From Gemmatimonadota bacterium (GTDB lineage: Bacteria; Gemmatimonadota; Gemmatimonadetes; Gemmatimonadales; Gemmatimonadaceae): a stretch of 64,000 nt of DNA. Location: NCBI GenBank assembly GCA_026387915.1, contig JAPLKS010000005.1, positions 62,001 through 126,000 on the forward strand, written 5' to 3'. How positions within the stretch are numbered: position 1 is the stretch's first letter; each line of letters opens with the position of its first letter. The position numbers and the translations under genes were made by a program. Below are positions 1 through 64,000 of the stretch, piece by piece. The notes beneath the pieces are model-generated. The model was not told the origin of the DNA, made no database searches, and saw nothing but the letters and a program-made list of their open reading frames with translations.

Positions 1-1
1 C

Positions 2-1717
2 ATCTGGACGCGCCTGCTCGCGTTACTCCTCGGCGCCACCACCTACACCTTCTCGCTCATTCTTGCTGCGGTGCTCGTGGGGCTCGGCATTGGCTCCACG
101 CTCGGTGCGTCGCTCGCGCGCAACGCGCGCAGTCCGCAACGTGTGCTTGGCGTGCTCCAGTTTGGGGTGGTGGCCGCCATTGGCTGGGCCGCCTACTGCG
201 AAACGCGCACGCTCCCCTACTGGCCCGTAAATCCCGCGCTCGCACCGACGCCCTGGTTCCAGTTCCAGATTGATTTTGTGCGCTGCCTCTGGACAGTGCT
301 CCCCGCCGCTGTGCTCTGGGGCGCGAGCTTTCCGCTTGCACTCGCCGCTGTGGCGCCTGGTGAAAAAGATTCCGGTCGTTTGGTCGGCACCGTGTACGCC
401 GCGAATACGGTTGGTGCCATTCTCGGCGCACTCGTGGCCAGCTTGTGGATGATTGCGCATATCGGCACGCAACAATCACAGCGCGTGCTGATGGCGCTCG
501 CCGCTATTGGCGCGGTGCTGGTGTTTGTCTTTGCCCGTGCCAAGGAACCGGATGGCCACGAGTCCAACGAGGCCACCACCAAGCGCGACGCTATGCGTGG
601 ACTCGGCTGGGCCGCCGCGACCATTGCGCTCACGATCACGATGGCGACGACGGTCATTCCCGTGCCCGCCATTCTCGTGGGCTACGGCCGCTACTCCGCC
701 ACGTGGCTCAATAGCCACGGCGATTTCATTTTTGTGGGCGAGGGGATGAACTCCTCGATGGCCGTCTCGCGCCTTGAGAGCGGCTACCTCAACTATCACA
801 ACGCCGGCAAGGTGCAGGCGTCGAGCGAACCGCAGGACATGCGCCTACAGCGCATGCTCGGCCATCTCACCACGCTCGTGCCGCGGCAATCGAAGAACGT
901 GATGGTGATTGCCTTTGGCGCCGGCGTCACAGCCGGTGCGGTGAGCATCAATCCCGATGTCGAGCACGAGACGATTGTAGAGATCGAACCGCTCGTGCCG
1001 TCCACGGTGAGCACGTACTTCGGCGAGCAGAATTACAACGTGGCCAAGAATCCCAAGGTCACGGTGAAGATTGACGACGCGCGCCACTACCTGCTGACCA
1101 CCAAAGAAAAGTTCGACGCCATCACCAGCGATCCTTTTGATCCGTGGGTGAAGGGCGCGGCTACGCTGTACACCAAGGAATTTTTTGACGAAGCCAAACG
1201 CCATCTGAATCCGGGTGGCGTGGTGACGGTGTTCATTCAGTTGTATGAGAGCGGCACCGCCGCGGTGAAGAGCGAAGTCTCGACCTTCCTTGAGGCGTTC
1301 CCGAATGCCGTGGTGTTCGGCAACACTAACGGTGGACAGGGCTACGACATTGTGATGCTCGGCAGCCCGGACCCGCTGCGCATTGACGTGGACGCGCTCG
1401 AAGCCAAGCTGTTGCGTCCCGAGTTTGCGCCGGTGCGGCAGTCGCTCGCCGACATTGGCTACTTCTCCGGCACCGAACTGCTCCAGACGTATGCCGCGCA
1501 GGGGCATCAGCTCGACGCCTGGCTTGCCGACGCGCAGGTGAACCGCGATCGCAACTTGCGCCTGCAGTATCTCGCGGGGCTCGGCGTCAACAAATACGAG
1601 CAGGCGAGCATCTACGCCGGCATCCTCAGCGGCGGCAAATGGCCGGATTCGCTCTTTGTGGCGAGCCCGGAGCGGTTGATGACGCTACGCGCTGGGGCGA
1701 TGCGGCCGCGCTATTAG
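2..1717 (+). CDS. Membrane-anchored spermidine synthase-like protein (5' end outside window)
   Basis: The reading frame is already open at base 2, so the true start lies upstream and only the last 571 residues are seen. The visible N-terminal third is a series of hydrophobic helices, including one straight from the window edge and others near visible residues 95-120 and 130-175. The C-terminal half is a Rossmann methyltransferase-like domain of the polyamine synthase type: a glycine-rich GAGVTAG loop near residue 306, an acidic VEIEP strand end, DDARHYL near 358 and DPFDPW near 377. Fused transporter/spermidine-synthase proteins have this layout. The usual DSxD active-site loop is changed to DPFDPW, so real aminopropyl transfer is uncertain. 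It ends just before a strong hairpin terminator and is probably unrelated to the next operon. Confidence 0.8.
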   Translation: MWTRLLALLLGATTYTFSLILAAVLVGLGIGSTLGASLARNARSPQRVLGVLQFGVVAAIGWAAYCETRTLPYWPVNPALAPTPWFQFQIDFVRCLWTVLPAAVLWGASFPLALAAVAPGEKDSGRLVGTVYAANTVGAILGALVASLWMIAHIGTQQSQRVLMALAAIGAVLVFVFARAKEPDGHESNEATTKRDAMRGLGWAAATIALTITMATTVIPVPAILVGYGRYSATWLNSHGDFIFVGEGMNSSMAVSRLESGYLNYHNAGKVQASSEPQDMRLQRMLGHLTTLVPRQSKNVMVIAFGAGVTAGAVSINPDVEHETIVEIEPLVPSTVSTYFGEQNYNVAKNPKVTVKIDDARHYLLTTKEKFDAITSDPFDPWVKGAATLYTKEFFDEAKRHLNPGGVVTVFIQLYESGTAAVKSEVSTFLEAFPNAVVFGNTNGGQGYDIVMLGSPDPLRIDVDALEAKLLRPEFAPVRQSLADIGYFSGTELLQTYAAQGHQLDAWLADAQVNRDRNLRLQYLAGLGVNKYEQASIYAGILSGGKWPDSLFVASPERLMTLRAGAMRPRY

Positions 1718-1724
1718 GCGCTCG

Positions 1725-1756
1725 GTGGCGCACCCTCGGTGAGAGGGGTGCGCCAC
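1725..1756 (+). terminator. Hairpin terminator after the spermidine synthase-like gene
   Basis: There is a perfect 11-bp inverted repeat, GTGGCGCACCC and GGGTGCGCCAC, separated by a 10-base loop. It starts 8 bases after the stop codon of the upstream gene. Only a weak pyrimidine tract (TTCCCTTC) follows, so it is GC-rich and not a classic U-tract terminator. Confidence 0.65.
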
Positions 1757-1823
1757 TTCCCTTCGGGGGCGCGGGATAGTAACTGTTCATTCGGTGACTA
1801 TCCCCCGTGCCCCAGAGAACTCG

Positions 1824-3206
1824 ATGACGGCGACTCGCCTCCGAATCGTCCTCGCGCTACTCAGCTCCACCGCGCTCGCGCTCCTCAGCGCCTGCGGAGG
1901 CGGCAGCGGCAGTGGCGGTGCGAGCAGCGACGCCAAGTCGCCCACGGGTGTCATCAACACCAGCTTTGCGCGCCTGCAGTCGCAGGTCCTCGAAAAATCG
2001 TGCGCCTTTGCGACGTGCCACGCCGCCAATAACTCGAGCGGCTCCGGCCTCGTGCTCACAGGACCAGACGCGTACGCCAAGTTAGTGGGCGCCACCCCGT
2101 CGAACGCCAACGCACGCGCCGACGGACTCCGACTCGTCGATCCCGGCAAGCCGGAGACGAGCCTGCTCTGGCACAAACTCAATGGCTTTACTTCCGGCCA
2201 TCACACGCGCGACTACGGCGCGCCTATGCCGTCCGCGGGACAGTCTATTTCTGTGGAGCAGCTCCAGTTCGTGCGCCAGTGGATTGAAACGGGCGCGAGC
2301 GCGACCACCGACGACATCAACCCGCAACTCCTCGCGGGCACCACGCGGCCAGAGGATGTGCCCTACGTACCGCTCGCCGCGCCAGCCCCAGGGGCGGGGT
2401 TTCAACTCAAGCTCACGCCCTTCACGGTCAAGAGCGCTTTTGAACGCGAGATATTTGTGTACCGTGGCGTAGGCAACACGCAGGATACCTACGTCAACCG
2501 CATTCAAACGAACATGCGGGTACACAGCCATCACTTCGTGCTGTATTCCTTTGCGGCCAACACTCCATCATTCGTGATTCCTGCACGAGATGCGGTGCGC
2601 GACCTGCGTGACGCCAGCGGCACGTACAACTTCAACACCGTGGTGCCCATGGAGTACCACGTGTTTTTTGCCGGCACGCAAACGCAGTCGAGCGATTTCA
2701 CCTTTCCGCCAGGCGTCGCGCTCAAACTCGCCGCAGGCGCCGCGCTCGACGTCAACTCGCACTACGTGAATAGCTCGGCGCAGGACATTGTTGGCGAAGC
2801 TGAGGCCAATTTGTATACAGTGCCAGCCTCGCAGGTTACCACCGTGGCGAGCGCGCTCAACTTGAGCAACACCGACCTCACGCTCCCCAAAGGGCGCGAC
2901 ACCACCATCACCAAGACCTTCCGGTTTGGTGTCACCACACGTGTTGTGATGCTCACCTCGCACATGCACGCGCGGGGGGCGCGCTTTGTGATTCGCATTG
3001 CCGGCGGCCCGCGCAATGGCGAAGAAGTGTACGCCAGCAGCGACTGGGCGCACCCGCCCATTCTCGCGTTCGCCTCCCCGATCGTGCTCAACCCCGGCGA
3101 GGGCCTCACCTCCGAAGTCACCTACCACGGCGACGCCAATCGCGTGGTGAAATTTGGCCTGACCTCCGACGACGAAATGGACATCATCTTCGGCTACTGG
3201 TACTAA
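1824..3206 (+). CDS. Lipoprotein with CX4CH motif and type II copper monooxygenase-like domain
   Basis: A 460-residue lipoprotein. The ATG at 1824 is preferred because it gives a clean signal peptide ending in the lipobox LLSAC; an upstream GTG at 1794 would add 10 residues. Residues 60-66 carry C-x4-C-H, a spaced version of the c-type heme motif, in a region resembling small cytochrome-like domains. The C-terminal 230 residues match the ascorbate-dependent type II copper monooxygenase fold (PHM/DBM). I see candidates for all six copper ligands: H236 and H237 (SHHF), H313 (NSHYVN), H380 and H382 (TSHMHARG) and M452 (DDEMDIIF). It probably acts in the periplasm or on the outer membrane as an oxidase or monooxygenase; the substrate is unknown. 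It leads a cluster with the two oxidoreductase genes that follow. A short inverted repeat (ACGGCC/GGCCGT) covers its stop. Confidence 0.75.
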   Translation: MTATRLRIVLALLSSTALALLSACGGGSGSGGASSDAKSPTGVINTSFARLQSQVLEKSCAFATCHAANNSSGSGLVLTGPDAYAKLVGATPSNANARADGLRLVDPGKPETSLLWHKLNGFTSGHHTRDYGAPMPSAGQSISVEQLQFVRQWIETGASATTDDINPQLLAGTTRPEDVPYVPLAAPAPGAGFQLKLTPFTVKSAFEREIFVYRGVGNTQDTYVNRIQTNMRVHSHHFVLYSFAANTPSFVIPARDAVRDLRDASGTYNFNTVVPMEYHVFFAGTQTQSSDFTFPPGVALKLAAGAALDVNSHYVNSSAQDIVGEAEANLYTVPASQVTTVASALNLSNTDLTLPKGRDTTITKTFRFGVTTRVVMLTSHMHARGARFVIRIAGGPRNGEEVYASSDWAHPPILAFASPIVLNPGEGLTSEVTYHGDANRVVKFGLTSDDEMDIIFGYWY

Positions 3207-3249
3207 CGGCCCTCTATTCCGGCCGTGGGCGAACCCGTACAATTCCCCC

Positions 3250-3906
3250 ATGCCAATCAACCGCCGCGATTTCTTCCAGCAGGCCGCCGCCACGCTCGCG
3301 GCCACCACGGCCGCGGGCGCCGTTGTCGCCACCGCCGCCTGCGCACCAGATGGGAGCACGCGCGCCCACACTGGCGCCCTCGACGCCGCACTCCTCGCCG
3401 CACTTGGCGAGACCGTGCTCCCTGAATCACTCGGCGCCGAAAGCCGCACCCGCGCCGTGCGCGCATTTGCCGATTGGCTCGCAGGCTTTACCCCTGTGGC
3501 CGAGCAGATGCACGGCTACGGCGACGCCGAAATCACGTACACGCCGTCCGACCCCGCTCCAGGATGGCAAGCGCAGCTCGCGGGGCTCGAGCGCCTTGCC
3601 ACGCAAACGACTGGCAAAGGCTTTGCCGCGCTCTCGGTTGATAAACGCCGCGAGGTACTCAGTGTGCCGCTCCGTGCCGTGCGTAGCGCGCACATTCCCG
3701 CGAGTCCGCTCGATGCGCCGCACGTCGCCATTGCCCTGCTCTCGCATTGGGCCTCTGGCAGCGACGCGCAGGACCTCGCCTTTGGCGCGCACATTGGCGC
3801 TGGCAACTGCCGCTCGCTCAACGACGTGACGCGCAAACCGCTGCCGATGGCCGCGGCGCCCGCCGCCGCACCGAGCGCTGCCCCCTCCACCAAACGGGGG
3901 GCCTAA
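3250..3906 (+). CDS. Tat-exported gluconate 2-dehydrogenase subunit 3 family protein
   Basis: A 218-residue protein starting with a twin-arginine signal (NRRDFFQ) and an Ala-rich hydrophobic stretch; a Cys near residue 31 could be a lipobox. The middle region fits the small (gamma) subunit family of membrane-bound gluconate/sorbitol-type dehydrogenases: a predicted helical domain around LLAALGETVLPE and a conserved end around SLNDVTRKPLP. The last 20 residues are Ala/Pro-rich linker. Its stop overlaps the next start as TAATG, so it is translationally coupled to the GMC oxidoreductase. In the known complexes the small subunit carries the Tat signal and brings the flavoprotein across the membrane with it. 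No clear Shine-Dalgarno sequence is visible before the ATG. Confidence 0.8.
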   Translation: MPINRRDFFQQAAATLAATTAAGAVVATAACAPDGSTRAHTGALDAALLAALGETVLPESLGAESRTRAVRAFADWLAGFTPVAEQMHGYGDAEITYTPSDPAPGWQAQLAGLERLATQTTGKGFAALSVDKRREVLSVPLRAVRSAHIPASPLDAPHVAIALLSHWASGSDAQDLAFGAHIGAGNCRSLNDVTRKPLPMAAAPAAAPSAAPSTKRGA

Positions 3907-5516
3907 TGGCACCGCGCGTTCACGAGACCGACATCTGCATCATTGGCTCCGGCATCACCGCCGCGCTGATGGCGCAAAAACTCTCGACCACGAAACTCAA
4001 TATCACGGTGGTGGAAGCCGGCGGCCCCACCACGCCCTTTGCGCAGCGCGCCAAAACACGCGCGCGTTGGCTGGCGTACGGCGAAACACCGTGGTCCGAC
4101 GATCACATCAACGATCAAAATGCCACGGGCACCGCGTATGGGTTTTCGCCGAGCATGACGGTGGGCGGACTCGCCATGCACTGGGGCGGAGTGACGCCGC
4201 GGTACAGCCCCGAAGATTTTCACGTGCGCTCGCTCTACGGCGTGGGTGACGACTGGCCGGTGACGTACGACGAGATGGATCCGTTTTATCAGGAAGCCGA
4301 AGAAATCATGGGGATTTCCGGCGAGCAGGGGCCGGCGGCGCTCGATCCGCGTGGCCGACCTTTTCCAATGCCCGCCATTCCGCTCTCGTATAATCTCGCC
4401 TTGCTCCGCGAGTGGATGCACAAGGCCGGCGTTGCGATGTGGAGCCAGCCGAGCGCCAAGAACACGGTGCCGTATGACGGGCGCGGCGGTTGTCAGCGTT
4501 GCGATAGCTGTTACCCCATCTGCCCCACCGGCGCCAAGTACTCGCCGGATTTTACATTCGACAAATTGACCGCCCCCAAACGCATCACGATGCTCACGCA
4601 TACGCTGGTGCGGCGGCTGCATGCTGATGAAAAGACCGGGCGCATCACCAGCGCGAGCGCCAACACTACCGACGGCACCAACGAAGAAATCGAACTCCGC
4701 GCCAAAACATTTATTCTGGCTGGTGGTTTTACCTGGAGCCCGCACCTGCTCCTCCTCTCCGCCGGTGGCAAGTGGCCCAATGGGCTCGCGAACTCGAGCG
4801 GGTTGGTGGGCAAGTATTTGTGTGGACACCGGAATGTCGCCGCGCAGATCAAGTTGCCGCTGGAGCTGTATCCTGGCATGAATGCGCAACACTCACTCGT
4901 CACCAAGCAGTTCATGCGCGTACCGCGCGGTGGCGACGGCAAGTACTTGCGTCACGATTTGCGCGTGTGGGAGTCGAGCTTTGGCCGCGATGCGCGGTTG
5001 CGTGACGACGCGGGTACGCTCTTGTTTGGCGATGCGATGCTCAACGATTGGCGCACGCGCGCCAAGAGTGGCGTGGCGCGCATTCGCGCGTACTACGACG
5101 TGCTCCCCGCGCGCGAAAGCGAACTGACGCTCGACAGCTCCAAGCAAAACCGGTGGGGCGATCCGATGCCGCGTCTCACCTTTCGCGACGCGCCCGAGTC
5201 AGCCGCACTGCGCTCGTGGCAAGAAGCGACCATTCGCTCGCGCTTTGCCGACTTTGCCAAGGCCGGCGGCGGCGAGATTATTTCGCAGGCGTCGTCGTCC
5301 AACGACATCGGGCAGGAGCATCCGGGCGGCGGTTGCCGCATGGGGAGCGACGCCGCCACGAGTGTGGTGGACAAGTGGGGGCGCACGCACGATCACGAGA
5401 ATTTATTTGTGGCCGGCGCGCCAACGAACGTCACGGCGAGTTGCTGCAATGGCACCCTGACCTTCGGCGCGCTTGGGTTGCGCACGGCGGCCGCCGTGAT
5501 GGAGACGGGGCGCTAG
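3906..5516 (+). CDS. GMC-family FAD oxidoreductase (dehydrogenase large subunit)
   Basis: A 536-residue flavoprotein. The ATG at 3906 lies in the TAATG overlap with the preceding gene and fits the family start; the frame is open upstream but those residues are not GMC-like. The FAD-binding GSGITAA motif is at residues 14-20. A cysteine cluster C-x2-C-x2-C-x3-C (residues 196-206) matches the Cys-rich insert of membrane-bound sugar and alcohol dehydrogenases. The C-terminal catalytic region has EHPGGGCRMG, with candidate catalytic His 472, and the final GAPTNVTASCCNGTLT block. There is no signal peptide, so export probably depends on the Tat-bearing partner just upstream. Electrons may pass to a cytochrome such as the CX4CH protein at 1824; that link is inference. 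Its TAG overlaps the stop of the convergent kinase gene. Confidence 0.9.
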   Translation: MAPRVHETDICIIGSGITAALMAQKLSTTKLNITVVEAGGPTTPFAQRAKTRARWLAYGETPWSDDHINDQNATGTAYGFSPSMTVGGLAMHWGGVTPRYSPEDFHVRSLYGVGDDWPVTYDEMDPFYQEAEEIMGISGEQGPAALDPRGRPFPMPAIPLSYNLALLREWMHKAGVAMWSQPSAKNTVPYDGRGGCQRCDSCYPICPTGAKYSPDFTFDKLTAPKRITMLTHTLVRRLHADEKTGRITSASANTTDGTNEEIELRAKTFILAGGFTWSPHLLLLSAGGKWPNGLANSSGLVGKYLCGHRNVAAQIKLPLELYPGMNAQHSLVTKQFMRVPRGGDGKYLRHDLRVWESSFGRDARLRDDAGTLLFGDAMLNDWRTRAKSGVARIRAYYDVLPARESELTLDSSKQNRWGDPMPRLTFRDAPESAALRSWQEATIRSRFADFAKAGGGEIISQASSSNDIGQEHPGGGCRMGSDAATSVVDKWGRTHDHENLFVAGAPTNVTASCCNGTLTFGALGLRTAAAVMETGR

Positions 5517-8500
5517 GGCACCGCTGGCGGCACCGCTGGCGGCACCGCTGGCGGCACCGCTGGCGGCACCACGACGGCGCTTTCGAGCGCGCCGTCGTGC
5601 GCACCGTCGATGGCGGCGCGCACGCTCGCCGCGAGATCGGTGAGCGTAAATGGTTTTTGAATGAGGTGCACGTTCTCGTCGAGCATCCCGTGGTGCGCAA
5701 TGACGTCCGAGGGATAGCCCGACATGAACAGCAGCGCCGATTGTGGGCAGATCGCCCGAATAAGTTGCGACAACTCGCGCCCGTTCATCAGCGGCATCAC
5801 CACATCGCAGAGCACGAGCCGAATCTCGGCGCGGTGCGCCTGCGCCAATCGGAGCGCCTCGTGGGGCGTGCCAGCGCCGAGCACGGTGTAGCCGTGCGAC
5901 GTGAGCGCTCTCGTCACGAGCCCCAGTAAGGCGGGTTCGTCTTCCACAATGAGCACCGTCTCGCGTTTCTGCCGTGCCGTCGCGCCCTGACGGTCCGCCA
6001 GTGGCGTACGAGCCGCGCTGCTTTGCGGATCGCGCATGCGCGGAATGTAAATCGCGAACGTCGTGCCATATCCAACCACACTCGAGACCGTAATGAAGCC
6101 GCGGTTCTGATGCACCGCCCCGTACACGGAGGCCAGGCCGAGCCCGGTACCTTCACCGATCGCCTTGGTGGTAAAAAAGGGCTCAAAAATCTGTGCCATC
6201 GTCACGGAGTCCATCCCGCTTCCGGTATCACGGACCGTGAGTTGCACATATTCGCCAGGCACGGCATCGGGGTGCGCGGTGCGCCATGCCTCGCCGACCA
6301 CGACATTCGCCGTGCTGATCGTCACCGAACCCACCTTGGCAATGGCATCACGCGCATTGACGCACAGATTGGTCACCATCTGTTCAACCTGCGACGGATC
6401 CATCGCGATCAACCACAACTCTTTTCCTGGCCGCCACTCGAGCGAGACCTCCTCACGAATGACTCGGCGGAGCGTCGACAGCGTGCCGGGCACCACATCG
6501 TTCAACTGCAGCACGGTCGGCGCAATGCTCTGCTTGCGAGCGAACGTCAGCAGTTGCCGCGTGAGCTGAGCGGAACGCTCGGCAGCGATTCGAATTTCCG
6601 TGAGGTCCTGGTGCACCGGATCTGACGGATCGAGCTGATCGAGCGCCAGTTCGGTGTTGCCGAGAATCACGCCAAGCATGTTGTTGAAGTCGTGCGCGAC
6701 GCCGCCGGCGAGGCGCCCCACCGACTCCAGTCGCAGAGCCTGATCCAACTCCTCTGCCAACCTGGCGGTGGCCGCCTTCGCCGCGTTGAGTTCCGTCAAG
6801 TCACGACAAAAACAAACGAGACGCCCTCCATCCACGTCGTGAAACTGAAGGCTGATCTCCACTTCAATCTCGCGGCCGTCCTTGGTACGGTGCCGAGACT
6901 CAAACCGATCGTGCCCGTGCTGCTGCACGGCGAGGACATGCGCCGCGGTCTGCTCAGGCGTCTCGTTGATCTCGAGCTGTGAGACGCGCATGGTGAGGAG
7001 TTCGGCCTCGCTGTAGCCGCTCATGCGCACGTACGCGTCGTTTACCTCTAATAGCTTTCCCGTCAAATCCGCCAACCAAAAACCGTCCGTCGAAGCGAAC
7101 ATCAACCTGCGGTATCGAACTTCGCTAACCAGAAGCTTTGCTTCGGAATCTTTCCGCTCACTAATGTCTCGGTGCTTGCCGATCATACGCAGGGGCACAT
7201 TGGCCGAGTCACGGCTCACCACTAGCCCTTGGTCTTGAATCCACAGCCAGCTACCATCTTTGCGGCGCACGCGATGTTCGCACTCGTACCTCGGCGTGGC
7301 CCCTTGCGCGTGCGCCTGTACCGCCAACATCGCACGCGGCTTGTCGTCAGGGTGAAGGCGCGATTCCCACTCACTCACGTTGTTGCCAATTTCGTCTTCC
7401 GCATACCCGAGCATCGCCTTCCAGCGGGGCGAAAAAAACACGGTATTGGTGACCATATCCCAGTCCCAGAGTCCATCGCCCGCCCCCTCAATGGCGAACT
7501 TCCACCGATACTCACTCTCGCTGAGCTCACGCGTGCGCTCCAGCACAAGTGCGTGGGCGCGCTGCGCGAACCGCTGTTCTCGGGTCATCCAGACCACCAG
7601 CCCGGTCACCGTCAGGCCGAGGAGCAAGGCGAGCCAGATGAGGGGTGACGGCGGGGGCGGAACGTATGAATCCCCGCGATTCCATCCGAGATGGAAGCGC
7701 TGTCCCGCCAGGTCAATTGTCGTGACGAGCGCGTACGCGGCTTCTGCTGCGGTAGCCGAGTCGGACGCAAACAACAGATTCGGGGTGGCGATCGAGTCTT
7801 TCTCAAACAGGTGGACGTGGAGTCGCTCCGTATTCGCGGCGAGCACGCCGTGCAGAAAATCCTCCGTCACGAATGGCGCGTATACCCACGCCTGCAACGC
7901 CGCTCGGCGCTCGGCAACGGTCGCGCGTGGTGCTCCCGTGCGGTAGACCGGCACGTACAGCAGAAAGCCCGGCCGTTGCCGCTGGTCCTGCACGAGCTCA
8001 ATGCGGTCCGTCATGTGCGCCATGCCTGAGTCGCGCGCTTCGTCCGCCGCCAACCGCCTCGCACGCTCACTGGCAAGATCGAGCCCCAGCGCCGGCCCGT
8101 TTCCGGCTTCTGGCGCGACAAACGTAACCACGTACCGCACGCCGTCCGCCGATGGGATGCCGCGAACTGTGCTGTGGATCGCGAACGAAGGGACGCCATC
8201 CTCTCGCGCGCGACGTACAAACGTGAGGGAATCCTTGGCCGCCATCGGGTAAATCACACCAATGCCGTTCGCCCCCGGATACCGCGTGGAGAGGTCGAGC
8301 GTGGCAGCGAAGACCGCCCACGATTCACGGGTCACCGCGCGCGACGCAACGAGGAAACTTGCGCCACTGCGCAGAGCATCCACGTACGTGGTCATGCGCT
8401 GCTGAATCGACGCTTGGGCATAGGCCGTGAGCCGATTGAGATCGGCGTGGTCGCGATCCAGTTGATCGCGTACTCCCATCACGAACAACGCCCCAGACAG

Positions 8501-8650
8501 CAGCCACCCGCTGACGATGAAGAGCAGGGGGATGACGCGAGGCCGAATCGACCGGCGGCCAGCGACGATCGCAGCCGCACCGACGGCCAGCGCCAACGCT
8601 GCGAGCACGGATGGCACGGTGATCAGATCGGGTATCGAGGTTCTGTCCAC
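5513..8650 (-). CDS. CHASE-PAS-PAS hybrid sensor histidine kinase with receiver domain
   Basis: A 1045-residue membrane sensor with a GTG start. Two hydrophobic helices lie in residues 10-60, an extracytoplasmic CHASE-type ligand domain at about 95-290 and a further helix near 318-340. Two PAS domains follow (about 380-490 and 505-620). The HisKA box reads GVAHDFNN with His near 654. The ATPase domain shows the N box (NLCVNARDAI), DTGSGM and GTGLGLAS. The C-terminal receiver has VEDE and the acceptor Asp in LCDVVMP near 948. The protein ends with PAVP repeated four times, encoded by a 12-bp tandem repeat. It is convergent with the GMC gene, and the two stop codons share a CTAG. The signal is unknown; CHASE domains bind small organic ligands. 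It belongs to the same kinase type as the genes at 25992 and 61213. Confidence 0.9.
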   Translation of the reverse strand: MDRTSIPDLITVPSVLAALALAVGAAAIVAGRRSIRPRVIPLLFIVSGWLLSGALFVMGVRDQLDRDHADLNRLTAYAQASIQQRMTTYVDALRSGASFLVASRAVTRESWAVFAATLDLSTRYPGANGIGVIYPMAAKDSLTFVRRAREDGVPSFAIHSTVRGIPSADGVRYVVTFVAPEAGNGPALGLDLASERARRLAADEARDSGMAHMTDRIELVQDQRQRPGFLLYVPVYRTGAPRATVAERRAALQAWVYAPFVTEDFLHGVLAANTERLHVHLFEKDSIATPNLLFASDSATAAEAAYALVTTIDLAGQRFHLGWNRGDSYVPPPPSPLIWLALLLGLTVTGLVVWMTREQRFAQRAHALVLERTRELSESEYRWKFAIEGAGDGLWDWDMVTNTVFFSPRWKAMLGYAEDEIGNNVSEWESRLHPDDKPRAMLAVQAHAQGATPRYECEHRVRRKDGSWLWIQDQGLVVSRDSANVPLRMIGKHRDISERKDSEAKLLVSEVRYRRLMFASTDGFWLADLTGKLLEVNDAYVRMSGYSEAELLTMRVSQLEINETPEQTAAHVLAVQQHGHDRFESRHRTKDGREIEVEISLQFHDVDGGRLVCFCRDLTELNAAKAATARLAEELDQALRLESVGRLAGGVAHDFNNMLGVILGNTELALDQLDPSDPVHQDLTEIRIAAERSAQLTRQLLTFARKQSIAPTVLQLNDVVPGTLSTLRRVIREEVSLEWRPGKELWLIAMDPSQVEQMVTNLCVNARDAIAKVGSVTISTANVVVGEAWRTAHPDAVPGEYVQLTVRDTGSGMDSVTMAQIFEPFFTTKAIGEGTGLGLASVYGAVHQNRGFITVSSVVGYGTTFAIYIPRMRDPQSSAARTPLADRQGATARQKRETVLIVEDEPALLGLVTRALTSHGYTVLGAGTPHEALRLAQAHRAEIRLVLCDVVMPLMNGRELSQLIRAICPQSALLFMSGYPSDVIAHHGMLDENVHLIQKPFTLTDLAASVRAAIDGAHDGALESAVVVPPAVPPAVPPAVPPAVP
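5519..5566. repeat. Four perfect 12-bp tandem repeats
   Basis: The unit CACCGCTGGCGG occurs four times without mismatch, starting 3 bases after the GMC stop codon. It is coding for the last residues of the minus-strand hybrid kinase (PAVP units). Because the unit is a multiple of three, copy-number change would lengthen or shorten the tail without shifting frame. Confidence 0.95.
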
Positions 8651-8780
8651 CCCTTACGTCTGCCGCATCGCCACTCCGGTGAGTCCTGCCTATGAAGGAT
8701 ACCCGTGGGGACTTAGCGCGCCACTCATCTGCCACGGGCTGGGGGTTACTCCTCCGTCGGCGGCCGCAGACGACCTGCCC

Positions 8781-9794
8781 TTGTGCCATCGCGGTTGCAC
8801 TCTCAGAATCCACCATGGGCGGGGCGGCAGAAAGCCCACATGGCAATCACTGAGCCACTGGAGCGTTCGCATTTATTCTGCATGGTGTACTCGGCGCTGG
8901 TCACTAGCACTAGCACTCGCGCTCCTCAGCGCCTGCGGCGGCAACAGTTCCGCGCCGGCCTCGGGTGCGCCCGCAGCGCGCCCAGTTCTGCTCAGCACCC
9001 CCGCCGAAACCACACTCCACAACGATCGGCTCTCCCAATCCATTCGCCGCGGCCGCGCCCTCGTGCGCGACACGCGCGACTCCCTCCCCCGCAACGTCGG
9101 CAGTACGCTGCGGTGCGTGAGCTGCCATCTCGACGACGGCACCCGCGCCTACGCCATGCCATGGGTGGGCGTGTACGGACGCTTTCCGCAGTATCGCTCG
9201 CGCGCGGGGCGCGTGGCGCGGATTGAAGATCGCATCAACGATTGTATACAACGCAGTCTCAATGGCACCGCGCTCGCGAGTGATGGCGACGACATGCGCG
9301 ACATCGTGGCCTATATGTCATGGCTCTCGCGCGGCACGCTGTCGGGCCGTCGATTGCCAGGGAGCGGCATTGATTCGCTGGCGCCGCTGGCACCGGACAC
9401 CGTGCACGGCAAACTCGCATACCTGGAACAGTGCGCGCGTTGCCACGGCCCCAATGGCGAAGGGCTCAAGGGGGCGACCCCCGCGCTGAGCGGCGCACCG
9501 CTTTGGGGGCCCGCATCATTTAACATCGGCTCTGGCATGGCGCGCGTGCGGGTCTCGGCCGCATTCGTTCGGCGCAACATGCCCTTTGACTTACCGGGGA
9601 CCATCAGCCCGCAAACGGCGTTTGATATTGCCGGCTATCTCGAGGCGCGGCCGCGGCCAGATTTTTCCGGAAAGGAAAAAGACTGGCCCAACGGCGACGC
9701 GCCGGTGGATGCGGCGTATCAGACCACCGCGCGCCCCCCTACGGCACCCGCCGCCGCTCCGCCACCCGCTCCAAAAAATCGAGCTGCGCCTTGA
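8781..9794 (+). CDS. Diheme c-type cytochrome lipoprotein, TsdA-like
   Basis: A secreted diheme cytochrome. The mature part has two heme sites: CVSCH at 9114-9128 and CARCH at about 9432. The sequence around the first heme, and the region VRRNMPFDLPG with a candidate axial Met, match thiosulfate dehydrogenase (TsdA)/SoxX-type proteins. A lipobox (LLSAC) follows a hydrophobic stretch, so it is probably membrane-anchored on the outer side. The start is unresolved: I placed it at TTG 8781, but no ATG gives a good signal peptide. GTG 8679, CTG 8850 or ATT 8871 (with GGAG eight bases upstream) are alternatives. The C-terminus is Pro/Ala-rich and overlaps the end of the convergent esterase gene by 56 bp. 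Likely role: periplasmic electron transfer or thiosulfate oxidation; the substrate is not proven. Confidence 0.8.
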   Translation: MCHRGCTLRIHHGRGGRKPTWQSLSHWSVRIYSAWCTRRWSLALALALLSACGGNSSAPASGAPAARPVLLSTPAETTLHNDRLSQSIRRGRALVRDTRDSLPRNVGSTLRCVSCHLDDGTRAYAMPWVGVYGRFPQYRSRAGRVARIEDRINDCIQRSLNGTALASDGDDMRDIVAYMSWLSRGTLSGRRLPGSGIDSLAPLAPDTVHGKLAYLEQCARCHGPNGEGLKGATPALSGAPLWGPASFNIGSGMARVRVSAAFVRRNMPFDLPGTISPQTAFDIAGYLEARPRPDFSGKEKDWPNGDAPVDAAYQTTARPPTAPAAAPPPAPKNRAAP

Positions 9795-11265
9795 GGAGAT
9801 GCTGCCCGACGCGAACGCTGTCGCCGAGTTCGAGGTAGGGCTCGCTCTCCCGATCATACGCCGGCCAGTGCGGAAGCCCAGGGCCGTTGGGATTGCCGGA
9901 CGTCGCAAAGTTCACCCAATAGCTCGAGAGCTGGTCGGACAAACGGAGATCGAGGGCCGGCGCGTCCGACCGCTGCCGCACGTTATTGAACGCGTAAATA
10001 ATTTCCGACGCGTGATACGCCCCCCACTTGGGATTGGGAATGGGCGGGACGTGCGTCCACTGATACAAAAAGGCGGGCGCGCCCGCGGCGATCCCGAACC
10101 GCGCCCAGGTGCGCATCTCGAGCGTAAAGCTTTGATCGCGCCCAGCGCCGAGTATGGCGCCGGCAATGTCGGCATCGGTCTTCACTGGGTACACCGCATC
10201 GAACTCGGCTAACATCCCCGGAAAACGCAGCTCGGCCATCTTGCGATAGCCGTCCATCGTTTTGGGAAAGAGCGCGGGACTCGTGAGGGTCGTAAACTCA
10301 TCCGCGTTTGATCCCACGAGCACCGGCACTATGCGATGTTGCTTGGTGGCAAAGGTGCGTGCGACTTGATCGGTGAGCAGGAGTCCATCGACGGTCACAT
10401 CGGTGTTGAAGGCCCGCGCATTCGCGAGTTGCTCCGCCGGCAACGCCCGCATTGCTGCTAGTGATGTGGCCCCCAGCGAGGAGGCAAGCGCGACGCCACC
10501 CTGCTCGGCTTCGGCCAAGGTGGGATTATGCGCAAAGCGCCCGCCACTCTCGCCAATGGCGCGGTGAAAGAGCCCCGTCGCGAGCGGTGACGCCTGCAGC
10601 ACGTTCACGCTCCACGAGCCCGCGGATTCCCCAAAGATCGTCACGCGCGAGGCATCGCCACCAAACGCGGCGATATTGCGCTGCACCCAGCGCAGTGCGG
10701 CCACTTGATCGAGCATTCCATAATTGCCCGACGCATGCGCGGGCGACTCGGCGGTGAGCTCCGGATGCGCCAGAAAACCGAGCGGCCCAAGGCGGTAATT
10801 CAGCGAGACAACCACCACGCCTTTTTTGGCGAGGTTCGCGCCGTCGTAAATGCCCACGGAGCCAGCGCCGCGCGTCCAGGCGCCGCCGTGAATCCACACC
10901 ATCACCGGCCGCTTCGCTCCGGCCGCGGCCGCGCTCCACACATTGAGGTAGAGGCAGTCTTCGCTCATGGGTTCGGGCGGCATGAAATACGCCGAACCCG
11001 CAGGGTACGGCGGCTGCACACATTCCGGCGAAAATGCATCAGCGGATTTCGCGCCACTCCATGTGGTCACGGGTTGCGGCGGCTTCCATCGTAATGCGCC
11101 AACTGGTGCAGCCGCGTATGGAATGCCCTTGAAGACGCGGAGTCCGTCTGTGCTGGTGCCCACGATCTGTCCGCCGTCTACGCGCACGGCGTCGGGCGCA
11201 CGAGGCGCGAGGGGCTGATGCGGAAAGAGCAGGGCAAAGGCGAGCAACGCGACTGAGCGGGGCAT
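9739..11265 (-). CDS. Secreted type-B carboxylesterase
   Basis: A 508-residue alpha/beta-hydrolase of the carboxylesterase type B family. ATG 11265 was chosen over the adjacent TTG 11268 because GGAG lies five bases before the ATG. The first 25 residues form a signal peptide. The nucleophile elbow GESAGS places Ser 214; the acidic residue is probably the Glu of SNADEF, and the catalytic His is in AYHASEI. Early family marks include FKGIPYAAAP and EDCLYLNVW. It should hydrolyse carboxylic esters outside the cytoplasm; the substrate cannot be named. The gene is a single unit on the minus strand, and its 3' end overlaps the coding end of the cytochrome gene. Confidence 0.9.
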   Translation of the reverse strand: MPRSVALLAFALLFPHQPLAPRAPDAVRVDGGQIVGTSTDGLRVFKGIPYAAAPVGALRWKPPQPVTTWSGAKSADAFSPECVQPPYPAGSAYFMPPEPMSEDCLYLNVWSAAAAGAKRPVMVWIHGGAWTRGAGSVGIYDGANLAKKGVVVVSLNYRLGPLGFLAHPELTAESPAHASGNYGMLDQVAALRWVQRNIAAFGGDASRVTIFGESAGSWSVNVLQASPLATGLFHRAIGESGGRFAHNPTLAEAEQGGVALASSLGATSLAAMRALPAEQLANARAFNTDVTVDGLLLTDQVARTFATKQHRIVPVLVGSNADEFTTLTSPALFPKTMDGYRKMAELRFPGMLAEFDAVYPVKTDADIAGAILGAGRDQSFTLEMRTWARFGIAAGAPAFLYQWTHVPPIPNPKWGAYHASEIIYAFNNVRQRSDAPALDLRLSDQLSSYWVNFATSGNPNGPGLPHWPAYDRESEPYLELGDSVRVGQHLLKAQLDFLERVAERRRVP

Positions 11266-11435
11266 CAAGGCTCCACGCCCGGCAGGGGCCGGGAGTTTGG
11301 GGGCGGTGACTGGAACGACGGAGGCGTAAGAAACTTAGACGATTTTCGTGGCGGGCGTTGGCCATTGAGAAGGTGGGTTCCTCTGAGAGGCGCAGTTGAC
11401 GCCGCTCCCTCGGCCACCCATGTTCCCCAACTGCC

Positions 11436-13505
11436 GTGCGCGTTCGGACAGCGCTCCAATCACCACCCGCTCGACCCACACAGACAGGAGCCCCCCTGCC
11501 CTTTCCCCGCCTGTCACGCGCCTGCTATGTGGCTCTATTCAGCTGTGTTGTGGTCGCCTGCGGTGGAGGCGGCGGCTCCAATAGTAGCGGCTCCACCGGC
11601 GTCACCACGCCCGTGGACAACTCCGTCGGCCGCGTTGACGTTGCGCCAACAGCTCCCATCACACTGCAATCCGGCGCCACCGCCACCCTCAGCGCCTCCG
11701 CGTTTACGCGTGACGGTCGCTCGGTCAGCTCCGCGTCATTCAGCTGGGTTTCGTCCAATGACGCCGTCGCCAGCGTCAACGGTGGCGTGATCACCGCAAA
11801 ACTCGTCGGCACGGCAAGCATCACGGCCACCAGCGGGAGCGTGTCGTCCTCCGCCGTCACCGTCACCGTGACGCCGGGAGCGGCGGCGCAGTTGGGGGTG
11901 CGCACGCAGCCCAGTGGTGCTGCCTCCGCCGTCGCTCTCACAGTGCAGCCTGTAATTGAAGTGCGGGACGCCGCGGGCAATCTCGTTTCAACCGCCAGCA
12001 CGGCTGTGACCGTCGCAGTCGCGAGCGGCGGCGGTACACTCGCGGGAACCGTCACGGCAACCACCGTGGCAGGGGTCGCGAGCTATACCGACCTCGTCAT
12101 CACCGGACTCGTCGGTGCACGCACCCTGCAGTTCAGTGCTGCAGGGCTGAGCACCGCCACGTCGAACAGCTTTACGCTCACCGCCGGCGCGGCATCCAAA
12201 CTCAGCATCCGCACCCAACCGGTGGCCGGCACGGCCTACGCGGTGTTCCCCACTCCGCCCGTTCTGGAAATTCAAGACGCCGCCGGAAATCTGACTGCCT
12301 CAACTGCCACGGTCACCGCCACCATCGCCTCCGGCGGCGGCACACTCTCCGGCGCGAGCGTCAACTCTGCGAGCGGCGTTTCCACCTTTAGCGCACTCAC
12401 CGTACTCGGCACCGCAGGCGCGCGCACCCTCACCTTCTCGAGCGCTGGGCTGCCCGCCGTCACCAGCGTGAGCTTCAACGTCGCTGTCGCACCGCCCGCC
12501 ATTATCAAACTGTCCAGCGACATCTCGGCGCTCTCCGCATCACTCGGTTCCAATCCCGCCGTCGCCACGGTGAGCGTCACCAACACGGGAGTCTTTCCGC
12601 TTACCAACCTCCGGGTGCAAAGCGTCACGTATACGCCCGCGTCTCCCGCCGGTTGGCTTGCGACGTCGTTCGCCACGGGCACCGACGCGCCGGCCTCGCT
12701 GCGCCTCACCGTCACCGCCGCGTCGCTCACCATCGGCAGCTATTCCGCTGCCGTCGTGCTCGCGGGCGATGGTGCCACCGCCACCAAAACGCTGACCGTG
12801 AATCTCACCGTCACGCCGCTCGTGGTGAACAGCTTTGGAACATCAGCGAACCGCGTCAGCATCCTCGCGCCCGGTGCCACGTTATCGCCGGGACTGCAAA
12901 CCACGCTGAATGGCGCCGTCTCTACCCCCGATTCCACCGTTACCTACATCTCACGCAGCACCGCTATCGCCACCGTCAATTCCACGGGGCGCATCACCGC
13001 CGTCGCACCTGGCCAAGGGTGGATTGTGGCGTCCAGCACGCAGTCCAACAGCGACTCCGTTTTGGTCATCGTTCCGCGTACGTCGGGCGTCGTACTGCGC
13101 ACCGACATGACCAAGTACAACTATAGAATAGGCGATACCATCACCGTCAAAGTGATTGCCGACACGCGCGGTGCCACACTCGGCGCTGCCACGGTCACCT
13201 TCACCTGGCCAGTGTACATCGGCTCCGCTGGAACATTCGGATCGCTGGTATTTATTGACGCGGTCGCCGGCGCGAGTCCAATGAGCCCGCTGATCAGCAC
13301 GGACAACACGCTCAACGTCATCCGCATCAATGCCAACTCCACTGCCGGCGCCACGGGCGTAGTGGAACTCGCGACCATCCGTTTTCGCATAATCAAATCC
13401 GGGCTGAACACCTTCTACGTTAACGGCGTGGAACTGCTCGGCATCGATCTCAGCGATCTGCTCACGACGGCGTCCCTCACCCAGTATCCGGTGCTCGTGC
13501 CATGA
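11436..13505 (+). CDS. Large Ig-like-repeat lipoprotein with C-terminal cohesin-like domain
   Basis: Up to 689 residues. The coordinates use GTG 11436; an in-frame CTG at 11496 sits five bases after AGGAG and would give a textbook lipoprotein signal peptide ending VVVAC, so it may be the real start. After a Gly/Ser linker come a BIG2-like domain (VASVNGGVITAKLVGTASI) and two related beta-sandwich repeats that share SIRTQP or GVRTQP and GARTLxFSxAGL. These are followed by an unclassified sandwich and a second BIG2-like unit. The last 140 residues, starting at GVVLRTDMTKYN, resemble a cohesin: a long beta-domain ending in TGVVELATIRFRI. It is the first gene of a four-gene coupled operon whose last member carries a dockerin. 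It is probably a cell-surface scaffold or anchor. Confidence 0.75.
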   Translation: MRVRTALQSPPARPTQTGAPLPFPRLSRACYVALFSCVVVACGGGGGSNSSGSTGVTTPVDNSVGRVDVAPTAPITLQSGATATLSASAFTRDGRSVSSASFSWVSSNDAVASVNGGVITAKLVGTASITATSGSVSSSAVTVTVTPGAAAQLGVRTQPSGAASAVALTVQPVIEVRDAAGNLVSTASTAVTVAVASGGGTLAGTVTATTVAGVASYTDLVITGLVGARTLQFSAAGLSTATSNSFTLTAGAASKLSIRTQPVAGTAYAVFPTPPVLEIQDAAGNLTASTATVTATIASGGGTLSGASVNSASGVSTFSALTVLGTAGARTLTFSSAGLPAVTSVSFNVAVAPPAIIKLSSDISALSASLGSNPAVATVSVTNTGVFPLTNLRVQSVTYTPASPAGWLATSFATGTDAPASLRLTVTAASLTIGSYSAAVVLAGDGATATKTLTVNLTVTPLVVNSFGTSANRVSILAPGATLSPGLQTTLNGAVSTPDSTVTYISRSTAIATVNSTGRITAVAPGQGWIVASSTQSNSDSVLVIVPRTSGVVLRTDMTKYNYRIGDTITVKVIADTRGATLGAATVTFTWPVYIGSAGTFGSLVFIDAVAGASPMSPLISTDNTLNVIRINANSTAGATGVVELATIRFRIIKSGLNTFYVNGVELLGIDLSDLLTTASLTQYPVLVP

Positions 13506-14008
13506 CCCTCTCGATCGCTCTCCGGCGGGGGCTCACTCCCCTGTTCGTCGCCGCGCTCGCCACGCTCAGCGCATGCCACAGCTCGGCCGATCTCGTCACA
13601 CACGCCAGCGCGCTCGCGCCACGCGCGCTCACGCCGCGCGTGCTCGTGGCGCAAACGGGCAACTCCGCCGTCATCACGCTCTCACTCGACGCGCGTGGCG
13701 ACGTGGGCACCCTCGGCAGCTTCACGGGGCGATTCACCTACGATCCCGCAGTGCTCACCTTTGTAGAAGAAGTGCCACTCAGCGACGGCACGCTCCGCGC
13801 GAGCAACCCTGCACTCGGCTCCATCCGTTTTGCAGGAGCGGCGCGCGCCGGCGTCAACATCGCGCAGCTGGCTTCGTATCGCTTCACTGTGCTCAACGCC
13901 AATAAACTCGCCGAGCTTCGATTTGAGCTTGACGAAGTGCACGATATTGGCCGCGCGAATCTTGCCACGTACGTGCGCCACGGTGACGGCACCACGGTGT
14001 TCAAGTGA
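13502..14008 (+). CDS. Small lipoprotein with cohesin-like domain
   Basis: 168 residues. Its ATG overlaps the upstream stop as ATGA. The signal peptide ends in a lipobox (ATLSAC), so it is probably membrane-anchored. The mature part is one beta-domain resembling a cohesin: a leading AVITLSLDARGDVGTLGSFTGRF strand region (13660-13730), the typical TYDPAVLTFVEE strand, an internal GSIRFAG turn, and a closing segment ASYRFTVLNANKLAELRFEL (13870-13930). Cohesins bind dockerins, and the fourth gene of this operon has one. The assignment rests on pattern, not on a search, and related carbohydrate-binding or Ig-like folds remain possible. Confidence 0.7.
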   Translation: MTLSIALRRGLTPLFVAALATLSACHSSADLVTHASALAPRALTPRVLVAQTGNSAVITLSLDARGDVGTLGSFTGRFTYDPAVLTFVEEVPLSDGTLRASNPALGSIRFAGAARAGVNIAQLASYRFTVLNANKLAELRFELDEVHDIGRANLATYVRHGDGTTVFK

Positions 14009-14415
14009 GACGCGCACTCGTGTTCGCACTGGTGCTCGTCGTACCAGCCTGCGCCTCGGCGCGCGCATCAGTTTCGTCCATGGCCGCGCGCCCGCGCCTC
14101 ACCGCGCTCGCGCCGAGTGAGGTGCAGTTGTCCGCTGCCTCGAATGCGGAAATCGAGTTGCGTGGGAGCAACTTCAGCATGCGCACCGACGCACCGGCCA
14201 ACACCGTGCGCATTGGTGCTCTCGAACTACGCTCCGTTCCGAGCAGCGCGAACGGCACCGTGATTCGCGTCACCCTGCCGGAAACGGTACCGACCGGTGG
14301 CGAAGCTCCGCCGGTACGCTGGATGTCGGGACGCTACGCCGTGACCGTCACAACGGCCGCTGGAATCTCCGACACCCTCATACTGACCATCGCTGCCGGC
14401 CCGAGGAATCCATGA
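14005..14415 (+). CDS. IPT/TIG-like small lipoprotein
   Basis: 136 residues, starting with GTG in a GTGA overlap with the preceding stop. A short signal peptide ends in VVPAC, a lipobox. The mature domain reads like a single IPT/TIG immunoglobulin-like fold: LTALAPSEVQLSAASNAEIELRGSNF opening (14095-14172), then AANTVRIGALEL-type middle strands and a YAVTVTTAAGISDTLILTI closing edge. Such domains mediate contacts between surface proteins. It is placed between the cohesin-like lipoprotein and the dockerin protein and is coupled to both, so it probably belongs to the same surface assembly. Function otherwise unknown. Confidence 0.7.
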   Translation: MRRALVFALVLVVPACASARASVSSMAARPRLTALAPSEVQLSAASNAEIELRGSNFSMRTDAPANTVRIGALELRSVPSSANGTVIRVTLPETVPTGGEAPPVRWMSGRYAVTVTTAAGISDTLILTIAAGPRNP

Positions 14416-16931
14416 GCCATTCTTCAGAGCGCCCAGTGCTGAGCGCGGCCATGCAGGCGAGCGTTCGAGTGACGACCGCACTCTTCGTACTCGTGACTGC
14501 CGCCACGCTGCACGCACAGCGCGCAACAGAACACGAGGGCTCCGACTTTCAGCGGCAGCGCCAAGCGTGGTACGAGTCGCAGCGTGCGTGGCCAGCCGCG
14601 GAGGTGAACTGGGAGGCGATTCTCGCCGCCAAGCTCCGCGTCACCTCACGCTCCACCGGATTCAGCGCGCTCTCCAATGCGCTCAGCGGCAGCTGGGTTC
14701 CACTGGGCCCCAATGGCTTTTTCGGCGTCGGCTACTGGGACTCGGGCCCGCAACTCGACGCCGGCCGAGTGGATGTGGTGGCGTTGCATCCCACGGTGGC
14801 GGGGACGATGCTCATTGCCTCGCCCGCCGGCGGCATTTGGGGTTCAACATCGAATGGCATGAGTTGGACGGCGCGCACCGACAATCAGTGCACGCTTCAG
14901 ATGAGCACGCTCACGTACGATCCGGTGAACCCGAATCTCGTGTATGCTGGCGCGGCGTACTCGAGCGGCGCGGTGGGCTGCGCCATTCTGCGTTCCGTGG
15001 ACGGGGGCAGCACGTGGAGCAACCACAACGGCAACTTGAATTTCACTGCGTATAACGGTGGGTTCATCAACGCGTTGTATGTGGACGCGGGCTCGGCTGG
15101 CACCACCAATGCCACGACGATGATGTTCTCATTTAGCCAAAGCGGTATTTATCGGTCCACCAACAGCGGCAGCACGTGGTCTCATCCGCTCGCGTTCGGC
15201 TACGTCACATCGATTATCGGACTCGCCGCGCAGCCCGGCGTCGTGTTTGCTGGCGTGTCGGACCGCGCGACCACTACATCCACGCGCAGCGGGCTCTACC
15301 GCTCGGCGGACAATGGACTCACGTGGACGCAGGTTTCCACCACCATCGATTTTTCGTCCACCGGCCGTTTTCAACTGGCGGTGTCGGCGGCCGATCCCAA
15401 CGCGGTGTTTGTGATTGCGGCGAGCAAGAGCTCTACGTTCCAGTCGGTCAGCCGGTATGACGACGCCAGCGGAGCGTTCGCCACGGTGAGTGCCAGCGGT
15501 CTCGATCTCTCCGCCAACGGCCGAACGCACTTTGGAACGCAGGGCACCTACGATCTCGACATTAAGGTGGATCCGCTCGACGCCAAGCGAATCTATATCG
15601 CTGGCGTGCGCGCGTTCCGGAGCACGGACGGCGGCGTGACCTTTGCTCCGATGGCCACGGAAATTCACTGCGACTGGCACGCGATTGTGATTGATCCGCG
15701 CAACCCGCGGCAACTCTGGGCCGGCACCGATGGCGGCATCTACACCTCGAACGACGGCGGCGACAGCTGGACGAGCCGGAGCTCCGGGCTCGCCATCTCC
15801 ATGTACTACCCCGGCATCTCGCTGCACCCCACCGACCCCTACGTGGTGCTCGGCGGCCTGCAAGACAACGGCACGCTGCTCGCCAACGGCACCACGATCT
15901 TCAACTCCATTATGGGTGGCGATGGCGGCTTTGCGGCCATTCATCCCACGTCGCCGACCACGCTCTGGACCACGTGTCAGTGGAGCAGCGGGCCATGTAT
16001 CCAGAAGCGTGTGCCCTCTGGCACCGGCTATTTGTATCCAAATGTTGAGGCGGGAATTTCTACGTCCGACCGTGCGCAGTTTATTCCGCCGCTGGTCATG
16101 GATCCGGTAAATCCCTCCAAGTTGTACTTCGGCACGATGCGTCTGTATCAGACGGTGAATGCCGGCACGGTGTGGACGGCGCTGACCCCAGATCTCAGCA
16201 AGGGCACCGGCAGCATCAAGACGATCGCCGTGGCGCCCTCTGACACGCTCACGCTGTACGTGGGTACGAGCGACGGCAATGTGCAGTACTCGCACGACGG
16301 TGGCCGCACCTTTGCGTTGGCCACGGGGCTACCCAACCGCGCGGTCACTCGGGTGGCCATTGATCGCACGAACGCGCAGCGCGCTTTGGCGACGTTCAGC
16401 GGTAGCGGTGCGGCCCACGTGTATCTCACCGTCGACGGCGGCGTGACCTGGACGAACATCAGCGGGAATCTGGTGGATATGCCGGTGAACGCCGGCGTGA
16501 TTCTCGACGATGGTCCGCTGCACTTTTTTATTGGCGCCGACGTTGGCGTCTTTGAAACCACCGACGGCGGCCTGACGTGGAGCAACACGCCCTCGGGGCT
16601 CCCCAACGTGCAGGTGAACGATATTGTATACAACCCCACCACGCGTCGGATAGTGGTGGCCACCTTTGGTCGCGGCCTTTTCACTTACAATTTGGCTACC
16701 GCCACCGCCGTGCTACGCGGCGATGTCAATCGCGATGGTGTGGTGAACGCGTTTGATGCGTTGCTGATTCAGCAGGCGGTGTTGGGGATTTCGCTCCCGT
16801 CGCCATACACATCGCTGCCGCATGGCGACACCAACTGCAATAACACACTCGAAGCAGCGGATGTGTTGATTGCGCTGCGCGCGGCCGTTGGGCTCACCAC
16901 GGCGGGGAGTTGTGCGGGGACTATTCGCTAG
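14412..16931 (+). CDS. Exported Asp-box (BNR) beta-propeller protein with C-terminal dockerin
   Basis: 839 residues; the ATG overlaps the upstream stop as ATGA. A signal peptide ends near residue 36 (LHAQ). The body contains at least eight Asp-box motifs of the S-x-D-x-G-x-T-W type (for example SVDGGSTW, STNSGSTW, SADNGLTW, SNDGGDSW, TVDGGVTW, TTDGGLTW). These are typical of sortilin/VPS10 and sialidase-like propellers; they mark the fold, not a catalytic site. The last 70 residues are a type I dockerin: two calcium-loop segments, DVNRDGVVNAFD and DTNCNNTLEAAD, each followed by a helix. In cellulosomes a dockerin plugs into a cohesin, and cohesin-like domains are encoded just upstream in the same operon. 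The gene's TAG shares a CTAG with the convergent maturase gene. Confidence 0.85.
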   Translation: MSHSSERPVLSAAMQASVRVTTALFVLVTAATLHAQRATEHEGSDFQRQRQAWYESQRAWPAAEVNWEAILAAKLRVTSRSTGFSALSNALSGSWVPLGPNGFFGVGYWDSGPQLDAGRVDVVALHPTVAGTMLIASPAGGIWGSTSNGMSWTARTDNQCTLQMSTLTYDPVNPNLVYAGAAYSSGAVGCAILRSVDGGSTWSNHNGNLNFTAYNGGFINALYVDAGSAGTTNATTMMFSFSQSGIYRSTNSGSTWSHPLAFGYVTSIIGLAAQPGVVFAGVSDRATTTSTRSGLYRSADNGLTWTQVSTTIDFSSTGRFQLAVSAADPNAVFVIAASKSSTFQSVSRYDDASGAFATVSASGLDLSANGRTHFGTQGTYDLDIKVDPLDAKRIYIAGVRAFRSTDGGVTFAPMATEIHCDWHAIVIDPRNPRQLWAGTDGGIYTSNDGGDSWTSRSSGLAISMYYPGISLHPTDPYVVLGGLQDNGTLLANGTTIFNSIMGGDGGFAAIHPTSPTTLWTTCQWSSGPCIQKRVPSGTGYLYPNVEAGISTSDRAQFIPPLVMDPVNPSKLYFGTMRLYQTVNAGTVWTALTPDLSKGTGSIKTIAVAPSDTLTLYVGTSDGNVQYSHDGGRTFALATGLPNRAVTRVAIDRTNAQRALATFSGSGAAHVYLTVDGGVTWTNISGNLVDMPVNAGVILDDGPLHFFIGADVGVFETTDGGLTWSNTPSGLPNVQVNDIVYNPTTRRIVVATFGRGLFTYNLATATAVLRGDVNRDGVVNAFDALLIQQAVLGISLPSPYTSLPHGDTNCNNTLEAADVLIALRAAVGLTTAGSCAGTIR

Positions 16932-18094
16932 GCGTTGGCGGCATCCCCAGTCGCTTGCGTTCCGGGGTCTGGCGTTGCCTTCCACTCCGCCACCAACCGC
17001 CTGAACGTTCCATCAGCATGCGTAAAGAACCGCTTGAATGACTCACAAAAGTAACTGACCCCCGCGCCAGCCCCCGCACCCACTCGGTCCTTGGGGCACC
17101 CGCCCTGACAATAGCTCCGCCACTGGCAACTCAAGCAGGGCGCCGGCTGATGCTTCTTCTTGAGCCCAAAAGCCTGCTGCGCCTCGCTGTTCAGCATCGC
17201 CGACAGCGATCCGTCGAGCACACTCCCCAAGCGATGCTCCGGATTCACATAGAAGTCACAGCTGAACAGCTCCCCCGTGTGCTCCACCACGAGATAGGTG
17301 CCGCACTCCTCGAGCAGCGTGCAATCGCGTGGCGCCAATCCCGCATACGCGTACAGCAACGACTCAAAAAAGCGCACCGACGTCGTCGGCTTGCCCTCCA
17401 CAAAGTCGGCTATCCATAAATCGAAGATCGCGCAGAGAAACTCACCGTACGCATCCGCCGGCACCGAGTGCGCCGCTATCCCATTGGGCGCGTTCGCATC
17501 GCGGTCGCAGCAGGGTATGAACTGCATGTACGCGAGGCCAGCATCCTTTAAGTAAGTGTAGATCTCCTCAGGATGCTGCACCGAATAATCGGTGACCACC
17601 GACAGCGAGTTCACCGACACCCCCGCGTCGAGCAACAGCTGCGCGCGGTCACTCACCGTCTGCCAAGTGCCCTTCCCGCCGAGGTTCACCCGGTACCGGT
17701 TGTGCACATGCTCGGGACCGTCGAGTGAGAGCCCCACCAAAAAGTGGTACTTCGCCAAAAATGTAGCCCACGACGGATCGAGCTTGATGCCATTGGTCTG
17801 CAGCGCATTGCTCACCCGCTGCCCGCGACCAAACTGCATCTCGTACGCCACCGCCTGCTCAAAGAACGGCAGCCCCATCAACGTGGGCTCCCCACCCTGC
17901 CAGCTGAACGACACCGACTCCTCTGGCTGCGCGAGCAGCTGCCGCACCGTCGCCGCGAGCACCGCGTCCGACATCCGGTGCACCGGCGTCTCCGGAAACA
18001 GCTGCGACGTGCCGAGATAAAAGCAGTACCGGCACCCGATGTTGCAATCGGGGCCCGCGGGCTTGATCAGCACATTCGTGAGTGGCTTCGTCAT
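16928..18094 (-). CDS. Anaerobic sulfatase-maturating radical SAM enzyme
   Basis: A 388-residue radical SAM protein. The cluster motif CNIGCRYC (Cys 17, 21, 24) binds the SAM iron-sulfur cluster, and WQGGEPTL is the family GGE segment. The C-terminal SPASM region has the expected extra cysteines: CTLLEEC, SCDFYV (whose Asp is the likely catalytic base) and CLSCQWRSYCQGGCPKD. It should oxidise the active-site Cys of the neighbouring sulfatase to formylglycine in the cytoplasm before export. It lies 52 bp downstream of that sulfatase on the same strand, but an intrinsic terminator occupies the gap, so its expression probably depends on readthrough or its own promoter. No strong Shine-Dalgarno sequence is visible. 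Confidence 0.9.
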   Translation of the reverse strand: MTKPLTNVLIKPAGPDCNIGCRYCFYLGTSQLFPETPVHRMSDAVLAATVRQLLAQPEESVSFSWQGGEPTLMGLPFFEQAVAYEMQFGRGQRVSNALQTNGIKLDPSWATFLAKYHFLVGLSLDGPEHVHNRYRVNLGGKGTWQTVSDRAQLLLDAGVSVNSLSVVTDYSVQHPEEIYTYLKDAGLAYMQFIPCCDRDANAPNGIAAHSVPADAYGEFLCAIFDLWIADFVEGKPTTSVRFFESLLYAYAGLAPRDCTLLEECGTYLVVEHTGELFSCDFYVNPEHRLGSVLDGSLSAMLNSEAQQAFGLKKKHQPAPCLSCQWRSYCQGGCPKDRVGAGAGAGVSYFCESFKRFFTHADGTFRRLVAEWKATPDPGTQATGDAANA

Positions 18095-18098
18095 GGTC

Positions 18099-18136
18099 TA
18101 AAAAACAACGGCGTGGAATCACGCTCCACGCCGTTG
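18099..18136 (-). terminator. Intrinsic terminator between sulfatase and maturase
   Basis: There is a perfect 12-bp stem, CAACGGCGTGGA with TCCACGCCGTTG, and a 7-base loop. Read on the minus strand the stem is followed by a run of six T residues, the classic rho-independent layout. It lies only 4 bases before the start codon of the maturase gene. Confidence 0.85.
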
Positions 18137-18146
18137 CCTCCCGTTG

Positions 18147-19664
18147 TCATGAAGTCGTGGCGAGCCCGAACAGATTGCGCTTCAAACTGTCCTCCCACCG
18201 CGCCATCGTGGCATGGTAATCGCGCACCTTGTCGGGATACCGCCCCGCGAGATTGTAGGCTTCGCCAGGGTCGGTCTTCAGATTAAACAAGAGCGGAAGT
18301 GGACCGGTGGTCTGCCGCGCCAACCATCCGAGCTTCTGGTTCACCGGCATCGGCCACACATAGTGATTGACTTTCCGAATGAACTTCCAGTCGCCCGCCC
18401 GCATGCCCTCGAGCGTTCCCTGATGATAAAAATACAACTCGCGCGGCGCCGCAGGCTCGGCGGGATGCTTCATCTGATTCACCAATGACACACCGTCAAT
18501 CGTGCGGTCCGACGGCGTGTGAATTCCCGCCAGCGAGAGTAGCGTCGGAAATACATCAATATTCATCGCCAGCGTGTCGCACACCTGGCCACGCGGAATT
18601 ACGCCGTCCCAGCGCATGATCATCGGCACACGATGCCCACCTTCAAAACTCTGTCCCTTCCGTCCGCGGAATCCGGCGGGGCTCCCGTCATACCACGGGC
18701 CGTTGTCGCTCGTAAAAAGAATGATCGTGTTCTTGTCCTGCCCACTCTTCTTGAGCGTCTCCATCAAGCGACCAAAGTTCCAGTCAATCTCCTGAATAGA
18801 GTCGCCATAGAGTCCGCCGTCTGACGTATCCTTGAACTGCGCCGACGCCGCAAGCGGACGGTGCGGATACGTGTGCGCCAAATACAAGAAGAACGGCGTG
18901 TCCTTGCTGCTCTCCACAATCTTCACCGCCTCATCCGTGTAGAGGCGCGTCAACTTGGTACGGTCGGTGATATCGGCTTCAATCGTCTCGCGGTCTCGGT
19001 ACAACGGAAACGGGCTCATGTCATTGCTGTGCGGCACGCCATAGAAACTCTGGAAGCCATGCTCCAGCGGATGAAAGCGCGGCGCCGTTTTGAAATCGCC
19101 GAGGTGCCACTTGCCGATCATGGCCGTGCGATAGCCACGCCGCTGCAGCGCTTCGCCAATCGTCACCTCAAAGGCATCGAGCCCTTCAGCGCCGACCTCT
19201 GAATCCATGTCCATGAGACCGACGGCGCCGGTCACAAAGCCGAGTTGATTCAGCAGCTTGATCTTGAGACTCGTCGTACTCGGCATCAGCGGAAAATCGA
19301 GCCGCATCCGCTTGGGGTAACGTCCCGTGAGCAGTCCCGCGCGCGACGGTGTGCACACCGAGTCGCAGGCGTGAAAGTCGGTGAAGCGCACGCCCTGCGC
19401 CGCCATCGCATCGATGTTTGGCGTCTTCACTGCCCCGCTGCCGTAGCAGCCGAGATCGCCGTAGCCGAGGTCGTCGCAGTTGACGAGAATCACATTGGGC
19501 GGCCGCCCCGTGAAGGCAGGGTCGAGCCCGACGATGTCCCCAATCGCGCGCTTCGCCGGAAAGGGCACCGGCTTCTCTTTCATGAAATAGCAGCTGCCTG
19601 CCGCGAGGCCTACGCCGCCAACCGCGACGCCGCCAAGGAAGTTTCTGCGAGAGATGGGGGACAT
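18147..19664 (-). CDS. Tat-exported Cys-type S1 sulfatase
   Basis: A 505-residue sulfatase. ATG 19664 begins a twin-arginine signal (SRRNFLGG); the frame is open upstream but those residues do not look like a leader. Family marks are VNCDDLGYGDLGCYG (metal-binding acidic residues), the signature CTPSRAGLLTGR with Cys 104 as the formylglycine precursor, GKWHLG, and FTSDNGPWYD. This is an alkaline-phosphatase-fold type I sulfatase needing Ca2+ and formylglycine, probably acting on sulfated organics or glycans in the periplasm. The maturase directly downstream is its natural partner. An intrinsic terminator follows its stop. The FGGY kinase upstream is 124 bp away and may be a separate unit. Confidence 0.92.
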   Translation of the reverse strand: MSPISRRNFLGGVAVGGVGLAAGSCYFMKEKPVPFPAKRAIGDIVGLDPAFTGRPPNVILVNCDDLGYGDLGCYGSGAVKTPNIDAMAAQGVRFTDFHACDSVCTPSRAGLLTGRYPKRMRLDFPLMPSTTSLKIKLLNQLGFVTGAVGLMDMDSEVGAEGLDAFEVTIGEALQRRGYRTAMIGKWHLGDFKTAPRFHPLEHGFQSFYGVPHSNDMSPFPLYRDRETIEADITDRTKLTRLYTDEAVKIVESSKDTPFFLYLAHTYPHRPLAASAQFKDTSDGGLYGDSIQEIDWNFGRLMETLKKSGQDKNTIILFTSDNGPWYDGSPAGFRGRKGQSFEGGHRVPMIMRWDGVIPRGQVCDTLAMNIDVFPTLLSLAGIHTPSDRTIDGVSLVNQMKHPAEPAAPRELYFYHQGTLEGMRAGDWKFIRKVNHYVWPMPVNQKLGWLARQTTGPLPLLFNLKTDPGEAYNLAGRYPDKVRDYHATMARWEDSLKRNLFGLATTS

Positions 19665-19788
19665 GACTGATTGGTAAAGGTTCAATCCAACGTGATAAAG
19701 TATGGAGCCGCGGGGAACCGCCCGCCACAGTACGACGTGAGATCCAACAAGCTGAGATTCCCCAAGCCCACCGAGCATCACAAAACGT

Positions 19789-21351
19789 CTACGACTCGGG
19801 ATACCCCGTAATCGCCTGAATCTCGTGGTACATCGGGAGTAACTGCTTATACATCGTGAGATACACCTTGCGGTACAACTGCTCGTAAATCGCCTGGTTT
19901 TTCGGAATCGGCATAAAGAGCTCGCGCACACGGGTCATCGCGCCGACCGCCGTATTGAAGTCGGGATACAATTTCATCCCCACCGCGGCAATAATGGCCG
20001 CGCCGAGCACCGAGGTCTCACTTGTGTGCGGCCGCCGCACGGGGAGCCCAAAGACGTCGGCCGTGATTTGCATAATTGCGTCGCTCTTGGAGCCGCCACC
20101 GGTGGCACGAATCTCCGTGATCGCCACACGGTTCTTCTTCTGCGTCAGCTCCGCGCCTTCCTTGAGCGCGTACGCGAGCCCTTCGATAATTGAGCGATAC
20201 AGATGCGCGCGCGTGTGCACATCGCCAAAGCCTATCACTGCACCCTTGGCGTTCGCGCTATGCTCCGGCCCTGGCGTCCAGTGCGGCTGACACATCAACC
20301 CCATGCTACCGGCCGGTACGGCTTGCAGCAGTTTCTCCATCAGCTCTTCGGGTGCCACATCCTGCTCGCGTGCCTGAAGCCGCTCCTGCAACCCAAACTC
20401 TTCCTTGAACCACGACACCATCCACAGGCCACGCACCACGCCAACCTCGGAATAGAACTGGCCGGGAATCGCCGATGGATATGGCGGCAGTAGCGGGCGC
20501 AGCTCTACGTATTTCTCGTTTTGCGTATTGATCGTGGCCGTCGTCCCAAAGCTGATGCACCCTTGATCTGGCGTCATACAGCCCGCGCCAAGAATGTCGC
20601 ACGCCTTGTCATTGGAGGCGGCTATCAAGGGCAACCCCACCGGAATGCCACTGGCCGCGGCCGCCGCCTCGTGAACTGCACCCAGCGACTCGCTGGGCTG
20701 CACTAACTCGGGCAGCTTCTCCACTTCCACAGGGAAGAGCTTCCACTTGAGGTCCCACCGCCCCGCCCAACCGCCGCGGCGCACATCAAATGGTACGGCC
20801 CCAATGACGCTCCCCACCGAATCACGAAACTCCCCCGTGAGCCGATGGGTGAGATAGCCGGAAAGAAAGAGAAACTTGTGTGTCTGCTTCCACAGCTCGG
20901 GCTCGTTCTGCCGCAGCCAGTTGGACCGCGAATAGCGCGCCGCAAACTCCACAAACCGATGCAGCCCCGCCGCCTTCAACAGCGGCACCAGCACCGGCGG
21001 AATCACCTTGCTCGCGTCCGCCTTGCGCGTATCGAGCCAGACTATTGCTGGTCGCAGCGGCTTTCCCTCGCGGTCCACACTAATCAGCGTCATGCGTTGC
21101 GTGGTGAGCGTCACCGCCACCACCCGCTCACGGACGCTCTGCTCCGCCAACACCTCGTGGCACACCGCACACAACGTGCTCCAATACAGTTCGGGATCCT
21201 GCTCCGCCCACCCCGGCTTCGCGGAGAAGTAGGGCTCAATCGCCTGCTTCACCAAGCGATGCACGCCGCCCTGCAAATCCACCAGCGCCGCGCGCACCGA
21301 CTGCGTGCCCACGTCAATCGAGAGAATCAGCTTGCCCGTGGCGTCTTTCAT
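19789..21351 (-). CDS. FGGY-family carbohydrate (polyol) kinase
   Basis: A 520-residue sugar/polyol kinase. ATG 21351 is preferred over GTG 21375 because it follows GAGGGG and starts the normal N-terminus. The phosphate-1 motif is SIDVGTQSVRAALVD; CISFGTTATI is the phosphate-2 region; ATGGGSKSDAIMQITADVFG with the HTSETSVLGAAI end is the family C-terminal signature. It phosphorylates a sugar or polyol with ATP. Its place downstream of a GlpD-like dehydrogenase and a DHAP-synthase-like flavoprotein suggests glycerol or a related polyol, but it is not a clear glycerol kinase by sequence, and xylulose-type substrates are possible. It is the third metabolic gene of the GntR-led operon, 42 bp after the flavoprotein gene. 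Confidence 0.85.
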   Translation of the reverse strand: MKDATGKLILSIDVGTQSVRAALVDLQGGVHRLVKQAIEPYFSAKPGWAEQDPELYWSTLCAVCHEVLAEQSVRERVVAVTLTTQRMTLISVDREGKPLRPAIVWLDTRKADASKVIPPVLVPLLKAAGLHRFVEFAARYSRSNWLRQNEPELWKQTHKFLFLSGYLTHRLTGEFRDSVGSVIGAVPFDVRRGGWAGRWDLKWKLFPVEVEKLPELVQPSESLGAVHEAAAAASGIPVGLPLIAASNDKACDILGAGCMTPDQGCISFGTTATINTQNEKYVELRPLLPPYPSAIPGQFYSEVGVVRGLWMVSWFKEEFGLQERLQAREQDVAPEELMEKLLQAVPAGSMGLMCQPHWTPGPEHSANAKGAVIGFGDVHTRAHLYRSIIEGLAYALKEGAELTQKKNRVAITEIRATGGGSKSDAIMQITADVFGLPVRRPHTSETSVLGAAIIAAVGMKLYPDFNTAVGAMTRVRELFMPIPKNQAIYEQLYRKVYLTMYKQLLPMYHEIQAITGYPES

Positions 21352-21393
21352 TCGCCCCTCGCGTTGCGATGGCACCTGTCGACAATCACGCGG

Positions 21394-23124
21394 CTACACC
21401 GTGGGGTCGAGCGAATCGAGGCTCAACGTGCCGCCAGGATTCATAACGTTGTGCGGATCAAAGTGCCGCTTTAGAGCCCGCAACACGTCCACCTGCGCCT
21501 TGCCAAGGTGCTGCTCCATCCAGGGCGCAAAGAGCCGCCCCACACCGTGGTGATGACTCACCGAGCCCCCGTGCTCCACAATCTTGCTCACCACGCCGGA
21601 GCGGAACTTAAAGAACTCCTGTTCATTCTTGGGCTTCATCATAAAGATGAAATAGAGGTTCGTCCCCTCAGGATAAAAGTGCGAGGCGTGTGTCAAGCAG
21701 CAGGTGCCCGGCCGCGCCTTTACAAACTCACGCACGCTCCGGTGCAGATGATGCACGTTGTCCCAACTCACACCGGTCTCGAGTGTATCAATGATGATGC
21801 CGTAGTCGAGCAGATCGTCGCGCAGATGCACGTCGGAATAGCGGCCATGCTCCCACTGCTTGGTGGCGTAGCTCGTGAGGGAGATTGCCCCGTTGGCTCG
21901 TGCAATGCGCGCCGCCTGCTGTCGCACATGCACCGCGAAGCCGCGCTCCCCTTCGACCGTTCCAATACACAAACAACGTTGCATCGGCTGCATGCCGCGA
22001 AACCGAAGGTAGCGGTCGAGCCACCCGCCACTAAACCCTTTGAGTTTGAGCCCATTCTCGGTTTCTTCAGGGTCCGAAATCCGCAGCACCGCCGGCATGC
22101 CGAACTCTCCCTGCACCATCTGCCGCGTCGCAGTGACCGCGCTTTCCCACGAGGGGAACATAAATGCAAAGCGCTGCCGATTCTCCGGCCGATGATGAAA
22201 GATCTTCATCGTGACTTCCACCAGAATCCCAAACGCTCCTTCGTTGCCCTTGAGAATGTCGTTCACCTTGGGGCCAGTCGCCGTGCCAGGGATATCGCTC
22301 GTCTTGATTGTGCCAGCGGGGGTCACGTACTCCTGACTGTGCACAATGTCGTAGGCATCGCCGTAGTAGGTGGATGCCTGCCCCGATCCCAACGCCGCCA
22401 CCCATCCGCCCACCGAGGCGAGCTCAAAAGACTGCGGAAAATGCCCACCCGTGTACGGCACGCGCGTACCGAACCGCTCAGGTGCGGCATTGAGCGCGGC
22501 TTCGTAGTCGGGCCCCATCATTCCGGGCTGCACCACGCACGTCTTATTGAGTTCGTTAATCGCCACGATCTTATTCATATGCGTGCGCATCACCACCGCC
22601 ACACCACCTCGGTCGGCCTGTGTGCCGAGTACCACACCGGAGCCCGCGCCAAAGGTGATGATGGCAATGCGATGCGTGTGGCAGTACGCGACAATTTGCT
22701 GCACGTCCGCTTTGTTCCGCGGATGCAACACGAGATCGGGCACCTTGCGCACAATATTGTGGCGTAAGCTGAGGTTTTCGTCGAGCGACTTGCCGTGACT
22801 GAACTTCACACGGCTGTAGTCGTCCATCGCAACATTTTCCTCGCCGACCATCGCGCGAAAGTCGGCAATCTGCGCCGCCGTCAACGTAATCGGCTGCTCA
22901 ACACGCACCGGCTCGTCGCCGCCGGGCTGACGCACACGGAAGTCGTCATCCGTCATTCCGAATTCGCTCTTGAACAGTTCAAACCACGCCGTGTTGGGGT
23001 GCTTGAACTGCTTGGGATCGTACTTGAAGATCGACCGGTAGGAGCCCGCAGCGGGCACATCCTCTCTCCAGTCGGGCTGGAACGCTCCGCTGTCTTTCAA
23101 CGGCACTCTCCGGTGATCGGTCAT
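21394..23124 (-). CDS. FAD-linked oxidase, alkyldihydroxyacetone-phosphate synthase-like
   Basis: A 576-residue flavoprotein of the VAO/PCMH type. The FAD domain carries the diagnostic stretch ITFGAGSGVVLGTQ and later PYTGGHFPQSFELASVGGW. The C-terminal part has SVSHHHGVGRLFAPWM, matching the active-site histidines of alkyl-DHAP synthase, and HFDPHNVMNPGGTL. Animal and myxobacterial AGPS enzymes swap an acyl for a fatty alcohol on DHAP to make ether lipids; D-lactate and glycolate oxidases have the same fold but lack the HHHGVG block. Its ATG overlaps the upstream glpD-like stop as ATGA, so the two are coupled, and that partner would supply DHAP. No peroxisome-type or export signal is present, so it should be cytoplasmic. 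Ether-lipid synthesis is an inference. Confidence 0.85.
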   Translation of the reverse strand: MTDHRRVPLKDSGAFQPDWREDVPAAGSYRSIFKYDPKQFKHPNTAWFELFKSEFGMTDDDFRVRQPGGDEPVRVEQPITLTAAQIADFRAMVGEENVAMDDYSRVKFSHGKSLDENLSLRHNIVRKVPDLVLHPRNKADVQQIVAYCHTHRIAIITFGAGSGVVLGTQADRGGVAVVMRTHMNKIVAINELNKTCVVQPGMMGPDYEAALNAAPERFGTRVPYTGGHFPQSFELASVGGWVAALGSGQASTYYGDAYDIVHSQEYVTPAGTIKTSDIPGTATGPKVNDILKGNEGAFGILVEVTMKIFHHRPENRQRFAFMFPSWESAVTATRQMVQGEFGMPAVLRISDPEETENGLKLKGFSGGWLDRYLRFRGMQPMQRCLCIGTVEGERGFAVHVRQQAARIARANGAISLTSYATKQWEHGRYSDVHLRDDLLDYGIIIDTLETGVSWDNVHHLHRSVREFVKARPGTCCLTHASHFYPEGTNLYFIFMMKPKNEQEFFKFRSGVVSKIVEHGGSVSHHHGVGRLFAPWMEQHLGKAQVDVLRALKRHFDPHNVMNPGGTLSLDSLDPTV

Positions 23125-24755
23125 TGCGGCACCCGCAGCGCTTCCTTTGCCAACGTCATCTCCTGCACTCGGCGCGCGTCATCCCACCCAAGCTCGCGCG
23201 CCATCAGCGCCGCCACTCGGCTCGTCACATCGTCCCCCGGGTACCCGAGGGTGCCGAGCCCCGTGCGGCGGAGCAGCACGTCGAGCAGGGTGTGCGCCAT
23301 CTCCTTGCGCACCGCGTAAACAACTTGCGCCGCAATCTCACCATCGGCGTTGAGCGGTTCGGCCAGCGCCGCGTCGTGACGCGCTAAATCGAGCACCTGC
23401 TGAACGTCGTTGCCGTAGTGCCGTCCGAGCCAGTCGAGCGTGCTCGCCGCAAAACCGCCTGGCGTACGAGCCACGTCGGCGAGAAAGCGGTCCATGTTCT
23501 CAATCTTGCAGCCATCCAGATATCGGTGCGCAGTTCTGCATTCGCCCAACGAACGGCCGAGTTTTTTCGAAACCGTCTGGAGCACCTGCTCCGCAAGATT
23601 GCGACTGGTGGTGTACTTGCCACCCACCACCGTAATCAACCCCTCAATCCCTTGCTCGGCGTTGTCGCAGATTTCATATTTGCGCGACGACTGCCGCGTG
23701 CCGCGCTGCGAGTCATCCACCAGTGGGCGGAGGCCACCATAGGCGTACACCACATCTTCGTAGCGGAGTGGCGTGGCCAGCCTGTCGCTGACGTCGGTGA
23801 GCAGTTCGTCGATCGCCGCTCGCGTCACCGTGTAGTCGTCCGGATTGCCGTGGTACGCACTGTCCGTGAGGCCGATGAGCGTATGCCCGCGCCACGGAAT
23901 GAGGAACACCGGATTCCCCCGCCGCGACGAACAGGCCACCATATGCTCACCCACCAGCGCGCGCGTGATGAGGTGAATCCCCTCGGAGCAGCGCACCTTC
24001 GTGCTGACGCTACTGCCATCGGTGACGGTGTTCAGCAGGATGTCGGCCCAAGGGCCGGTGCAGTTCACCACGAGCTTCGCGCGAATCTCAAGCTCACGAC
24101 CATAAATCAGATCGCGCACCCGCACCCCTTCCACACGATTCCCCTCAGCGCGCAGAAAGCCGTCAACCTGGGTGTAGTTCGCCACGTGCGCCCCGGCGCG
24201 CACCGCTGACCGCACAAAGGCCAGCGTCAGTCGCTCGGGGCAGAGACTCTGACAGTCGTAAAAGACCGTGCCCCCGTGTAGCCCGCGCCCGTCGATCTCC
24301 GGCGCGAGCCGCTGCACGTCCGGCACGCTGAGCATTTTGTGGTTGGGTAACCGCTTACGGCGGTCCCACGTGGAGCGCTTATCGTACGACAACAGATCGT
24401 ACAGAAACATCCCCACTTTGATCTTCCAGCGTTCGGAGTCGGGCCGATCGTCGTAGAGCGGCACCAGTACCGGCTGCGGATACACAAAGTTCGGCGCGAT
24501 GTTCGAGAGCGTCTTTCGCTCACGGAGCGATTCGCGCACTAAGCCAAACTCATAGTTGGCGAGGTAGCGCGAGCCGCCATGAATGAGTTTGGACGTGGCT
24601 GCCGACGTGGCGCCCCCAAAATCCTGACGTTCCACCAGCGCCACCGAGAGCCCCCGCAACGCCGCATCGTACGCGACCGCGGCGCCGGTGATCCCACCAC
24701 CGACGATCACGAGGTCGTACGCCCCGACTGTTTCCCGCTCAACGAACCGCTCCAT
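23121..24755 (-). CDS. glpD: FAD-dependent glycerol-3-phosphate dehydrogenase
   Basis: A 544-residue flavoenzyme. It begins with the FAD-binding motif DLVIVGGGITGAAVAYDAA, followed by the GlpD/GlpA marks GGATSAATSKLIHGGSRYL and, later, LIGLTDSAYHGNPDD and GGKYTTSRNLAEQVL. The C-terminal DAO_C domain is complete, so the length is normal. It oxidises glycerol-3-phosphate to DHAP and passes electrons to quinones at the membrane. A related polyol phosphate (as in erythritol catabolism) is an alternative substrate. It lies 32 bp after the GntR regulator and overlaps the alkyl-DHAP-synthase-like gene by four bases. Confidence 0.88.
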   Translation of the reverse strand: MERFVERETVGAYDLVIVGGGITGAAVAYDAALRGLSVALVERQDFGGATSAATSKLIHGGSRYLANYEFGLVRESLRERKTLSNIAPNFVYPQPVLVPLYDDRPDSERWKIKVGMFLYDLLSYDKRSTWDRRKRLPNHKMLSVPDVQRLAPEIDGRGLHGGTVFYDCQSLCPERLTLAFVRSAVRAGAHVANYTQVDGFLRAEGNRVEGVRVRDLIYGRELEIRAKLVVNCTGPWADILLNTVTDGSSVSTKVRCSEGIHLITRALVGEHMVACSSRRGNPVFLIPWRGHTLIGLTDSAYHGNPDDYTVTRAAIDELLTDVSDRLATPLRYEDVVYAYGGLRPLVDDSQRGTRQSSRKYEICDNAEQGIEGLITVVGGKYTTSRNLAEQVLQTVSKKLGRSLGECRTAHRYLDGCKIENMDRFLADVARTPGGFAASTLDWLGRHYGNDVQQVLDLARHDAALAEPLNADGEIAAQVVYAVRKEMAHTLLDVLLRRTGLGTLGYPGDDVTSRVAALMARELGWDDARRVQEMTLAKEALRVPQ

Positions 24756-24787
24756 GGATTAGCCGATGCTCCCGCGCGCGACGCCCG

Positions 24788-25615
24788 TCATGTCGCGCGC
24801 CGCGTCGACTTCGCCTTCGGCGTCATCTTCGACGGCAGCTTCGGCTTCGGCGTCAACTTCGCCTTCGCCTTCAGCTTCGGCGTCAACTTCGCCTTCGACT
24901 TCGGCTGCGGCTCAATCGCCTTGAGCGACTGGACCTCAGCAAACGCCAGCACCTCCGCCATCACGCGCCTCGCCTTAGACCCATCCTGCTTTTCGATAGC
25001 CGCGCAAATATCGCGGTGAAATTTCATCGAGCGACGCCGATTGGCCTCATCGATGAAGTAGGGCTCAATCGCATCGCGCGTGAACTGCGTAAAGGCATTG
25101 ATCAACAGCACGGCGAGCACATTACCACTCGCCCGCGCAATAATGTTGTGCACTCGCCAATCGCGCTCGGCGAGCGGCATGTCGTCGTGCGCAAAGACGG
25201 TGTCTTGCAGCTCATCGAGATCGCGCGCACTCCGGTGCGCGGCAGCATCAGCGCTCATCTCCGGCAGCAGGAGCCGGCGCAACTGATGCAGATTCATGAA
25301 CACCGGCATATTCGCCTGACCATCGAGCACCAGGAGGTGCCGCGCCAGTTCGAGTCCGCCGCTCTCGAGGTAGTTGCGCACAAACACACCACTGCCGTGT
25401 TTGATCTCAATCAGCCCCATACTCTCGAGCTTATGCAACGCCTCGCGCACGGTGGTGCGATTCACCCCCAGCTGTTCGGCCAATACCCGCTCCGGCGGCA
25501 GCGCCGCGCCGGGTGGCAGGTCACCGCTGATAATGCGGTCCTTGATCTGCTCCATGATTTCCTCATGGAGCCGGGTCTTGGTCAGGGGACGCAACGCACG
25601 CGGGGTGGCACGCAT
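24788..25615 (-). CDS. GntR/FadR-type regulator with a Lys-Pro-rich tail
   Basis: A 275-residue regulator; ATG 25615 was chosen over an upstream GTG because the N-terminus then starts just before the winged helix. Residues about 15-80 form the GntR winged helix (RIISGDLPPGAALPPERVLAEQL, LGVNRTTVREALHKLESMGL). The C-terminal domain is the helical FadR (FCD) type with likely metal/ligand residues in DWRVHNIIAR. The last 40 residues are a repetitive basic tail (KAKLTPK, KAKAKLTPKPK, PKAK) not typical of the family. It heads the operon with the GlpD-like, AGPS-like and FGGY genes and probably represses it. A TGGTCCAACCA operator lies 43 bp upstream. Confidence 0.9.
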   Translation of the reverse strand: MRATPRALRPLTKTRLHEEIMEQIKDRIISGDLPPGAALPPERVLAEQLGVNRTTVREALHKLESMGLIEIKHGSGVFVRNYLESGGLELARHLLVLDGQANMPVFMNLHQLRRLLLPEMSADAAAHRSARDLDELQDTVFAHDDMPLAERDWRVHNIIARASGNVLAVLLINAFTQFTRDAIEPYFIDEANRRRSMKFHRDICAAIEKQDGSKARRVMAEVLAFAEVQSLKAIEPQPKSKAKLTPKLKAKAKLTPKPKLPSKMTPKAKSTRRAT

Positions 25616-25657
25616 AGAGCAGTCGCATCCTGAGAGGCAGGTGGTCGAGTGAACGGA

Positions 25658-25668
25658 TGGTCCAACCA
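25658..25668. promoter_or_regulatory. Likely GntR operator (FadR-subfamily site)
   Basis: TGGTCCAACCA is a TGGT/ACCA inverted repeat with a three-base centre, matching the TNGTNNNACNA pattern of FadR-subfamily GntR sites. It lies 43 bp before the regulator's start codon and just downstream of a candidate promoter, which suits autorepression. Confidence 0.6.
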
Positions 25669-25669
25669 A

Positions 25670-25698
25670 TTAGTACGGAATGGGAGCCGAGCGGTCAA
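25670..25698 (-). promoter_or_regulatory. Candidate sigma-70-type promoter of the GntR operon
   Basis: On the minus strand, TTGACC (-35-like, 5 of 6 matches) and TACTAA (-10-like, weak) are separated by 17 bp. The operator at 25658 would fall at the transcription start. The -10 match is poor, so this is tentative. Confidence 0.4.
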
Positions 25699-25991
25699 GA
25701 GTCCTCGGACCACGGGCATGGCTCGTCGCGGACGCCGTCCGATGGGGCGTTTCGGCATAACAACCCCTGCTGCGGTTGTTGACCGCCACGCCGAACGGAG
25801 GGTGACCAAGCAGGACATTCTGTCCATTCTATTCTGATTACTGGATTAATGGCGCAAGTGAGGGGCATATTATACACTATCCCTTTCTCGTGTCACGAGC
25901 CGCGCCGGATTCCCAGCAGGCATCGCCCTTGCCACTATGCCGAGAGAGGGCATGCGCTGAAGATCCCCGTTCCGAGTGAGGGGGAGTCCGG

Positions 25992-28900
25992 ATGCCGCCC
26001 CGCATCAAAAAAGCTGATCGCCCCGCATCGGGCGCCGCCGAGCATCGCCCGATGACCTCGCCGCGGCCGGCCCCCGCGCGTCCACACGCCATGGCCGGCA
26101 GCTGGAGCTGGGATGTCCCCACCGGTGCGCTCACCTGGTCGCCGGAGCTCTTCGAGCTTTTCGGCATCCTCCCCGATGGGGATGACGCCTCTTTCAAAGC
26201 GTGGCGTAGTATCCTCCATCCCGATGATGCGGAACAGACGGAGCGGAGTTTAGCGATAGCCCTCAGTACCCACACCGCACTCATCTGCGACTATCGCGTC
26301 GTGCTGCCGGACGGCAGCGACCGGTGGATCAACGTCGTGGGATCGGGCGTGTACGACCACGACGGTACCCCCCTTCGCATGATCGGGCTCTGCCTCGACA
26401 TTACCGAGCGTAAGCTGGCGGAGGAGGAACGGCACATTCGCGAAGCGCACGACCGTGGCTTTGCGAGGGCCGCCTCCGATGCCATCATCTCCATGGACCT
26501 CGATGGCGATGTCATTGGCTGGAACAATGCCGCCGAAATCACCTTCGGCCGCTCCGAAGCGGAGATGCTGGGAAAACCCTTCTCGTTCCTCATCCCTGAA
26601 CGGTTCCGGAAGCAGCACCGTGCGGGCCTCGCCCGAGTCCGTGCTGGAGGCGCGCGCCACGTCGTTGGGCGAGTCGTGGAACTCGCCGCGCTACGCCACG
26701 ACGGCGTCGAGATCCCCATCGAACTCTCGCTCTCCACGTGGGACGGACCGAGCGGACCTTGCTTCACCGCGATCATGCGCGACATCAGCGATCGCAAACG
26801 GGCGGAGCAAGCGCTGCATTACAGCGAACTCAAACTGCGCACCGTCATCGAAAATCTGCCGGTCACTGGCGTGGTGCTGACCGACAGCGCAGGTCAGATC
26901 ATAGAAGCGAACCGCACCGCCGTGAACATTCTAGGCTTGAGTCATTCCGATACCGTCGCGCGATCGCTTGACGCGCCTGAGTGGATGATCATTCGCCCCG
27001 ATGGAACGCCCATGCTCTCAGCGGAATTCGCGAGTGTCCGTGCGCTCCGCGAGCAACAGCCGATCGACGACATCGAGATGGGAATCATCCGTCCCGACGG
27101 TGAGGTGCGCTGGATCCTCACCTCCGCCATACCAATTCCCGTCGATGGGTTCGGTGTCTCTATCGTCTTCAACGACATCACGGAACGCAAACAGGCGCAG
27201 CGCGTGCTGTTGGAGCGCGAAACGAGGCTCCGCAATTGGTTCCAGCTTCCACTCGTTGGTATCTGCATCACCTCGCCCACCAAAGGGTGGCTCGAAGTCA
27301 ACGACCACCTCTGCACCATGCTCGGCCGCAGTCGCACCGAGCTGGAGAGTCTGACCTGGGCGGATCTCACCTATCCCCCAGACCTGGCCCTCGATGAGAC
27401 ACACTTTAAACAAGTGTTGCGTGGAGAAATCGAAGACTACTCGATTGAGAAACGCTTTGTCCGTAAGGACGGAATACTCTTGCCAGTGGATCTCTCCGTC
27501 CGCTGCGTGCGGCTCCCCGACGGGTCGGTGGACTACTTGATCGCGTTGCTACAAGACATCAGCAAGCGCAAACAAGCCCAGGCCGAGGCGCAGGAATCCG
27601 CAGGGTTCTACGCTGGTATTTTTGAGACGAGTCACGCCGTACAACTCCTCGTCGATCAGTCGACGGGGCGCATCATCGCCGCCAATCCTGCGGCAGCGGA
27701 TTTCTATGGGTATCCGCTTCACGCGCTGATCGGGCTTCCGCTCACCGACCTCACCATGCGCGGCGCCGCCGAGCAGAAGGAGAGACTCGATGCAGCCGCG
27801 CGGTCTGGAGGGTCCGATTTCGAAATGCAGCACCGCCTCGCGAATGGCACCGTGCGTGATGTGTGGGTTTACAGCAGCCTTGTGAAAACACTCCAGCGCC
27901 CCGTGCTCCACGCGTTCGTCGTCGACATCACCGAACGAAAACAGGCAGAGGCGGGCGCCGCGCTCCTCCAGGCCAAGCTGCAGCAGGCCCAACGTTTGGA
28001 GTCCATTGGCCTCTTAGCCGGCGGCATTGCCCACGATTTCAATAACATGCTGGCCGTCATCCTCGGAACAGTCGAACTGGCCAGCAGCCGTGTCGATCCA
28101 GCGCACCCGCTCCATAGCGATCTCCTCGATATTCAGAGCGCCGCCACTCGCTCCGCCGACCTCACCCGAAAACTCCTGAGCTACGCGCGCAAACAAACCA
28201 TCGCGCCCGCCGCCCTTGACCTCAACGTGGTCGTGCCTCGGACAACCAGCATCCTCCAACGGCTGATCGGCGAGGACATCCTTCTCCGATGGGAGCTGGG
28301 AGAGGAACTGTGGATCATTAAGATGGATTCCTCCCAACTGGACCAGATATTAGCCAATCTGTGCGTCAACGCACGACACGCCATCGCCGACGTCGGCACC
28401 GTGACGATCGCCACCGCCAACGTGGTCATCGACGAGCACTTCTGCGCCGCGCACGCCGACGCAGATCCGGGTGAGTACGTGCGGCTTTCCGTGCGTGACA
28501 CAGGACACGGGATGGATGCCTCCACCCTAGCCCACATATTCGAACCCTTCTTCTCGACAAAAGATGTGGGGACAGGCACCGGCCTAGGATTAGCAACGGT
28601 ATACGGCGCCGTCCGTCAGAACCACGGCTTCATTACAGTCGCCAGTGAAAGAGGGCACGGCACCACATTCGATATTTACCTGCCACGGCATGACGGATCA
28701 GCCGCTACGCTACAAGACGCACGCTCGGTCGCCGTGCAGCACAACACCGAAACCATCCTGGTGGTGGAGAACGAGGCCGCGGTGCGACGGATCGTCGTCG
28801 CGACGCTCCAACGGCAGGGATACCGCGTGCTCGCGGCGGAGAGCGGTGCCGAAGCCATTCGCGTGGCAGAGGAGCGCGTCGGTGAAATCGACCTCCTCCT

Positions 28901-29114
28901 GACGGACGTGGTCATGCCCGGCATGAATGGCCGCGTGCTCGCCACCACGCTTCGGTCCACGAACCCCACGCTCCCCGTAATCTTGATGTCCGGATTCGCG
29001 GCCGGCGTGCTCGGCGGCCGTGGCGTAGAGATGGACGAGGTGGACTTTATCGAAAAACCGTTCGCTCCCGGAGCCTTGGAAGCGAAAGTGCGGAAGCTGC
29101 TGGATCGCGCGTAG
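25992..29114 (+). CDS. Soluble five-PAS hybrid histidine kinase with receiver domain
   Basis: 1040 residues; the ATG follows GGGGGAG with good spacing. There are no membrane helices. About five PAS/PAC units fill residues 35-650, each ending in a DIT/DIS-x-RK linker (for example LDITERKLA, RDISDRKRA, NDITERKQA, QDISKRKQA, VDITERKQA). HisKA has GIAHDFNN with His 681. The ATPase domain has NLCVNARHAI, DTGHGM and GTGLGLAT. A receiver follows, with acceptor Asp 972 (LLTDVVMP). Its first acidic pair reads VVENEA, with Asn where most receivers have Asp. It probably senses a cytoplasmic signal and controls its own receiver; no DNA-binding partner is adjacent. It stands alone, convergent with the GH5 gene. 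Confidence 0.92.
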   Translation: MPPRIKKADRPASGAAEHRPMTSPRPAPARPHAMAGSWSWDVPTGALTWSPELFELFGILPDGDDASFKAWRSILHPDDAEQTERSLAIALSTHTALICDYRVVLPDGSDRWINVVGSGVYDHDGTPLRMIGLCLDITERKLAEEERHIREAHDRGFARAASDAIISMDLDGDVIGWNNAAEITFGRSEAEMLGKPFSFLIPERFRKQHRAGLARVRAGGARHVVGRVVELAALRHDGVEIPIELSLSTWDGPSGPCFTAIMRDISDRKRAEQALHYSELKLRTVIENLPVTGVVLTDSAGQIIEANRTAVNILGLSHSDTVARSLDAPEWMIIRPDGTPMLSAEFASVRALREQQPIDDIEMGIIRPDGEVRWILTSAIPIPVDGFGVSIVFNDITERKQAQRVLLERETRLRNWFQLPLVGICITSPTKGWLEVNDHLCTMLGRSRTELESLTWADLTYPPDLALDETHFKQVLRGEIEDYSIEKRFVRKDGILLPVDLSVRCVRLPDGSVDYLIALLQDISKRKQAQAEAQESAGFYAGIFETSHAVQLLVDQSTGRIIAANPAAADFYGYPLHALIGLPLTDLTMRGAAEQKERLDAAARSGGSDFEMQHRLANGTVRDVWVYSSLVKTLQRPVLHAFVVDITERKQAEAGAALLQAKLQQAQRLESIGLLAGGIAHDFNNMLAVILGTVELASSRVDPAHPLHSDLLDIQSAATRSADLTRKLLSYARKQTIAPAALDLNVVVPRTTSILQRLIGEDILLRWELGEELWIIKMDSSQLDQILANLCVNARHAIADVGTVTIATANVVIDEHFCAAHADADPGEYVRLSVRDTGHGMDASTLAHIFEPFFSTKDVGTGTGLGLATVYGAVRQNHGFITVASERGHGTTFDIYLPRHDGSAATLQDARSVAVQHNTETILVVENEAAVRRIVVATLQRQGYRVLAAESGAEAIRVAEERVGEIDLLLTDVVMPGMNGRVLATTLRSTNPTLPVILMSGFAAGVLGGRGVEMDEVDFIEKPFAPGALEAKVRKLLDRA

Positions 29115-29169
29115 CGCCTGACAACAACGCTGCCTCACTGACGGTCGCGATTCGTACCCTGCCGTGCGT

Positions 29170-30243
29170 CTACTGAAAGAGTGCGTCGCGTAGCTCCGTC
29201 TTCCACGCACCGGTCGGGTGGCTGTAAATACCAAATCCACTGGCGAGTTCCCAGTAGGCCCACGTCATGCCGCGCGCTTCCATCGCATCCCGCGAGGCGC
29301 GCGAATACGTAACCCGCGACGCGTACGGGCCCTTCTCGTAAGAGCCGAACTCGCCAACCCAGAGTGGTCGGCCCGAGCTGGTCCGCCATGCCACGGCGAT
29401 GTCGAGCGGTGCCGTCATCTGCGCGAGTTGCGCCACCGTACAGCAGGTGACCACGGGACTGTCGGCCAGCCCGACCCACGCCGCGCCCTGATGCGTAAAC
29501 GCAAAGGGCTCGTAGTTGTGAATCGTCACGATGAGTCGCTGGTCCGTGGCAGGGAGCACGAGGCTCGCCAGCGAACCGGCGTGGTTCCATTTACCTGGGC
29601 CGACCACGACGTATCGCGTCGGGTCAATCGCTCGCACGACGGCCAACGTTTTGGCGAGGAGCACGTTCCAACGATCGTTGGTCAGCAGCCCGTGCGGTTC
29701 GTTGTATACCTCAAAGAGCACGGCAGCGGGCTGGTCGCGATAGCGCGTCGCAATCTGCTGCCACATCGCGACGAACCGCTCCTCCAGCACCGCACTGTCA
29801 ACCGCGAACTCTCCCGGATCCAGCGCGTCGCCGTCGAGTTGGTGGTGGTGGTGCATGTCGATGACGATGTGCAACCCACGCGCACGTGCCGCGGCCACCG
29901 CATAGTCCACGCGGGCAAAAAAGGCCGCGTCAATCGTGTACGGGCTCCTCGCTAATGCGTGGTTGCTCCAACGCACAGGCAGCCGGATCGTCGCAGCGCC
30001 CACCGTACGAACGGCATCAAAGAGATCCTCTGTCAGGGAGACCCCCCACACCCCTTCGTTCGGCGCGTCGAGAATATTGCCGAAGTTCACACCGCGCCCA
30101 AGCGACCGCGCGACTGCGGCAGCGTCGGGGCTGCTACTGCTCCCGGACACAGCCTCCGTCGGAGTGTGAGCGCCAGCGCACGCCAACAATGCGAGAGAGA
30201 CCGAAACGGCGAGAACCAACGACGCACGAGTGTTGTGCTGCAC
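29170..30243 (-). CDS. Lipoprotein glycoside hydrolase, GH5 family (endoglucanase-like)
   Basis: About 357 residues. I chose GTG 30243 because it gives a compact signal peptide ending in the lipobox ALLAC; a TTG at 30282 is the alternative. GH5 marks appear in order: GRGVNFGNIL (first strand), IRLPVRW, VIDMHHHHQ, FEVYNEPHG with the acid/base Glu, IVTIHNYEPF, and WVGEFGSYEKG with the nucleophile Glu. It should cleave beta-1,4 glucan or mannan-type polysaccharide outside the cytoplasm. It is a single gene, convergent with the hybrid kinase. The terminator of the ribonucleotide reductase gene lies just upstream of it. Confidence 0.9.
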   Translation of the reverse strand: MQHNTRASLVLAVSVSLALLACAGAHTPTEAVSGSSSSPDAAAVARSLGRGVNFGNILDAPNEGVWGVSLTEDLFDAVRTVGAATIRLPVRWSNHALARSPYTIDAAFFARVDYAVAAARARGLHIVIDMHHHHQLDGDALDPGEFAVDSAVLEERFVAMWQQIATRYRDQPAAVLFEVYNEPHGLLTNDRWNVLLAKTLAVVRAIDPTRYVVVGPGKWNHAGSLASLVLPATDQRLIVTIHNYEPFAFTHQGAAWVGLADSPVVTCCTVAQLAQMTAPLDIAVAWRTSSGRPLWVGEFGSYEKGPYASRVTYSRASRDAMEARGMTWAYWELASGFGIYSHPTGAWKTELRDALFQ

Positions 30244-30283
30244 CAACGAAGTATGGCGCCACCGCTGCCACGGGGCAATCAAG

Positions 30284-30327
30284 CAAAACGAAACAAGCGG
30301 ACATCACAGAGTGGTGATGTCCGCTTG
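30284..30327 (-). terminator. Intrinsic terminator of the ribonucleotide reductase gene
   Basis: There is a perfect 14-bp stem, CAAGCGGACATCAC with GTGATGTCCGCTTG, and a 6-base loop. On the minus strand it is followed by TTTCGTTTT. It lies about 85 bp past the stop of the gene at 30412 and before the GH5 start. Confidence 0.88.
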
Positions 30328-30411
30328 CTCGTGTACGATATAGCACCGACACTACTACGCTAAGCCAAACCGACTGATGTGCTGATAGATCGGAGCGTAC
30401 CTATTGAGAAC

Positions 30412-32919
30412 TCAGCCGCACTCGCTGAAGCCACACACATGGCACTTTACGCACCCTTCAGCAAACTCCAACTGCGAGCCGCAGTCCGGGCAGGTGCCAA
30501 TAAAGGCATCGCCACTGTTCACCGACTCAAACATCGCCTCCTGCTGCAACGCGCCCGTCACCTGACGCGAGAGCACCGGCTGTGACACCGACGAATCAGC
30601 AGACGGCGAGTTAGACGGCGCCGCGAGCAACTCCTGCTGCACACCCTGCTTGGCGCGCTGCCACTCTTCAATGGCCAAGCCAACGGCGTCCGGCATGGAG
30701 AGAATCTTGTTCGGTCCGAGCCCAACCGCGCGATCCGACGAAATGCCGCGCAGCTGACGGTGGATTTCCGACATCGGAATCCCCGAGCGCAGTCCGAGCG
30801 AGAGCAAGCGACCGAGTGCTTCCGCGTCGGCCATGGCACTGCCGCCGGCCTTGCCGAGCGAGATGAACACTTCAAAGGGCTGCCCCTTCTCGTCTTCGGT
30901 GATGTTCACAAACATCACGCCGAGCGGGGTCTGCTTCCGAATGGTGGTGCCGCGCAGGAGGTCGGGGCGCGAGCGCTTCTGACGACGCTGCAAGTTCTCC
31001 GCCTCGGCGTCGAACAACAGCTTCTTCAGACGATCGTTCTCCGCCGCCGCTTCTGCGAGCTGACCGGCGAGTTCGCCAATCTCACGCTTGCTCTCCGCGC
31101 CAGCCGCGCCGCCCACACGCTCGGCCTTGGCCGTCTCGGTGGCGCCGGTGCTGAGCACCTGGCCGTCACGCGAACCGTCGCGGTACACCGTGACACCCTT
31201 ACAGTTGGCCTTCCAGGCCATTTCATAGATCGCGCGCACGTCGTCCTGCGTGGCCGTGTGCGCAAAGTTCGTGGTCTTGCTGATGGCGCTGTCGCAGTGT
31301 TCCTGGAACGCCGCCTGCATTTTGATATGCCATTCCGGAGCAATCGCATTGGCGGTGACGAACACGCGCTGCCACTTGGCCGGCACTTCGGCGTGGTTCA
31401 CGTGGCCCGTCTTGGCAATGCGCTCCATGAGGTCCGTGCTGTACCAGCCTTCGCTCTTGGCAATGGCCACGAAATCTTCATTCACATCCGGCATCATCAC
31501 GCCGGCCTGATTGCGCATAAAGGCCACAGCGAAGAGCGGCTCGAGCCCCGACGAGCACCCCGCGATGATCGAGATCGTTCCAGTAGGAGCAACGGTCGTG
31601 ACGTTGCAGTTACGCAACATCTGCATCGGGCGAATGCGGGCGCCCGACTCATCACGCGCGCAGGAGTTGTCGGGACCCCAGATGCTCTGCGCCCACTCTG
31701 GGAAGGCGCCGCGCTCCTTGGCCAACCGCTCGCTCTCCTTCTTCCCTTCCACATCCAAGAACTCCATCACCTGCTTACCGAACGCCACCCCTTCCGGCGT
31801 GTCGTACGCAATGCCGAGGCGAATAAGCGCGTCGGCAAAACCCATCACGCCAATGCCAATGCGACGAATGCGCTTGGCGAGGGCGTCGATTTCCGGAAGC
31901 GGATACTTGTTGACATCAATGATGTTGTCGAGGAAGTGCGAGCTGAGATGGATGTCTGCCGCGAGGGCATTCCAGTTCATCGCGCCATGCTCGACGTAGT
32001 TGCCGATGTTCACCGACCCAAGGTTGCACACATCGTACGGGAGCAACGGCTGCTCACCGCAGGGGTTGGTGGCTTCGTAGGCACCGAGGTGCGGCACCGG
32101 GTTGTAGCGATTGGCTTCGTCAATGAAGAACACCCCCGGCTCGCCCGTCCGCCAAGCGCCCAGGATCATCTTGTCCCACACATCGTTCGCCTTGAGGCTC
32201 CCCACCACCTGCTTGGTGCCCGGATCGATGAGGTCATACTCGGCGTTGGCCTCGAGCGCGCGCATGAAGGCGTCGGTGATGCCAACGGAGATATTAAAGT
32301 TCACGACCTTGGTGAGGTCTTCTTTGCACGCGATGAACTCGAGCACGTCCGGGTGATCGACACGGAGAATGCCCATGTTCGCGCCACGACGCGTGCCACC
32401 CTGCTTTACGGCGTCGGTGCTGGCGTCATACAGATTCATGAAGCTCACCGGGCCGCTCGCCACGCCGGTGGTGGAACGCACCATCGAGCCCTTGCCGCGC
32501 AGACGCGAGAAGCTGAACCCCGTGCCGCCGCCGCTCTGGTGAATGAGCGCCATCGAACGCAGCGTGTCGTAAATGCCGTCGCGACCATTGCTCAACGCAT
32601 CGCCCACCGGCAACACAAAGCAGGCCGACAGCTGGCCGAGCGGACGCCCCGCGTTCATCAGCGTGGGCGAGTTCGGCTCAAAGCGACGCTGCGTCATCAA
32701 TTCATAGAATTGATTCGCAATCTTGTTGACCGCCTCGTCGCTCGCCCCATAGCGACGATCCGCCTCAGCCACGACAGTCGCCACACGCCAGAACATATCC
32801 TCCGGTGTCTCCACCGAACGGCCAGTCTTGTCCTTGACGAGATACCGCTTCTCGAGCACCGTGCGGGCGTTCTGAGACAGCGTGGCGGGCGTCGACGGGG
32901 GGGTAACCGGCAGCGGCAT
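30412..32919 (-). CDS. nrdJ: Adenosylcobalamin-dependent (class II) ribonucleotide reductase
   Basis: 835 residues. Two in-frame ATGs are possible; the inner one (32919) is preferred because GGGAG abuts the outer ATG with no spacer but lies 9 bases before the inner one. Class II marks are LMNAGRPLGQLSACFVLPVGD (redox Cys), NPCGEQPLLPYDVCNLGSVNI (thiyl Cys and Glu/Asn) and TTVAPTGTISIIAGCSSGLEP. A C-terminal zinc-ribbon-like end, CPDCG then CVKCHVCGFSECG, provides the reducing cysteines. There is no N-terminal ATP-cone. It makes deoxyribonucleotides independently of oxygen and needs vitamin B12. It is monocistronic with its own terminator. The long leader upstream holds a DnaA-box match and stem-loops. 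Confidence 0.93.
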   Translation of the reverse strand: MPLPVTPPSTPATLSQNARTVLEKRYLVKDKTGRSVETPEDMFWRVATVVAEADRRYGASDEAVNKIANQFYELMTQRRFEPNSPTLMNAGRPLGQLSACFVLPVGDALSNGRDGIYDTLRSMALIHQSGGGTGFSFSRLRGKGSMVRSTTGVASGPVSFMNLYDASTDAVKQGGTRRGANMGILRVDHPDVLEFIACKEDLTKVVNFNISVGITDAFMRALEANAEYDLIDPGTKQVVGSLKANDVWDKMILGAWRTGEPGVFFIDEANRYNPVPHLGAYEATNPCGEQPLLPYDVCNLGSVNIGNYVEHGAMNWNALAADIHLSSHFLDNIIDVNKYPLPEIDALAKRIRRIGIGVMGFADALIRLGIAYDTPEGVAFGKQVMEFLDVEGKKESERLAKERGAFPEWAQSIWGPDNSCARDESGARIRPMQMLRNCNVTTVAPTGTISIIAGCSSGLEPLFAVAFMRNQAGVMMPDVNEDFVAIAKSEGWYSTDLMERIAKTGHVNHAEVPAKWQRVFVTANAIAPEWHIKMQAAFQEHCDSAISKTTNFAHTATQDDVRAIYEMAWKANCKGVTVYRDGSRDGQVLSTGATETAKAERVGGAAGAESKREIGELAGQLAEAAAENDRLKKLLFDAEAENLQRRQKRSRPDLLRGTTIRKQTPLGVMFVNITEDEKGQPFEVFISLGKAGGSAMADAEALGRLLSLGLRSGIPMSEIHRQLRGISSDRAVGLGPNKILSMPDAVGLAIEEWQRAKQGVQQELLAAPSNSPSADSSVSQPVLSRQVTGALQQEAMFESVNSGDAFIGTCPDCGSQLEFAEGCVKCHVCGFSECG

Positions 32920-33110
32920 TGCGAACATCTCCCAAAAGTTATGAGCGAACCTGAGCGGCGATCGAAGCCTGACTAGATAGACCCAGCCAGTTTCGACTCA
33001 GGGCGTCGAGGGGAAGGAAGCTAGGACGGGTCGTGAAACCACGCCATAAGCAACTAACCCCATGTAGAACAACAGCTTGAAAAATGAACATCACGAATCG
33101 GTGACAAAGC

Positions 33111-33119
33111 TGTGGATAA
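33111..33119 (-). promoter_or_regulatory. DnaA-box match upstream of nrdJ
   Basis: TTATCCACA on the minus strand is an exact match to the DnaA-box consensus TTATNCACA, about 190 bp before the nrdJ start. DnaA is known to regulate ribonucleotide reductase in some bacteria. A single 9-mer may be chance. Confidence 0.4.
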
Positions 33120-33181
33120 ACATCCCACCCAGCACCCCGATCACTGACTCAATACCAGACAGTATCAGCACAGTAGCACGC

Positions 33182-33220
33182 CACCCGAAGATCGGGTGAA
33201 CAGTCCTTAGCTAACTGTTC
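33182..33220. repeat. Two adjacent inverted repeats in the nrdJ leader
   Basis: CACCCGA/TCGGGTG with a 3-base loop (33182-33198) is followed at once by GAACAGT/ACTGTTC with a 9-base loop (33198-33220). They could fold as back-to-back hairpins in the nrdJ leader RNA or act as protein-binding palindromes. No U-tract follows on the minus strand. Confidence 0.6.
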
Positions 33221-33463
33221 GTATTTCAATCACTTACGGCTAACCACCCCATACCGAAGACCCAGCAGAAAAAAGCACATTATTGCGGGGGGAGTATGGT
33301 ACACTTTCCCGGACCGCCACGCTAGTCCCTTGCTCGCTCGCACGTCTGCTATTACGACGCGCGGCATTTGGTCGCGTAACGATACCAAATGAAACAACGG
33401 CGTATCGGGAAGTCGCCGGCGGGAATCATGGCGCCGTGCACAGCGCGCCCAGCCATAGACCGG

Positions 33464-33847
33464 CTAGGGACGCTGCAGCCTCGCCCCGAGCGACACCGGG
33501 ATCACGTGGCACACATCCTTGGCGATCGCAATGCCGGCGCGGCTCCACGTCGTGTAACCGGTCAACCGCACGGTCACATCAAATGAGCCAGGCGCCTCAT
33601 ACAAGAGCGCGGCCGTCCCGCCGCTCCCCGTAATGGTGGAATCGTTGCGCGCGCCATTGCGCCCAACGGCCACCACCGTCGCGCCACTCACCGGCGCACC
33701 ACTCACCGAATCGGTCACCGTCACATTCAAACCGGCGGCCGCATACAGCGCGCACACCACGCCGGGCGGCGTGACGTCGCGCTTGCCACACGCGGTCGCG
33801 GCACCGGCCACGACCGCTCCTGCCATCACAACAGCTGCCAACCGCAC
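33464..33847 (-). CDS. Small lipoprotein with carboxypeptidase-regulatory-like domain
   Basis: 127 residues from GTG 33847, which follows AGGAG by five bases; longer starts at 33865 and 33868 leave almost no spacer after GGAG. The signal peptide ends in ATAC, a lipobox. The mature part is one beta-sandwich of the carboxypeptidase regulatory type: NVTVTDSVSGAPVSGATVVA, then GSFDVTVRLTGYTTW. Two cysteines (VCALY, DVCHV) could form a disulfide. Such domains are common in surface and outer-membrane proteins and here stand alone. Function unknown. It lies 64 bp downstream of the atypical hybrid kinase and may be co-transcribed with it. Confidence 0.75.
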   Translation of the reverse strand: MRLAAVVMAGAVVAGAATACGKRDVTPPGVVCALYAAAGLNVTVTDSVSGAPVSGATVVAVGRNGARNDSTITGSGGTAALLYEAPGSFDVTVRLTGYTTWSRAGIAIAKDVCHVIPVSLGARLQRP

Positions 33848-33911
33848 ACGGGCTCCTGAGCGCATCACTCCAACTTATACCCGACGCCACACCGCAGGAG
33901 CCCGACCCACC

Positions 33912-35705
33912 TTACGCCGCCGCAAACATCCGCATCTCGGCCGCGCGAATCAACGTCTCCTGCAACTCTTCCACGCGCAGCGGCTTGGCCAAGAAATCAT
34001 TCATCCCGGCATCCAGCGCCGCCGTACGGTTGCCGTCGAGCGTGCCGCCGGTCATGGCCACAATGCGCACGTCGAGCCCCGCGCCCTTGGGCAACTGCCG
34101 AATGCGACGCGTCGCTTCCAACCCATCCATCGTCGGCATCTGCACGTCCATCAAAATCACATCGTATTTCTGACGGCCGGCATTCACATACGCTTCCACA
34201 CCATCCGCCACGACGTCGGGACGGTAGCCCATCCGTTCAAGAATGTGCTGCGCCACCTTGGCGTTCACGGGGTTGTCGTCGGCAATCAGAATGTGCAACG
34301 GATACTTGGCCCCCATCTTCGTGTCGATCGCGCTCAACACCGTCTCGCGCGGCTGCGACATCGCGCCAATCTCGGCGGGGAGCGTAAAGGTGAAGGTCGA
34401 TCCTTTTCGCGCGGCGCTGTCCACCCACAACTCGCCACCCATCAACTCCGACAACCGCTTACTGATGGCCAACCCGAGCCCCGTGCCGCCACGACGACGC
34501 ACGCCACCGCGCAGCGCCGCACCAAACGGCAGGAAGAGCGCTTCCATGTTGTCGCGCGTTACGCCCTCGCCCGAATCGGTCACGCTCACCTGCAGCAACG
34601 CGCGGCCCGTGGACGGGCGGCTCGCGCTCACCACCACACTCACGTCGCCATCGCGCGTGTACTTCACCGCGTTCTCCACGAGGTTCGCCACCACCTGACG
34701 CACACGCGACGCGTCGGCCAACACACTCACCGGCACATCGTCCGACACGCGGCAGGTCAAGCGCAGCCCCTTGGCGAGGGCACGGTCGCTCACAAAGTCG
34801 ATCGCCGAGGCAATCACTTCGCGCACCTGGAACTCCTGCGTCTCCAGCGCGAGCTGGCCGTTTTCGATTTTGGCGAAATCCAAAATGTCGTTAAGAATCG
34901 CAAGCAGCTGTTGTCCGTTATTGCGCACATTCTCGGCGATGTCGTGCTGTTCGGCGTCGAGCGCGGTATCGAGCAACATGCCGCTCATGCCAATCATCGC
35001 GTTCGCCGGCGTCCGAATCTGGCTGCTCACGTGCGAGAGGAAGGTGTCCTTGGCCCGCACGCCCGCTTCGGCCTGCTCCTTGGCCACCACCAACTCATGC
35101 TCCAGACGCACACGCGACGTCGCGTCGCGCACCGTCACCACCAACAGCGTACCAGTTTCATCGGAGAAACGCGCAAACGACATATCCGCCACAAACAGAT
35201 CGCCGCCCTTGCGACGCACCGGCGCGCGGTCGCGCTGCGACAGCTTTCGCTCGTCCGAGTCGCGCGCCAGCGTGAACTGCCGCACAAACGTTTCCAGCGC
35301 CGCCGCATGCTCCGTGGGCACCAGCACGCTCAACTTCTTGCCAATCACTTCACGCGCCGTAAAGCCAAAGAGCTGCTCCGCCGCGGCATTGAACACGGTG
35401 ATGCGTCCGCTCACGTCCGCTACCACGAGGCCGTCGGCCGCCGCCATCAGAATGCCGCTCGTGCGCGCCTCGAGTCGATACTGCTCGGCGCGCGTCGCCT
35501 GACGCAACGGGCCGGCAACGATGCGCCAGACCAGCGGACCCGCAATGACCGTCAGCAGCGCGGCATCGACGATTGCCTGCACGTACTCTGGCATCGGCGG
35601 CAAAGCGCCGAGTAGCAGCATGATGCCAATCTCAACGACGAGCATCACGCCGAGCACGCGCGCAAAGGTCGAGGCAGTGGGCGACAGTGCTGAATCGTTC
35701 TTCAT
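33912..35705 (-). CDS. Membrane hybrid histidine kinase lacking the canonical phospho-acceptor His
   Basis: 597 residues from ATG 35705; the frame is open for 35 more codons, but this start places a charged N-terminus before two membrane helices (about 15-40 and 45-70). One PAS domain (about 85-190) precedes the kinase core. Where hybrid kinases read FLxxMSHEIRTP, this protein reads FLSHVSSQIRTP: Ser 228 replaces the phospho-acceptor His and Gln replaces Glu. A His is present three residues earlier (225). The ATPase domain is intact (NLVENAVKYT, DSGEGV, GGTGLGLAISKRL), and so is the receiver (IADDN, acceptor Asp in ILMDVQMP, AMTGG, AKPL). It may be a pseudokinase that binds ATP or a partner kinase, or it may use another residue. 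Confidence 0.88.
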   Translation of the reverse strand: MKNDSALSPTASTFARVLGVMLVVEIGIMLLLGALPPMPEYVQAIVDAALLTVIAGPLVWRIVAGPLRQATRAEQYRLEARTSGILMAAADGLVVADVSGRITVFNAAAEQLFGFTAREVIGKKLSVLVPTEHAAALETFVRQFTLARDSDERKLSQRDRAPVRRKGGDLFVADMSFARFSDETGTLLVVTVRDATSRVRLEHELVVAKEQAEAGVRAKDTFLSHVSSQIRTPANAMIGMSGMLLDTALDAEQHDIAENVRNNGQQLLAILNDILDFAKIENGQLALETQEFQVREVIASAIDFVSDRALAKGLRLTCRVSDDVPVSVLADASRVRQVVANLVENAVKYTRDGDVSVVVSASRPSTGRALLQVSVTDSGEGVTRDNMEALFLPFGAALRGGVRRRGGTGLGLAISKRLSELMGGELWVDSAARKGSTFTFTLPAEIGAMSQPRETVLSAIDTKMGAKYPLHILIADDNPVNAKVAQHILERMGYRPDVVADGVEAYVNAGRQKYDVILMDVQMPTMDGLEATRRIRQLPKGAGLDVRIVAMTGGTLDGNRTAALDAGMNDFLAKPLRVEELQETLIRAAEMRMFAAA

Positions 35706-35838
35706 GGCTGGTCGGACCGATTGGCCGCTTCCCGCCGTCACTCGTTCGGTGACGGAGGTTGCAGGCGTTTCCGACCACATACTTTGCAAAAGGCAGGCCA
35801 ACGCGACCAACTACTGTACGCTGTCGCGTTTTTGTACA

Positions 35839-36333
35839 CTACCTTTCGAACTCTCCGAGCCTATGTCGTTGCGCCATTGATACATAGGAAGCATATCCGT
35901 GCCCGATGCGCGCGGCCTGCTCTGGGGTCAGCGGCCGGATTTTGCCGGGTACACCGAGGACGAGACTGCCGGGGGGCACGACCGTTCCTTCCGCGACCAC
36001 GGCCCCAGCCCCCACCATGCTCCCTCGCCCGATCACCGCCCGGTTGAGCACAATCGCCCCAATTCCAATGAGGCAGTCGTCCTCCACGGTGCAGCCATGG
36101 ACCACCGCGCGGTGCCCCACCGTGACCCGTGCGCCCACCGTGCAGGGGAGCCCTTCGTCGCAGTGCAGCACGGCGCCGTCCTGCACGTTGGTGTCGTCGC
36201 CAATCACAATGGCGTCAATGTCGCCGCGGAGCACGGCCGTGGGCCACACGCTCGCGCGCTCACCGAGCGTGACGCGGCCAATAACAACCGCCGTGTCGTG
36301 AATAAAGGCGGAGGGCGGAACGGTGGGCTTCAT
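35839..36333 (-). CDS. Gamma-carbonic-anhydrase-like hexapeptide-repeat protein
   Basis: 164 residues from ATG 36333; the upstream GTG adds five residues with no family match. It is a left-handed beta-helix of hexapeptide repeats (VVIGRVTLGERASVWPTAV, GCTVEDDCLIGIGAIVLN, GSMVGAGAVVAEGTVVPP). The three zinc-ligand histidines of gamma-class enzymes appear in order: VLHCDE, then GHRAVVHGC (two). The C-terminal helix is present. Proteins of this family hydrate CO2 or serve as metal-dependent scaffolds; many bacterial members have no proven activity. It lies on the minus strand between the protease-barrel gene and the atypical kinase. Confidence 0.9.
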   Translation of the reverse strand: MKPTVPPSAFIHDTAVVIGRVTLGERASVWPTAVLRGDIDAIVIGDDTNVQDGAVLHCDEGLPCTVGARVTVGHRAVVHGCTVEDDCLIGIGAIVLNRAVIGRGSMVGAGAVVAEGTVVPPGSLVLGVPGKIRPLTPEQAARIGHGYASYVSMAQRHRLGEFER

Positions 36334-36380
36334 ATAATGAACTCGCAAAGAGGAACAGGCCGTCGCGGCGTAGCCAACCG

Positions 36381-39300
36381 CTAGAACGATAGCCCGAGCG
36401 CAAAGAACAGACTCGCATTGACCGTGCGAGCAAACTCACGGTGCGCGGTAGGGACCGCCACCCCGAACCGAAAACGGTACGGCACGTCGTACTCAATGGC
36501 CGCGTCGAGATCCAACTCGCCGCCCACACTGGTCATCCAGCGCTGCGCGGTGGCGCCTACCGAGCAGGCGGCACTCACTGGAGTGCCCGCCGGGCACCAG
36601 GCGGCGCCGGCATCATAATAGAAGAGCCCACTCAGGCCGCGCAGAAAGAGTGGCGTGCTCCCTACCCCGCTCCCGGGGAGCGCCAGCGGAAAGCGATACT
36701 CGACCGACGCCGCCACCGCGCGATTGCCGCGCTGCGCACCGTCCGGAAAACCGCGCACGGCAAAGGTGCGGCGGCCGTCACCCAGCGTGACACCAGGAAT
36801 CAGCGAGAGCGTGCCACCGCTCGTGCCGCCGGCCTTCAGTTCACTCGGCGCCGTGGCGTCCTCGGTGGCAGCGGCCACGCGCACCGCGAGCACGTGATGC
36901 GCGTACGCGCCCACATCAAATGCTTTGAAGCCGCTGAACACCCCAACCACCGTGGTGCTGCGCGTGCCGCTCGCGGAGTCGGAGCGCCAGCGATTTTTTA
37001 CGGAGGCGGCGATTTGAATGCCGTCCTCGTAGCTCACGGCGAGCGTGGGAAATTTCACATTGCTAAAGCCGGCGCTCACAAAGAACGCGGGGTAGGTATA
37101 GCTGCGCCGAAAGCCTGGCGCGAGCGATTGATACAGGGCGACGGGCTCCGTGCGGTAATCGCGCCACTCGAGTTCGGCGCCAACCGAGAGATTGGAATTG
37201 GTGCGCACCGTGGGGCGAATAAACGTGACGGCGGCATCGGCAAAGACGCGCCGCCGCGCCAGCGTCCCCACGAGCACTTTCTTGCTGAACAAATCAAAGT
37301 GATCCCATGACTCCGACGTGCTCAGGCCCAGCAGCGGATTGCCGAGTCCGGCATAACTATACGAAGCGTCGCCGCTCGGCTCTTTGTGCGCGGTGCTGTA
37401 GAGCGCTTGCACGTTCCACGCGTGCCGCGAGATAACATCGTTGCCGCCGGTGATCAGCCCGGCCTGCAGTTTTCCGTCGTCCGTCTGTTGCAGCGCGGGG
37501 AGCCAATAGGTAGGAAGCAGTGTGCGCCACGCACTGTAGTCCTGCGCGGCTCCGCCGGCCACCACGAGTGGGTCGGCGCGCGATGGCGCGAGTACACTCG
37601 TGGAGTCGGCGGGGACGCCATTGCTTACGTTGGTGAGCGCGATGTGCAGGCCGTCGCCGCGAAGCCGCGTGGTGGCGAGGCGTGTGCCGTCGGGGCTCAA
37701 CTCGCTCTCGGCGAGCGCGGTGCGCGCTTCGGCTACGCGCACGAGTGCGCCGGTGGCCACGTTGGCGCGGTACAGCGCACTGCGCCCCGTACGATCGCTC
37801 GTAAAAAAGATGGCACTGTCGCCCGCACTCCAACTGGGGGCGGCCACCACGGCGCGCGTGCCGCCGAGTGTGTGGAGCAGGCGGCCAGTGGCGGCGTCGA
37901 GCACGACGATGTCGGCATAGCCGCCGCGGCGCCAGCGGGATGCGGCAATGCGGGTGCCGTCGTGCGACCAGCGCGGCTCACTCCAAATAGTGTCGAGACT
38001 CGCGCCGGTGAGGGGCACCAGTTCTGCGATGCTGTCGCCAACGATGGTGAAGCGCACGAGGCGACTGGCGCCTGGTGCGAGTTTGACGGCTACTGCGGTG
38101 AGCGGTGCGGTGGTGTTCGGCGCGTCGCCTCGAGCCGCGGCATTCGACGCGGTGCCGCCTGATGCGGCCTTCGACGCGGCGCCGCCCGATGCGGCGCGCA
38201 CATCCACCTGTGTGAGGCGTGCGCCATTGGTGAGTTGCGTGGTGACGCCGTTGCGCTCGAGGTAGAGATCGCTGCGCAGTGAGTAGGCGTCGGCAAAATC
38301 GAGTTGGGTAAAGAGCCGAGCGCCGCCGGCGAGTGGCGTGGTGACATCGAGGGAGTTGCGGCGCGCGAGGAAGGTGGTGGCGCCGGTTTTTACGTTGAGT
38401 TGGCGCAGGGCGCCTACATCGCGTGGGTCGGCGCTGGCGTATACGAGGTGGTCGGCGTCGAGCCAGCGGATATGCTGGTTGGTCCAGCCGCGGGTGCTGA
38501 CGTCGGTGATGGTGGTGCTGGCGTTCGAGGTGCCGCCCGACGCACCACCCGGCGCACCACCCGATGCGCCACCCGATGCGCCACCTGACGCGCCGACGCG
38601 CAACGCGGCCGCGCGTAGCGAGTCGGTCCAGGCGCGATAGGCGTCGTGAAAGCTCACGCCAAAGGCGGCGCGCGCATTGGTGTTGAGCAAGAATGGGAGC
38701 GTGCGGCCGGCGGTGCCGTCCACAAAGGCGCGCATATTGGCGGCGCCGTGGGACTTGGCGAATTGATCGAGAAAGAGCGAGCCGTACACGTACACATTGT
38801 TGCCAAGCGGCCACGCGCCGGAGGCGGCGCTGAGGGCGTGCAGGCGCGGTAGCGTGTTGTCGAGTGCGGCCGCCTCCACAATTGCTTCGTGATCGGTGCC
38901 CGCAATGCGGCCGGCGCCAGTGAGGCGCGTTTCGTAGTAGACGGCAATCCCTTCATCAATCCAGTTGGGGGTGTAGAGCCCTGGGAAGACCGTCGGTGCG
39001 CGTCCAACAATCCGCTGCGCGAGCCGCCACCAGCCGGCGGAGCGATCCAAATGAAAGATGTGCGTGAGCTCGTGGCTCACCGCGAGATCAATCCAGTCGT
39101 CGAGAAAGCGCAGCGACGACGCATCAATGGTGGGACGCGCATACACAATAATGCGATTGCTCGGAAAAACATTGGCCGAGCCGTTGGAGATGTCGTAGTT
39201 GTCGGCGAGCACGAGCTCCACGGGCCCGCGCGGTTCCACGAGTTCGGTGGCGAGGCGCGCGTAGGCGCGTTCGGCGGAGCCGGCGGCGCGGTGCGCCACG

Positions 39301-39443
39301 GAGTCGAGCCCGTTGGTGAAGTGCACGCGGAAGTGCGTGGTGGTGATCGTGCGCCAGTGCTGACTGGGGTCGAGCTGCGCGGCAGCGGCGCGCGGCAACA
39401 GCAGCGTGCCGAGCAGCGCCGCGAGAGCGATGCGCACCTTCAT
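36381..39443 (-). CDS. Exported HExxH metallopeptidase/beta-propeller/outer-membrane barrel fusion
   Basis: 1020 residues with a signal peptide (LLPRAAAAQ). Residues 40-300 form a peptidase MA-like domain: HELTH at 124-128 and a downstream Glu 164 in NWIDEGIAVYYE give a gluzincin zinc site. Residues about 310-680 look like a TolB-type propeller (SWSAGDSAIFFTSDRTGRSALYR, LSPDGTRLATTR). The C-terminal 300 residues are alternating beta strands ending in Phe (LFFALGLSF), typical of a surface-antigen/BamA-type outer-membrane barrel. A Gly-Ala-Ser linker is built from 12-bp repeats. It probably sits in the outer membrane with the protease on the periplasmic side. Its ATG overlaps the amidase stop as ATGA, so both are coupled and may act in envelope remodelling. 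Confidence 0.82.
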   Translation of the reverse strand: MKVRIALAALLGTLLLPRAAAAQLDPSQHWRTITTTHFRVHFTNGLDSVAHRAAGSAERAYARLATELVEPRGPVELVLADNYDISNGSANVFPSNRIIVYARPTIDASSLRFLDDWIDLAVSHELTHIFHLDRSAGWWRLAQRIVGRAPTVFPGLYTPNWIDEGIAVYYETRLTGAGRIAGTDHEAIVEAAALDNTLPRLHALSAASGAWPLGNNVYVYGSLFLDQFAKSHGAANMRAFVDGTAGRTLPFLLNTNARAAFGVSFHDAYRAWTDSLRAAALRVGASGGASGGASGGAPGGASGGTSNASTTITDVSTRGWTNQHIRWLDADHLVYASADPRDVGALRQLNVKTGATTFLARRNSLDVTTPLAGGARLFTQLDFADAYSLRSDLYLERNGVTTQLTNGARLTQVDVRAASGGAASKAASGGTASNAAARGDAPNTTAPLTAVAVKLAPGASRLVRFTIVGDSIAELVPLTGASLDTIWSEPRWSHDGTRIAASRWRRGGYADIVVLDAATGRLLHTLGGTRAVVAAPSWSAGDSAIFFTSDRTGRSALYRANVATGALVRVAEARTALAESELSPDGTRLATTRLRGDGLHIALTNVSNGVPADSTSVLAPSRADPLVVAGGAAQDYSAWRTLLPTYWLPALQQTDDGKLQAGLITGGNDVISRHAWNVQALYSTAHKEPSGDASYSYAGLGNPLLGLSTSESWDHFDLFSKKVLVGTLARRRVFADAAVTFIRPTVRTNSNLSVGAELEWRDYRTEPVALYQSLAPGFRRSYTYPAFFVSAGFSNVKFPTLAVSYEDGIQIAASVKNRWRSDSASGTRSTTVVGVFSGFKAFDVGAYAHHVLAVRVAAATEDATAPSELKAGGTSGGTLSLIPGVTLGDGRRTFAVRGFPDGAQRGNRAVAASVEYRFPLALPGSGVGSTPLFLRGLSGLFYYDAGAAWCPAGTPVSAACSVGATAQRWMTSVGGELDLDAAIEYDVPYRFRFGVAVPTAHREFARTVNASLFFALGLSF
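38530..38589. repeat. Five degenerate 12-bp tandem repeats coding a Gly-Ala-Ser linker
   Basis: Units such as GCACCACCCGAT and GCGCCACCCGAT repeat five times with a few changes; the first unit is GTGCCGCCCGAC. On the minus strand they encode GASG-type units in the linker after the peptidase domain. A looser copy of the pattern is near 38146-38190. Confidence 0.85.
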
Positions 39444-41305
39444 CGGTCAACTCCTAACGTGCCAAAGTATTCGAGGAGTCCGTCGGCAATGCCGCGCGCG
39501 TAGCGTTGCTGAAATGCCACGGTGCGCAACGCGGCCTCGTGTTCCGGAATGATCACAAACAATCCTTCGCACAGTACCGAGGGCATCCAGGTGCCGCGTA
39601 CCACGGCGAGGTTGTCGTAGTTGATGCCGAGGTCGCGGAGTCCCATGTGACGCACGAGCCCGCGCTGAATGGCGCGCGCGAGTGGCTCGGACTGATCCAC
39701 AAAAAAGAAGGTGCCGGTGCCGGTGGTGCGAAATGGATTCGCCCCTTCGGCATACGCATTCAGGTGAATGCTCACAAAGGCATCGGCGTTGGCGCGGCGC
39801 GCCATCACGGGGCGTTCGGCGAGTGCCACGGGTGCGCGCGTGGTGCGCGTCATCAGCACGGTGGCGCCAAGGGCTTCGAGCATCGGCTTGAGTTGCTCGG
39901 CTACGCGGAGCGTGGCGTCACCTTCGTATAAGCCGGTGGGACCGGTGGAGCCCGCTGGCGGATGGCCCGCGTCCACGGCAATGGTGCGGCCCTGTAGCGG
40001 GCGCGCGGCATTCACGCGCGGCGTGTGGCGCACGCGAACGACGAGCGCATTGCGATCCCAGAACACGAGGTAGCCATAGGGCGCGCCGCGCAGATGCACC
40101 GTAAAGCGCGCACGATCGCTGGCGACTTGCTCCCACGTCACGTCGCGAATAGCGGGGTCGGCGGTGGCGAGATTGACAATGTCAGTATTGGCAACGGTGC
40201 CGTAGAGCGTGAGCACGAGCGCGTCGCGCTGCGGTGTTACCTGATGCGCGGGGCGTTCGCCCATGGGAATGCGGAGGTCGCTCCAGCCGTCGCCGGTGGT
40301 CACGCGCGCATTGCCGGCCACGCGACGCGGCACCGGCGTGCCCTCGGGGAGCGATTTGATTTCTTTGTCGCCCACCCAGGCTTCGAGCTGCGAGTCGAGG
40401 CGCACGCGGAGTTGGTCACCGCGCTGTCCGGTGATTTCTACCACGGTGCCGGGCACGATAAACCATTTGTAGGTACCACCGGCGACTGGCTTGAGCACCA
40501 CCACGCGATCGGTGTCGCTGCCGGCGGCGTCACTCGCGGCAACCAGTTCACCCCACCGGCGCGGTAGCGCATCGCTCACCGTCACAGCTCCCGTTCGCAC
40601 GGTTAGAGAGTCACGCCCGCGGCGCACGACCACGGTGCCGGCGCGCGCGAATTCGAGCGCTGGTACGTCGGCACTCCAGGTGACGCCGGTGCCGTGGCGC
40701 ATCACGACGCTGTTCCCGTCCGCCGTGCGGAGGTTTACCGAGGCGTTGGCTGGCGCACGGAGTGACACGCGCACCAGTTCGTCGCCGCGAAGCGCGAGCA
40801 CGCCGGCAGGAGCAACGCTCGCGGCGTCCACCACGAGGCGTCCGGTATCAGGCAGCGGCATCGGCGCGGCGCGCAGGCGAATCGGGAGATGCTGCGCCAC
40901 GCTGTCGGTGCCGCGCACAGCGTTGAGGTCGTAGGCCGGTGCGTCGCCCTTGGGGAGCGGCAGGTACGCCAAGAACGCGCCATTCGGGTGCACGGTCACC
41001 GGCACACCGTTGATCGTGAGGCGCGCAGCTCCCGAACCGACCGATCCAAAAATGAAAGTGGAATCCACGCGCGGCATAAGCTCCGTGCGCGACGGACTCA
41101 CCACATGAATGGCCAGCGGGCCATCCACAAAAGGGACGGGCGGAATGGCGGGTGGTGCGGCAGGCGGATTCGCCGCGGCTTTCGCGACGGGCGCCGCGGC
41201 CTGCGGAGGCGAGGCCGGAACAGGCGTAGTCAGCGGAGCCGGCGCGCGCGTACACGCGGACGCCAACACGATCGCCAATGAGAAGCGTGACAGAGCACGG
41301 CGCAT
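39440..41305 (-). CDS. Lipoprotein N-acetylmuramoyl-L-alanine amidase (Amidase_3)
   Basis: 621 residues from ATG 41305. The signal peptide ends in LASAC, a lipobox, followed by a Pro/Ala linker. The N-terminal half holds beta-rich regions, including a possible SH3-like segment (WFIVPGTVVEITGQRGDQLRVRL). The C-terminal 190 residues are the zinc amidase: VDAGHPP (first His), YEGDATLRVAEQLK (Glu), SIHLNAY (second His) and VLCEGLFV (catalytic Glu). It should cut the bond between MurNAc and L-Ala in the periplasm for cell separation or turnover. It is the first gene of the minus-strand unit and overlaps the protease/barrel gene by four bases. It may feed the muropeptide recycling genes at 49.8-53.4 kb. 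Confidence 0.9.
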   Translation of the reverse strand: MRRALSRFSLAIVLASACTRAPAPLTTPVPASPPQAAAPVAKAAANPPAAPPAIPPVPFVDGPLAIHVVSPSRTELMPRVDSTFIFGSVGSGAARLTINGVPVTVHPNGAFLAYLPLPKGDAPAYDLNAVRGTDSVAQHLPIRLRAAPMPLPDTGRLVVDAASVAPAGVLALRGDELVRVSLRAPANASVNLRTADGNSVVMRHGTGVTWSADVPALEFARAGTVVVRRGRDSLTVRTGAVTVSDALPRRWGELVAASDAAGSDTDRVVVLKPVAGGTYKWFIVPGTVVEITGQRGDQLRVRLDSQLEAWVGDKEIKSLPEGTPVPRRVAGNARVTTGDGWSDLRIPMGERPAHQVTPQRDALVLTLYGTVANTDIVNLATADPAIRDVTWEQVASDRARFTVHLRGAPYGYLVFWDRNALVVRVRHTPRVNAARPLQGRTIAVDAGHPPAGSTGPTGLYEGDATLRVAEQLKPMLEALGATVLMTRTTRAPVALAERPVMARRANADAFVSIHLNAYAEGANPFRTTGTGTFFFVDQSEPLARAIQRGLVRHMGLRDLGINYDNLAVVRGTWMPSVLCEGLFVIIPEHEAALRTVAFQQRYARGIADGLLEYFGTLGVDR

Positions 41306-41457
41306 AGGCAACAATCATAATGCGCGCACTCGCCTAGCCACCACCCAAGCGTCGGCCTATATTCGCCAATAGCGAGCGAAATGACCGTCTTTGCGCCGCG
41401 CCGATGCGCCGCGCCGTTGCGCCGCCCAGTCCGGCGCCCCTAGGGAGAGCAGGCACC

Positions 41458-42441
41458 GTGATTCCATGCGGGTTTTGTGGCCGAGAAAACGACGAGGCGT
41501 CGCGGTTTTGCATTGACTGCGGTAAGCCAATCGTCACGGGCGGCGCCCGCGTGATTTCGGTGGCCAGCCTTATGGAAAGCCGCCGGACTCCGCTCGCCGA
41601 ACCGGAGTCCACGGCCCGTATGCCGCGCGCCACAGGCACGCCCAAACCGCCTGTGGCGCAAAAGCAATGTCCGAGTTGCTCGGCCATGGTGGACCCCGAG
41701 TTTCCGTTCTGCCCACGCTGCGGTGCGCGCCTCGACGGCGCGGCCGCGCCAGCTCGTGCGAGCGGCACCGCCGCGTTCAGCGCCGCCGCCACCGGGGGCG
41801 GCGCCAAACTCAGCGTGCTCGGCGACAACGGAGAGGTGACGCAAACCATTACCCTCGCCACCGCCGACGCCACCTTGGGCCGCACCGAGGCTGACGTGCG
41901 CTTTGCCTCCGATGTGTTTCTCTCCCCGGTGCACGCGCAACTGTCGCTCCGTGCCGGTCAGCTCTTTCTGCGCGACCTCGGCTCACGCAACGGGACCTGG
42001 CTCTTTATTGACGGGCCCTATCGCCTGCAGGATGGCGACACGATTCTCGTGGGCTCGCAACTCCTGCGCTTTCGTCGGCTCGGCTACCCTGGCCCACATC
42101 CGGCAGAAGCCGACCGTACGCGGCGCCTCGGTTCGCTCACACCGAGTGCAGATGTGGCGGTGCTCGCACAGCTGCGCGCCGACGGCAGTGCGCGCGACAT
42201 TTGCCATCTCTCCCCCGGCCGCAGCGTGAAGATTGGCCGCGACGCGGGCGATTGGGTCTTTCCGTACGATCTGACCATGAGCGGCCAGCACGCCGAAGTG
42301 CGCAGTGAAGATCTCGAGTTCATTGTGCTCGACGACGGCAGTCGCAACGGCATTGCCGTGGCGGTGCGCGGCGAAAAAACACTGAAAGTAGGACAGCGCT
42401 TTTTGGTTGGCGACCAGACGATCCGGGTGGAGAGCCTCTGA
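41458..42441 (+). CDS. Zinc-ribbon protein with two FHA domains
   Basis: 327 residues from GTG 41458, which follows a purine-rich stretch (GGGAGAGCAGG) and starts the zinc-ribbon directly; ATG 41404 is a longer alternative. Two CxxC pairs form the first ribbon (CGFC and CIDC) and another two the second (CPSC and CPRC). Two FHA domains follow at about 115-205 and 225-325, each with the GR-, S- and N-type signature (LGRTEADV, SPVHAQL, DLGSRNGTW; IGRDAGDW, SGQHAEV, DDGSRNGIAV). FHA domains bind phosphothreonine peptides, so it is a likely target or adaptor for the Ser/Thr kinase 29 bp downstream. No membrane segment is present, so it is cytoplasmic. Confidence 0.9.
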   Translation: MIPCGFCGRENDEASRFCIDCGKPIVTGGARVISVASLMESRRTPLAEPESTARMPRATGTPKPPVAQKQCPSCSAMVDPEFPFCPRCGARLDGAAAPARASGTAAFSAAATGGGAKLSVLGDNGEVTQTITLATADATLGRTEADVRFASDVFLSPVHAQLSLRAGQLFLRDLGSRNGTWLFIDGPYRLQDGDTILVGSQLLRFRRLGYPGPHPAEADRTRRLGSLTPSADVAVLAQLRADGSARDICHLSPGRSVKIGRDAGDWVFPYDLTMSGQHAEVRSEDLEFIVLDDGSRNGIAVAVRGEKTLKVGQRFLVGDQTIRVESL

Positions 42442-42470
42442 GTGAACTTTCGTAACGGGACGGCCGGCCG

Positions 42471-44144
42471 GTGAGCGATCAGAAAATCTGCCCCACCTGC
42501 AGCACGGAGTATCCACTCTCCGAACGGTTCTGTCCCCGCGACGGCACCGCGCTGCGCTCCAGCAATCCGCTCGGCGATCTCCTTGGGACGGTGGTCGCTG
42601 AGCGGTATCACATCCTTCGCAAACTGGGCGAAGGTGGCATGGGCACGGTGTATCTCGCCGAGCATGTAAAGATGGGGCGTAAGGCCGCGCTCAAGGTGAT
42701 GAACCCCGGGATGAATCAGGATCCCGATGCAATTGCGCGTTTCAATCGCGAGGCCGCCAACGCGAGCCGGCTCAATCATCCCAACGTCTGCGGCATTTAT
42801 GACTTTGGCGAAACAGCCGACGGGCTGATTTACCTGGCGATGGAGTTCATTGAGGGCGAGTCGCTCACGAGTCTCATCGCAAAAACCGGATCACTCCCCG
42901 CGCCGCGCGCGGCGGCCATCATTCATCAGGCCGCCGATGCGCTCGCGGCAGCGCACGATCATGGCATTGTGCACCGCGACCTGAAGCCCGACAACATCAT
43001 GATCGCCAAGGGGCGCGAAGGCGCCGACGTGGTGAAGGTGGTGGACTTTGGCATTGCCAAGGCGAGCGCGAGCGATGCGCAGAAGGTGACGCGGACCGGA
43101 CTCGTAGTGGGGACGCCAGAGTATATGAGTCCGGAGCAGCTCGCCGGCGACACGCTCGACGGGCGGAGCGACATTTATTCGCTCGGGCTGGTGGCGTTCA
43201 ACTGTTTGACGGGGACGTTGCCTTTTCCAAGCAACTCGGCGCAGGAGGCGATGATCATGCGCCTCACCGACGAACCCAAGACGCTCACGGACATGAAGCC
43301 CGGTGTGGCGTGGCCCGCGGCACTGCAGACGGTGATGGACAAAGCGCTCGCGCGCGACGCCGTGGATCGGTATCAGCAGGCCGCCGAGTTTGGGCGTGAC
43401 ATTGTCAAAGCGGTATCGCAGATGCCGGGTACGCTCGCCGCGAGTGAGAGCACGCTAGTGATGGGGGCGGCTAAAACAGTTGCGGCGGCCACCGTGCCCA
43501 AGACGCGCGTGGCGCAACAGCCCGCCGGAGGTGCCAGTGACGCGGCCAGTGCGGCGCCCGCTCCGACGGCAACAAACACGAAGAGCCAACTGCCGCTGCT
43601 CGTTGGTGGCGGCGTGCTCGTGGCGGCGATTGCCGTGGCGGTGGTGATGATGCGTGGGCCCGCGTCGCCAGCGGCGAGTGGTGCGACCGAAACCAAGGCG
43701 AGCCCGGCACCGGTCAGTTCGGAGGCGGCGGTGCCGTCACAGGGGGCTCCCGCCCCAGCCGGCTCAGGCGCCAAACCGGCGGCAGGCGGCGCCCCAGGCA
43801 CGAGCCCGGCGCCGACGAATCCCGGCGCCACTGTGCCCCGTACGAATAGTGGGGCGTCGGCCGCGGCGGAACCGCAACAGCTGCTCGCTCGTTGGAGCAA
43901 GAGATTCGCGGAAGGGGGAAGTGCTGCTGAGGCCCGTGAAGCCCTCGACGACGTCTCGCGTGTGTTGCCGGCCGCCAATGGTTCAACCAAGGGGCTCGCG
44001 TATTGGGTACAGTCAATGGCATACGCGGTCCTCGAGGACAAACGCACCTGTCGCTCGGCGCAACAGGCCATCGCCAGCGGGCTCACGAACGACGACCTGC
44101 CCGCCGCGAAGTCTGTGGTGGCGAGTGATCTCTGCAAACCGTAG
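42471..44144 (+). CDS. Transmembrane Ser/Thr protein kinase with N-terminal zinc ribbon
   Basis: 557 residues from GTG. A short zinc ribbon (CPTC...FCPRDG) precedes the kinase domain. Kinase marks are LGEGGMGTVYLAEH, AALKVM (Lys), HRDLKPDN with catalytic Asp 170, VDFGIAKAS and TPEYMSPEQL. A Pro/Ala-rich linker follows, then one membrane helix near 365-390 (LLVGGGVLVAAIAVAVVMM), a low-complexity stretch and a small C-terminal helical domain with two cysteines outside the cytoplasm. It is a Hanks-type kinase that probably phosphorylates the FHA partners and is opposed by the PP2C phosphatase 120 bp downstream. Confidence 0.93.
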   Translation: MSDQKICPTCSTEYPLSERFCPRDGTALRSSNPLGDLLGTVVAERYHILRKLGEGGMGTVYLAEHVKMGRKAALKVMNPGMNQDPDAIARFNREAANASRLNHPNVCGIYDFGETADGLIYLAMEFIEGESLTSLIAKTGSLPAPRAAAIIHQAADALAAAHDHGIVHRDLKPDNIMIAKGREGADVVKVVDFGIAKASASDAQKVTRTGLVVGTPEYMSPEQLAGDTLDGRSDIYSLGLVAFNCLTGTLPFPSNSAQEAMIMRLTDEPKTLTDMKPGVAWPAALQTVMDKALARDAVDRYQQAAEFGRDIVKAVSQMPGTLAASESTLVMGAAKTVAAATVPKTRVAQQPAGGASDAASAAPAPTATNTKSQLPLLVGGGVLVAAIAVAVVMMRGPASPAASGATETKASPAPVSSEAAVPSQGAPAPAGSGAKPAAGGAPGTSPAPTNPGATVPRTNSGASAAAEPQQLLARWSKRFAEGGSAAEAREALDDVSRVLPAANGSTKGLAYWVQSMAYAVLEDKRTCRSAQQAIASGLTNDDLPAAKSVVASDLCKP

Positions 44145-44264
44145 CCGGTTCGCGCTTCCAGACTGGGGGCGCGTTCGCTCGCGCTGACACGACTCCCGCT
44201 GCTTTGCGCTGCGCACTAACGTTCCACCGTCCCATCACTGACTAGCCACGTCGCCCCCCTCTAC

Positions 44265-45356
44265 GTGACCTCAAACCACACGCCGCTCTCCAGCGCAGTT
44301 ACCGTCCACGTCTTTGGCCGCACCGACGTGGGGCGGACGCGCGAGCACAACGAAGACGCGTTTGTGGTGTGCGACCTCGAAACGGGGAACGCCACACTGC
44401 AGCCCGAAGTGCGGACGCACGTTCAGGGCGCGCGCGGCACGCTGTTTATGGTCGCAGACGGCATGGGTGGTGCGGCGGCGGGTGAACTGGCCAGCGCCAT
44501 GGCAACGGACGTCGTGCTCTCGGAACTGGACGCGCGCTGGCGCCGTGCGGCGGGGACCAGCGCCGAGACCTTTGTGATTGCACTCAAGGCTGCCACGGAG
44601 GCGGCCAACGCGCGGATTCATCGATTTGCGATTGAGCATCCCGAAAATCGCGGCATGGGGACCACGGCCACGATCGCCGGTCTGCTCGGTGATCAGTTGT
44701 ATCTGGCGCAGGTGGGCGACAGCCGCGCGTATCTCGTGCGCGACGGCGTGGCGGTGCAGATCACCAAGGATCAGTCGCTGATGCAAAAGCTCATCGAGGC
44801 CGGTGAGCTGACCGAAGAAGAGGCCGAAGTGAGCGAACGCCGCAATATCATTTTGCAGGCGATTGGTCCGGAGCCCACCGTGAAGGTGGATCTCACGCAG
44901 CAGCAGCTGCGCCGCGGCGACGTGCTCCTGTTGTGCAGTGACGGACTGAGCGGCCAGATGCACGCCACCGACATCGCCACGATTGCCACGGACTCCACCG
45001 ATCTCGTGCAACTGTGCAAGCGCCTGATTGATTTGGCCAACGAGAATGGTGGCCCGGACAATATCACGGTGATCGCCGCGCGCGCTGATGGCGCCACGCT
45101 CCTCGCGCCGGCCGCTGGCGATACGATTGGCTATCGCCCGTATGTCAGCGAATCGGAGATGCGCCCCACGGTGCGCGTGAGCGCGGATGACATTACGGCG
45201 CTCGCCGATGACGCCGACCTCAACGAGCACGCCTCTGGCAGCGCTGTTTCCGGCGAACTACGCCCGACGCGCCCGACGCGCCCGACGCGCCCGACGCGCC
45301 CGACGCGCCCGACGCTCGCGTCTCGCGCGAAACGTGGCGCATCATCTTTGGCCTGA
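44265..45356 (+). CDS. PP2C-type Ser/Thr phosphatase, apparently frameshifted near its C-terminus
   Basis: 363 residues in this frame. PP2C metal-binding marks are present and complete: TDVGRTREHNEDAF, MVADGMGGAAAGE, GTTATIAGLL, QVGDSRAYL, SDGLSG and GGPDNITVI. It should dephosphorylate targets of the adjacent kinase. After about residue 328 the frame enters a 9-bp tandem repeat, reads RPT six times and ends in a basic tail without a membrane helix. In the other forward frame the repeat reads DAP and runs into TWRIIFGLIALGVIAWQLYRYLR and a TAATG joined to the next gene, which is the membrane-anchored end expected here. So a frameshift just before or within the repeat is likely, real or from sequencing. 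Confidence 0.88.
   Translation: MTSNHTPLSSAVTVHVFGRTDVGRTREHNEDAFVVCDLETGNATLQPEVRTHVQGARGTLFMVADGMGGAAAGELASAMATDVVLSELDARWRRAAGTSAETFVIALKAATEAANARIHRFAIEHPENRGMGTTATIAGLLGDQLYLAQVGDSRAYLVRDGVAVQITKDQSLMQKLIEAGELTEEEAEVSERRNIILQAIGPEPTVKVDLTQQQLRRGDVLLLCSDGLSGQMHATDIATIATDSTDLVQLCKRLIDLANENGGPDNITVIAARADGATLLAPAAGDTIGYRPYVSESEMRPTVRVSADDITALADDADLNEHASGSAVSGELRPTRPTRPTRPTRPTRPTLASRAKRGASSLA
45261..45314. repeat. Six perfect 9-bp tandem repeats
   Basis: CGCCCGACG occurs six times without mismatch in the 3' end of the PP2C gene. In the current frame it codes RPT; in the frame that leads to the membrane helix it codes DAP. The unit length is a multiple of three, so copy-number change alone would not change frame. 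Confidence 0.95.
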
Positions 45357-45403
45357 TTGCCTTGGGCGTTATTGCCTGGCAGTTGTACCGCTACCTCCGG
45401 TAA
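45308..45403 (+). pseudogene. Detached membrane-anchor segment of the PP2C gene in another frame
   Basis: This frame reads DARVSRETW, then a hydrophobic helix IIFGLIALGVIAW and QLYRYLR before TAA at 45401-45403. The TAA overlaps the ATG of the next gene as TAATG, the coupling used twice elsewhere in the window (3904-3908 and 47347-47351). It has no start of its own and fits as the displaced C-terminus of the phosphatase. Confidence 0.65.
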
Positions 45404-46692
45404 TGCCGATCGAACTCCGCATCACCAGCGGCTCGCGCGCTGGGCAGCGGGACACGCTCGACCAACCGGTGGTCACTGTTGGACGCCACCCGTCATGCGA
45501 CGTGCGCTTTCATGCGGAGCACGATGCCGACGTCTCTGCGCGCCACGCGGAATTGCGCACCGCCGACGGCGGCGTGACGCTACACGATCTGGCGAGCACC
45601 AACGGCACGCTCGTGAACGGTGCGCGCATCAGTGCCCCGCAGCTGCTCCGCGACGGCGACGTGATTGGCTTTGGCGCCCAGGGGCCCACGGTGGAGTTTC
45701 GCACCGTGTCCAGCGGAACGCCGCCGCGCCGAAACACGATGGAGCTGGTGGCCGAAGCGGTGCATCTACAAACGCGAACGCTGCGTCACGCGGTGGTGGC
45801 GCTCGGTGTGCTCGTTGTGGTGATTGGCGGCACGGTGGGATGGCGGAGTTATCAGGATCGCCGGTTGTCGACTCTGCGTGTGGACATGTTGCTCAAGAAC
45901 ATGTCCGACGCACGGCGCAGTAGCGACAGCCTCAGCGCCGTGCAGATGGCCGCGCTCAAGGCGCAGATGGCGCAAGGTGGTGGCGGCAGCACAAGTGCCG
46001 CAGCGGAGAGTCTCCACGCACTCGAAGATCGGCAGCGCGCGGTCGCGGCGCTCTCGGACGCGGACGTGGCGTCGACGGTGCGTCGCAACATGGCGGCGGT
46101 GGTGTTCGTGGCCGTCAAGTTTGCGAACGGCGACATGGTCAGCGGCTCGGGGTTCAATGTCGCACGAAACGGACTAGTGGTCACCAATCGCCACGTGGTG
46201 GTGGATGACCAAGGCGTGACCGCGCCGCAGGTGCAGGTGATCTTCAATGGCACGGTGGGGCAGTGGCGACGTGCGCACGTGCTCAAGGTGAGCGCGACCG
46301 ACGAACTCGCTTGGCTCCAGATTGACGAAGGGGGCAGCTACCCTGTGGTGGGCTCTCTTTCGACAGCACCAACACCACCGGTGGGCACGGCACTCACGAT
46401 CCTCGGGTATCCACTCGGCACGGAGACCGCTGGCATGGGTGGCGACATCAACAGACTGCACCCGCGCACGTCCTTGGGTGTGGCGATTGTGTCGAAAGCG
46501 TTGACCGACACGCTTCAACTCGACGGCTGGGCCGCAGAAGGGTCGAGCGGAAGCCCGGTGTTCAACGCCAAGGGCGCGGTGGTGGGTGTGGTGTTCGGTG
46601 GACCGCGCGAGGCGAATGGCCGAATTGTGTACGCTGTGCCATCGGCGCGGGTCGTGCAGCAGATGCCGCCGGACGTCAATCGCCCGAAGTAA
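45403..46692 (+). CDS. FHA-transmembrane-trypsin-like protease
   Basis: 429 residues; the ATG at 45403 is in the TAATG overlap and starts an FHA domain directly (VGRHPSCDVRF, SARHAEL, DLASTNGTLVNG). A membrane helix follows near 125-145 (VALGVLVVVIGGTVGW), then a short coiled linker and a trypsin-like serine protease domain. The catalytic triad appears as His 264 (NRHVVV), Asp 300 (DELAWLQ) and Ser 382 (GSSGSPVF). The FHA would face the cytoplasm and the protease the periplasm, so phosphorylation by the upstream kinase could be read across the membrane. No PDZ domain is seen. It is the last gene of the kinase/phosphatase operon. Confidence 0.9.
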   Translation: MPIELRITSGSRAGQRDTLDQPVVTVGRHPSCDVRFHAEHDADVSARHAELRTADGGVTLHDLASTNGTLVNGARISAPQLLRDGDVIGFGAQGPTVEFRTVSSGTPPRRNTMELVAEAVHLQTRTLRHAVVALGVLVVVIGGTVGWRSYQDRRLSTLRVDMLLKNMSDARRSSDSLSAVQMAALKAQMAQGGGGSTSAAAESLHALEDRQRAVAALSDADVASTVRRNMAAVVFVAVKFANGDMVSGSGFNVARNGLVVTNRHVVVDDQGVTAPQVQVIFNGTVGQWRRAHVLKVSATDELAWLQIDEGGSYPVVGSLSTAPTPPVGTALTILGYPLGTETAGMGGDINRLHPRTSLGVAIVSKALTDTLQLDGWAAEGSSGSPVFNAKGAVVGVVFGGPREANGRIVYAVPSARVVQQMPPDVNRPK

Positions 46693-46824
46693 CCGCGACG
46701 CCGGATTTCACCAGCCGCTCGTCAGGGATTTCCCTGCACAGTTACGTGACGATCCGCCGAAAATCTAGACGCTACCTCGTTCCACTTCTGGGCGGGAGCG
46801 TCAACTATTTTGGCGGAGTGCGAC

Positions 46825-47349
46825 GTGGCTGTTCCAGCAATAAAACCTACTGGGCGTGAGCGCGGCTTCGATGCCAACGAGATCATCGTGAGCAAAACCG
46901 ATCTCAAAGGGCGCATCACCTACGCCAATGACGTGTTCCTCCGCATGTCGTCCTACGCGGAAGTGGACCTCATTGGTAAACCACACAACATCATCCGCCA
47001 CCCGGACATGCCCGCGTGCGTGTTCAAGTTGCTGTGGGACACCATCAGCGCGGGGCGCGAAATCTTTGCGTACGTGCTGAACCTCGCCCGCGACGGGGAC
47101 GCCTATTGGGCGCATGCGCACGTGACGCCCACGTATGACGGTGCCGGCGCGCTTATTGGCTACCACTCCAACCGACGCACGCCGGACCCCGGTGCGGTTG
47201 CGAAAATCAAACCGATTTACGCCGCGCTGTTGGCCGAGGAACGCAAGCACGAAAACAAAAAGGAAGGGATTGCCGCTGGACAATGGAAGCTCAATGCCAT
47301 GCTCGCCGACGCGGGCCAAACGTACGACGAACTGGTCTGGAGCCTCTAA
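46825..47349 (+). CDS. Aer-type PAS sensor protein
   Basis: 174 residues from GTG 46825, six bases after GGAG; a TTG five codons upstream is less likely. One PAS domain of the Aer/redox type fills most of the protein: NEIIVSKTDLKGRITYANDVFL, then IGKPHNIIRHPDMPACVFKLLWDTI and GYHSNRRTPDPG (46870-47190). In Aer such a PAS binds FAD and senses redox state. There is no HAMP, membrane or signalling domain, so it needs a partner. It is coupled by TAATG to the soluble chemoreceptor gene and followed by a histidine kinase; the three probably form one sensory unit. Confidence 0.9.
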   Translation: MAVPAIKPTGRERGFDANEIIVSKTDLKGRITYANDVFLRMSSYAEVDLIGKPHNIIRHPDMPACVFKLLWDTISAGREIFAYVLNLARDGDAYWAHAHVTPTYDGAGALIGYHSNRRTPDPGAVAKIKPIYAALLAEERKHENKKEGIAAGQWKLNAMLADAGQTYDELVWSL

Positions 47350-48557
47350 TGCACATGCCCTCATTCGCGCGCGCCGCTCGGCGCGGCGACGCACGCCGTC
47401 CTGAGATTGATCTGTCGCGTGACGCGATCGCCGAAGTGAGCCGCGTGTGTGCCGCCGCGGCGCGCGGCGACCTTGAACAGCGCATACTGTACATTGATGA
47501 CGCGAGCCCCATGGGCGCGATGCAGCGCGACATCAACCATTTGCTCGACATGACCGACGCCTTTGTGCGCGAGTCGAGTGCGTCGCTGTTAGCCGCCAGC
47601 GAGGAGCGCTTCTACCGTCGCGTCCTCACCCGCGGCATGCTGGGGAGTTTTCGCCACGGTGCGGCGTTGATCAACACCGCAACGGAACAGCAGGCGAAGA
47701 GCGCCGCCCAGCGCGCGGAACGTGTGCGCCTCTCCGCCGCGTTCGAGGACATGATTAACGAGGTCGTGCACGGCGTGGCGGCGACCGCCACCGAAGCCGA
47801 AGCCACGGCGCGATCGCTGATGGCCTCTGCCGAAACCACGAGTCGGGAAGCTGAAACAGCGGAAGCGGCGGCCGTCACGACCTCGCAGCATATGGCGACC
47901 GTGGCCAGCGCGAGCACCCGGATTGCGGACGCGGCAACTGAGATTGAGACGCAGGTGGAGCATTCGCGCGTGATGGCGGAGCAGGCCCTCGCGGAAGCAC
48001 AGCGGGCGAACGCTGTGGTCACCGGGCTGGAGAGCGCCGCGCGCGACATCACCCGCGTGGTTGCCATCATCAACGAGGTGGCGCTGCAAACACGCATGCT
48101 GGCCCTGAATGCGATGATTGAAGCGGCGCATGCCGGCGACGCGGGGCTTGGCTTTGCCGTGGTCGCGACGGAAGTGAACAGCCTCTCAACGCGAACGGCA
48201 AAAGCAACGGGTGACATCGAGCTCATGGTGGAGACGATTCAAGAAGCCACCGCCGACGCGGTCAAAGCGACGGCCGGTATCACGGAGACCGTAACCGGGA
48301 TGCATGAGCTCCTGTCGGGGATGCGGCGGGCGGTGGCGAGCCAAGGGACCGCCACCGGTCTGATGGGCAAGAGCATCAACCAAGCGGTAGAGGGCACACG
48401 CCAAGTGAGCGAAACGGTGGCGACCGCCGCCGCAGGCAGCGTGCAGACACAAGACGCCGCAGACCAGATGGTGGCCTCCGCGTCTGATTTGTCACGCGTG
48501 GCCGAATCGCTCATGGGCGACGTCGACGAGTTCCTTGGCCAGATGCGCAAGCACTAA
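47349..48557 (+). CDS. Soluble methyl-accepting chemotaxis protein
   Basis: 402 residues; the ATG overlaps the preceding TAA as TAATG. There are no membrane helices. After a short N-terminal region with a partial sensor segment (CAAAARGDLEQRI, DINHLLDMTDAFVRES), the protein is a long coiled coil. The signalling hairpin reads EVALQTRMLALNAMIEAAHAGDAGLGFAVVATEVNSLS. The usual QTNLLALN is changed to QTRMLALN, yet the tip region keeps GFAVVA. It is Ala/Glu-rich throughout. It would signal through a CheA/CheW complex, none of which lies here, or through the histidine kinase encoded 22 bp downstream. Confidence 0.88.
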   Translation: MHMPSFARAARRGDARRPEIDLSRDAIAEVSRVCAAAARGDLEQRILYIDDASPMGAMQRDINHLLDMTDAFVRESSASLLAASEERFYRRVLTRGMLGSFRHGAALINTATEQQAKSAAQRAERVRLSAAFEDMINEVVHGVAATATEAEATARSLMASAETTSREAETAEAAAVTTSQHMATVASASTRIADAATEIETQVEHSRVMAEQALAEAQRANAVVTGLESAARDITRVVAIINEVALQTRMLALNAMIEAAHAGDAGLGFAVVATEVNSLSTRTAKATGDIELMVETIQEATADAVKATAGITETVTGMHELLSGMRRAVASQGTATGLMGKSINQAVEGTRQVSETVATAAAGSVQTQDAADQMVASASDLSRVAESLMGDVDEFLGQMRKH

Positions 48558-48579
48558 ATCACCGTCGCAGGGAGGGCAG

Positions 48580-49779
48580 ATGTCACTACCAACACACCAC
48601 CTTCCGGCGGAACGTGCCACGCCGGAAGAAGTTCGCCGGCAATGCGACTTGATTGCCTCGCATCCGCTCGCACGGGAATTTCTCGACACCGTACCCAATA
48701 TGGCGGTGGTGCTCAACGACGAACGGCAGATCGTCTTTGCCAACCGATCGTTCCTCGCGTTTCTCGAGGCCGGCAAGGCCGACGCGCTGTCGGGCACCTT
48801 CCGGAGCTCCGGCGCCCACGACGCCGCGGCGGTACTCGGCCTGCGCGCCGGCGAGGCGCTCGGTTGCTCCAACGCGCGCCGGACGCCCGGGGGCTGCGGC
48901 ACCTCCGCGCAGTGCCAGTCGTGCGGTGGCGCACTCGCCATCAAGCGAAGCCAGGAGTCGGGGGAACTCGACATTCAAGAGTGCCGCGTCGTGTGCGGTG
49001 CAGAAAACGAGTGGCAGACCGCGCTCGACCTGCGCGTCTGGTCGCATCCCATCCACATCGACGGCGAGACGTTCCTCGTCTACTCTATGGTCGACATCAG
49101 CAACGAAAAACGGCGGGAAGCGCTCGAGAAGATCTTTTTTCACGACGTGCTCAACACCGCCGCCGGCGTACATGGCCTCGCCGAGTTGATGCAGATGACG
49201 GAGATGCGCGAGAACGGCATCCGCAAAGTGGCGGGCATGCTCTCGCAGTCCACCGACCAGCTGATGAGTGAGATTACCGCACAACGCCTGCTCACCCTTG
49301 CCGAGAACGGGGAACTTCAGGTGTCGGCGGTGCCGGTGCGGTCGCAGGAATTGCTCGAGCATACGGCTCACCAGTTTCATTCGCAAAGCCTCGAGCGCGG
49401 CATCTCTGTAAGCGTCGATGCCACGTCGGAGCGGTGCGACATGGTGAGCGATCCGGTCTTGCTCCGTCGCGTCCTCACGAATCTCGTCAAGAACGCGGTT
49501 GAGGCCACCGACTCAGGCGGCAAAGTGACGCTGGCCGCGCGAGCGGAAGGCGACATGGTCTGCTTTACCGTGCACAACAGCGCCGTCATGCCGGAGGCGG
49601 TGCAGAGCCAAGTCTTTATGCGGTCGTTTTCGACCAAAGGCTCCGGACGCGGACTCGGCACGTATAGCATCAAGCTCTTGAGCGAACGGCATTTGCACGG
49701 GCGCGTCTCATTTGTATCCAATTCGCGCGACGGCACGCGCTTCGCCGTGCGTTATCCCAAGGTGCTCGCGGCGTCCTGA
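48580..49779 (+). CDS. Soluble PAS histidine kinase with Cys-rich motif
   Basis: 399 residues from ATG 48580, which follows GGAGGG. The N-terminal PAS domain (FLDTVPNMAVVLNDERQIVFANRSFLAF) is followed by a cysteine-rich stretch, GCSNARRTPGGCGTSAQCQSCGGA, a pattern that recurs in some PAS kinases and could bind metal or sense redox. The kinase core has a variant H-box FFHDVLNTAAGVHGL, the N box NLVKNAVEA, HNSAVMP and a GSGRGLGTYSIKLL G box. The receiver and output partners are not encoded here. The gene completes a PAS/chemoreceptor/kinase triad and ends inside a 12-bp inverted repeat. Confidence 0.9.
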   Translation: MSLPTHHLPAERATPEEVRRQCDLIASHPLAREFLDTVPNMAVVLNDERQIVFANRSFLAFLEAGKADALSGTFRSSGAHDAAAVLGLRAGEALGCSNARRTPGGCGTSAQCQSCGGALAIKRSQESGELDIQECRVVCGAENEWQTALDLRVWSHPIHIDGETFLVYSMVDISNEKRREALEKIFFHDVLNTAAGVHGLAELMQMTEMRENGIRKVAGMLSQSTDQLMSEITAQRLLTLAENGELQVSAVPVRSQELLEHTAHQFHSQSLERGISVSVDATSERCDMVSDPVLLRRVLTNLVKNAVEATDSGGKVTLAARAEGDMVCFTVHNSAVMPEAVQSQVFMRSFSTKGSGRGLGTYSIKLLSERHLHGRVSFVSNSRDGTRFAVRYPKVLAAS

Positions 49780-49791
49780 GCCGCGAGCACC
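49761..49791. terminator. Palindrome over the stop codon between convergent genes
   Basis: A perfect 12-bp stem, GGTGCTCGCGGC with GCCGCGAGCACC, encloses a 7-base loop that contains the TGA of the kinase gene. It lies between convergent genes and could end transcription from both sides, though no T-run follows in either direction. Confidence 0.55.
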
Positions 49792-49801
49792 CGAGCCTCG
49801 G

Positions 49802-51271
49802 CTACCGTCGCACGAGCGACCGCGACGCGATCACACGCGCCGCGGCTTCTTGCATGGGTGCTTCCCCGCCCCAGGCGCACACCACGTTGGTTGACGCATC
49901 AAACAGCGCGGCGTGGCGCGGATGCGAAAACAACACGACGCACCCTTCGCGTCCCTGATGCGCCGCCACGTCGAGGGCGCGCTGCGCCCGCTGCACACCC
50001 TCCTCACTCACACCGTCGGCGCCCTTCCACGCCACGACGTCGGCGAAGAGCGCCACGAGCACCGGCACCTTCGTTCCCGCCGACGGCTCGGCCACCACCA
50101 TGGCGTTCACATGAAACGCGTGGAACATCGCGCCAAACCGCGTGCGGTTTGGCACCAGCCAGGGACCGCCGGCGTCGTCGTCAACAAGCACGATCTCCAC
50201 TGCCTCCCCTACACGCGGCGCAGCGCCACGCGCCACATGCACCGTGCGGTCCGCCACCTGCCGCGCCCACGCCACATCGTCGAGTGACGCTTCGCGGCCG
50301 CCGCTCGGATGCGCCCAATGCGCCCAACGCTGCCGGCGCTCAAGTGCTTCGCGCAACCGTTCCGAGTGGATGTGGCCGTCTTGTACCGCACGGTCCAACG
50401 CGCGCGCCGTGAGTTCCACGTTGAGCGGCGAGAGCAAGACGTCGCACCCAGCATTGATGGCGCGCACGGCAACGTCGGCTTCATTCCCCACCGCGAGAAT
50501 GCCGTCCATTTCTAACGCGTCGCTCACTAGGAGACCGTCAAACTCCATGACGCCGCGCAAGAGTTCGGTGAGCAGCGGCTTGGAGAGCGTTGCCGGTTCT
50601 CCCGTGGCGTCGAGTGAAGCATACGTGACATGCGCCGTCATCATCGAGGCAACACCGGCATCCACGGCCGCGCGAAATGGAAGCAGGTCGTCGCGCCACA
50701 ACTGCTCAGCGCCGGCCAGCACACTCGGGAGCATCACATGCGAATCGCCGTCCGCGCGCCCGTGCCCCGGAAAATGCTTGGCGCACGCGAGCACCCCTTC
50801 GGCCTGACAGGCATCAATCCATTCGGATACCGCGGCCGCAACCGTGGCCGCATCGCCACCGGCAGCGCGCGTATTCACAATGGGGCTGAAGGGCGCCACA
50901 TCTAAATCGCACACCGGCGCAAAGGCCCAGTTGAGCCCCACGCGTTTCAGTTCACGCGCGGTAATGCGTGCGGCGCGGCGAATGATGTCCACATCACCGA
51001 GGGAGCCAAGCGCACCAAAGGGCGGCAACGCGAGCGTGTCGGCAAACTGCTGCCCCGCGCCGCGCTCAACATCGGCCGCCAAGAGTAGAGGCAGCGACGA
51101 ACGCCGCCGCAGGTCCTCCGTGAGCGCAGTGACTTCCGCGGCCGAACCGCCATAAATAAGAAACCCACCAACGCCGAGTTCGAGGCAGTCGTCGATATGA
51201 TCCTGCAGGTGACGAAAGCCAAACGCCGCATCGTACCGCAACGCGGGAATCAGCAGTGCGGCGGTATTCAC
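49802..51271 (-). CDS. nagZ: Beta-N-acetylhexosaminidase, NagZ-like (GH3)
   Basis: 489 residues from GTG 51271, which overlaps the anmK stop as GTGA; the frame is open upstream but low-complexity. GH3 marks are LLLAADVERGAGQQF, VCDLDVAPFSPIVNTRAAG, the NagZ loop CAKHFPGHGRADGDSHVMLP with its His/Asp pair, and DGLLVSDALEMDGI with the nucleophile Asp. It removes GlcNAc from anhydro-muropeptides in the cytoplasm. No signal peptide is seen. Its C-terminal 150 residues extend beyond the minimal enzyme and look like a second alpha/beta domain. It ends the three-gene recycling operon. Confidence 0.88.
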   Translation of the reverse strand: MNTAALLIPALRYDAAFGFRHLQDHIDDCLELGVGGFLIYGGSAAEVTALTEDLRRRSSLPLLLAADVERGAGQQFADTLALPPFGALGSLGDVDIIRRAARITARELKRVGLNWAFAPVCDLDVAPFSPIVNTRAAGGDAATVAAAVSEWIDACQAEGVLACAKHFPGHGRADGDSHVMLPSVLAGAEQLWRDDLLPFRAAVDAGVASMMTAHVTYASLDATGEPATLSKPLLTELLRGVMEFDGLLVSDALEMDGILAVGNEADVAVRAINAGCDVLLSPLNVELTARALDRAVQDGHIHSERLREALERRQRWAHWAHPSGGREASLDDVAWARQVADRTVHVARGAAPRVGEAVEIVLVDDDAGGPWLVPNRTRFGAMFHAFHVNAMVVAEPSAGTKVPVLVALFADVVAWKGADGVSEEGVQRAQRALDVAAHQGREGCVVLFSHPRHAALFDASTNVVCAWGGEAPMQEAAARVIASRSLVRR

Positions 51272-52473
51272 GCCGGTGTGTAGGCGCCGAGGATGCGCGG
51301 GGCGCGGGCGCCGGTGGCGGAGGGAACGTTGCCGGGGCGGTGTTGCAAGTGGAGCCAGCCGAGCAGGGCAAAAGCCACCGCTTCTTTGGCTTCCCCGTCG
51401 TAGCACACATCGTCAAAGCTCGCCACGCGCCGCGCGCCAAACCCTGCGGCTGCCGGCACCGCCGCGAGTTCGCGCTCAATGGCCGCCACCAGCGCGGGAT
51501 TCCGAGCGCCGCCCCCTGAGAGCAACAGCTCCGCCACCGGCTCCGGCACAAAGCGCGCAAAGGCGTCGGCAATGCTGCGCGCGGTGAACAACACGGCCGT
51601 GGCCACAATGTCGGCGTCCGTCGCGGCGGGCTTGGCCGCGCGGCACGCCGTGATGAAATCGCCAATAAAACGGGGCGTAAACAACTCGCGCCCAGTGCTC
51701 TTGGGTGGCTCGGCGGCAAAGTACGGATGCCGCATGGCGTCAGCGACCACCGCCTCAATAGGCGCACCAGCTGCGGCGAGCGCGCCGTCCACGTCAAAGG
51801 CGAGATCAGGACGCAACGCGCGCACCACGCCATCAATCACCGCCACGCCCGGGCCGGTGTCGAACGCGCGCACCGCGCGCGTATCACCGCCCGGCGGCAC
51901 GATGGTCACATTGCCAATGCCGCCAATGTTTTGCAACGCGCGCCAATGCTCCGGTGCTGCAAAGAGGAGTGCGTCGGCCATTGGCACGAGCGGCGCGCCC
52001 TGCCCGCCCGCCGCCACGTCGCGCACGCGGAAATCGGCAATCACCGGAATTCCGGTGCGCTCAGCAATCACGGCGGGCTGACCAAACTGCCAAGTGGCGT
52101 GTGGTGGATCGTGCCACACGGTGTGCCCGTGGCTCGCAATGGCCGCAATGTCGGCACGCGCCACACCGCACTCGGCGATCACCGCGACGGCCGCGTCGGC
52201 GAGCCAAGCGCCGAGTTCAAAGTCGAGTCGCGTGTATTCAAGCGGCGTGGCGCCGGTGAGCGCGGCGGCGAGTCGCGCACGTTGCGAGTCGGTGTACGGC
52301 AGACTGCGAAAGGCGAGCAACTCGTGGTGGAGCACGCCATTCTGTTCGCTGAAGCGCACCGCCGCGGCAGAAATGCCGTCGAGCGAAGTGCCCGACATGA
52401 GGCCAACGATTACGGTCGCAGGAACGCGCGCGAGCGCGTTGGCCGCGGCCGCGGCGGTGCCGATGTCGCTCAT
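51268..52473 (-). CDS. anmK: Anhydro-N-acetylmuramic acid kinase
   Basis: 401 residues; the ATG overlaps the murQ stop as ATGA. The ATP-binding start VGLMSGTSLDGISAAAVRF is diagnostic, followed by ASHGHTVWHDPP, GQPAVIAERTGIPVIADFRVRD, NIGGIGNVTI, FDTGPGVAVIDGVVR and LLSGGGARNPALVAAI. It cleaves and phosphorylates 1,6-anhydroMurNAc to MurNAc-6-phosphate, the substrate of MurQ. It is the middle gene of the murQ-anmK-nagZ unit, with four-base overlaps on both sides, so the three are translated together. Confidence 0.95.
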   Translation of the reverse strand: MSDIGTAAAAANALARVPATVIVGLMSGTSLDGISAAAVRFSEQNGVLHHELLAFRSLPYTDSQRARLAAALTGATPLEYTRLDFELGAWLADAAVAVIAECGVARADIAAIASHGHTVWHDPPHATWQFGQPAVIAERTGIPVIADFRVRDVAAGGQGAPLVPMADALLFAAPEHWRALQNIGGIGNVTIVPPGGDTRAVRAFDTGPGVAVIDGVVRALRPDLAFDVDGALAAAGAPIEAVVADAMRHPYFAAEPPKSTGRELFTPRFIGDFITACRAAKPAATDADIVATAVLFTARSIADAFARFVPEPVAELLLSGGGARNPALVAAIERELAAVPAAAGFGARRVASFDDVCYDGEAKEAVAFALLGWLHLQHRPGNVPSATGARAPRILGAYTPA

Positions 52474-53384
52474 GTAACCGGCGGTGGTTCGCCCGGCAGG
52501 ACGCGCCGAATCACGCCACCTGCGGCGTCGAGCTGCCGCACCGCTTCGTCACGCGACACGCCAAGCCGCTGCATCACAATGGCGTACTTCACGCTCCCGC
52601 CTGCCTGCGTGAGCACCTCGCGTGCCTGCTCGCGCGCAATGCCGCACACTTCGGCCACAATGCGCTCGCTGCGGTCCACGAGCTTCACGTTCGAGGCCTG
52701 CATGTCCACCATCAAGTTGCCGTACGTCTTGCCGAGGCGAATCATCGCGCCGGTGGTGATGGTGTTGAGAATCAGTTTGGTGGCGGTGCCAGCCTTGAGG
52801 CGCGTGGAACCAGTGACCACTTCCGGCCCGGTGATAGCCACAATCGCAATGTCTGCCGCGGCGAGCGTTTCGGCTGGCGGCGGCGAACAGGCCACAACGG
52901 CCGTGCGCGCGCCGAGTGATTTGGCGTGCTGCAACGCGGCGCGCACGTAGGGCGTGGTGCCGCTGGCCGCGATGCCAATCACAAAGTCACCGGCGCGCAC
53001 GCCCGCCGCGTCGAGGTCAGCGCGGGCGCCATCGGGGCGATCTTCCGCGCCTTCTTGCGAGCGGGTGAGCGCGGCGGGGCCGCCAGCAATAATCCCCTGC
53101 ACCAGCTCCGGCGGCGCGCCGAAGGTGGGCGGAATTTCGCTCGCGTCGAGTACGCCGAGTCGTCCCGATGTACCGGCGCCCGCATAAAAGAGGCGACCGC
53201 CGCTCCGCAGCGTTTGCTCGGCGGCAGCCACGGCAGCCGCCAGCGGTTCACGCTGCGTGGCCACCGCATCGGCCACGGTGCGGTCTTCGGCGTTGATGAG
53301 ATCGACAATCGCTTGCGGTGAGGCAAGGTCGATGTCGGCGGTGCGCGGGTTGCGGCGCTCGGTAACGCGCGGATCCACGATCAC
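52470..53384 (-). CDS. murQ: N-acetylmuramic acid 6-phosphate etherase
   Basis: 304 residues from GTG 53384. It is a SIS-domain protein with the MurQ marks TERRNP near the N-terminus, FYAGAGTSGRLGVLDASEIPPTFG, IAGGPAALTRSQEGAEDR, GIAASGTTPYV and LKAGTATKLILNTITTGAMIRLGKTYGNLMVD (52700-52795). The C-terminal UBA-like segment is present. It removes the lactyl ether of MurNAc-6-P to give GlcNAc-6-P. It is the first gene of the recycling operon and is divergent from the gamma-glutamyltransferase gene, with 74 bp between the two starts. Confidence 0.96.
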   Translation of the reverse strand: MIVDPRVTERRNPRTADIDLASPQAIVDLINAEDRTVADAVATQREPLAAAVAAAEQTLRSGGRLFYAGAGTSGRLGVLDASEIPPTFGAPPELVQGIIAGGPAALTRSQEGAEDRPDGARADLDAAGVRAGDFVIGIAASGTTPYVRAALQHAKSLGARTAVVACSPPPAETLAAADIAIVAITGPEVVTGSTRLKAGTATKLILNTITTGAMIRLGKTYGNLMVDMQASNVKLVDRSERIVAEVCGIAREQAREVLTQAGGSVKYAIVMQRLGVSRDEAVRQLDAAGGVIRRVLPGEPPPVT

Positions 53385-53458
53385 GGTATGGCAGCCCTGA
53401 CGTTGCGGGGTGAGATATTGCTAACTTACCGCCTGCACGTCTCCCAGAGGAGTCTCCC

Positions 53459-55276
53459 GTGGCGTTTCGCTTCCCCCGCTCCGTCCTTGCCGCCACGTTG
53501 CTCGTGGCGTGCCGCCCGCAGTCTGCGCCCGCTCCGGTGCCCGCCCCAAGCGCGCCCGGCGCCGCTGCTCCCGGTGTCGCCGCGCCCGCCGCCCAGGTGG
53601 ACCGCCGCGACCGCCCAGCCGCCGCGCAGGCGACCGTGGACGCCGCCTTCCCGCAGGGATGGCGTTTTCCTAAGTCGGTAGCGCCCAGCTTTGGCGAGCA
53701 CGCCATGGTCGTGAGCAACTCCGCGCTGGCCAGCGAGGCCGGCGTGGAGATTCTGCGGGCCGGCGGCAATGCGGTAGATGCCGCCGTGGCCACCGGGTTC
53801 GCCTTAGCCGTGACCTATCCCTTTGCCGGCAACATTGGCGGCGGCGGGTTTATGAATATTCGCATGGCCGACGGGCGCACCGCGGTCATTGATTACCGCG
53901 AAGTTGCACCGCTCGCTGCCACGCGCAACATGTACGTGGACGCCAACGGCAAGCTCACCAACAAGAGCACGCTCGGGCATTTGGCGAGCGGCGTTCCCGG
54001 CGCAGTCGCGGGCATGTCGGCGGCGCTAGCCAAGTACGGCACCAAGTCGCTCGCCGAAGTGATGGCGCCGGCCATTCGTCTGGCGGCGCAGGGCTTTGTA
54101 GTGGACTCGGCGTTCTCGCGAGGCGTGGCCGCCGACAAGCGCAACATCACGCAGTTCGAAGGGGCGGCACTGTTCTTCCCCGGCGGCGAAGCACCCGCGC
54201 CGGGCTCGCGCTTTGTGCAAGCGGAGCTGGCGCGCTCGCTCAAGCTCATTGCCGGCAAGGGCCCGCAGGCGTTCTACGACGGCGAAGTGGGTGACTCGCT
54301 CGTCGCCGAGATGAAGCGCGGCGGCGGCATTATTACCAAGGAAGATTTGCGCCGCTATAAGCCCGAGTGGCGCGTCCCTGTGCAGAGCACCTATCGCGGC
54401 TACACGCTGTTGACGATGCCGCCGGCCAGCTCGGGCGGCATTACGATGACCGAGTCGCTCAACATTCTCGAAACCTTTGCGCCGCTGCCGCCCTTTGGCA
54501 GCACGCAGTACGCGCATCTGCTCGCCGAGACGTATCGCCGCACCTTTATTGATCGCAATCAGAAGCTCGCCGATCCGGCGTTCGTGAAAGTTCCGATGGA
54601 GGAACTCACGAGCAAAACGTACGCTGCGTCGTTGGCCAAGCAGATCAGCCGCACCGCCGCGAGCAAGACGCCCGCGTTCAACGCCGGTCGCGAACCGGAG
54701 CACACCACGCACTACTCGGTGGTGGATGGCCAGGGGAACGCGGTGGCTACCACGACCACGCTCAATGGCGGCTTTGGCAGCGCGGTGTGGGTGCGCGGCG
54801 GCGGCTTCTTTATGAACAACGAGATGGACGACTTTGCCGCGCAGCCTGGCAGCCCCAACATGTTTGGGCTCGTGCAGGGCGAAGCCAACGCCATTCAGCC
54901 TGGCAAGCGCATGCTCTCGGCGATGTCGCCGACGATTGTGCTCGACGCAAAGGGGCAGGTGCTGATGGTCACCGGTGCCGCCGGCGGCCCGACGATCATC
55001 ACCGCCACGATGGAAGTGATCCTCAACGTGATTGAGCATCACATGTCGCTCGCCGACGCGATGCGCGCGCCGCGCCTGCACCATCAGTCGTTGCCGGACG
55101 AAATCCGCGTGGAGAACAATGGCTTTGCCCCCGCCGTGCTCGACTCACTCAAGGCGATGGGGCATACCATCCGCTCGCAGGGCGGCATTGCGAACGTGAA
55201 CTCGATTCTGCGCGTGCCCGGTGGTTGGCACGGCGTCTTTGAGCCACGGTCGGTGGGCGGCGCGGTCGGGTACTAG
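53459..55276 (+). CDS. ggt: Gamma-glutamyltransferase (lipoprotein)
   Basis: 605 residues from GTG, six bases after GAGGAG. The signal peptide ends in LLVAC, a lipobox, and a Pro/Ala linker follows. The family core is complete: EAGVEILRAGGNAVDAAVATGFAL, GNIGGGGFM, and the self-cleavage and nucleophile site HTTHYSVVD with Thr 416 as the new N-terminus of the small subunit, then GFGSAVWV, NNEMDDF and LSAMSPTIV. It hydrolyses or transfers gamma-glutamyl groups, classically of glutathione, in the periplasm. It is divergent from murQ; muropeptides contain a gamma-D-Glu link, but GGT acting on them is not established. Confidence 0.94.
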   Translation: MAFRFPRSVLAATLLVACRPQSAPAPVPAPSAPGAAAPGVAAPAAQVDRRDRPAAAQATVDAAFPQGWRFPKSVAPSFGEHAMVVSNSALASEAGVEILRAGGNAVDAAVATGFALAVTYPFAGNIGGGGFMNIRMADGRTAVIDYREVAPLAATRNMYVDANGKLTNKSTLGHLASGVPGAVAGMSAALAKYGTKSLAEVMAPAIRLAAQGFVVDSAFSRGVAADKRNITQFEGAALFFPGGEAPAPGSRFVQAELARSLKLIAGKGPQAFYDGEVGDSLVAEMKRGGGIITKEDLRRYKPEWRVPVQSTYRGYTLLTMPPASSGGITMTESLNILETFAPLPPFGSTQYAHLLAETYRRTFIDRNQKLADPAFVKVPMEELTSKTYAASLAKQISRTAASKTPAFNAGREPEHTTHYSVVDGQGNAVATTTTLNGGFGSAVWVRGGGFFMNNEMDDFAAQPGSPNMFGLVQGEANAIQPGKRMLSAMSPTIVLDAKGQVLMVTGAAGGPTIITATMEVILNVIEHHMSLADAMRAPRLHHQSLPDEIRVENNGFAPAVLDSLKAMGHTIRSQGGIANVNSILRVPGGWHGVFEPRSVGGAVGY

Positions 55277-55279
55277 CGG

Positions 55280-56179
55280 CTATTTCAGCATCACCGCGCG
55301 CACATTCATGGCGCGGTCGAGCAGAATAGAAAAACGCGCGCCCTGTGGCACGCAGGCATCGTAGTCGGCTGTGCCTGCGGCCACGGCGGTGCCTGCCGCG
55401 GCGCCAACGGCCGCGCCAATAACAGTGGACTTGGTGTTCTTGCCAAGGAGCTGACCGGCGAGCGCGCCAATGGCGGCGCCGGCGCCAATCTTTTTGGCTT
55501 GGTCAGCCGTGCTCTGCGCGCGCACCTTTTCGAGCGATGCAATCTGTGCGAGGTGTCCCCACGCCTGATACGTGGTGTCGCCCACGCGCACGGACATCAC
55601 CTCAAAGGCAATGCGCGCATCGGCCTCGCTCCCCTTGCCGCGCCCGGATTCGGTGACGCGTAGCATGACCGTCGAACCCATGGGCAGGAGCGCACCATTG
55701 CTTCCCACCACCGACTCGTCGAGCGTGGCGGTGACGCGATCACCCACGGCGTGCGTGTTGGTGCAGATGCGCATCGCTGGCGACACTTTGAGCGCCGTTC
55801 CGGTGGCAATAGTCCCAAAGGCCGGCTCAGCCGCAGCGGGCGCTGCGGCCACGGTGGCGCTGGGAGCGGCAGCCGTCGCAGCCGCCGCGGCGGGCGCGGC
55901 CGGCGCGGCCTCGGGCGGCGCGATCTTCCGCACCGTAACAGTCGTCGGCTCGGGGGCCTTTGGTTTTGGTGTGGGTGCCGGCTTCGGCGCTGGCTTCTCA
56001 GCGGCAGGCTCAGGCTTGGGCGCGTCATTCAACTGCGGCTGCGACGCGGCCACCGGCGGGAGTTCAATCTGTCGCGCATTCTGCGCGCCATTCTGCTGCG
56101 TCTCGTCGCCTTTGCAGGCAGCGGTCACCATTAGCACGCCGAGCACCGACAGCGTAAGTCCGATATCTTTGAACCGCAT
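55280..56179 (-). CDS. Glycine-zipper lipoprotein with Pro/Ala-rich linker
   Basis: 299 residues from ATG 56179, five bases after GAGGAG. The signal peptide ends in VTAAC (lipobox). A long Lys/Pro/Ala linker (PKPAPTPKPKAPEP) leads to a beta-domain with GTIATGTALKVSPAMRICTNTH and PMGSTVMLRVTESGRG. This resembles the envelope-stress/LPP20-type beta segment seen in some TrbI- and YMGG-like proteins. The C-terminus has glycine-zipper repeats, KIGAGAAIGALAGQLLGKN and VIGAAVGAAAGTAVAAGT, which favour insertion or oligomerisation in the outer membrane. Its stop lies 3 bp from the stop of the convergent ggt gene. Function unknown. Confidence 0.8.
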   Translation of the reverse strand: MRFKDIGLTLSVLGVLMVTAACKGDETQQNGAQNARQIELPPVAASQPQLNDAPKPEPAAEKPAPKPAPTPKPKAPEPTTVTVRKIAPPEAAPAAPAAAAATAAAPSATVAAAPAAAEPAFGTIATGTALKVSPAMRICTNTHAVGDRVTATLDESVVGSNGALLPMGSTVMLRVTESGRGKGSEADARIAFEVMSVRVGDTTYQAWGHLAQIASLEKVRAQSTADQAKKIGAGAAIGALAGQLLGKNTKSTVIGAAVGAAAGTAVAAGTADYDACVPQGARFSILLDRAMNVRAVMLK

Positions 56180-56250
56180 ATGCACTCCTCGAGAGTTTTG
56201 CACGGCGCCTCACCACACCGCGGCGCACCGCACACCGCACGGAGCGCCCC

Positions 56251-58044
56251 TTGAGGGCACTGCTCCGTCTTCTTCCATACTACCGCCCCTACCGCGCACA
56301 AGTTGCATGGGGGCTGACCAGTGTGATGGTGTCGGTGGTATTGCAGAACACCATCCCGGGGTTTCTGCGCTCCGCCATCGACGGCTTTCGTGATCCCAAC
56401 GGCCCGTCCGTGGCCATTCGCATTGCCGGCACCATGGTCGGGCTGAGCCTCGTGACGATGGTGTTCCGCTACCTCATGCGGGAGTTGCTCAACGGCCTCA
56501 GCCGCCGCATTGAGAATGACTTGCGCAACGATCTCTTTGCGCATCTCGCCACCCTCGACGCCGCTTGGTTTGGCCGCACCCGCACCGGCGAGATCATGGC
56601 GCGCCTCACCAACGACCTCGGCGCCGTGCGCCTCGCCGCCGGCCCGGCCATTATGTACCTCACCAACACGATCTTTGGCGGCGTGCTGGCTTTTGTGTTC
56701 ATGATGCGCATCAGTCCGCGCCTTACCGCCGTGGCGGTGCTGCCGATGATCGCGCTGCCGCTCGTGATGATGAAACTCGGCCGCGCCGTGCACGATCGCT
56801 TTGAGGCGGTGCAGAAGCACTTTGGCGAACTCACCACCCGCGCGCAGGAAAATCTCTCCGGCGTGCGCATCGTGCGCGCCTACCGGCAGGAGCACGCCGA
56901 ATCGCAGCGCTTTGGGGCGATGAGCGTGGACTACGTGCGAATGAACGTGCGCCTCGCCAAGCTGTATGGCCTCATGAATCCGGCCTTCACCGTGCTCGCG
57001 GGCCTCGGCACCGCGGCCGTGCTCTGGGTTGGCGGCGGCATGGTGATTGATGGCACCATCAGCGTGGGCGCGTTTGTGGCGTTCGGCTTTTATCTCTCCA
57101 ACCTTACGTGGCCGCTGATTGCGCTTGGCTGGGTGACGAACCTCTTTCAGCGCGGCGCCGCATCCATGGCGCGCCTCAACGATTTGTTCAACGCGCAACC
57201 GACCATCGTCTCCCCTGCCTCGCCGCGCGCGTTGCCAGTCACGAGTGGCGGTCGCGCGATTGAGTATCGCCACGTGACGTTTGCCTACCCCACGGCCAAC
57301 GGCGACGCTGGCCGCGACATCCTCCGCGACATTTCCTTCACCATTCCCGCCGGCGGCACACTCGGCGTGGTCGGCGCAACGGGGAGCGGCAAGACGGCGT
57401 TGCTCGAACTGCTCACGCGTGTATACGACGCCACGAGCGGCGAGGTGCTCGTGGACGGCGTGCCGGTGCGCGAGTTGGATCTTGCCGCGCTCCGTCAGGA
57501 GATTGGTTTTGTGCCGCAGGAGAGCCTGCTCTTTGGCGAAACGATTGGCATGAACCTCGCCTACGGAGAGACTGACGCGACGAACGCGACGGGCACACCC
57601 GCCACCGATACGTCCGACGAAACCATCCGCTGGGCCGCCGACGTTGCGCAACTCACCGAGACCATTGCCGAGCTCCCCGCCGGACTCGACACCATGCTCG
57701 GCGAGCGCGGCATCAATCTCTCGGGCGGGCAAAAGCAACGCGCGGCCATCGCGCGCGCGTTGGCGCGACGCCCGTCGATTGTGGTGCTCGACGATGCGCT
57801 CTCTGCCGTAGACACGCAAACCGAAGCCGCCATTTTGCACGGCCTGCGCAGCGCGCTCACCGCCCGCACCGCCGTGATTGCCTCGCATCGCATTACCGCC
57901 ATTCGCGAGGCCACCCATATCATTGTGCTCGACGACGGACGCATTGTGGAGTCGGGCACCCACGAATCGTTGCTCGCGCTGCGGGGTAAGTACTGGACGC
58001 TGCTCAACCGACAGCAACTCGAAGAAGCCGTGGAAGCGGCCTAG
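56251..58044 (+). CDS. ABC exporter half-transporter (MdlA/LmrA type)
   Basis: 597 residues from TTG, six bases after GGAG. Six membrane helices occupy residues 15-310. The nucleotide-binding domain has Walker A GATGSGKT (about 374-381), Q-loop FVPQESL, signature LSGGQKQRAAIARAL, Walker B IVVLDDALSAVD and H-loop IASHRIT. The residue after Walker B is Asp in place of the catalytic Glu, as in MdlA-type and other asymmetric exporters that work as heterodimers with a second half-transporter. No second half is encoded next to it. The substrate cannot be deduced. It lies 9 bp before a small barrel protein gene, so the two are co-transcribed. Confidence 0.92.
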   Translation: MRALLRLLPYYRPYRAQVAWGLTSVMVSVVLQNTIPGFLRSAIDGFRDPNGPSVAIRIAGTMVGLSLVTMVFRYLMRELLNGLSRRIENDLRNDLFAHLATLDAAWFGRTRTGEIMARLTNDLGAVRLAAGPAIMYLTNTIFGGVLAFVFMMRISPRLTAVAVLPMIALPLVMMKLGRAVHDRFEAVQKHFGELTTRAQENLSGVRIVRAYRQEHAESQRFGAMSVDYVRMNVRLAKLYGLMNPAFTVLAGLGTAAVLWVGGGMVIDGTISVGAFVAFGFYLSNLTWPLIALGWVTNLFQRGAASMARLNDLFNAQPTIVSPASPRALPVTSGGRAIEYRHVTFAYPTANGDAGRDILRDISFTIPAGGTLGVVGATGSGKTALLELLTRVYDATSGEVLVDGVPVRELDLAALRQEIGFVPQESLLFGETIGMNLAYGETDATNATGTPATDTSDETIRWAADVAQLTETIAELPAGLDTMLGERGINLSGGQKQRAAIARALARRPSIVVLDDALSAVDTQTEAAILHGLRSALTARTAVIASHRITAIREATHIIVLDDGRIVESGTHESLLALRGKYWTLLNRQQLEEAVEAA

Positions 58045-58053
58045 GAGGTACCC

Positions 58054-58566
58054 GTGCGTCGATTGCGCATCATAGCCCTGCTGTTGCTCGCCTCTGCCGC
58101 TGCGGCCCGTGCGCAGGGGCCGTCGCTCGCCATCGGCATCAACGTGCCCGTTGGTGGCTTTGCCGATGTCGCCGGCAGCGGTTTCAGTGTAGCGCTTCGC
58201 GACGAAGGCGAGCTCGGCTGGGTCACGCAACGCTGGGCACAGATGGCGTATCGCCTCGACGTGGACTTCACCCACTTTGCCAAACGCGGTAGCACGCCAT
58301 CCATGGAATTCCAGAGCGTGTCGTTCAATCTCATGCACCGCCCATCGCTCACGTTGTACGAGTTCGCCGGCCCCGGCATCTACAACTCCACGGCGTCACG
58401 GAGCGACCGCTATTCGCGCCGCGGCACCAACTTCGGCGTGCAGGGCGGCGTAGGCTACGTGTGGGAATCCAAGTACCAACCGTTCGTCGAGTTTGGCGCG
58501 ACGAACCTATTCACCTCGGGGAGCAACACTCCCTGGTTCGTGATCCGCACCGGCGGACACTTCTAA
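58054..58566 (+). CDS. Small outer-membrane beta-barrel protein
   Basis: 170 residues from GTG, preceded by an exact AGGAGGT whose first A and G belong to the ABC-transporter stop codon. A signal peptide ends ARAQ. The mature part is alternating strands with aromatic girdle residues (YRLDVDFTHF, NLMHRPSLTLYEFAGPGIY, PFVEFGATNLF) and a final Phe, the usual signal for outer-membrane barrel insertion. It resembles the OmpW/OmpA-like eight-strand group in size. Its coupling to the ABC exporter suggests a related envelope role. Ligand unknown. Confidence 0.8.
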   Translation: MRRLRIIALLLLASAAAARAQGPSLAIGINVPVGGFADVAGSGFSVALRDEGELGWVTQRWAQMAYRLDVDFTHFAKRGSTPSMEFQSVSFNLMHRPSLTLYEFAGPGIYNSTASRSDRYSRRGTNFGVQGGVGYVWESKYQPFVEFGATNLFTSGSNTPWFVIRTGGHF

Positions 58567-58571
58567 CAGCA

Positions 58572-58602
58572 GCGCCGCGCAGCCCACAGGGCCACGCGGC
58601 GC
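58572..58602. terminator. Long GC hairpin between convergent genes
   Basis: GCGCCGCG pairs with CGCGGCGC and encloses an inner GCCC/GGGC stem. It lies 6 bases after the barrel-protein stop and before the convergent CcdA-type stop. There is no T-run, so it is a terminator candidate only. GCGCGC-rich repeats continue to about 58640. Confidence 0.5.
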
Positions 58603-58642
58603 CACCAACGCAAGCGCGCGAAGCGCGCGTAGCGCGCCGCTA

Positions 58643-59374
58643 TTACAACCGGCTCTTGATCCAATCCGGTGTAAAGTTCTGCATCCACGAACTCAAAATC
58701 GTGAGATAGTTGGTGATCATCAGCAGACCAACGGCAATCAGCAACACGCCGGCAATCCGCTGCACCCACACCATCTGCGACTTGAGCCGCTTGAAGAGCG
58801 CCAGAAAGCGCTCCACCGCAAGCGCCGCCACCAAGAACGGCACGGCGAGTCCCATGGAATACGCAAGCAACAGCAACAGCCCGCGCTTGTAGTCCGCCTC
58901 ACTCGCCGTGAAGGTGAGAATCGCGCCGAGGATGGGCCCGATGCACGGGCTCCACCCGGCGCCAAAGGCGATGCCCACGAGCACGGAGCCGAGATACCCC
59001 ACCGGTTTGTCGTGCAAGTGCACGCGCCGCTCGCGCATGAACGCCGTGATGTTGAGCACGCCGAGCAGGTAGAGCCCAAATACAATCACCAGCCCGCCGC
59101 CAATGCGACTCAGCCAGAACCGCTGCGAGAGCAGCAACCGCCCAACGGTCGTCGCCGTGGCGCCAAGCGCCAGGAAGATGAGCGTGAAACCAGCAATGAA
59201 CAGCAACGAATGAATGAGCGCGGTGCGGCGCGCCTTGGTGACGTCCTCGAGCGAGAGCCCGGTGATGAACGTCACGTAGCTCGGAATGAGCGGCAGCACA
59301 CAAGGCGATAAGAACGAGAGCAGGCCAGCGCCAAAGGCGATGGCGAGTCCCATACCGCCGGAGGGATCGGTCAC
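58643..59374 (-). CDS. ccdA: CcdA/DsbD-type cytochrome c biogenesis membrane protein
   Basis: About 243 residues; the GTG at 59374 follows TGAGG by eight bases, and a GTG at 59383 lies one base after the fur stop. Six or seven membrane helices. The two redox cysteines sit in the family motifs LLSFLSPCVLPLIPSY and GAGWSPCIGPILGA. It carries electrons across the inner membrane to periplasmic thiol proteins, for c-type cytochrome maturation (the window encodes two heme proteins) or disulfide repair. It is the last gene of an operon led by an acidic unknown protein and a Fur-family repressor. Confidence 0.9.
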   Translation of the reverse strand: MTDPSGGMGLAIAFGAGLLSFLSPCVLPLIPSYVTFITGLSLEDVTKARRTALIHSLLFIAGFTLIFLALGATATTVGRLLLSQRFWLSRIGGGLVIVFGLYLLGVLNITAFMRERRVHLHDKPVGYLGSVLVGIAFGAGWSPCIGPILGAILTFTASEADYKRGLLLLLAYSMGLAVPFLVAALAVERFLALFKRLKSQMVWVQRIAGVLLIAVGLLMITNYLTILSSWMQNFTPDWIKSRL

Positions 59375-59384
59375 AGGGAGCACC

Positions 59385-59831
59385 TCATGAGACGGAGCCG
59401 CGCTGACAATCGCGGCACACGCCATAGATGACAAGCCGGTGCCGCTGACGGGCGAACCCGCGCGACTCGGCGACGAGCGTGGTCATACGTTCGAGCCGTT
59501 CGTCCTGAAACTCCTCGACGTGGCCGCACGAGGTGCAGAGGAGATGTTCGTGATGCGGAATGTCGCGCGCGGGCTCAAAGCGTTTAAACCCTTCACCAAA
59601 ATCGCGTTCCACAACCAATCCGCTTTCCACCAGCACATCCAGCGTACGGTAGATCGTGGCGGTGCCCACTCTGGTGCCGAGTGCGCTGAGTTCGTCGCCC
59701 ACTTCTTCGGCGGAGAGATGTCGGTCGGCCGTGAGGAGCAGTTCGGCCACCGCCAATCGCGGCGCGGTCACCGGGAGATTTCGCTCCCGGAGCCACGTGC
59801 GAAAGCGGTCGGTTACGCCGGCGTCAGCCAC
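59385..59831 (-). CDS. Fur-family metalloregulator
   Basis: 148 residues from GTG. The winged helix is PVTAPRLAVAELLLTADRHLSAEEVGDELSALGTRVGTATIYRTLDVLVESGLV (59585-59750). The metal-binding part has HHEHLLCTSCGHVEEF and a C-terminal CRDC, giving the paired Cys structural zinc site and His-rich regulatory site. It may respond to iron, zinc or peroxide; sequence alone does not separate Fur, Zur and PerR. It overlaps the upstream acidic-protein gene by 19 bp and lies next to the ccdA-type gene. Confidence 0.9.
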   Translation of the reverse strand: MADAGVTDRFRTWLRERNLPVTAPRLAVAELLLTADRHLSAEEVGDELSALGTRVGTATIYRTLDVLVESGLVVERDFGEGFKRFEPARDIPHHEHLLCTSCGHVEEFQDERLERMTTLVAESRGFARQRHRLVIYGVCRDCQRGSVS

Positions 59832-60526
59832 TGCGGTTCGCTCAGCAGCGTTTGCAGTTCTGCGGCGGTGAGGCGCATAGGTTCGAGCTCTTCACCGGCA
59901 CGATCGTGCACGCCTTTGACCACCGTACCGACGGTTGGAAATGGCGCCTCGGCTTCGGTGGTCACGTCTACTTCCCACTTGCCGCGCTCAGGGCCTTTGC
60001 GCGTCCAGCGATAGGCTGCCGTTATGATTTCAAAGCGTGGACGGGCGTCGTCGAAGTCAGGCACCGGAGCGTGCTCATCGAGAATCGCGACGAGTTCACC
60101 ATCGGCCAGCGCCTGCGCCGTTACCTCCGCATCTTCGGCGTACGGCGATGGGGCGAGCGAGTCGTCCGCCTCTTCCTCGGTAATCACGTCGTCGTCGGGC
60201 GCTTCGCCATCAGGCTCCTCGAGCTCGGCGATCACGTCGTCCGATTCCTCGAGTTCGGCGATCACGTCGTCGTCGAAGTCATCAGCGTCCGCATCACCGT
60301 CGTCGGTGATGGCCTCCTCCAGCTCGTCAGCGGCCTCGTAGGCCGAGGCGGACTCCACCAGCGGCTCGGCCACGGGGAGCGGTCGTTCGGGCTCGGCGGC
60401 GATCACGGCCACGCCGGTTTCGATTTGCCCCTGTCGAATAGGGGCAAAAAAATGCAGCTCCACGATGCGTTCCGCGGGAAGCTGCTCGAGGATGCTTTTT
60501 AGGAATCGGGCGCGGACTTCATTCAT
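59813..60526 (-). CDS. Acidic protein of unknown function with repeated Asp-Asp-Val-Ile motif
   Basis: 237 residues from ATG 60526, where the well-ordered sequence NEVRARFLKSILEQL begins. The first 55 residues and the last 75 (RPRFEIITAAYRWTRKGPERGKWEV) look folded and could pair as one domain. Between them lies a very acidic stretch with a 10-residue repeat (DDVIAELEES, DDVIAELEEP) encoded by 30-bp repeats. No signal peptide or membrane helix is present. I do not recognise the family. It is the first gene of the fur-ccdA operon and its 3' end overlaps the fur start, so a role in metal or redox homeostasis is possible but unproven. Confidence 0.7.
   Translation of the reverse strand: MNEVRARFLKSILEQLPAERIVELHFFAPIRQGQIETGVAVIAAEPERPLPVAEPLVESASAYEAADELEEAITDDGDADADDFDDDVIAELEESDDVIAELEEPDGEAPDDDVITEEEADDSLAPSPYAEDAEVTAQALADGELVAILDEHAPVPDFDDARPRFEIITAAYRWTRKGPERGKWEVDVTTEAEAPFPTVGTVVKGVHDRAGEELEPMRLTAAELQTLLSEPQWLTPA
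60214..60270. repeat. 30-bp direct repeat, two copies
   Basis: Two near-identical copies with a 30-bp period contain CCTCGAGCTCGGCGATCACG and CCTCGAGTTCGGCGATCACG. They code the ten-residue acidic repeat of the minus-strand protein. Confidence 0.85.
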
Positions 60527-60665
60527 AACTGAAAGATACCCGCGCGGAGGGTAGTGGCGGGAGCGGTGCACCCCCTACGCCGCGGGACAGTGAGCTACCG
60601 ACGGCGCCCCCCCAGGGCCGACCGCCTGCACACCCACCGCCCGCGGACGCAGGACCGGGGGGAAC

Positions 60666-61049
60666 TCAGTTCACGACGACGGTACCGTGCATGCCGGAGT
60701 GAAGGGTGCAGTCAAAGCCAAAAGAGCCAACGGAGGAGAAGGTGCGCGTCACGGAGGTGTTGGCCACCACGTCGATATTGGCCGGTACGCCAGAGGCGGC
60801 GGAGAAAATGACGTTGTGCGAGATCGTGCCGAAGGTGAAGGTGACCTGCGTTCCCTTTGACACAGTGAGGGAGGTGGGATTGAACTGGTTATTGTCGGTG
60901 GCCAGCACGGTATTGGGCGGCACGGTCACCGGGGCGATGTTGCTGCCGGTAGGCGAGGTAGGCGTGGAGGCGGAGTTGCCGCCGCCGCCGCATGCCACTG
61001 CACTGCCCAACGCCAACACCGACACCACACGCGTCATTTTCCAAGTCAT
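60666..61049 (-). CDS. Cupredoxin (blue copper) lipoprotein
   Basis: 127 residues; the ATG follows GGAGGG by three bases. The signal peptide ends in SAVAC (lipobox), with a Gly/Ser/Thr linker. The mature domain is a small cupredoxin: DNNQFNPTSLTVSKGTQVTFTF leading strands, then SHNVIF with the first copper His, and the C-terminal loop CTLHSGMHGTVVV providing Cys, His and Met. This is a plastocyanin/pseudoazurin-type electron carrier attached to the membrane on the outer side. It is monocistronic with a recognisable promoter. It could serve the copper monooxygenase or cytochromes elsewhere in the window; that is inference. Confidence 0.9.
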   Translation of the reverse strand: MTWKMTRVVSVLALGSAVACGGGGNSASTPTSPTGSNIAPVTVPPNTVLATDNNQFNPTSLTVSKGTQVTFTFGTISHNVIFSAASGVPANIDVVANTSVTRTFSSVGSFGFDCTLHSGMHGTVVVN

Positions 61050-61088
61050 AGACCCTCCGGGGGGGGAGAAAGGGGAGCAGGTTACTTT

Positions 61089-61117
61089 AGTATACTCATT
61101 TATTGTTTACCTGTCCA
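61089..61117 (-). promoter_or_regulatory. Sigma-70-type promoter of the cupredoxin gene
   Basis: On the minus strand TGGACA (5 of 6 to TTGACA) is followed after exactly 17 bp by TATACT (5 of 6 to TATAAT), about 40 bp before the cupredoxin start, in a locally AT-rich stretch. It is the best promoter match in the window. Confidence 0.75.
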
Positions 61118-61212
61118 CTATCTGTTTTGTCACAGTTTCGGAGGGGGTGCCCCGCGCCCGAGTTGAACCCCGTCTCCCACGCTTCGGCGCCGCCGGCGAG
61201 CCGAGCGACCTG

Positions 61213-64000
61213 CTAGGCGCGATGCAGCACCTCATGCACTTTCGTTGTCAACGCCTCAAGCGTGAACGGCTTCGCAAGGAAGTGTGCCGCGTCCTCCCGC
61301 GCGGCATCGCCCTCACCGCCGCCGAAGGGGTGCGCCGACATGAAGAGATGCTTCACGTGGGGAAAGTCTTTGCGCAACGTCTCGACCAGCTCCGGGCCGC
61401 TCATCTCGGGCAACTGCACATCAGTCAGCACTACGGCGACGTCGCCGCCGCGGTCCTGCACCAGGCGCAGCGCTGCGCTCGGACCGTCGGCCGCGAACAC
61501 GGTGTAGCCCTGCGCCTCGAGCGCCCGCACGGTCATGCGACGCACCGCGTCCTCATCCTCCACCACGAGGATGGTCTCGTGACCCCGCAACAGGGGAGCG
61601 ACCGGCGGCGACCCCGCCGGCGCCGCCAGCGGTCCCATCTCACGGGGAAAATAGATGTCGAAGGTCGTGCCTTTGCCCTCGGCACTCGACACGGCAATGA
61701 AGCCGCCATTCTGCCGGACGGCGCCATAGACTGAGGCCAGCCCAAGGCCGCTCCCCTCGCCGACGCCCTTCGTCGTGTAGAATGGTTCGAAGATGTGCGA
61801 GAGCACGGCGTCGCTCATGCCGCGACCGCTGTCGGTCACGGTGAGTTGGACGTAGTCTCCCGCCACCGCATCGATGTGTGTTTCGCACTGCGTCGCGTCG
61901 ATCACGCGGTTCGCGGTCGAGATGGCCAGCGTCCCAACGCCGGTGATGGCATCGCGCGCGTTGAGGCACAGGTTAGTGAGAATCTGCTGCACTTGGGTGG
62001 CGTCCATCGTGACCGGCCACGGGTCCACGACCGGGTGCCACGTGAAACGCACCTGCTCACCGATCAGCGGGCGCAGTAGCTGGAGAGCGCTCGATACGGT
62101 GGCATTCAGGTCGAGCTGTCGCGGCCTGATGCGTTGCTTGCGCGCGAACGTGAGCAGCTGCTGCGTGATCTCCGCGGAGTGCGTGGCGGCTCGCTGAATT
62201 TCCTCGAGGTCGGCGCGCAGCGCGGGCGGCACGTTCGATGACCGCAGGGCCATGTCGGCGTTGCCGAGGATCACGGCGAGCATGTTGTTGTAGTCATGCG
62301 CCACGCCGCCAGCCAGGCGACCCACGGTTTCCATCTTCTGGGCCTGCTGCAGCTCCGACTGGAGAGCGGCCCGCTCGGCCTCCGCTTGTTTCCGGTCGGT
62401 GATGTCCCAGTTCGTGCCGATCATGCGGATCGCACGGCCGGTATCGTCGCGCTGCACCTGGGCCAGGGCGCGGACGTGATGGATGCTTCGGTCCGGCCAG
62501 ACCACGCGGAACTCGGTATCAAAGTCCTGCTCTCCGCGCACCGCGCGCTGGATCTCGTCGTCGCCGCGCACCCGGTCGTCTGGGTGAAGCCCCGCCTGCC
62601 ACGCCTCGTAAGCCCCGCTGAACTGGTCCTGGCGGATTCCATAGAGCGCGAACATCGCGTCGTCCCAGACGAGCGTGCCGTGCACCACGTCGTACTCCCA
62701 AATCGCCACGCGGCCGGCCGCCGTCGCAAGCGTCATACGGTTGGTGACGGCGCGAAGGGCTTCCGCCGCCGCCTTGCGCTCGGTTGAGTCGCGCTCGCTG
62801 GTGATCACCATGCGCCGGCCCTGCATCGTGAACTCGGCGGCCCGCACCTCCACTTCAATGACCGATCCGTCCTTGCATCGCTGTTGCACCTCGAAGATGC
62901 CACTTCCGAGTCTCGCGGCTGACTGCTCCCGTTGTCGGTTCACATCCGCCGTGAGATCCGGCTCCAGAATCGAAACCGGCGCGCCGATGAGTTCGGCGTG
63001 CGTGTAGCCGAGCGCCAGTAGCGCGGCATCGTTGGCATCCCGGATGACCGGTGGACCGTCCGGCATGAGCTCCAGCAGGAGGATGTGGTCGCCCGCCTGA
63101 TCGAAGAGCGCGCGATAGCGCGCTTCGCCCGCCAGCGCGACTTGGGCCGCGGCACGCGTTTCCGCATACGACGCCGCCAGCAAAAGACCCACCGTGGTGG
63201 CGGCACCAAGGAAGATCTGGGTGTTGCGCAGCGTCTCTTCGACCGTACTTCCCGTCAGCGCGTTTGACCGCGAATGGAAGACGGCGTCGCCGATGGCGAT
63301 AAGTGCCAGCAGGGCGAGCGCCGTGGGCAACACGGGCCGTCGCAGCCGGAATGCCGGCCATGCGAGTAAGGCGATCACCAGATACGGGCGCATCCCGCTC
63401 CCATTGGGCGGGTTGAGCGCCAACCATGTCACCGCACTCAAGACCCCGAAGAAGAGGACCGATTCGGCGAGGCAGGCTGCGCGCGCCGGCACGTCGGCCT
63501 CCCTCGCGTGCCTCCAGGCGATGATTAGCGGGGTGACAAGCAGGATGCCGAGTCCGTCGGCGACATACCAGACCCACCAGGCATCGCTGAACGCACCGTG
63601 CGGCGCGAGCAGCGCCGCGCCGGCGCCGATGCACGCAGTAATGGCATTGATGCCCAAGGCGCTGACCAGCAGGGCAGCCACTTCGGCGACGCGGTCGAAG
63701 CGGACGTCCCGGCCACTCACGCGGGTGATCAGCAGCGCACAGCCAATCGCCTCCGCGACGTTGGCGGCCATGTAGCCGACGGAGGCCGCAAACGGCCGGT
63801 GCGCGATGGCGACGTCGGCGCCGACACCAACCACTACGAAGGCCGACAGCAACCAGGGCCACCACGCGCGCGGACTCAGGAGCAGCGCGGCCAGCCCGAT
63901 GCCGGCGGCCGGCCACACGACCATGATGATCTGGCGGGCGTCCGGAATGTAGAACGCGAGAACGTGAGCAACGAAATACGCGAGCGCCCACGCGCCAACG
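61213..64000 (-). CDS. MASE1-PAS hybrid histidine kinase with receiver (5' end outside window)
   Basis: The frame is open to the window edge and 25 or more residues precede the first in-window ATG (63924); these (WALAYFVAHVLAFY) read as a membrane helix, so the start lies beyond base 64000. An N-terminal MASE1-type membrane sensor (WPAAGIGLAALLLSPRAWWP) of many helices leads to two PAS domains (LFDQAGDHILLLELMPDG; TLATAAGRVAIWEYDVVHG). HisKA reads GRLAGGVAHDYNNMLAVILGN. The ATPase domain has NLCLNARDAI, DSGRGM and GSGLGLASVYG. A receiver follows, with VEDED and acceptor Asp in LTDVQLPEM. It is close in design to the kinases at 5513 and 25992. The signal is unknown. Confidence 0.92.
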   Translation of the reverse strand, partial: VGAWALAYFVAHVLAFYIPDARQIIMVVWPAAGIGLAALLLSPRAWWPWLLSAFVVVGVGADVAIAHRPFAASVGYMAANVAEAIGCALLITRVSGRDVRFDRVAEVAALLVSALGINAITACIGAGAALLAPHGAFSDAWWVWYVADGLGILLVTPLIIAWRHAREADVPARAACLAESVLFFGVLSAVTWLALNPPNGSGMRPYLVIALLAWPAFRLRRPVLPTALALLALIAIGDAVFHSRSNALTGSTVEETLRNTQIFLGAATTVGLLLAASYAETRAAAQVALAGEARYRALFDQAGDHILLLELMPDGPPVIRDANDAALLALGYTHAELIGAPVSILEPDLTADVNRQREQSAARLGSGIFEVQQRCKDGSVIEVEVRAAEFTMQGRRMVITSERDSTERKAAAEALRAVTNRMTLATAAGRVAIWEYDVVHGTLVWDDAMFALYGIRQDQFSGAYEAWQAGLHPDDRVRGDDEIQRAVRGEQDFDTEFRVVWPDRSIHHVRALAQVQRDDTGRAIRMIGTNWDITDRKQAEAERAALQSELQQAQKMETVGRLAGGVAHDYNNMLAVILGNADMALRSSNVPPALRADLEEIQRAATHSAEITQQLLTFARKQRIRPRQLDLNATVSSALQLLRPLIGEQVRFTWHPVVDPWPVTMDATQVQQILTNLCLNARDAITGVGTLAISTANRVIDATQCETHIDAVAGDYVQLTVTDSGRGMSDAVLSHIFEPFYTTKGVGEGSGLGLASVYGAVRQNGGFIAVSSAEGKGTTFDIYFPREMGPLAAPAGSPPVAPLLRGHETILVVEDEDAVRRMTVRALEAQGYTVFAADGPSAALRLVQDRGGDVAVVLTDVQLPEMSGPELVETLRKDFPHVKHLFMSAHPFGGGEGDAAREDAAHFLAKPFTLEALTTKVHEVLHRA

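Follow-up and report, generated by a model that had tools for sequence, protein, structure and literature searches.

Outside cellulosomes, cohesins and dockerins have long been recorded in scattered form, and in many cases neither a partner nor a job is known for them. The clostridial cellulosome employs the same two interacting folds as the Gemmatimonadota operon considered here, but none of its multi-cohesin scaffoldin, CBM, SLH anchor, or active glycanase is recognizable in the latter. Non-cellulosomal modules (Peer et al., 2009, cited in PMC9012536 and PMC6461901), including those represented by 2xdh and 2jh2, likewise place cohesin and dockerin outside cellulose degradation; unlike these modules, the present case is a conserved overlapping operon that joins a lipoprotein cohesin pair, itself found phylum-wide, to one dockerin partner. 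A "planctosome," i.e., a predicted non-cellulosic, envelope-tethered cohesin-dockerin complex, has been proposed for freshwater Planctomycetes; like some Gemmatimonadota loci, it includes peptidases as cargo, several of them in its case, and it has a large lamin-tail anchor plus an adaptor that carries both modules (PMC6461901), whereas the operon described here combines two lipoproteins with a TIG-like subunit and a single propeller. ANME archaea and their sulfate-reducing partners also possess non-cellulosomal cohesin-dockerin proteins, proposed to be adhesins in the bacterial partners; these include scaffoldin-like multi-cohesin and solute-binding proteins, and a constant lipoprotein pair is not reported in the available portions of the sources (PMC9012536; PMC10553843). 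No literature joining cohesin, dockerin, and Gemmatimonadota was found (matches under older group names appeared incidental), nor was any description of a comparable overlapping cohesin-pair/dockerin operon. The modules are already known; what is new here is the constant cohesin pair and the architecture of the operon.

The operon lies within a window of 64,000 nucleotides, the whole stretch of DNA that was analyzed, and quite probably encodes a self-contained, non-cellulosomal cohesin-dockerin complex in which a secreted propeller would be held on two lipoprotein cohesins. Its four genes, termed p1 to p4, have the following features.

11436..13505, + strand: p1, 689-aa lipoprotein with Ig-like stalk and predicted C-terminal cohesin (ORF, Pfam, profile)
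11550..11561, + strand: lipobox VVAC of p1 (Cys42; translation)
11631..11855, + strand: Big_2 Ig-like domain of p1 (Pfam PF02368, E 8e-8)
13095..13502, + strand: predicted cohesin domain of p1, C-terminal class (profile; AlphaFold2 pLDDT 83; Foldseek/VIA cohesins, Z up to 14.6)
13502..13505, + strand: ATGA overlap of p1 and p2 (sequence)
13502..14008, + strand: p2, 168-aa predicted cohesin lipoprotein, lipobox LSAC, Cys25 at 13574-13576 (translation)
13577..14005, + strand: predicted cohesin domain of p2, autonomous class (AlphaFold2 pLDDT 88; cohesins, Z up to 13.1; profile)
14005..14008, + strand: GTGA overlap of p2 and p3 (sequence)
14005..14415, + strand: p3, 136-aa lipoprotein, lipobox VPAC, Cys16 at 14050-14052 (translation; family conserved in 28 loci)
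14089-14388, + strand: putative IPT/TIG-like domain of p3 (pattern and conservation)
14412..14415, + strand: ATGA overlap of p3 and p4 (sequence)
14412..16931, + strand: p4, 839-aa secreted protein, Asp-box/sortilin-type propeller and C-terminal dockerin (PF15902, BNR repeats, PF00404)
16719..16865, + strand: dockerin type I of p4 with two Ca2+ loops (D771-x-N-x-D...D782; D806-x-N...D817; PF00404, conservation)
16836..16913, + strand: cysteine pair C809 (16836-16838) and C834 (16911-16913) of p4 (conservation)

The initial annotation had described four genes coupled through ATGA, GTGA, and ATGA, three of them encoding lipoproteins and the fourth an Asp-box propeller ending in a dockerin, and each of these elements is borne out. 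Adjacent ORFs, all on the forward strand, share 4 nt at every junction, and the lipoboxes of p1 (VVAC), p2 (LSAC), and p3 (VPAC, with Cys16 present) can be read directly from the translation. Each of these three proteins combines a signal peptide with a lipobox cysteine, as is expected of a bacterial lipoprotein, and lipoboxes are also present, by pattern match, in most relatives of p1, p2, and p3. The p4 protein instead carries a type-I signal peptide (A35/Q36 conserved within the family), and its propeller and dockerin exceed the Pfam cut-offs (PF15902, 85.5 bits vs. 33; PF02012, a BNR repeat match, 38 vs. 27; PF00404 on residues 770-818, 29.9 vs. 22.9). No family name was assigned to p1, p2, or p3 by an NCBIfam search, and p3 had no Pfam match above cut-off; by pattern and conservation, it appears IPT/TIG-like. 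A scan for promoters and terminators at the operon returned signals at about the level of shuffles. The annotated p1 start, GTG 11436, is probably over-extended: CTG 11496 is the more likely start, as AGGAG (11486-11490) precedes this in-frame codon by 5 nt (p1 5' region, 11486-11498) and a normal lipoprotein signal results.

The cohesin assignments, which the initial annotation had based on pattern, were invisible to Pfam: no cohesin match was obtained for p1 or p2 at curated cut-offs, the trimmed p2 domain scored 12.7 bits against the PF00963 cut-off of 24.1, and a PF00963 search of the organism's own genome returned nothing at E<=1e-3. These calls therefore needed testing with the family's own profile. 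With p2 as the query, 7 of the 18 genomes of the genus yielded relatives, some of which were domains ending p1-like proteins, and profiles for p2 and p3 were grown among ORFs upstream of p4 in the family loci. The C-terminal domain of p1 and the whole of p2 belong to one family (hhalign probability 97.4, E 1e-11), and a 61-member cohesin profile, when compared with all solved structures, matched only cohesins at E<0.01; the best-scoring were 2xdh, at a modest E of 4e-4, the NagJ cohesins, and scaffoldins. Nineteen of the 61 members matched Pfam Cohesin at E<=1 (best E 2e-7). AlphaFold2 models of p2 (pLDDT 88, pTM 0.81) and of the p1 C-terminal domain (pLDDT 83, pTM 0.77) had top PDB matches in Foldseek that were nearly all cohesins, and VIA-align gave Z values against solved cohesins of up to 13.1 and 14.6, respectively, with 2xdh (Archaeoglobus) and 2jh2 (Clostridium perfringens) among the nearest structural neighbors of both domains. 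Integrin legs, CBM2, and CLIPPER also appeared among the Foldseek/VIA neighbors and were dropped as alternative identities because they ranked below cohesins. Profile and models alike thus back the original calls, and the unrelated fold that could have overturned them did not appear; both domains are, by predicted fold, cohesins. Their Ca2+-dependent binding of the dockerin is predicted from genomic coupling.

Genomically, the set is closed. Exactly two domains in the organism's own genome, which is 3.58 Mb in size and 100% complete, match the cohesin profile, both of them in the operon, and PF00404 finds one match at E<=1e-3, namely p4, in keeping with the earlier suggestion of a self-contained system. 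Relaxing PF00404 to E<=10 yields an extra match on contig 7 (19.4 bits) and a third match below the cut-off. The contig 7 match (L149:1561-2565, - strand) consists of a single dockerin-like Ca2+ loop (DVDQDGRVTYLD) within an unrelated protein that looks like a peptidase, and was rejected as a second dockerin.

Within Gemmatimonadaceae, a search with p4 identified 33 of 148 genomes at E<=1e-60, of which 30 reached E<=1e-140, the threshold adopted for orthologues, and the loci of the latter were fetched for comparison; a contig search with p4 alone had yielded only three loci, its patterns being too specific. The named records closest to the operon are Gemmatimonadetes and Gemmatimonadaceae metagenome-assembled genomes. 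The order p1-p2-p3-p4, which the initial annotation had proposed to look for in relatives, recurs in about 29 family loci at p4 identities of 35-94%, and the arrangement is therefore more than chance. Gene junctions overlap in 79 of 86 cases (65 by 4 nt and 14 by 1 nt); choosing the nearest start codon biases junctions toward overlap, although gapless junctions in such number are still telling. Variants include loci with p3 ahead of p1 (two), with a cohesin-TIG fusion (three), or with p3 unrecognized (three); both loci of genome G058 are without a recognized p3 (one also without a recognized p2), as is L072. No flanking genes of the operon are conserved across the family loci. Convergent to p4 (16928-19931, - strand) are a maturase-like radical-SAM/SPASM protein and a sulfatase, the latter shared at the same place only by the closest relative (L053). 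On the other side of the operon, a multi-domain cytochrome c (SoxA/TsdA-like plus cytochrome c; 8517-9794, + strand) is encoded upstream of a carboxylesterase.

Cohesin and dockerin also keep company well beyond the operon. In the family, the cohesin occurs in 38/148 genomes, the dockerin in 47/148, and both in 36/148 (p 3e-22), and among 395 Gemmatimonadota genomes a dockerin is present in 59 of the 66 with a cohesin (Fisher p 6e-41); these p values are overstated because related genomes were counted as independent, while the physical linkage of the genes does not depend on them. A contig end removes the dockerin in G113 and the cohesin genes in G102, and in G183 and G255 the study's own dockerin profile finds a dockerin beside the cohesin. 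In 15 further loci, mostly from other families, the dockerin lies in the same locus in 14, and the remaining one ends at a contig edge. The usual form comprises a lipoprotein with a C-terminal cohesin, an all-cohesin lipoprotein of about 175 aa, and at least one dockerin protein, which in out-of-family loci mostly bears an ordinary signal peptide and is not a lipoprotein. On a cohesin tree, the C-terminal and autonomous classes separate at 42/42 and 42/44, for which reason the two-cohesin lipoprotein pair is probably ancient. Dockerin cargo differs from locus to locus (propeller, S8 subtilase with BACON, right-handed beta-helix, RCC1/Big, or unknown). What stays constant is the pair of cohesins, while other lineages exchange the dockerin cargo, a feature unforeseen in the initial annotation.

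In the assembly favored here, p1 would be a stalk of Ig-like domains, anchored by lipid and tipped by a cohesin, that provides a first docking site on the membrane, and p2, a short lipid-anchored cohesin, would provide a second. The p4 protein, exported without a lipid anchor, would be held on p1 and/or p2 by its Ca2+-dependent, probably disulphide-stapled dockerin, and the TIG-like lipoprotein p3 would be co-produced as an accessory subunit, with the overlapping genes keeping the subunits in step. The dockerin and the main Ca2+ residues of both its loops are kept in p4 orthologues not cut by a contig end. The C809/C834 pair is conserved in these same orthologues and in the propeller-type dockerins of L141 and L145, its equivalent being absent from the other cargo dockerins of the wider set; the two cysteines probably form a disulphide that staples dockerins of the propeller type. 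The complex would reside on the outer surface. A complex that differs in place only, with the lipoproteins facing inward and a role in structuring the envelope from the periplasm, merits tentative consideration: the lipoboxes are uninformative as to membrane side, a surface-export signal was not identified, and the conserved cysteines fit an oxidizing periplasm; nevertheless, the cargo of relatives includes large subtilases and beta-helix proteins, which usually act outside, and a ligand domain carried on the end of an Ig-like stalk is an arrangement typical of surface proteins.

An improbable alternative is that the cohesin folds of p1 and p2 bind each other or other ligands, the dockerin being a stabilizing Ca2+ tail or binding elsewhere. 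With propeller divergence removed, the p1 and p2 cohesins co-vary across 25 loci (partial r 0.51, p 5e-4), whereas the dockerin co-varies with neither (partial r -0.17 and 0.00), leaving room for a p1-p2 contact; cohesin-like folds, moreover, serve other roles, one example being the adhesin domain of CLIPPER, which was itself a structural neighbor. The sample of 25 loci is nevertheless a weak test, both for this covariation, which may reflect lineage effects, and for dockerin-cohesin covariation beyond shared ancestry, which was not found. Against this alternative, cohesin and dockerin co-occur, mostly as neighbors, even where the cargo is unrelated to p4, and both Ca2+ loops of the dockerin are kept.

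The propeller itself would serve the docked complex by binding, not by catalysis. Asp-box repeats are common to p4, GH74 xyloglucanases, and sortilin/Vps10 propellers, and the p4 profile matches GH74 xyloglucanases at E 4e-28 and then sortilins. The catalytic Asp of GH74 enzymes sits in a TDIGG motif in blade 1; the corresponding position is Pro138 in p4 and is Ala, Pro, Ser, Gly, or a gap, never Asp, across 31 sequences. It is also Ala in some of the aligned solved structures, which are probably inactivated mutants. The assignment of p4 as a GH74 xyloglucanase was rejected on account of the missing Asp, and for the same reason p4 probably either acts as a propeller for binding or belongs to some other class of enzyme; unlike GH74 enzymes and sortilins, it has invariant residues of its own, H419-x-D421, Q484-D485-N486, and D504, which may mark a putative site. 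A minimal cellulosome, with p4 as a GH74-type xyloglucanase on a small scaffoldin, could draw on the GH74 match and on the dockerins borne by some clostridial GH74 enzymes, but is very hard to credit given the missing catalytic Asp, the absence from the operon of any CBM, SLH, or multi-cohesin scaffold, and the lack of a second dockerin protein in the genome. The initial view that this is not a standard cellulosome thus holds, as no CBM or SLH match occurs in the operon and p4 is without the GH74 Asp. Where a scaffoldin would be expected, p1 offers one predicted cohesin with Big_2/Ig-like domains and, in the Pfam search, no CBM, and in place of several dockerin glycanases the genome holds one dockerin protein devoid of the TDIGG Asp. 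Cohesin and dockerin modules are present with no recognizable active glycanase in the operon; the role of such a putative non-cellulosomal system would lie outside polysaccharide degradation.

Here the plug-and-socket of the cellulosome apparently serves as a small dock for cargo that has nothing to do with cellulose, because the two sockets turn up together across the phylum while the cargo that bears the plug varies. Other lineages would use this cohesin pair to hold subtilase, beta-helix, or RCC1 cargo, and such swapping would make the device a general cargo dock. A doubtful elaboration is that of an ancient, phylum-wide two-cohesin dock with interchangeable cargo, in which the two unlike faces of the propeller dockerin bridge both cohesins and the disulphide acts as a propeller-specific lock. 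As one dockerin and two cohesins share one operon, the question of partners becomes directly testable with three small proteins, and the operon may supply small orthogonal pairs for protein display. That the lipoprotein pair turns up across this little-studied phylum, accompanied by protease, beta-helix, and propeller cargo, suggests an evolutionary origin of plug-and-socket display as an envelope device of general use.

Other arrangements of the two modules were encountered in the phylum. Six genomes of a deep-branching family, f11 (G152, G154, G155, G157, G159, and G160), hold from 13 to at least 16 dockerins each with no match to the cohesin profile employed here, and are a separate dockerin-rich lineage. 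Two genomes that also have the propeller operon contain a second, multi-cohesin cluster (L105 and L106; G083:C10 and G120:C17), which includes a protein of approximately 1110-1170 aa with a weak metallopeptidase match and a C-terminal cohesin and dockerin. Lastly, the lipoprotein pair of L134:926-16380 and L135:853-15534 is followed by as many as four secreted proteins in tandem, whose N-termini carry cohesin and/or dockerin modules, and cargo with such N-terminal modules could form chains or polymerize.

Follow-up and report, generated by a model that had tools for sequence, protein, structure and literature searches.

The PP2C-type Ser/Thr phosphatase described here has no C-terminal membrane helix in its present reading frame; the helix lies in the other forward frame, which comparison with orthologues shows to be the ancestral end of the protein, displaced by a net frame change beside a 9-bp tandem array. 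We favour the interpretation that the break is a recent, lineage-specific frameshift mutation, and give this a probability of roughly one half. The phosphatase belongs to a module of four plus-strand genes, encoding in order a zinc-ribbon/FHA protein, a Hanks-type kinase, the PP2C phosphatase and an FHA/trypsin-like protease, and the same gene order is seen in many relatives. The window, that is the whole stretch of 64,000 nucleotides analysed, lies on contig C5 of the source genome (G000; 3.58 Mb in 23 contigs), whose closest relatives are Gemmatimonadaceae. The features that the argument uses are as follows.

41404–42441, + strand: opens the module; encodes a double zinc ribbon–FHA protein (Pfam FHA 5e-19, DZR 2e-11)
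42471–44144, + strand: Hanks-type Ser/Thr kinase, the partner upstream of PP2C (Pfam Pkinase 4e-50)
44265–45356, + strand: PP2C-type Ser/Thr phosphatase in its present frame, 363 aa (Pfam PP2C PF00481 4e-13, PP2C_2 5e-12; translation)
45212–45316, + strand: interval of the frame break, simplest site 45258–45262 at the array's 5' edge (last anchor-frame stop, codon comparison with G007, GC phase flip)
45261–45315, + strand: 9-bp tandem array of 6.1 CGCCCGACG copies, translated as RPT by the PP2C frame and as DAP by the anchor frame (TRF, 100% matches)
45317–45403, + strand: displaced ancestral C-terminus RVSRETWRIIFGLIALGVIAWQLYRYLR and stop, with the membrane helix (identity to the in-frame G007/L004 tail; synonymous-biased substitutions)
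45403–46692, + strand: FHA–membrane segment–trypsin-like protease gene (Pfam FHA 2e-19, Trypsin_2 2e-19; same order in relatives)

Two reading frames through one array

The PP2C domain scores above the Pfam gathering cut-offs (PF00481, 50 bits against 20.3; PF13672, 46 bits against 24), and the metal-binding motifs NEDA, DGMGG, GDSR, SDG and GGPDN are present in the 44265–45356 translation, as read by eye without a motif tool. Judged from this translation, the catalytic domain is intact and the tail alone has been lost.

The sequence-only reading had placed the anomaly at 45150–45410, and both this range and its description of the two frames hold. The annotated PP2C frame ends in RPT repeats followed by basic residues (SGEL(RPT)6LASRAKRGASSLA, i.e. 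LASRAKRGASSLA), with its TGA at 45354–45356. The other forward frame, which we call the anchor frame, ends in TPDAPDAPDAPDAPDAPDARVSRETWRIIFGLIALGVIAWQLYRYLR; it reads DAP repeats, then RVSRETWRIIFGLIALGVIAWQLYRYLR with the membrane helix, and its TAA at 45401–45403 overlaps the ATG of the FHA–trypsin gene at 45403 (TAATG). No internal stop or other damage is found in the displaced frame. The array that both frames cross is a pure 55 bp and holds no homopolymer of more than three bases. Six copies of the same unit form an array at an unrelated place in a congener (L130, 1501–1553; G005:C64), where one frame of the minus strand is free of stops, with GAS repeats as its translation.

Orthologues and the native C-terminus

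The closest relative, G007 (L004; same contig as L033, CANIWQ010000063), shares 90% protein identity with G000 over the catalytic part and encodes its phosphatase in a single ORF, which ends in ADPADPADPADP(A)nELTVDATPAPPRVSRETWRIIFGAIALGVIAWQLYRYLK and a stop. The ADP linker of this ORF corresponds to the DAP reading of the G000 array, and the G000 anchor residues RVSRETW...YLR are identical at 26/28 positions to this in-frame C-terminus. Eight codons differ between the two genomes over the anchor stretch, six of them synonymously, in the anchor frame only; when the same changes were shuffled, as few amino-acid changes arose in 0.09% of trials (p = 0.0009). The TGA that closes the RPT frame is not present in G007. 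Codon-position GC fits the PP2C frame across 45144–45260 and the anchor frame across 45316–45400, its phase flipping across the array.

A wider comparison drew on 90 distinct complete orthologue tails, with that of G000 among them. A hydrophobic C-terminal helix in frame is found in 83 of the 89 others, and the stop overlaps the following start codon in 45 of the 90. None of these tails except that of G000 ends in RPT, and no relative has a frame break at the PP2C/anchor junction, each having one open frame. Because the helix is in frame in so many tails, none of the others has the RPT ending and G007 has one ORF, the anchor frame is the ancestral C-terminus of the phosphatase. The earlier proposal that this frame is the natural end of the protein is thus borne out by the in-frame helices and the stop/start overlaps, and it withstands the comparison of homologous C-termini.

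Could the soluble, RPT-tailed form instead be native, and the anchor-like frame a chance ORF? A more distant clade does include five orthologues with short, helix-less tails. Nevertheless, a chance ORF would hardly be so nearly identical to the real C-terminus of a relative or show such a synonymous bias, and with the RPT ending in no orthologue the homologues already refute this reading, which we regard as highly improbable.

The exceptions to the in-frame helix, besides G000, are L045 and the five orthologues of that clade (L029, L031, L032, L097 and L102). Three of the five terminate in basic and aromatic residues resembling KKK(W/L)W(P/Q)F, which could replace the helix in membrane binding. 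In L045 an in-frame TAG in the linker, at about 3958, is followed by an intact membrane helix in the same frame, representing either an error or an independent event that parted the phosphatase from its anchor. These five helix-less orthologues, with the L045 stop ahead of the helix, show that the anchor can be lost in other genomes, in line with a real mutation in G000.

Mycobacterium PstP, a membrane-anchored bacterial PP2C (PMC12088040), is among the closest known systems. Its gene, too, has Ser/Thr kinase and FHA genes as neighbours, and its N-terminal PP2C domain is likewise followed by a linker and then a membrane helix. PstP has an extracytoplasmic part. In the G000 family, in contrast, the helix is followed by no more than a short basic stretch, and G000 itself has the helix out of frame. 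A search of the literature on Gemmatimonadetes PP2C found nothing relevant.

Position and nature of the break

The last stop in the anchor frame is at 45209. Since this frame is open only beyond that point and both frames cross the array, the break must lie in the interval 45212–45316. Comparing codons with G007 gives 45258–45262, the array's 5' edge, as its simplest site. The net change amounts to a one-base loss or, equivalently, a two-base gain. Gain or loss of a 9-bp unit keeps the frame, so a change in copy number can neither cause nor reverse the break. The earlier interpretation survives in part: its single indel near the repeat fits, as one net indel beside the array, whereas the accompanying idea of switching between an anchored and a free enzyme is not supported, because 9-bp units keep the frame and no relative shows the break.

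Slippage in the repeat as a phase-variable switch between the two forms might be suspected from a pure, presumably unstable tandem array lying right at the frame junction. However, besides the frame-preserving size of the unit, the overlap of the two frames shows neither a tetranucleotide tract nor a mono- or dinucleotide tract of any length, and we find such a switch scarcely credible. Phase variation by slipped-strand mispairing was rejected, as the 9-bp unit leaves the frame unchanged.

Possible ribosomal frameshifting

A ribosome in the PP2C frame would have to shift by −1 to reach the anchor. Programmed −1 frameshifting in the array, yielding a minority of anchored phosphatase, fits this direction; the overlap (45150–45356) holds six C_CCG tetramers in the PP2C frame, one per array unit, as well as single C_CCC and T_TTG tetramers. 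Tetramers of the Z_ZZN type are among the motifs recognised for −1 shifting (PMC4066793). However, the same overlap contains no canonical X_XXY_YYZ heptamer, and C_CCG is a poor motif even when assisted: with a strong pseudoknot in E. coli it gave 1.8–3.6-fold over a background of ~0.06%, and was barely or not shifty (PMC4066793). RNA folding, calculated without pseudoknots, shows nothing unusual at 45240–45360 (z-score −0.22) and revealed no stimulator. Finally, a survey used conserved frame transitions to recognise recoding candidates (PMC3711429), and the relatives, with their one open frame, have no such transition. By our estimate, the combined effect of six consecutive C_CCG tetramers would not exceed about 1% frameshifting. 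Programmed frameshifting is accordingly an unlikely explanation, and the earlier suggestion that ribosomes shift frame here is not supported. Still less probable is the more particular idea that the DAP/RPT minisatellite is a dispersed, low-efficiency −1 element whose copy number sets the fraction of anchored versus soluble PP2C. We find no support for either a programmed or a phase-variable switch.

Mutation or sequence error

The break resembles those of fs-genes, lineage-specific frameshifted genes of a pseudogene class (PMC3711429), in that relatives have one open frame, a net indel splits it in a single genome and the frame transition is not conserved. Unlike them, G000 PP2C loses only its tail; its catalytic domain being intact, it need not be a pseudogene.

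The kinase, FHA and FHA–trypsin genes of the module are all intact in G000. Because these genes and the displaced anchor are undamaged, a mutation must be very young. The same two observations are equally expected from a base-calling or assembly error, and a local error at the G+C-rich array, with the organism itself keeping an intact anchored phosphatase, is the main alternative, to which we give rather less than even odds. It would account for a break seen in one genome only, for a displaced frame perfectly preserved down to its TAATG coupling, for the intact neighbouring genes and for a break site adjoining the pure 55-bp array. On the other hand, the array would fit within a normal read and its homopolymers do not exceed three bases, and collapse of the array would alter its length by 9.

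Frame breaks in G000 are, moreover, no commoner than in its relative. In about 2.4 Mb of stretches from G000 and G007, of which about 360 kb aligned, five of 248 G007 ORFs are broken in G000, the PP2C one included, and seven of 246 G000 ORFs are broken in G007, counts in which some ORFs are mechanical ORFs or 5' extensions. G000 is thus not generally indel-prone, and the PP2C break falls within an ordinary background of frame differences. On balance, mutation is favoured somewhat over error. A search of the genus for a second strain of the species yielded only other species, the closest at 85% at the DNA level; viral contigs, scanned with a DNA pattern that covers the anchor, gave no match. 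A second one-base frame difference between G000 and G007, also with a flip in codon-position GC phase, occurs at L182 7751 (G000:C18, about 167751); a Pfam search with the gene concerned (L182/L185) returned no family.

Expected consequences for the module

If the frameshift mutation that we favour is real, the indel (one base lost or two gained, net, where the DAP-coding array begins), recent and specific to this lineage, has detached an ancestrally C-terminally anchored PP2C from its only membrane helix. The product would keep its catalytic domain whole and end in a meaningless (RPT)6-basic tail, and the phosphatase would be expected to be soluble. The PP2C stop would now lie about 47 bases 5' of the FHA–trypsin start, with the overlap gone and translational coupling probably weakened. 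That start lacks a clear purine-rich sequence for ribosome binding immediately ahead of it; with the stop moved as well, coupled translation of the FHA–trypsin gene may be expected to fall.

One species of the genus would then have a soluble form of an otherwise anchored phosphatase, offering a natural test of the role of the anchor in an FHA–kinase–PP2C–FHA/protease module. The C-terminus of the PP2C frame differs from the true C-terminus of the family and should be flagged. The broader lesson is an ordinary one, a lineage-specific frame break at the edge of a repeat and no switch.

Neither G007 nor G008 has an intact kinase, and in both the FHA–trypsin gene is reduced to a stub. Since these two genomes lack the kinase and G012 and G016 give only weak, paralogue-level matches, the module appears to be dispensable in the genus, although misassembly of the MAGs may instead account for the losses in G007 and G008. 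In G007 (L144, 1–2910; G007:C63) a truncated kinase gene adjoins a 13-bp tandem array, whose equivalent in the window lies near 41392–41425, and the FHA–trypsin gene stops short after about 25 codons, at its junction with the nagZ-like gene. G008 (L037) has no kinase and a 99-residue FHA stub. Both genomes keep PP2C and its anchor.
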